Shown: positions 1 to 15,418 of the stretch, piece after piece
How positions within the stretch are numbered: the stretch's first letter is position 1
How the letters are laid out: each line of letters starts with the position of its first letter
NCBI GenBank assembly: GCA_013329865.1
Contig: DUJJ01000086.1
Location: forward strand, 1,423-16,840
Source of the DNA: Candidatus Poseidoniaceae archaeon
Lineage (GTDB): Archaea; Thermoplasmatota; Poseidoniia; Poseidoniales; Poseidoniaceae
Length of the DNA: 15,418 nucleotides
Reading direction: 5' to 3'
Position numbers and translations under genes: made by a program
Notes under the pieces: model-generated
Seen by the model: only the letters and a program-made list of their open reading frames with translations
The model's database searches: none
Told to the model about the DNA's origin: nothing

Positions 1-2625
1 ATGCTTTTGAACCCTCGACCCCAAGTGGGCACGATGCCCACCATAATTCACCCATTCCTAAATTCTGGGGTGGAGGCGAGAGCATATCAAATAAGGGCAG
101 CAAAAAGTGGCCTCTCATCATCGACTCTGATGGTTATGCCGACTGGTTTTGGTAAAACTGCAGTGGAATGGTTGGTAATGGCAGAGTTTCTAAAATTCGA
201 GCATGAAAAGATTGTGCTAATCGCACCAACTACCGGGCTGGTTGCTCAACAGCAACGGATGGCGAGAGAAATGATTAACCTAGAACCAGAGTATATTCTG
301 CGCTACACGGGAGAGACACCGCCGTCAAAACGAAGGGAAATATGGGATGTTGGTCGAATACTTATGGCCACTCCACAAGTTATTCGCAATGATGCTGCTA
401 GTGGAAAAATATCACTCAAGGATGTATCATTAATAATTTTTGACGAAGCACATCATGCGACAGGTAATCATGCTTACGCTCAGGTTGGAGATCTTTACCT
501 TAATCAAAATCAAAAAGGGTATACCCTGGCGGCAACGGCTAGTCCAGGGGCAACCAAATCGGCAATTTTAGAAGTGGCGAAACGACTTGGCATTGATAGA
601 TTTGATGTATCAATCAAAGACGAAGCCTTGCTAAAACCATACGCTGTTACCCTGCACAATGATGTAATTAATCTAGAACTACCGAATACTCTCAAATCGC
701 TAATTTACCCGCTGGAAGAACACCAGACCAGAGAAGTCGAAAGCATCCAGCGGATGGGTTTCATGGGACCGGTAAAAAATATCACCTCGAAAATCATAAC
801 AGACGCTCAGATGGCAGCTAGCCGGGCAATTAGCAGAAGAGACGCTAGGGGGTATAACGCAGCAAAAAAAATCGCAGACATTCGCAGAATGCACATGTTG
901 CTAGACTTACTAAAGACACAGGGGTTGAAAGCCGCATTAGCGTTTTTAGAGAAAGCTGAGGATGAAGGGCGCAGCGGTGAGAGAGTTACCAATAGATTCC
1001 TTGCAATACCCGTTATACATAACTTTAGAATTAGCGCCAGAGATCTTGATGAGTTACATCCAAAATCACAAACGGTTATTGACATGGTAACGGAAAAAGT
1101 CTCAAACAACCCATCTTCTAGAATCTTAATATTCACCGAGTATCGATATACTGTAAACAATTTAATTGAATCCTTATCGGGTGTTGACGGCGTCAAAGTC
1201 TCTAAATTCATCGGACAATCAACCAGTGGTAAACAGAAGGGTATGACTCAAAAACAGCAACTGGCAAGATTAGAGGAGTTTCGAAACGGGGAAATCAATG
1301 TGCTAGTTGCAACCTCAGTAGGCGAGGAAGGTTTAGACGTACCAGCAGCGGACTTGGTGCTAATGTATGAACCAGTGCCTAGTGCAATTAGGTCGATACA
1401 ACGCAGAGGTAGGACTGCACGGCAGCGTTCTGGCACTGTAAAGACGCTGATAGCGAATAACACTAGAGATGAGTATGTTAGTCGTGCTGCCCGGGTCAGA
1501 GAACGTAAAATGTATTCTAACCTATCAGATATTGAACGACAACAGCGATTGAATTTCCGAACCAACATGCGATCCAACAGTCTCGACGCTTTCAGCGTGC
1601 GGTTAGAGAATGAGGACATATCTGCGGAGGATTTTCTTGAAGCAGAAATATCTCGCCTTGAAAAATTATATCCAAAAAAACCGCTAACATCCGAGACGAC
1701 TGCTAGTAAAAGTCAGAAGACAACTACCCTGTCAGCAGTGGTCGACCCGAAAGACAAACGCCCCAGCAACCAAACCGGGTTAGACGATTTCTTTAACGAG
1801 CAAGGAGGACACTCAGTCAAAGAAAAGCAAGCGGCGATAGCAAACGTCGTGAACGGTATCGTTGATGACCTCCACGATGAAATCAATACTTCAGTAGTCA
1901 TAGATCATCGAGAAGCATCATCCACCTTGTCCGCATACATTAGCAGTCTCGGCGTAAACGTAGAATATCAGAACCTAGAAACTGGTGATATCTTGATTCA
2001 CAATGACATCATTATTGAGAGAAAGACTGCGAGGGATTTGTTGACATCAATTATTGATCAACGTCTGTTTAAGCAATGTTTGCGCATGAGAGACTCTAAC
2101 CAACAACCGCTTTTACTGATTGAGTTAGGTGAAATTGGTAACTCAGTCCATCCTAACGCAGTCATGGGGGCTCTAGCCCATATCACCCTAGACCTGGGTG
2201 TGCCGATAATTACAACAAAAGACTCAATGGAATCTGCTTATCTAATCTATTTAATTGCCCGAAAAATGAGTAAGTTCACACAAGCTATTAGAGATCATAT
2301 CGAATATCAACCGGTTGATGATGATACGATTAAACATCTTTGTGATGTTGCTTCTATAGAAATATCTGAAATGGTCAATCAGAGTAAAAACAAGGTAGAT
2401 TTTGTCAGCAGATGGTCTGCAACAGGGCGAAGTAAACAAATTGAATTATTGGTGAATATTACCGATATAGATTTTACCGTTTGTGAACGTTTATTGAACA
2501 AATATGATTCAATTGCTGGTGTCTTCAAAAATGACCTCAGTGTATTGCAGCATGATGTTGATGCCGCTGACTTGGAAAGGTTAAGCAAGTTCTTCTCGCC
2601 TAACCACCAATCAAAACTGCTCTAG
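1..2625 (+). CDS. hef: Hef-type DEAH helicase / ERCC4 nuclease (FANCM-XPF family)
   Basis: This is a structure-specific helicase-endonuclease expected to process stalled replication forks and branched DNA. The helicase half shows Walker A PTGFGKT (residues 47-53), DEAH (148-151), motif III TATASPG, motif IV ILIFTEYR (375-382), motif V SVGEEGLD and motif VI QRRGRTARQR (467-476). A helical insert lies between the RecA lobes at about 230-330, as in Hef/FANCM. After a low-complexity linker (about 560-630), the ERCC4 nuclease has DHRE (635-638), GD (662-663) and ERKTARD (673-679), so its acidic catalytic residues are intact. The C-terminal helix-hairpin-helix region (about 800-868) is recognisable only in outline. 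The linker carries QTGLDDFF (591-598), a textbook PCNA-interacting (PIP) box. At 874 residues it is slightly longer than typical Hef (about 750). The frame begins with ATG at base 1; Met12 (base 34) is an alternative start, and nothing upstream is visible. It is convergent with the next gene. Confidence 0.93.
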   Translation: MLLNPRPQVGTMPTIIHPFLNSGVEARAYQIRAAKSGLSSSTLMVMPTGFGKTAVEWLVMAEFLKFEHEKIVLIAPTTGLVAQQQRMAREMINLEPEYILRYTGETPPSKRREIWDVGRILMATPQVIRNDAASGKISLKDVSLIIFDEAHHATGNHAYAQVGDLYLNQNQKGYTLAATASPGATKSAILEVAKRLGIDRFDVSIKDEALLKPYAVTLHNDVINLELPNTLKSLIYPLEEHQTREVESIQRMGFMGPVKNITSKIITDAQMAASRAISRRDARGYNAAKKIADIRRMHMLLDLLKTQGLKAALAFLEKAEDEGRSGERVTNRFLAIPVIHNFRISARDLDELHPKSQTVIDMVTEKVSNNPSSRILIFTEYRYTVNNLIESLSGVDGVKVSKFIGQSTSGKQKGMTQKQQLARLEEFRNGEINVLVATSVGEEGLDVPAADLVLMYEPVPSAIRSIQRRGRTARQRSGTVKTLIANNTRDEYVSRAARVRERKMYSNLSDIERQQRLNFRTNMRSNSLDAFSVRLENEDISAEDFLEAEISRLEKLYPKKPLTSETTASKSQKTTTLSAVVDPKDKRPSNQTGLDDFFNEQGGHSVKEKQAAIANVVNGIVDDLHDEINTSVVIDHREASSTLSAYISSLGVNVEYQNLETGDILIHNDIIIERKTARDLLTSIIDQRLFKQCLRMRDSNQQPLLLIELGEIGNSVHPNAVMGALAHITLDLGVPIITTKDSMESAYLIYLIARKMSKFTQAIRDHIEYQPVDDDTIKHLCDVASIEISEMVNQSKNKVDFVSRWSATGRSKQIELLVNITDIDFTVCERLLNKYDSIAGVFKNDLSVLQHDVDAADLERLSKFFSPNHQSKLL

Positions 2626-3457
2626 TTCTGAGTTGAGCAAGTCTATCTGGGAAGTGACCAAAGGCGAAGGCTATCAATTCTGCCAGGTGGACAACTGGGA
2701 TGCTGGTGTTTTTACCAGTTTTCCTACCAGCTTTTGTTTGATAAGAATCTAGATTAGCATGCGATACAGTGCAAGCACTGACCATAAGATCAGCACCATT
2801 TGATTTAGCATCAGATATTACTGATGAAATAAGGGCCATGACTGGTTTTTCAAGGGTCAATAAAGATGGTGCACCGACACTTTGACACTTTAGGTCATAG
2901 CTTATTGGTGTGCCACCAAGAGCGATTATCAATTGTTCTAGATATGTTGGCATGAATGGATCGTCATTACCGCAGAACCCCTCTCTCTGCATGTTTGGGC
3001 CATAGTATGGAGCAATTTTGAGCTGTATTGGATTTACCACTGCATCATTGACCTTATCCAGACCAATCTCTTCTACTAAATAGTGAAGTAAGTGCCAGGA
3101 GTCTGATTCACCACGGTATTCGACCCCTGTCGAGCGGGCAATCAGATTGTTAAGTTGTGCGGCATAAACGGGATCGTTGCGGAAATCTTGCATAGTGTCT
3201 TTCATTATGCTGTGACTGGTAGCACACGTGGTCATTATGTCAAGACCTTTTTCTTCAGCAAGAGCAAGATTTCTGGCAACTAAAGCATGCTGTAGTTTAC
3301 TCGATGCTTGTTTGATTATGTTGCCACCATCACTTGTTGCCTCTGGTAGTTCAACAAGATCAATGCCCAAAGTCTTGCACAGTGGTTGAATACAATCCTC
3401 AACCTCCATTGACGCGGCTCTTGCAACATTACCAGGGTAGTAGGCAATTTTGGGCAT
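2600..3457 (-). CDS. HdrB-like (CCG-domain) protein with degenerate cysteine motifs
   Basis: A 285-residue protein of the HdrB / TfrB C-terminal / SdhE family, which normally binds noncubane [4Fe-4S] clusters through two CCG motifs and acts on heterodisulfide or passes electrons to quinone. Family landmarks are clear: YYPG near the N-terminus (6-9), ARNLALAEEKGLD (61-73), then the second repeat with YYGP (151-154), DDP (165-167), VGAPS (194-198), and DAKSNGADL before CTVSHANLD (229-237). The cysteines are mostly gone. YYPGC is YYPGN, CCG is SDG, CxxC is CATS, and in the second half YYGC is YYGP, CCG is SVG and CxxC is CTVS. Only Cys78 and Cys229 occupy ligand positions. I chose the ATG at 3457 over an in-frame GTG at 3466, because the GTG lies inside the ribosome binding site. 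The gene starts 9 nt after the flavodoxin-SdhB fusion stops, so the two are probably co-translated. It is probably a non-cluster-binding structural or altered-chemistry subunit. Confidence 0.85.
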   Translation of the reverse strand: MPKIAYYPGNVARAASMEVEDCIQPLCKTLGIDLVELPEATSDGGNIIKQASSKLQHALVARNLALAEEKGLDIMTTCATSHSIMKDTMQDFRNDPVYAAQLNNLIARSTGVEYRGESDSWHLLHYLVEEIGLDKVNDAVVNPIQLKIAPYYGPNMQREGFCGNDDPFMPTYLEQLIIALGGTPISYDLKCQSVGAPSLLTLEKPVMALISSVISDAKSNGADLMVSACTVSHANLDSYQTKAGRKTGKNTSIPVVHLAELIAFAFGHFPDRLAQLRTRAVLIGG

Positions 3458-3461
3458 GTAA

Positions 3462-3468
3462 ATCACTT
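3462..3468 (-). promoter_or_regulatory. Ribosome binding site of the HdrB-like gene, overlapping the upstream stop
   Basis: On the minus strand AAGTGAT lies 4 nt before the ATG at 3457. It matches six of seven bases of the archaeal AGGTGAT Shine-Dalgarno sequence. It overlaps the TAA stop of the upstream fusion gene (3467-3469), and the in-frame GTG at 3466 is part of it. This favours ATG 3457 as start and suggests translational coupling of the two genes. Confidence 0.6.
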
Positions 3469-5632
3469 AGAATCTTTGGTCTATTTCATTAAACAGCCCT
3501 ACAACTTGATGGTGATTCTTAACTTTTGAATTGAACATGTTCGGTATTTTGCCAATACCCGCTGGTGGTAGAATAAGTGCTTGCAGACTTCTGATAGGCG
3601 GACCACCAGTTCTGGTGAACCCTAATACCATTCTAGCGGAGACTCCATCGAAGATATTGCTAATCAAGCCTACTGGGCCCAAAACTTGACGGTATAGGGT
3701 GGTCTCATTCAGTTTACCTGTCCACTTCACACTACGACCATACCACTTGACTAGTCTGCCGTGAGGACCGCGATAATTAGTTTGATTCAGAATGTATGCC
3801 CTAACATCATTTAGCCCATTTGAAGCGGTTTTACCCTCCGGGCCATATCTTGAGATAGACGCTAAATCTGCTTCTCCCCAGACTCCTGTTGGATGGTTAA
3901 GTGAAGCAATTAATGAATTCTTATACTTCTCACTAGACCTCGGATCATTGACCCTATTCCAGCGTTGGAGATGGATACCGGGACCCTCATACTTCGAATC
4001 ATATGCAACCGTATCAGACATTGAATGAACCAATTGATAGGACATTACATCACTGGCTGTATGTAGTTTAACTGCATCCTCTGATTCCATGACACCTACT
4101 GCCATTCCGTTGATTAGATATTCTCCTTCACGTGGGCTAGAACTCATCCACGGCTTAGCCTTCATTCGGTTTTCCTCAAATTTAGAGTAATCGACCATCA
4201 AATCTCTGATTACTGGATAGCCAGACAGCGGTTCAATCTTAATTCTGCCATCTGCACTAACAACATCAGATATGCTGGTTGAGTCAGCTAATACCAACCG
4301 CCCGTTGACTCTGACGCCTGAGGTCGGCGAACCGGTTCCGTCGCCAGCCCTGAATGTCAAGCTGCCATCGACGTTGTTTTTGACTGCAGTGAGCATGTCT
4401 TGTATTGATGCATTTGCTGGTATTGCACAGACTACAGTATCCCATCCTGATTCAGCCGCAGTAGGGCAGTAACGGAATATTTCCAATGTGACTGTTAACT
4501 CTGCTTTGTTAATCACACCCGGAGCATAATCGCCAGAAACAACGTCATCGTCGCTACTGTTTCCGTATGCTTTCATTTGTTCTAGCAGTTCTATTTGTAG
4601 TGTTCCCGAAGAATCAACGCAGGCTATTTTCGGGAGTGCTTCTGCAACCCACAGTGACCACGGTGGTTCGAAATCGACATCACAGAGTTGAATATCATGT
4701 ACCTTACTTGCACCGAGGCTCTGATACTTTTCGTCCCAATCGACACCGGCTTTGCAGAACTCATCATAAGCGGTATCACCGATGGCGCATACGCTAAAAT
4801 GAACACCAGATAGAGATGGTCCCTGAGAGTTTACCGTCTGCCATAGCGACTCTGCGTTATCCGGCATTTCTCCCTCACCCCAAGTGGAGGTGATGATTAG
4901 GGTTCGCTTGTGAGTGGCCAGGGTAGACGTATCAAAACCGTCCATGTCATACACCTTGGGGACTAAACCGTAATCTGCGGCGAGTTTTGCTGTTTTCTCA
5001 GCCAGTCCTGCTGCATTGCCAGTTTGCGAGCCGAACAATATTGCTAGCGATCTATCACCCGACATCAGTGCGGCCAGCTCTTCACTTGCCTCGCCGGATG
5101 TTGCAACGGCACTGGCTTGGGTAGTGGTTGTTTCAGCAACAACTTCTGATTCATCAACCATGATGGTTCCGGTGTCTAGGTCTGACATCGCTTGAAGTGC
5201 TGAGTTCGCCCAAGATTGCCATGCAGGCTCGTAGTCAACGTCACACAACTGAATGTCGTGAACTCTCGTTGCACCAAGTTGGTTGAACTTTGCGTCCCAG
5301 TCAAGCCCAGCCTTGCAGAATTCATCATATGATGTATCACCGATGGCACAAATGGAGAAGTTGACTGAGCCGAGACTTGGATTTTGTTCACATGTTGAAA
5401 CCCAAATCGATTCAGCATTATCTGGCATTTCACCCTCGCCCCAAGTCGAGGTGATGATAAAAACACGCTTGGTGTCAGCGAAATTTTCAGGCTTTACGTC
5501 GCCTATGTCGACGACTTTCGCTTGTAGATTGAACTTCTTTGCTAATTTTGCGGTTTTGCCGGCGAGCTCTTCAGCGTTACCGGTTTGAGAACCGAAATAT
5601 ATTGTTAGTTGCCTGTCAGGAACCTCTGGCAT
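3467..5632 (-). CDS. Tandem flavodoxin-flavodoxin-SdhB-like fusion lacking Fe-S ligands
   Basis: A 721-residue soluble fusion. Residues 8-149 and 194-336 are two flavodoxin domains of the CysJ/cytochrome P450 reductase FMN type. Each has the FMN phosphate loop GSQTGNA, the STWGEGEMPDNAES loop and the IGDT(S/A)YDEFCKAG loop intact. They are joined by a Thr/Ala/Glu-rich linker (150-193). Residues 375-614 match SdhB/FrdB/TfrB, most clearly in IKIEPLSGYPVIRDLMVDYS (465-484), followed by KPWM, EGEYL and a YEGP segment where SdhB has YLGP. All cluster cysteines are missing: the [2Fe-2S] loop reads FRAGDGTGSPTSGVRVNGRL (427-446), and there is no cysteine from residue 403 to the end. A further 107 residues (615-721) are basic and unassigned. 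There is no NAD(P)H-binding domain. The start at 5632 is fixed by a GGGTGA ribosome binding site; an in-frame GTG at 5734 would overlap the thermosome stop and add unrelated sequence. The likely role is electron transfer by FMN on a cluster-free SdhB scaffold. That is inference. Confidence 0.88.
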   Translation of the reverse strand: MPEVPDRQLTIYFGSQTGNAEELAGKTAKLAKKFNLQAKVVDIGDVKPENFADTKRVFIITSTWGEGEMPDNAESIWVSTCEQNPSLGSVNFSICAIGDTSYDEFCKAGLDWDAKFNQLGATRVHDIQLCDVDYEPAWQSWANSALQAMSDLDTGTIMVDESEVVAETTTTQASAVATSGEASEELAALMSGDRSLAILFGSQTGNAAGLAEKTAKLAADYGLVPKVYDMDGFDTSTLATHKRTLIITSTWGEGEMPDNAESLWQTVNSQGPSLSGVHFSVCAIGDTAYDEFCKAGVDWDEKYQSLGASKVHDIQLCDVDFEPPWSLWVAEALPKIACVDSSGTLQIELLEQMKAYGNSSDDDVVSGDYAPGVINKAELTVTLEIFRYCPTAAESGWDTVVCAIPANASIQDMLTAVKNNVDGSLTFRAGDGTGSPTSGVRVNGRLVLADSTSISDVVSADGRIKIEPLSGYPVIRDLMVDYSKFEENRMKAKPWMSSSPREGEYLINGMAVGVMESEDAVKLHTASDVMSYQLVHSMSDTVAYDSKYEGPGIHLQRWNRVNDPRSSEKYKNSLIASLNHPTGVWGEADLASISRYGPEGKTASNGLNDVRAYILNQTNYRGPHGRLVKWYGRSVKWTGKLNETTLYRQVLGPVGLISNIFDGVSARMVLGFTRTGGPPIRSLQALILPPAGIGKIPNMFNSKVKNHHQVVGLFNEIDQRF
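4625..5611 (-). repeat. Internal duplication: two flavodoxin domains in one gene
   Basis: The segments 5186-5611 and 4625-5053 encode the first and second flavodoxin domains. By eye they share roughly 60 percent of residues over about 143 positions, with all three FMN-contact loops nearly identical. Nucleotide similarity is also evident over the TWGEGEMPDN stretch (around 4870-4900 and 5430-5460). This indicates an intragenic tandem duplication, with both copies under selection to keep FMN binding. Confidence 0.9.
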
Positions 5633-5637
5633 ACTGC

Positions 5638-5643
5638 TCACCC
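5638..5643 (-). promoter_or_regulatory. Ribosome binding site fixing the fusion gene start
   Basis: GGGTGA lies 5 nt upstream of the ATG at 5632 on the minus strand and is complementary to the archaeal 16S rRNA 3' end (GGAGGTGAT). It decides the start in favour of Met at 5632 over the GTG at 5734. Confidence 0.75.
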
Positions 5644-5681
5644 AATATTTCCAAACCGCCGTAGTCTTTGAAGGTTGCTTG

Positions 5682-5698
5682 CTCTCCCGTAGGGAGAG
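5682..5698 (-). terminator. Hairpin between thermosome and flavodoxin fusion genes
   Basis: A perfect inverted repeat CTCTCCC-3 nt-GGGAGAG lies 32 nt past the thermosome stop codon. On the minus strand no U-run follows it, so it is not a standard terminator in that direction; on the plus strand it is followed by TTTTATT, but no plus-strand gene ends there. It may be an mRNA 3'-end or processing element separating the highly expressed chaperonin from the downstream pair, or it may be chance. Confidence 0.35.
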
Positions 5699-5730
5699 AG
5701 TTTTATTGTGAACAAAAATTGTGCCAAAAA

Positions 5731-7353
5731 TCACATCTGGAAATCGCCCATATCACCCATTTCGTCGCCCATAGCGACGCCCTTGGATGAAATGACATCA
5801 TCTATCCTCAGAATCATGACTGCGGTTTCTGTAGCAGATTGTATTGCCTGCTCCACAACTCGAATTGGTTCCAAAACATTTGCTGCTCGCATATCGACCA
5901 CGCCACCTTCGTAGACATTGATTCCCGCATTTGATTGGCCATCTGCGTGCGCTTTTCTAAGTTCGATGAGTGTGGTCACAGGATCAAGTCCGGCATTTTC
6001 TGCGAGAGTCCTGGGTATTATCTCAAGCGCTGACGCGAAGGCTTCGATTGCCATTTGTTCTCTGCCGCCAACAGTCTCCGCAAACGTTCGCAAATCTCTG
6101 GATAGCGCAGCTAACACACTTCCACCGCCAGTCAATACTGCGCCGTCTTCCCAAGCAACAGAAACAACCCCCACTGCATCGTCAAACGCTCGCCTAATCT
6201 CATCGACAACATGTTCAGTTCCGCCTCGAAGCAATACTGAGACAGATTTTGCTTCGGGGCAACCCGTAATAAAAGTCATTTCAGACTCACCTATTTTCTT
6301 CTCTTCAACCTTCTCTGCGTGACCCAAGTCATCAGCGGTAAGGTCGTCTAGATTTGTCACAATTTTACCGCTGGTCGCTTTCGATAGCGCTTCCATATCC
6401 GATTTCTTCGCTCTCCTGATGGCAAAAATACCAGCCTTAGCCATGTAGTGTTGAGCAAGCTCATCAATACCTTTCTGGCAGATCAACACGTTCGCACCCG
6501 ACTTGTGAATTTTATCAACCAAGCCTCTGATGTAATTTTCTTCCTCCTCTAGGAATTTTGAGAGCTGGTTTGGGTCGGTAATCTGTATTTTTGCGTCAAC
6601 TTCGGTCTTTTTGACCTCTATAGCAGAATTGACTAGAGCAATCTTTGCCCCTTTGATAGATCTTGGCATACCTGCATGAACTCTCTCTTTGTCGAGAATG
6701 ATTCCATCAATTAGTGTTGAATCTTTGATTGAGCCCCCCTGACGCTTTTCTACTTTTATATCTGAAAGATCGACGATTCTCTGATCTGACTCAATGATAC
6801 CAACTGCATTAACCGATCTGACGCAAATATCAGCCATAAACGACTTGACTGCTCCCGCAGACTTACCTGTAAGGGCTGTTTTAGCCACTTCCATAAGCAC
6901 TGAATCGTCATTTTGAGTCGCGATACCGTGACTATCCAATAACTCGACTGCTTTTTCTGCTGCAAGTCTGAATCCCTCACAAATAACTGTTGGGTGAACA
7001 TTCTGTTCGATTAAGTCCTCGCTTCTCTTCAATAGTTCGCCGGAAAGAACCACGGCTGTCGTGGTGCCATCAAAGCAGTGTTGTTCTTGGGTTTTTGCCA
7101 CCTCGATTATCATCTTCGCAGCAGGATGTTCAATGTCCATTTCTTTTAGGATGGTTGCCCCATCATTGGTTATTACGACATCACCCATAGAGTCAACCAA
7201 CATTTTGTCCATACCCTTTGGACCAAGGGTCGATCTTACTGCGTCGGCGACGGCTTTTGCTGCCGCAATATTGTTTGATTGTGCGGTCCTGCCGCGTGTT
7301 CTTTGAGTGCCATCTTTCAATATGAAAATCGGTGCTTGTCCATTACCATACAT
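5731..7353 (-). CDS. thsA: Thermosome (group II chaperonin) subunit
   Basis: This is an ATP-dependent cytosolic folding chamber of the TCP-1/CCT family. Its 540 residues are the usual length. Visible landmarks are LGPKGMDKM (43-51), NDGATIL (63-69), DGTTTAVVL (95-103), the apical and helical-protrusion region (about 215-370), the catalytic Asp of the DDAVGVV segment (392), the GGG nucleotide loop (409-411), NAGLDP (453-458), and a C-terminus rich in Gly, Met and Asp ([13 protein letters not shown]) that would project into the cavity. One oddity is that the normally near-invariant Gly of the GDGTT loop is Phe94 (sequence HCFDGTTT). The metal-binding Asp95 is kept. The ATG at 7353 follows a weak GAGG motif, and a TATA-like element lies upstream at 7416-7425. 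The gene could be any thermosome paralogue; the subunit letter is not resolvable here. Confidence 0.95.
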
Positions 7354-7415
7354 GTCTTCGCCTCATATCCTGCGAGAGCAATCAAGTTTTGAACCCTACG
7401 ATTGACTTTGTCGTT

Positions 7416-7425
7416 GATAAATTTC
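7416..7425 (-). promoter_or_regulatory. Candidate BRE/TATA promoter of the thermosome gene
   Basis: The minus strand reads GAAATTTATC: a purine-rich BRE-like GAAA followed by a TATA-like TTTATC, about 66 nt before the thermosome ATG. Transcription starting about 25 nt downstream would give a leader near 38 nt. It overlaps the stop codon of the upstream gene (7424-7426), so the thermosome probably has its own promoter. Short AT-rich matches are common, so support is moderate. Confidence 0.4.
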
Positions 7426-10400
7426 AGTTTTGCTGATTTTGCGACAGCCACATTTCGCCATAGGCATTCCATTGCTCCATAGTCCAACCTGCAGGCAGGC
7501 CGCTGTCAGGAAGTGGTGGCCCGGTTTGAACGGCGGGCTCGGTTGGCTGAACAACAGCCTGAGCTGGCGTTGGTGTAATGGTCGGAGTAACCGGTTCTGC
7601 GGGCATTTGTGGCGGCATCGATGCCGGAACACTAGCCGGTGGCCCAGACGGCACAGTTGGAGCAGAAATTACTGATTGGTATGTTGATGTGAGACTATCT
7701 TGATAACCATCCTGACCCCAGTTGGCATATTCATCGTCTTCTTCCTCACCACTACGCAAAATTCTCACCGTAACTACAATTCCACCAACAATGATAACAA
7801 TAAAACCAAGCCATGTTGCTGCACCAGCGAAATCAAATCCTCCAGCAGCGTCATCACTGGTTTCGACAATTATTTTCCTAAGTTGGACTTGAATGTTCGA
7901 TTGCGCCGCATCGCTGACAGTATCAGACCGTGCCCACAATATTATCTCTGAATCAAATATTGGATTTTCCAGAGTCTTCAACGTGTCCTCAGTAACCTCG
8001 AATCTGATGGTTACGATACGCACAGAATCATCGCCTGTTCCTAACACAAACTGCCGATCGCTACTATCAATTCTTGATTTATACCAACTACTAGAATTAC
8101 CATAATCAATATCCATCGAAACAGACTGTGCTGTCGAATATTGATTTCTGACTGTGACTTCGAGGACAACTTCATCTTCGAAATTATCGATAATCACCTG
8201 CTGTGATGGTAATATCTTCAACCACTGGTTCGAACTTCCAACAGAATATGTTGAGCCGCCGGTGGCTATGACTGTGTCGTCGTAGACGCTTTTACCGATA
8301 ATTACCATCTGCAGGTTACCGCTTACTCCAGTATCAAAGGAAAACTCTACTGTTACATTGTAACTTGCTCCGCTATCGATAATAGGGGTAAATTGACCAT
8401 CAACTAGGTTGGTAAATTGTGCATTCATACCTTGTGGTAAATTCAGACTCATGTCAAATGTGTCTGCGATATTTCCATTATTGGTTACCTCAAACGTCAT
8501 CGATTGAGCGATATCCCCTGGAATGTAAGATTGATCTGATATATCCGTTTCAACATCAACACTGGCAGTCTTCCTTATTTCTACTGGAATGACCTCGTTT
8601 ACTGTCAAACTCGGGTCGTCAACATTGGTTGCAGTAACAATTACCTCATAGAATCCTTCGGGAAGACCCGTTGGCATGGGCAATTTGAGGTAAAATGGCC
8701 ATGAACCATCCCATTCATCTAACAGAGGTGATTGTACGGTGTCGACATACGCTCCAGATTGGCGATATTTGAGCGGAAAATCGTTGGTCACAGTTATGTT
8801 ATATGATTCTTCATCGTTACCACTGTTGTGTAGTGTCATCAAAATTGACTTTTCCTGGTCATTAGCAAAACCCTCGACAAATAATCGACCATTGTCGTCA
8901 CTAAATAACGCTAAGCTGGCTTCTAGGTCAAAATCACGATAAATTGGGACATCGATTATTCTCGTCAACAGTGTAGTTCCTACAACATCTCCACTAGTTC
9001 TAGAGGCTCTAATGCTGAGATCAACTTGACCGGGTGAGGCCTGTTCCTCTGCAGAGACTAACAAATTTAGGTTCGCTGAAGTTCCTTTCAGCATGAATAC
9101 CGACGTTATCGCATTGCCTAACTCATCTTGGACTGTTCCAGACCACAGATCTTCGCTGAATGTCGCCGCAAGTTGGAATGTCGAATCCAGGTTACCCGTG
9201 TTGAACACGGTAAAAGGCAACAGTTGGGATTCACCAGGGTTCATAGTGAGAGCAATTTGGGGCGCAGTTGATGTCAGTTTAACGCTATACTGCGAGTTAA
9301 TTGACACCGTCGTTGTAACACGAGCCTTCTCTCCAGTGTTGGCTGAACTTGCATCGGTAAACCAAATTTCCCAGTCTTGAATTTGAACATCGGAACCGGG
9401 CGGTATCGATAAGTTAGCCCACACTTCAGTGGTCTCAAACGGGCCGATAGGAGGAATGACTACGTTGAAATCGTTGTCATTGGGGTTTGTCGTATCTAAT
9501 CTCAGTTGAGGGACCACCGGGTCCATCCAAGATGCATTGGTAACATTAGTTTGGGCACGGAATTGGACGTTCTTGTAGCCATTATTAGTCACCAGACATT
9601 TCCAAGAAACAAGATCATTGGGCACTGTTTCAAAGCCACCAACTGGATTGTCACAGTTTGCTGTGAGGGTATATCCGTCTACCTTGGATACCCCAAACTG
9701 GACGAAGTCATCAAAGTGCATACCTTGGGTCGCACCCGAGCTATCGGAACGCAATACAACACTGAAACTCCAAGAATTACCACCAAGCAGTAAATCTGGA
9801 TTCAACAGTGCGGGGTTTTGTGACCAGACAGTCTGTGGGTCCCATGAAATATTCTTCCACTGCCCTGGCACAGGGCTGGGGTTGATTGCTGCAACATCCC
9901 AGTTTACCGATTGCAATGGGTCAGAAAAGTTGCCGTTGCCATTCCAAAATTCAAGGTAGGCTGCATCTCCTGCACCCATTGTGCCCCAAGCTTGCAAGTG
10001 CACCTGAGTAGAAATGTATTCTTGGGATTTGAATAATACCCTGCAAACCCAGATACCTTCAATTTGGGCAAGACCCGAATCTAAGGCATCACCACTGCAG
10101 TCCTGGGTTGGATTTCTATAGGAATATACCAGCCTGTCAAAAGCACTTGATGGATAAGTATTACCCCCCGGCAGTGACATTCGCCAGTGAGAATCACCTA
10201 CTGCGGAATCGCCCGAATCCTCATACCAAGAACCGTATTCGTTGGCATCACCACCTCCAATGGGGTAGCGTGCTGGTCTGAATGTTGTCGTAGACCCTGA
10301 TGCCTCACCGTCCATAAGGTCCTTGTATACTGCAATAGGGACCTGCTTTTCCATGATATCATTGTCATTTCTGTCATCATTGGTGAAATTGACCGATGCT

Positions 10401-10879
10401 CTGAGTATTAAACCGCCTGTCAGTTCATTATTCGTCGTATTCAAAACTGAATGGGCAACTTGTGGATTCCACAATATGGCATTTTGATCCTTACCGCCAC
10501 CCGGCATTAGATCAGTAGTCCAGGTGAATGTTTCAATAACAAAGCCAATTGGATGAACAATCTCTAGTTTGGCGTCGGTTTGCTTCTGCGTTCCGGTAAC
10601 GGCACCATCTTTGTAAACTGTGACTATTACTTCGATCTCATCATTTTGTAACAAATAACCCTGAATTGAACCGTCGGGTTGAATCCACCTTTCGGTAGAC
10701 GATGATTCATTACCAAGTTCGATGCTGAAGATACTAAAATCGTCTTTAGAGCCTCCACGTGCTGATGCTGCCTCGACATCAGGAACATAATTTAACGCTA
10801 GAGTTTGCAATAATAGTAGCGTTACAAGGGAAATAGAAGATAGTCTTCGCATTAGCATCAACAACCATCCCATGAGCAT
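7424..10879 (-). CDS. Large secreted, C-terminally membrane-anchored beta-rich protein
   Basis: A 1151-residue cell-surface protein of unknown specific function. The N-terminus has an Arg-Arg n-region (11-12) and a hydrophobic core (14-30) ending near AEAAS, consistent with Sec secretion. The ectodomain is Asn/Thr/Ser-rich with many N-glycosylation sequons. Residues about 195-395 look like a jelly-roll ligand-binding domain ending in HFDDFVQFG. From about 520 to 1000 there are repeated Ig-like/NEW3/CARDB-type modules, marked by NTGNLDSTFQL (560-570), NSGNDEESYNI (685-695) and NNGNIADTFDM (800-810). One transmembrane helix (about 1019-1041) is followed by an acidic stretch, a Pro-rich linker (1074-1130) and a terminal LPAGWTMEQWNAYGEMW motif (1128-1144). 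The start could also be Met8 or Met10, since no strong ribosome binding site precedes ATG 10879. It follows the six-helix protein gene by 51 nt. Confidence 0.85.
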   Translation of the reverse strand: MLMGWLLMLMRRLSSISLVTLLLLQTLALNYVPDVEAASARGGSKDDFSIFSIELGNESSSTERWIQPDGSIQGYLLQNDEIEVIVTVYKDGAVTGTQKQTDAKLEIVHPIGFVIETFTWTTDLMPGGGKDQNAILWNPQVAHSVLNTTNNELTGGLILRASVNFTNDDRNDNDIMEKQVPIAVYKDLMDGEASGSTTTFRPARYPIGGGDANEYGSWYEDSGDSAVGDSHWRMSLPGGNTYPSSAFDRLVYSYRNPTQDCSGDALDSGLAQIEGIWVCRVLFKSQEYISTQVHLQAWGTMGAGDAAYLEFWNGNGNFSDPLQSVNWDVAAINPSPVPGQWKNISWDPQTVWSQNPALLNPDLLLGGNSWSFSVVLRSDSSGATQGMHFDDFVQFGVSKVDGYTLTANCDNPVGGFETVPNDLVSWKCLVTNNGYKNVQFRAQTNVTNASWMDPVVPQLRLDTTNPNDNDFNVVIPPIGPFETTEVWANLSIPPGSDVQIQDWEIWFTDASSANTGEKARVTTTVSINSQYSVKLTSTAPQIALTMNPGESQLLPFTVFNTGNLDSTFQLAATFSEDLWSGTVQDELGNAITSVFMLKGTSANLNLLVSAEEQASPGQVDLSIRASRTSGDVVGTTLLTRIIDVPIYRDFDLEASLALFSDDNGRLFVEGFANDQEKSILMTLHNSGNDEESYNITVTNDFPLKYRQSGAYVDTVQSPLLDEWDGSWPFYLKLPMPTGLPEGFYEVIVTATNVDDPSLTVNEVIPVEIRKTASVDVETDISDQSYIPGDIAQSMTFEVTNNGNIADTFDMSLNLPQGMNAQFTNLVDGQFTPIIDSGASYNVTVEFSFDTGVSGNLQMVIIGKSVYDDTVIATGGSTYSVGSSNQWLKILPSQQVIIDNFEDEVVLEVTVRNQYSTAQSVSMDIDYGNSSSWYKSRIDSSDRQFVLGTGDDSVRIVTIRFEVTEDTLKTLENPIFDSEIILWARSDTVSDAAQSNIQVQLRKIIVETSDDAAGGFDFAGAATWLGFIVIIVGGIVVTVRILRSGEEEDDEYANWGQDGYQDSLTSTYQSVISAPTVPSGPPASVPASMPPQMPAEPVTPTITPTPAQAVVQPTEPAVQTGPPLPDSGLPAGWTMEQWNAYGEMWLSQNQQN

Positions 10880-10914
10880 TTAATTGATGAAACTAATTGT
10901 TGGTTGTCCGCACT

Positions 10915-10930
10915 ATTATCTACCGATAAT
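10915..10930 (-). promoter_or_regulatory. Inverted repeat ATTATC-N4-GATAAT upstream of the large surface protein
   Basis: This perfect 6-bp inverted repeat with a 4-nt spacer fills the start of the 51-nt gap between the six-helix protein gene and the surface protein gene. The GATAAT arm could also serve as a TATA box about 35-40 nt before the ATG at 10879. It may be a promoter with an overlapping operator, or chance in AT-rich DNA. Confidence 0.3.
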
Positions 10931-12166
10931 TTACTTCAAACCTCTAACGACTGGTTCATCATGTGAAGGTTTTGTTTCCTGCTGACCAAAGTCGCCATCA
11001 AAAAAATGTTCAAAGCCAAATGTATCCGGCTCCTCAACCGCTAATTCAGACTTACTATTAGTTTCAAAAGCAGGATGCTGAGTAACATTTTGCTCACCGG
11101 AATCATGACCAGTATCGATGTTCATCGAATCAACCGGGCGAGGGACAAATTTAGCTACAGTCTCGGTAACTTCAGGAGCGATAATTGTATTTGCTAAATT
11201 ATTCACCGAGTTCGCCAAATTTTGTTCTTTGGTTTCCTGTAATTCTAAATTCTCAGCCATCCACTCTGGTGGATCGCCAGAACCGGCGCCTAACACCGCA
11301 AGAGTGGTAAAAGTTGCTAATGGAATCACTGCGAGAGCAGCGATGAGATCTAGGAAGGAGGTTTCTGGTATCGAACCAATATTGAGTGTGGATTCAAAAA
11401 AGGATTTCTCGAAATCAATATTCAAATCTATGTCAGAGCCAATCCAACCCAAAACTACGACACTCGCCATCCTGCCCATCAGCCAGAGAATAAGCACTGG
11501 AGCAAGCCAAGAAATTTTGGTCATTGAAATCAACCACTTTCTAGTAAAAGATGCTATTCCAATGTATTTCCCGGCAATTTTAGGATAATATTTCATCACT
11601 AAACCAAGGGTAAAGATATACAAAATTAATGCCAACTCCAATCGGCGATTTTCTCGCATCAAAGTGTCTGGGACCATCAACACCATTGCTAGCGGCAAAG
11701 TTGCGAGCAATACCTGAAAAGGTACTGCAAGCAAAATCAACCCCCCGTGAGTAGAAATAATTGAATGGCCTTGTTGCCACCTCTGATGAGCAAGCACAGT
11801 TATTTGACCGTGCGGAGAATTGGCATAATTTTGTCTTGCTACTCGCCTCTGAGTGGCACTTCGTTGTGACCGAGAAAACCGCAAAAATTTGAACCAGCCT
11901 CCGCTCTCGATAACGGTTAGTGGTGTGTATCCACCAATTATCAAGGCTAAGAACAAAGCAACCATTCCATACATTAGGGAAGCTGCAGTAATCCACGGAA
12001 TCATTTCTTTCTGGAATGTAATGTTGATGCTTTCACCAAAGAAACTGAAATCAAACAAATATGTTAGCGTGAAAGCAATCAACGGGGTGAGGAATACCTG
12101 GCAAAGGGCAACCACAGTTAGCCACAATCGAGCGCTGAACGGTTTTTTACGTCCAACACCCGCCAT
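10931..12166 (-). CDS. Six-helix integral membrane protein, unknown function
   Basis: I do not recognise this family. The 411 residues show six likely transmembrane helices at about 13-36, 56-80, 142-165, 177-193, 217-241 and 272-293. Between helices 2 and 3 is a strongly basic loop (about 92-118, with many Arg/Gln), placing that loop in the cytoplasm by the positive-inside rule. The C-terminal 110 residues are hydrophilic and acidic, ending with an aromatic patch FGFEHFFDGDFG (383-394) that could be a docking motif. The gene lies 75 nt after the small membrane protein gene and 51 nt before the large surface protein, so the three may be co-expressed. ATG 12166 is preceded by AAGG at a suitable distance. 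A transport, assembly or envelope role is possible but unsupported. Confidence 0.8.
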   Translation of the reverse strand: MAGVGRKKPFSARLWLTVVALCQVFLTPLIAFTLTYLFDFSFFGESINITFQKEMIPWITAASLMYGMVALFLALIIGGYTPLTVIESGGWFKFLRFSRSQRSATQRRVARQNYANSPHGQITVLAHQRWQQGHSIISTHGGLILLAVPFQVLLATLPLAMVLMVPDTLMRENRRLELALILYIFTLGLVMKYYPKIAGKYIGIASFTRKWLISMTKISWLAPVLILWLMGRMASVVVLGWIGSDIDLNIDFEKSFFESTLNIGSIPETSFLDLIAALAVIPLATFTTLAVLGAGSGDPPEWMAENLELQETKEQNLANSVNNLANTIIAPEVTETVAKFVPRPVDSMNIDTGHDSGEQNVTQHPAFETNSKSELAVEEPDTFGFEHFFDGDFGQQETKPSHDEPVVRGLK

Positions 12167-12175
12167 AAGTTAACC

Positions 12176-12188
12176 TTGATTCAATCAA
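12176..12188 (-). promoter_or_regulatory. 13-nt palindrome upstream of the six-helix membrane protein gene
   Basis: TTGATTCAATCAA is perfectly palindromic around its central base and lies 9 nt upstream of the ATG at 12166. Its size and place would suit a repressor operator, but the sequence is AT-rich and no regulator is identified. Confidence 0.25.
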
Positions 12189-12241
12189 TTATCAAAGATT
12201 GCTGAAACAGATGCTAAAAATCAGGGGATTTGGCAGGCACT

Positions 12242-12856
12242 TCATTCCTCGGAATCATCGAGTTTTATGGTGTCATCGACATCATTAGAGATGATTGGAT
12301 AACCGTCTGAGAGGAGTAGTCGGGTTGCTCCAACAAAGAATCCATCCAGCCTTTTTCGACCCAAATCTGGCCTAGGCATGGTGTCCAGGACCTTGCTGCA
12401 TGTTGTGCAGGACACCGCCATTACACCCCACTCAGGTAGTGGATTATCGCAACACTTAGAATCGCCTTTTGACTCATCCATTACAACTTGTAATCGCTGT
12501 GCAATACCTAATGTCCAAGGCGGATCTTGACCACCAGCAAAAGTCTGTAAACGAGAAAGGATATACCACCCTGATGAAATCCATAACCCAAATCCAAAAG
12601 CGGTATTTCCCCATTTTATTGAAGCCAATCCAAACATAAGAGGAATGGTTGCTACAACGAAACCCATCCAGTAAATCATTCTCATATGTAGGACTCGCTG
12701 GGTTAATTTGGGCGATAATGGAACTGGTTCGGGGTGTTCTGGGAAAGCGGTATTAAATCCCCTGCCTCTGGTAACTAGAATAATCGGTAGGCGAGGAAAC
12801 ATAAAAGCAATAATAAAACCAGTTGAAAAGTATGTTAGTGGCATCACCAATGACAT
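12242..12856 (-). CDS. Small membrane protein with CC/CxxC (zinc-ribbon-like) cytoplasmic domain
   Basis: I do not recognise this 204-residue protein. Likely transmembrane helices lie at about 7-28, 61-78 and 83-101, followed by a soluble domain. That domain carries Cys135-Cys136 and, 13 residues later, CTTC (150-153), an arrangement that could hold zinc or form disulfides. The C-terminus is acidic (NDVDDTIKLDDSEE). The ATG at 12856 is preceded by GGTTGAT at a good ribosome-binding distance, and a TATA box lies about 50 nt upstream. It begins a run of three membrane or surface genes transcribed in the same direction (this gene, the six-helix protein, the large surface protein), which suggests a shared envelope role. 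Confidence 0.78.
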   Translation of the reverse strand: MSLVMPLTYFSTGFIIAFMFPRLPIILVTRGRGFNTAFPEHPEPVPLSPKLTQRVLHMRMIYWMGFVVATIPLMFGLASIKWGNTAFGFGLWISSGWYILSRLQTFAGGQDPPWTLGIAQRLQVVMDESKGDSKCCDNPLPEWGVMAVSCTTCSKVLDTMPRPDLGRKRLDGFFVGATRLLLSDGYPIISNDVDDTIKLDDSEE

Positions 12857-12904
12857 AAATCAACCACAACCTCTACCCTATGCTTAATTTTATCAAACTG
12901 TACG

Positions 12905-12913
12905 ATTATTATA
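12905..12913 (-). promoter_or_regulatory. TATA box for the membrane-protein gene run
   Basis: The minus strand reads TATAATAAT, preceded by an A-rich BRE-like AAAATAGGC. It lies about 50 nt upstream of the ATG at 12856 and would give a leader of about 25-30 nt. It is the best promoter-like sequence in the 144-nt gap after the subtilase gene, which otherwise holds nothing I can identify. Confidence 0.5.
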
Positions 12914-13000
12914 GCCTATTTTGAGTGATTCTTGAAAATTAAGGAACATTGTTTTGGCAATCATAAACGCATCGTCTTTCACCAAGATAATCACCCATAA

Positions 13001-15172
13001 TCAGGTCCCTTCGAGTAACTCGGCGTCGACTACTGAGGCGATATCTACATCATCTTTCAAAACCTTATCAATAGACTCATTGCTGTCTAGCGTTAACGTC
13101 TCAGGATTGTTAGTCCTACCAAACCAAAGCAGCAAACCAACAATAGTGAATAGCGCAATAAAAATGAAGTCAAGATGAAATCGTTCAAACCATGATTCTG
13201 TGTGACCGCTGCTTTCACCTGCGCCGGCTACCATTACTATTACTGGAAGGGACTGGCCGTCATCACTCATTCCTCTGAACTCTAAGGTATTGTTACCCGA
13301 TGGTAGCTTGTCTGTATCCAAAGCAATGGACCAGGAAAATCTCTCCAGTGCCCCGAGAGAACCATTAGTCTCTTCAAATGCGACCGACATCCAATTACCA
13401 CCATTAATACGATACTCTACGGAGTTTACTGAACCAACCTGGTTCCAAGCAATGCCGTTGTAGACAGTTAGTCCAGATTGATTGTCAATAGTTACCGATT
13501 CAATGTGGACTTGATTATGAACATCAATTTGACCTGTTAGGTTTTGATTCCTCAATTCTATTGATAGTTTGACCGCTTCGTAAGCATCTACTAAGCCCCA
13601 GCCAAAATCACGATTCCAGTATGGGTCGACATCCGGTTGGGTTGCCTCACCTTTTCGTTCAGCAGTAAATTTGAGAATCTCCTTCATTTCAAATGGCGAT
13701 AAATCAGGATTTGCTTCAATCATTAACGCCAGAATTCCCGAAACGGAAGGAGTGGCGTAAGAAGTTCCCGAACCTCTACTGGTGTAGGTGTTTGACGAGG
13801 CGTCACCACCGAGGAAATTGTTGCAACCACCTGAAGTAACGCAACCTTCTGCTTGGATGATGTTGGTACCGGGGGCGGTTATCTCTGGTTTTAGTTCATT
13901 TAGTGGGTTGCCGTCAGCGTTATCCCTTCGAGGACCGCGTGATGAATATGATGCGATTGTATCGTCATCCCTAGTGATTGTATTACCATCATCGGTAGCC
14001 CCGACAGTAATTGAAAGATCTGAGGATCCCATACCCGACAAACCATCATTGCTTGGCCCATCATTGCCGGCAGCAACACTCACGACGACGCCCTCTTCCA
14101 TCGCCGCATCAAGTATCATACTATGCATATCAGAGCCATCTGACCCGCCTCCTTCATGTGAGGTTATGCCCCAAGAAAGAGAAATTATGTCGATGCCGTG
14201 CAGACTCTCATCAACGCCTGCCCATGCGGTATCTTTGTTGTCGATGATCCACTGGATACCGTTCATGGCAGATTCGTAAAATTCCTGTTCGAGAATATAG
14301 TTTTCAAATGGTCCGGCACCAGCGTCAGTACCGATTCTTACGTCAACTAGGGAAGAATCCGGGGCAGAACCGTAGAATTCGCTCTGACTTCCATCTGCGT
14401 CAATGCCTGTTGCAGAGGACATACCAATACAGGCTGTGCCGTGTTGATTACCATCATCTGGATCGTATGAACCATCAGTCTGCCTAGCTCCCAGTCCTGC
14501 AGCAACGCATGTTGGGTCGGTGTGGAGATAGCACACGGCATCATATCCCGCAACGAACTTTCCAACTAGACCAGGGTGCTCGTTATCGACACCAGTATCG
14601 ACCATGGCAATATTTACGCCTTTCCCAGTAACGCCGAAATTCCACGCTGCATCAGGATAAATAGAAGAGTTACGCGCTTTAACATTGGGAGTTTGAATAT
14701 CGCCATAAAACACCACAGTACCATAGTGATGAACCATCACAACATCCTTCAGGCCTGCAATAGTTTCGGCAACAGACGCTTCATGAATGCCAATCAGAAC
14801 GGAATTAATCGATTCTAACACATCGACGACCTCAATTCCTAAGTTAGCTAGATCATTCAGGTTGGTCTGGTCAACCTCGTTGAGGTAGGATATACCCATC
14901 CCAACCGGGACTTTAGAGCGTTCAATAGAGTCATGAATATGATTGTTATTTTTATCATATGCAGAGCGCTCATACCACGGTTGCTGCTGATCTAACCACA
15001 GTGGACTTGATTGATGCGGGATGTCCATCGTATAGCCGGCATCCAACCAAACCATACCTGAATCATCAGCTAGGGTCCACTGTGCTCGATAATTAATCGA
15101 GTCGTTGTGTATTGACCCCGTGAGTGGCAGAAAGATGACTGCGCAAAGAACTACGGCAACTAATCGCTTCAT
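13001..15172 (-). CDS. Secreted, membrane-anchored subtilisin-like serine protease (S8)
   Basis: A 723-residue extracellular endopeptidase, probably degrading environmental or envelope proteins. It starts with a signal peptide (MKRLVAVVLCAVIFLPLTG). A propeptide-like region follows (about 85-155, GMGISYLNEVD to VVMVHHYG), then the S8 catalytic domain with Asp192 (AMVDTGVD), His244 (GNQHGTA), oxyanion Asn370 (AAGNDGP) and Ser471 (GTSYATPS); the triad is complete. Several Cys (for example in CYLHTDPTC and GCVTSGGC) may form disulfides. An Ig-like domain follows (about 545-650), then one transmembrane helix (about 669-684) and a short acidic cytoplasmic tail. The start at 15172 is set by GGGGGAT 4 nt upstream; an in-frame GTG at 15205 would add residues before the signal peptide. 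The gene lies 60 nt downstream of the tRNA-Trp in the same direction. Confidence 0.94.
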   Translation of the reverse strand: MKRLVAVVLCAVIFLPLTGSIHNDSINYRAQWTLADDSGMVWLDAGYTMDIPHQSSPLWLDQQQPWYERSAYDKNNNHIHDSIERSKVPVGMGISYLNEVDQTNLNDLANLGIEVVDVLESINSVLIGIHEASVAETIAGLKDVVMVHHYGTVVFYGDIQTPNVKARNSSIYPDAAWNFGVTGKGVNIAMVDTGVDNEHPGLVGKFVAGYDAVCYLHTDPTCVAAGLGARQTDGSYDPDDGNQHGTACIGMSSATGIDADGSQSEFYGSAPDSSLVDVRIGTDAGAGPFENYILEQEFYESAMNGIQWIIDNKDTAWAGVDESLHGIDIISLSWGITSHEGGGSDGSDMHSMILDAAMEEGVVVSVAAGNDGPSNDGLSGMGSSDLSITVGATDDGNTITRDDDTIASYSSRGPRRDNADGNPLNELKPEITAPGTNIIQAEGCVTSGGCNNFLGGDASSNTYTSRGSGTSYATPSVSGILALMIEANPDLSPFEMKEILKFTAERKGEATQPDVDPYWNRDFGWGLVDAYEAVKLSIELRNQNLTGQIDVHNQVHIESVTIDNQSGLTVYNGIAWNQVGSVNSVEYRINGGNWMSVAFEETNGSLGALERFSWSIALDTDKLPSGNNTLEFRGMSDDGQSLPVIVMVAGAGESSGHTESWFERFHLDFIFIALFTIVGLLLWFGRTNNPETLTLDSNESIDKVLKDDVDIASVVDAELLEGT

Positions 15173-15176
15173 TTGT

Positions 15177-15183
15177 ATCCCCC
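15177..15183 (-). promoter_or_regulatory. Ribosome binding site of the subtilase gene
   Basis: GGGGGAT lies 4 nt before ATG 15172 on the minus strand and resembles the GGAGGTGAT consensus. It selects the ATG that directly begins the signal peptide. Confidence 0.65.
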
Positions 15184-15232
15184 ATGTCACGCAGTAACCA
15201 CTCACACATCAAGATATTCATGCTTTGTTAAA

Positions 15233-15417
15233 TGGTGGGAGCAGAGGGATTTGAACCCCCCCCAGCGGGTTTCTTCTGAAACCGCCCAGTGTTTGTGGGC
15301 AGGTCTGCAGGATGCAACAGGTCGGCGCTCCAGTTGGTCATCAACTTCAGCAAACCCACTCGTCTTCATTCCTGTGCAACTGGAGCCCGCGATACTACCA
15401 AGCTATACTATACTCCC
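15233..15417 (-). tRNA. trnW: tRNA-Trp (CCA) with anticodon-loop intron
   Basis: The mature tRNA folds as follows. Acceptor GGGAGTA (15417-15411) pairs with TGCTCCC (15243-15237). The D arm is GTAT/GTAT with the loop containing GG. The anticodon stem is GCGGG (15390-15386) with CCCGC (15269-15265). Anticodon CCA is at 15383-15381. The T arm is GGGGG-TTCAAAT-CCCTC. The discriminator is A, and a 3' CCA is encoded (15235-15233). Anticodon CCA with A73 identifies tryptophan. An intron of about 109 nt (about 15379-15271) is placed at the canonical 37/38 position, by analogy with other archaeal tRNA-Trp genes. At the junctions I see only a relaxed bulge-helix-bulge, with CUCC facing GAAG and one C-A mismatch, so the splice points are inferred. 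The promoter lies beyond the window edge. Confidence 0.93.
15313..15378 (-). ncRNA. Box C/D 2'-O-methylation guide RNA inside the tRNA-Trp intron
   Basis: Read 5' to 3' on the minus strand: the terminal stem strand TGCACAGG (15378-15371) pairs with CCTGTTGCA (15321-15313), giving 8 bp with one bulged U. Inside it are box C ATGAAGA (15369-15363), guide AGTGGGTTT (15360-15352), box D' CTGA (15350-15347), box C' TTGATGA (15344-15338), guide CAACTGGAGC (15336-15327) and box D CCGA (15325-15322). The first guide pairs over 9 nt (one G-U) with the 3' intron-exon junction and puts C39 at the fifth position from D'. The second pairs over 10 perfect positions with the 5' junction and puts C34 at the fifth position from D. 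This is the known arrangement of euryarchaeal pre-tRNA-Trp introns, which methylate residues 34 and 39 before splicing. Confidence 0.85.
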
Positions 15418-15418
15418 T

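Follow-up and report, generated by a model that had tools for sequence, protein, structure and literature searches.

Gene organization at the locus

The window analysed here is a stretch of 15,418 nucleotides from a Candidatus Poseidoniaceae genome, and the two genes under study, A and B, lie on its minus strand with the following features.

5662..5698 (-), conserved intergenic element before A: hairpin at 5682-5698 and box AGCAAGCAACCTTCAAAGACTA at 5662-5683
5632..3467 (-), gene A: ATG at 5632, 721 aa, flavodoxin 1 – flavodoxin 2 – SdhB-like domain S
5183..5617 (-), flavodoxin (FMN) domain 1 of A
4628..5062 (-), flavodoxin (FMN) domain 2 of A, present in nearly all orthologues and missing in L172
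3470..4567 (-), SdhB-like domain S with C-terminal extension, without Fe-S ligand cysteines
4283..4342 (-), ex-[2Fe-2S] loop of S: A residues 431-450, with D, S, S and D at the ligand positions
3842..4048 (-), ex-[4Fe-4S]/[3Fe-4S] region of S: A residues 529-597
3457..2600 (-), gene B: 285 aa from ATG, HdrB/SdhE-like, CCG cysteines gone save C78 and C229
3224..3226 (-), C78 of B, first Cys of the N-terminal CxxC
2771..2773 (-), C229 of B, first Cys of the C-terminal CxxC

The reading frame of A extends upstream to a GTG at 5734, overlapping the thermosome gene; a start near 5632 is favoured because it matches the relatives and the start of the first domain. B starts in frame with the end of A, and a stop codon stands between them. 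In loci L057 and L015 this codon carries an ambiguous base (TNA), from which pipelines may annotate a false 943-aa protein, and the apparent A–B fusion of these two loci was accordingly dropped as proof of contact. The sole A–B fusion, L185, comes from a single MAG in which the end of A is missing, and counts for little.

The hairpin before A reads CTCTCCC-TAC-GGGAGAG. The upstream element has one match in the window and 0 in 200 shuffled sequences. A shorter form of it recurs exactly in 29 of 286 loci, and related boxes, as judged by eye, precede A in other genera; folding of the whole upstream stretch was no better than that of shuffled sequences (z -0.75). The element is likely A's own promoter, again as judged by eye.

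Domain composition of A and B

A matches two Flavodoxin_1 stretches (PF00258, E 7e-56, score over the cut-off) followed by an SdhB-type Fer2_3 domain (E 3e-13) in S, which has approximately 365 residues. The FMN phosphate loops are intact in both window flavodoxins, and among orthologues with two flavodoxins the P-loop pattern is present in 44/44 first and 43/44 second domains. The SdhB, MfrB and TfrB models all match A with scores under their cut-offs: the TfrB model NF004898 gives 33 bits for a cut-off of 385, and for the SdhB model TIGR00384 A stays under the cut-off of 88 bits and lacks the cluster cysteines. B is likewise matched under the cut-offs by the HdrB model TIGR03288 (128.7 bits, E 3e-37; cut-off 345) and by the SdhE/MfrE anchor model NF042965 (103.3 bits, E 2e-29; cut-off 500); it matches solved HdrB chains at E 3e-30 and has the HdrB fold. 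Existing annotations call A a 'succinate dehydrogenase/fumarate reductase-like Fe-S protein/flavodoxin' and B a 'heterodisulfide reductase subunit B'. The preliminary description of this DNA had proposed that two intact FMN domains precede an SdhB and then an HdrB unit, in the order of TfrB and on separate chains, and both points are borne out.

Conservation, neighbourhood and selection

Of 145 Poseidoniales (MGII) genomes, 140 contain A. Identity of the window module to that of a named Euryarchaeota MAG is 93%; most of the remaining named loci come from Poseidoniales or Euryarchaeota MAGs. B directly adjoins A in 77 of the 80 named loci, the exceptions being a locus where the B frame is split, one with an ambiguous base in the stop codon and one at the end of a contig, so that the two genes, first described as a pair, are indeed conserved together. 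In the window, A and B lie downstream of a thermosome gene, and a Hef-type helicase/nuclease gene converges from the other side; these neighbours recur in 72/79 (thermosome) and 75/79 (Hef) named loci, and each in 40/40 loci that represent other genera and the second family. Genes for ribosomal proteins L3, L4, L23 and L2 come next in L083, and such clusters recur. The neighbourhood thus consists of thermosome, Hef and ribosomal protein genes, and none of the SdhA, FrdA or HdrA genes that the preliminary description had suggested as neighbours stands beside A/B. A gene for a large secreted or membrane protein of 1151 aa (window 7424-10879, minus strand) adjoins the thermosome gene, and its position is conserved across the order.

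Where dS could be estimated (it was saturated in the other comparisons), dN/dS was 0.016 and 0.030 for S, relative to L035 and L043 respectively, and 0.010 for B relative to L043. A and B are real genes under purifying selection. Outside the order, 389 genomes drawn from the phylum gave only ordinary SdhB-like matches (E 2e-17 or weaker), and seven listed genomes of the sister group within the class gave no match.

Loss of the cluster cysteines

SdhB has 11 Fe-S ligand cysteines. Window S has none of the 11 found in three outgroup SdhB sequences; among its orthologues, 98/103 keep none and 5/103 keep exactly one, and S539 and E587 of A are invariant where cysteines stood. Window B retains two of the ten CCG cysteines, C78 and C229, and has lost the two CCG motifs that define HdrB. 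Each of these two cysteines is invariant in 100/100 orthologues of B, the C-terminal CCG motif is broken in 100/100 and the N-terminal motif is intact in 6/100. The earlier claim that the cluster ligands have been lost holds for the window. Since C78, C229 and other cysteines remain, an unusual metal site may be present, a point against a cluster-free scaffold.

Exchange of ferredoxin and flavodoxin at the front of A

Among the 135 genomes that could be classified, 84 encode a [4Fe-4S] ferredoxin at the position of flavodoxin 1, and the other 51 have no ferredoxin there. Ten of the 145 genomes were left out (five without an A match, five with A cut off). The states were read by hand from match ranges, with sequence confirming 41/84 present and 46/51 absent calls and no conflict; G154, whose diverged ferredoxin was missed by the match range, was scored as present from its sequence. 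The front ferredoxin belongs to the single-cluster type (in L083, Fer4_13 at E 8e-10), with CxxCxxC in 47/47 sequences and the fourth cysteine in 46/47, the exception being due to an ambiguous base. Some genomes encode an A with a single flavodoxin. L172 (genome G044) shows the opposite of the flavodoxin-only forms: its A lacks both flavodoxins, and the ferredoxin is joined straight to S.

Parsimony on the best S+B tree, in which 100 of the 103 rows have a ferredoxin state, requires 16 or more changes of that state, a count that may include recombination between lineages. In the flavodoxin tree (156 rows, 147 columns, many unresolved forks), flavodoxin 1 shows 10 changes on the best tree, five of them forced by supported branches; gains and losses are not distinguished in these figures, so no number of origins is claimed.

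Scored together in 97 orthologues, the front ferredoxin and the CCG motif are both missing in 51; ferredoxin only is found in 40, both in six, and CCG without ferredoxin in 0. 'Fe-S-free', the term originally applied to the unit, thus fits the window lineage and these 51 orthologues, but the family as a whole, with its 84 ferredoxin genomes and its six B proteins with an N-terminal CCG motif, does not qualify.

A reductase gene and a standalone flavodoxin change in step

Genomes with A have a single FAD/NADPH reductase of the CPR type (FNR), whose locus is fixed. It occurs in two forms, with an N-terminal FMN domain fused in 24 genomes and absent in 111, ten of the 145 genomes being left out (FNR missing or partial). 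All 24 fused forms are found in genomes without ferredoxin in A and none in the 78 ferredoxin genomes (Fisher p 8e-13, a test that takes related genomes as independent); the short form occurs in 24 genomes without ferredoxin and in 78 with it. The fairer test on 16 independent pairs gave, on average, 6.2 pairs in the same direction, 0 in the opposite one and 9.8 with no difference, with a median p of 0.031 (range over pairings, 0.008 to 0.125). A standalone flavodoxin, counted among listed matches down to about E 3e-35, is encoded by at least 23/51 genomes without ferredoxin versus at least 8/84 with it (Fisher p 4e-6); here 8.0 independent pairs are for the association and 0.3 against (median p 0.012, up to 0.289).

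Flavodoxin 1 and the FMN domain of FNR are close kin in places: flavodoxin 1 of G428 is 90% identical to the FMN domain of FNR, unlike that of G050, which is nearest its own flavodoxin 2. In all 21 FNR loci examined, a biotin carboxylase gene follows one to three genes after FNR, and no electron acceptor is evident nearby. In L195, L239, L246 and L253, a phytoene-desaturase-like gene (judged by eye) and conventional sdhAB genes stand within a few genes of FNR; other genomes differ. The best-linked partner of A/B is this NADPH/FAD reductase, through a statistical link, and not SdhA.

Other electron-transfer genes in these genomes

A conventional SdhB with its cysteines is encoded elsewhere, over the cut-off in 50/59 genomes, and A/B is therefore not the complex II of the cell. 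The POR family (2-oxoacid:ferredoxin oxidoreductase) is found in 53/59 genomes and in 15/15 of the good ones, and PF02910 flavoproteins, a family that includes other enzymes too, in 59/59. Two candidate roles were rejected. Sulfite reductase as the acceptor for the CysJ-like FNR is contradicted by the sulfite/nitrite reductase family PF01077, which is found in 0/59 genomes, though most of them have a CysJ-type reductase; and a replacement for thioredoxin reductase is not needed, TrxB being over the cut-off in 53/59.

Discussion

Relation to known systems

In thiol:fumarate reductase, TfrB consists of an SdhB domain followed by an HdrB domain, and TfrA is its partner. A/B resembles TfrB (NF004898/PRK06259) in this order, but differs in that its two units are separate ORFs instead of one chain, in the loss of the ligand cysteines, in the ferredoxin or flavodoxin in front and in the lack of a TfrA neighbour. 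Closer in descent is the SdhB–SdhE (MfrB–MfrE) pair of E-type succinate/fumarate reductases, which are separate adjacent genes in the same order as A and B, although these relatives have cluster cysteines, an adjoining SdhA-type gene and no carrier domains. The nearest relatives of B outside the order (f6 homologues of one family, 40-41% identity) have their own SdhB adjoining (e.g. in G246). L198-L200 keep all CCG cysteines, the SdhB of L200 keeps all 11 SdhB cysteines, and L200 has an sdhA-sdhB-sdhE arrangement with all cysteines kept. Because the outside relatives of B adjoin SdhB and because of this arrangement in L200, the likeliest origin of S and B is an SdhB–SdhE pair. Given such sdhA-sdhB-sdhE-type neighbourhoods with all cysteines in Thermoplasmatota relatives, the label 'TfrB-like' of the preliminary description gives way to 'SdhB–SdhE-derived'.

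By whole-chain structural comparison (Foldseek), S–B matches 3kwl, a solved structure from Helicobacter pylori with SdhB-like and HdrB-like folds in one chain; identity is 14% and there is no match by sequence profile. A published table has an entry for 3kwl as a protein of unknown function. NADPH diflavin reductases (CysJ, P450 reductase) are the closest type to the flavodoxins of A (TIGR01931, 244.7 bits). FNR is a diflavin-type reductase with or without its FMN domain; A, unlike CysJ, is not itself a diflavin reductase, having no FAD/NADPH domains (no PF00667, no PF00175), both of which are found in the separate FNR. Replacement of ferredoxin by flavodoxin under iron limitation is well known, for example in phytoplankton. 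The logic is the same here, an iron carrier giving way to an FMN carrier, but in A it takes the form of a domain exchange at one position of an orthologous multidomain protein, and a partner gene shows a change to match.

A proposed tethered electron carrier on an iron-stripped scaffold

On the strength of what can be read directly in the genes (fused domains, loss of cluster ligands, conserved gene order, the ferredoxin/flavodoxin exchange, and the association with FNR and with standalone flavodoxin), we propose, with about an even chance of being right, that A/B is a tethered ferredoxin/flavodoxin hub for low-potential electrons, built on an iron-stripped SdhB–SdhE-derived scaffold, linked to FNR and shaped by iron sparing. 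A and B would be the remnant of an SdhB–SdhE pair of the E-type succinate:acceptor or thiol:fumarate reductase lineage in which the SdhA partner and the Fe-S relay have been lost. The flavodoxins of A would bind FMN, and S and B, presumably in physical contact, would form a cluster-free platform on which a further partner docks. FNR would exchange electrons with the ferredoxin or flavodoxin 1, which in turn would exchange them with flavodoxin 2; a 2-oxoacid:ferredoxin oxidoreductase may also exchange electrons with the carriers of A. The electrons could flow from NADPH, or in the other direction, from 2-oxoacid:ferredoxin oxidoreductase with exit as NADPH. Iron scarcity would have driven a stepwise removal of Fe-S sites: the clusters of S and the C-terminal CCG motif would have gone before the order radiated, the N-terminal CCG motif at a later stage, within the order's two main families, while the front ferredoxin was lost on many occasions. 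Iron sparing, already suggested in the preliminary description, fits and is strengthened by the same-position swap, the concerted change in FNR and the standalone flavodoxin; it is favoured as the driver because three separate traits shift from iron to flavin together. Several observations weigh against the hub. There is no partner gene in the A/B operon, 24 ferredoxin-less genomes have the short FNR and not the fused one, eight ferredoxin genomes also have the standalone flavodoxin, and the independent-pair p rises to 0.125 (FNR) and 0.289 (flavodoxin) in some pairings. The predicted S/B interface, for its part, comes from one modelled chain in which the stop codon of A was read as Q.

The same sequence pattern is predicted if O2-labile clusters were shed for oxygen tolerance in an aerobic surface-ocean group, irrespective of iron supply. 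The sites that were lost are of the kind expected, the [4Fe-4S] ferredoxin being labile and the CCG clusters exposed to solvent, but the conventional SdhB keeps its clusters and the POR-family oxidoreductase is retained, and we consider this driver unlikely. Flavodoxin is an iron-stress marker in other organisms, and the standalone flavodoxin that accompanies the swap speaks against oxygen; it is not decisive, since flavodoxin responds to oxidative stress too.

The invariance of C78 and C229 raises another possibility, that of an iron-free, flavodoxin-dependent disulfide reductase in which the tethered flavodoxin passes electrons to the old HdrB site and these two cysteines, the last remaining in each CCG half, form a redox dithiol there and replace its two non-cubane clusters. 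However, the catalytic iron in Hdr is bridged by the other cysteines of each CxxC, which are lost here, and 53/59 genomes have an ordinary thioredoxin reductase over the cut-off, which makes such an enzyme rather improbable. A broader version, that a whole SdhB–SdhE-type complex was converted stepwise into an iron-free machine of the most common surface-ocean archaea, with an NADPH reductase, tethered FMN carriers and C78/C229 as a flavodoxin-driven disulfide reductase site, would be bolder and is in our view quite doubtful. Finally, an iron-free TfrB/SdhBE analogue still paired with an SdhA-type flavoprotein encoded elsewhere, for fumarate/succinate chemistry, would suit the origin of S and B from SdhB and SdhE and the PF02910 flavoproteins of all 59 genomes (a family not made up of SdhA alone), but it is very unlikely, as the known route from SdhA is impossible through a cluster-free S, the SdhA adjoining the conventional SdhB has its own partner (L195) and no SdhA is near A/B.

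Significance

No description of the A/B module was found in the passages of open-access literature covered, which included PMC11237513, PMC13096325, PMC13083937, PMC6336850, PMC7039249 and PMC3397514. In the MGII metabolic survey PMC6336850, the passages covered refer to canonical complexes I and II and to RnfB, with no match to words beginning with 'flavo'. What appears to be new is the repeated swap of ferredoxin for flavodoxin at a single domain position of an iron-stripped SdhB–HdrB unit, together with its partner gene. A/B offers a natural series in one gene, in which Fe-S sites were removed and ferredoxin and flavodoxin exchanged repeatedly, with a second gene matching. Iron sparing through changes in protein architecture thereby becomes testable in uncultured, abundant marine archaea, by comparing counts of the two forms of A in ocean metagenomes with dissolved iron. 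Complex-II-type and heterodisulfide-reductase folds survive the loss of their clusters under strong selection; since these folds are kept without clusters, the names SdhB, HdrB and 'Fe-S protein' mislead in MGII annotations.
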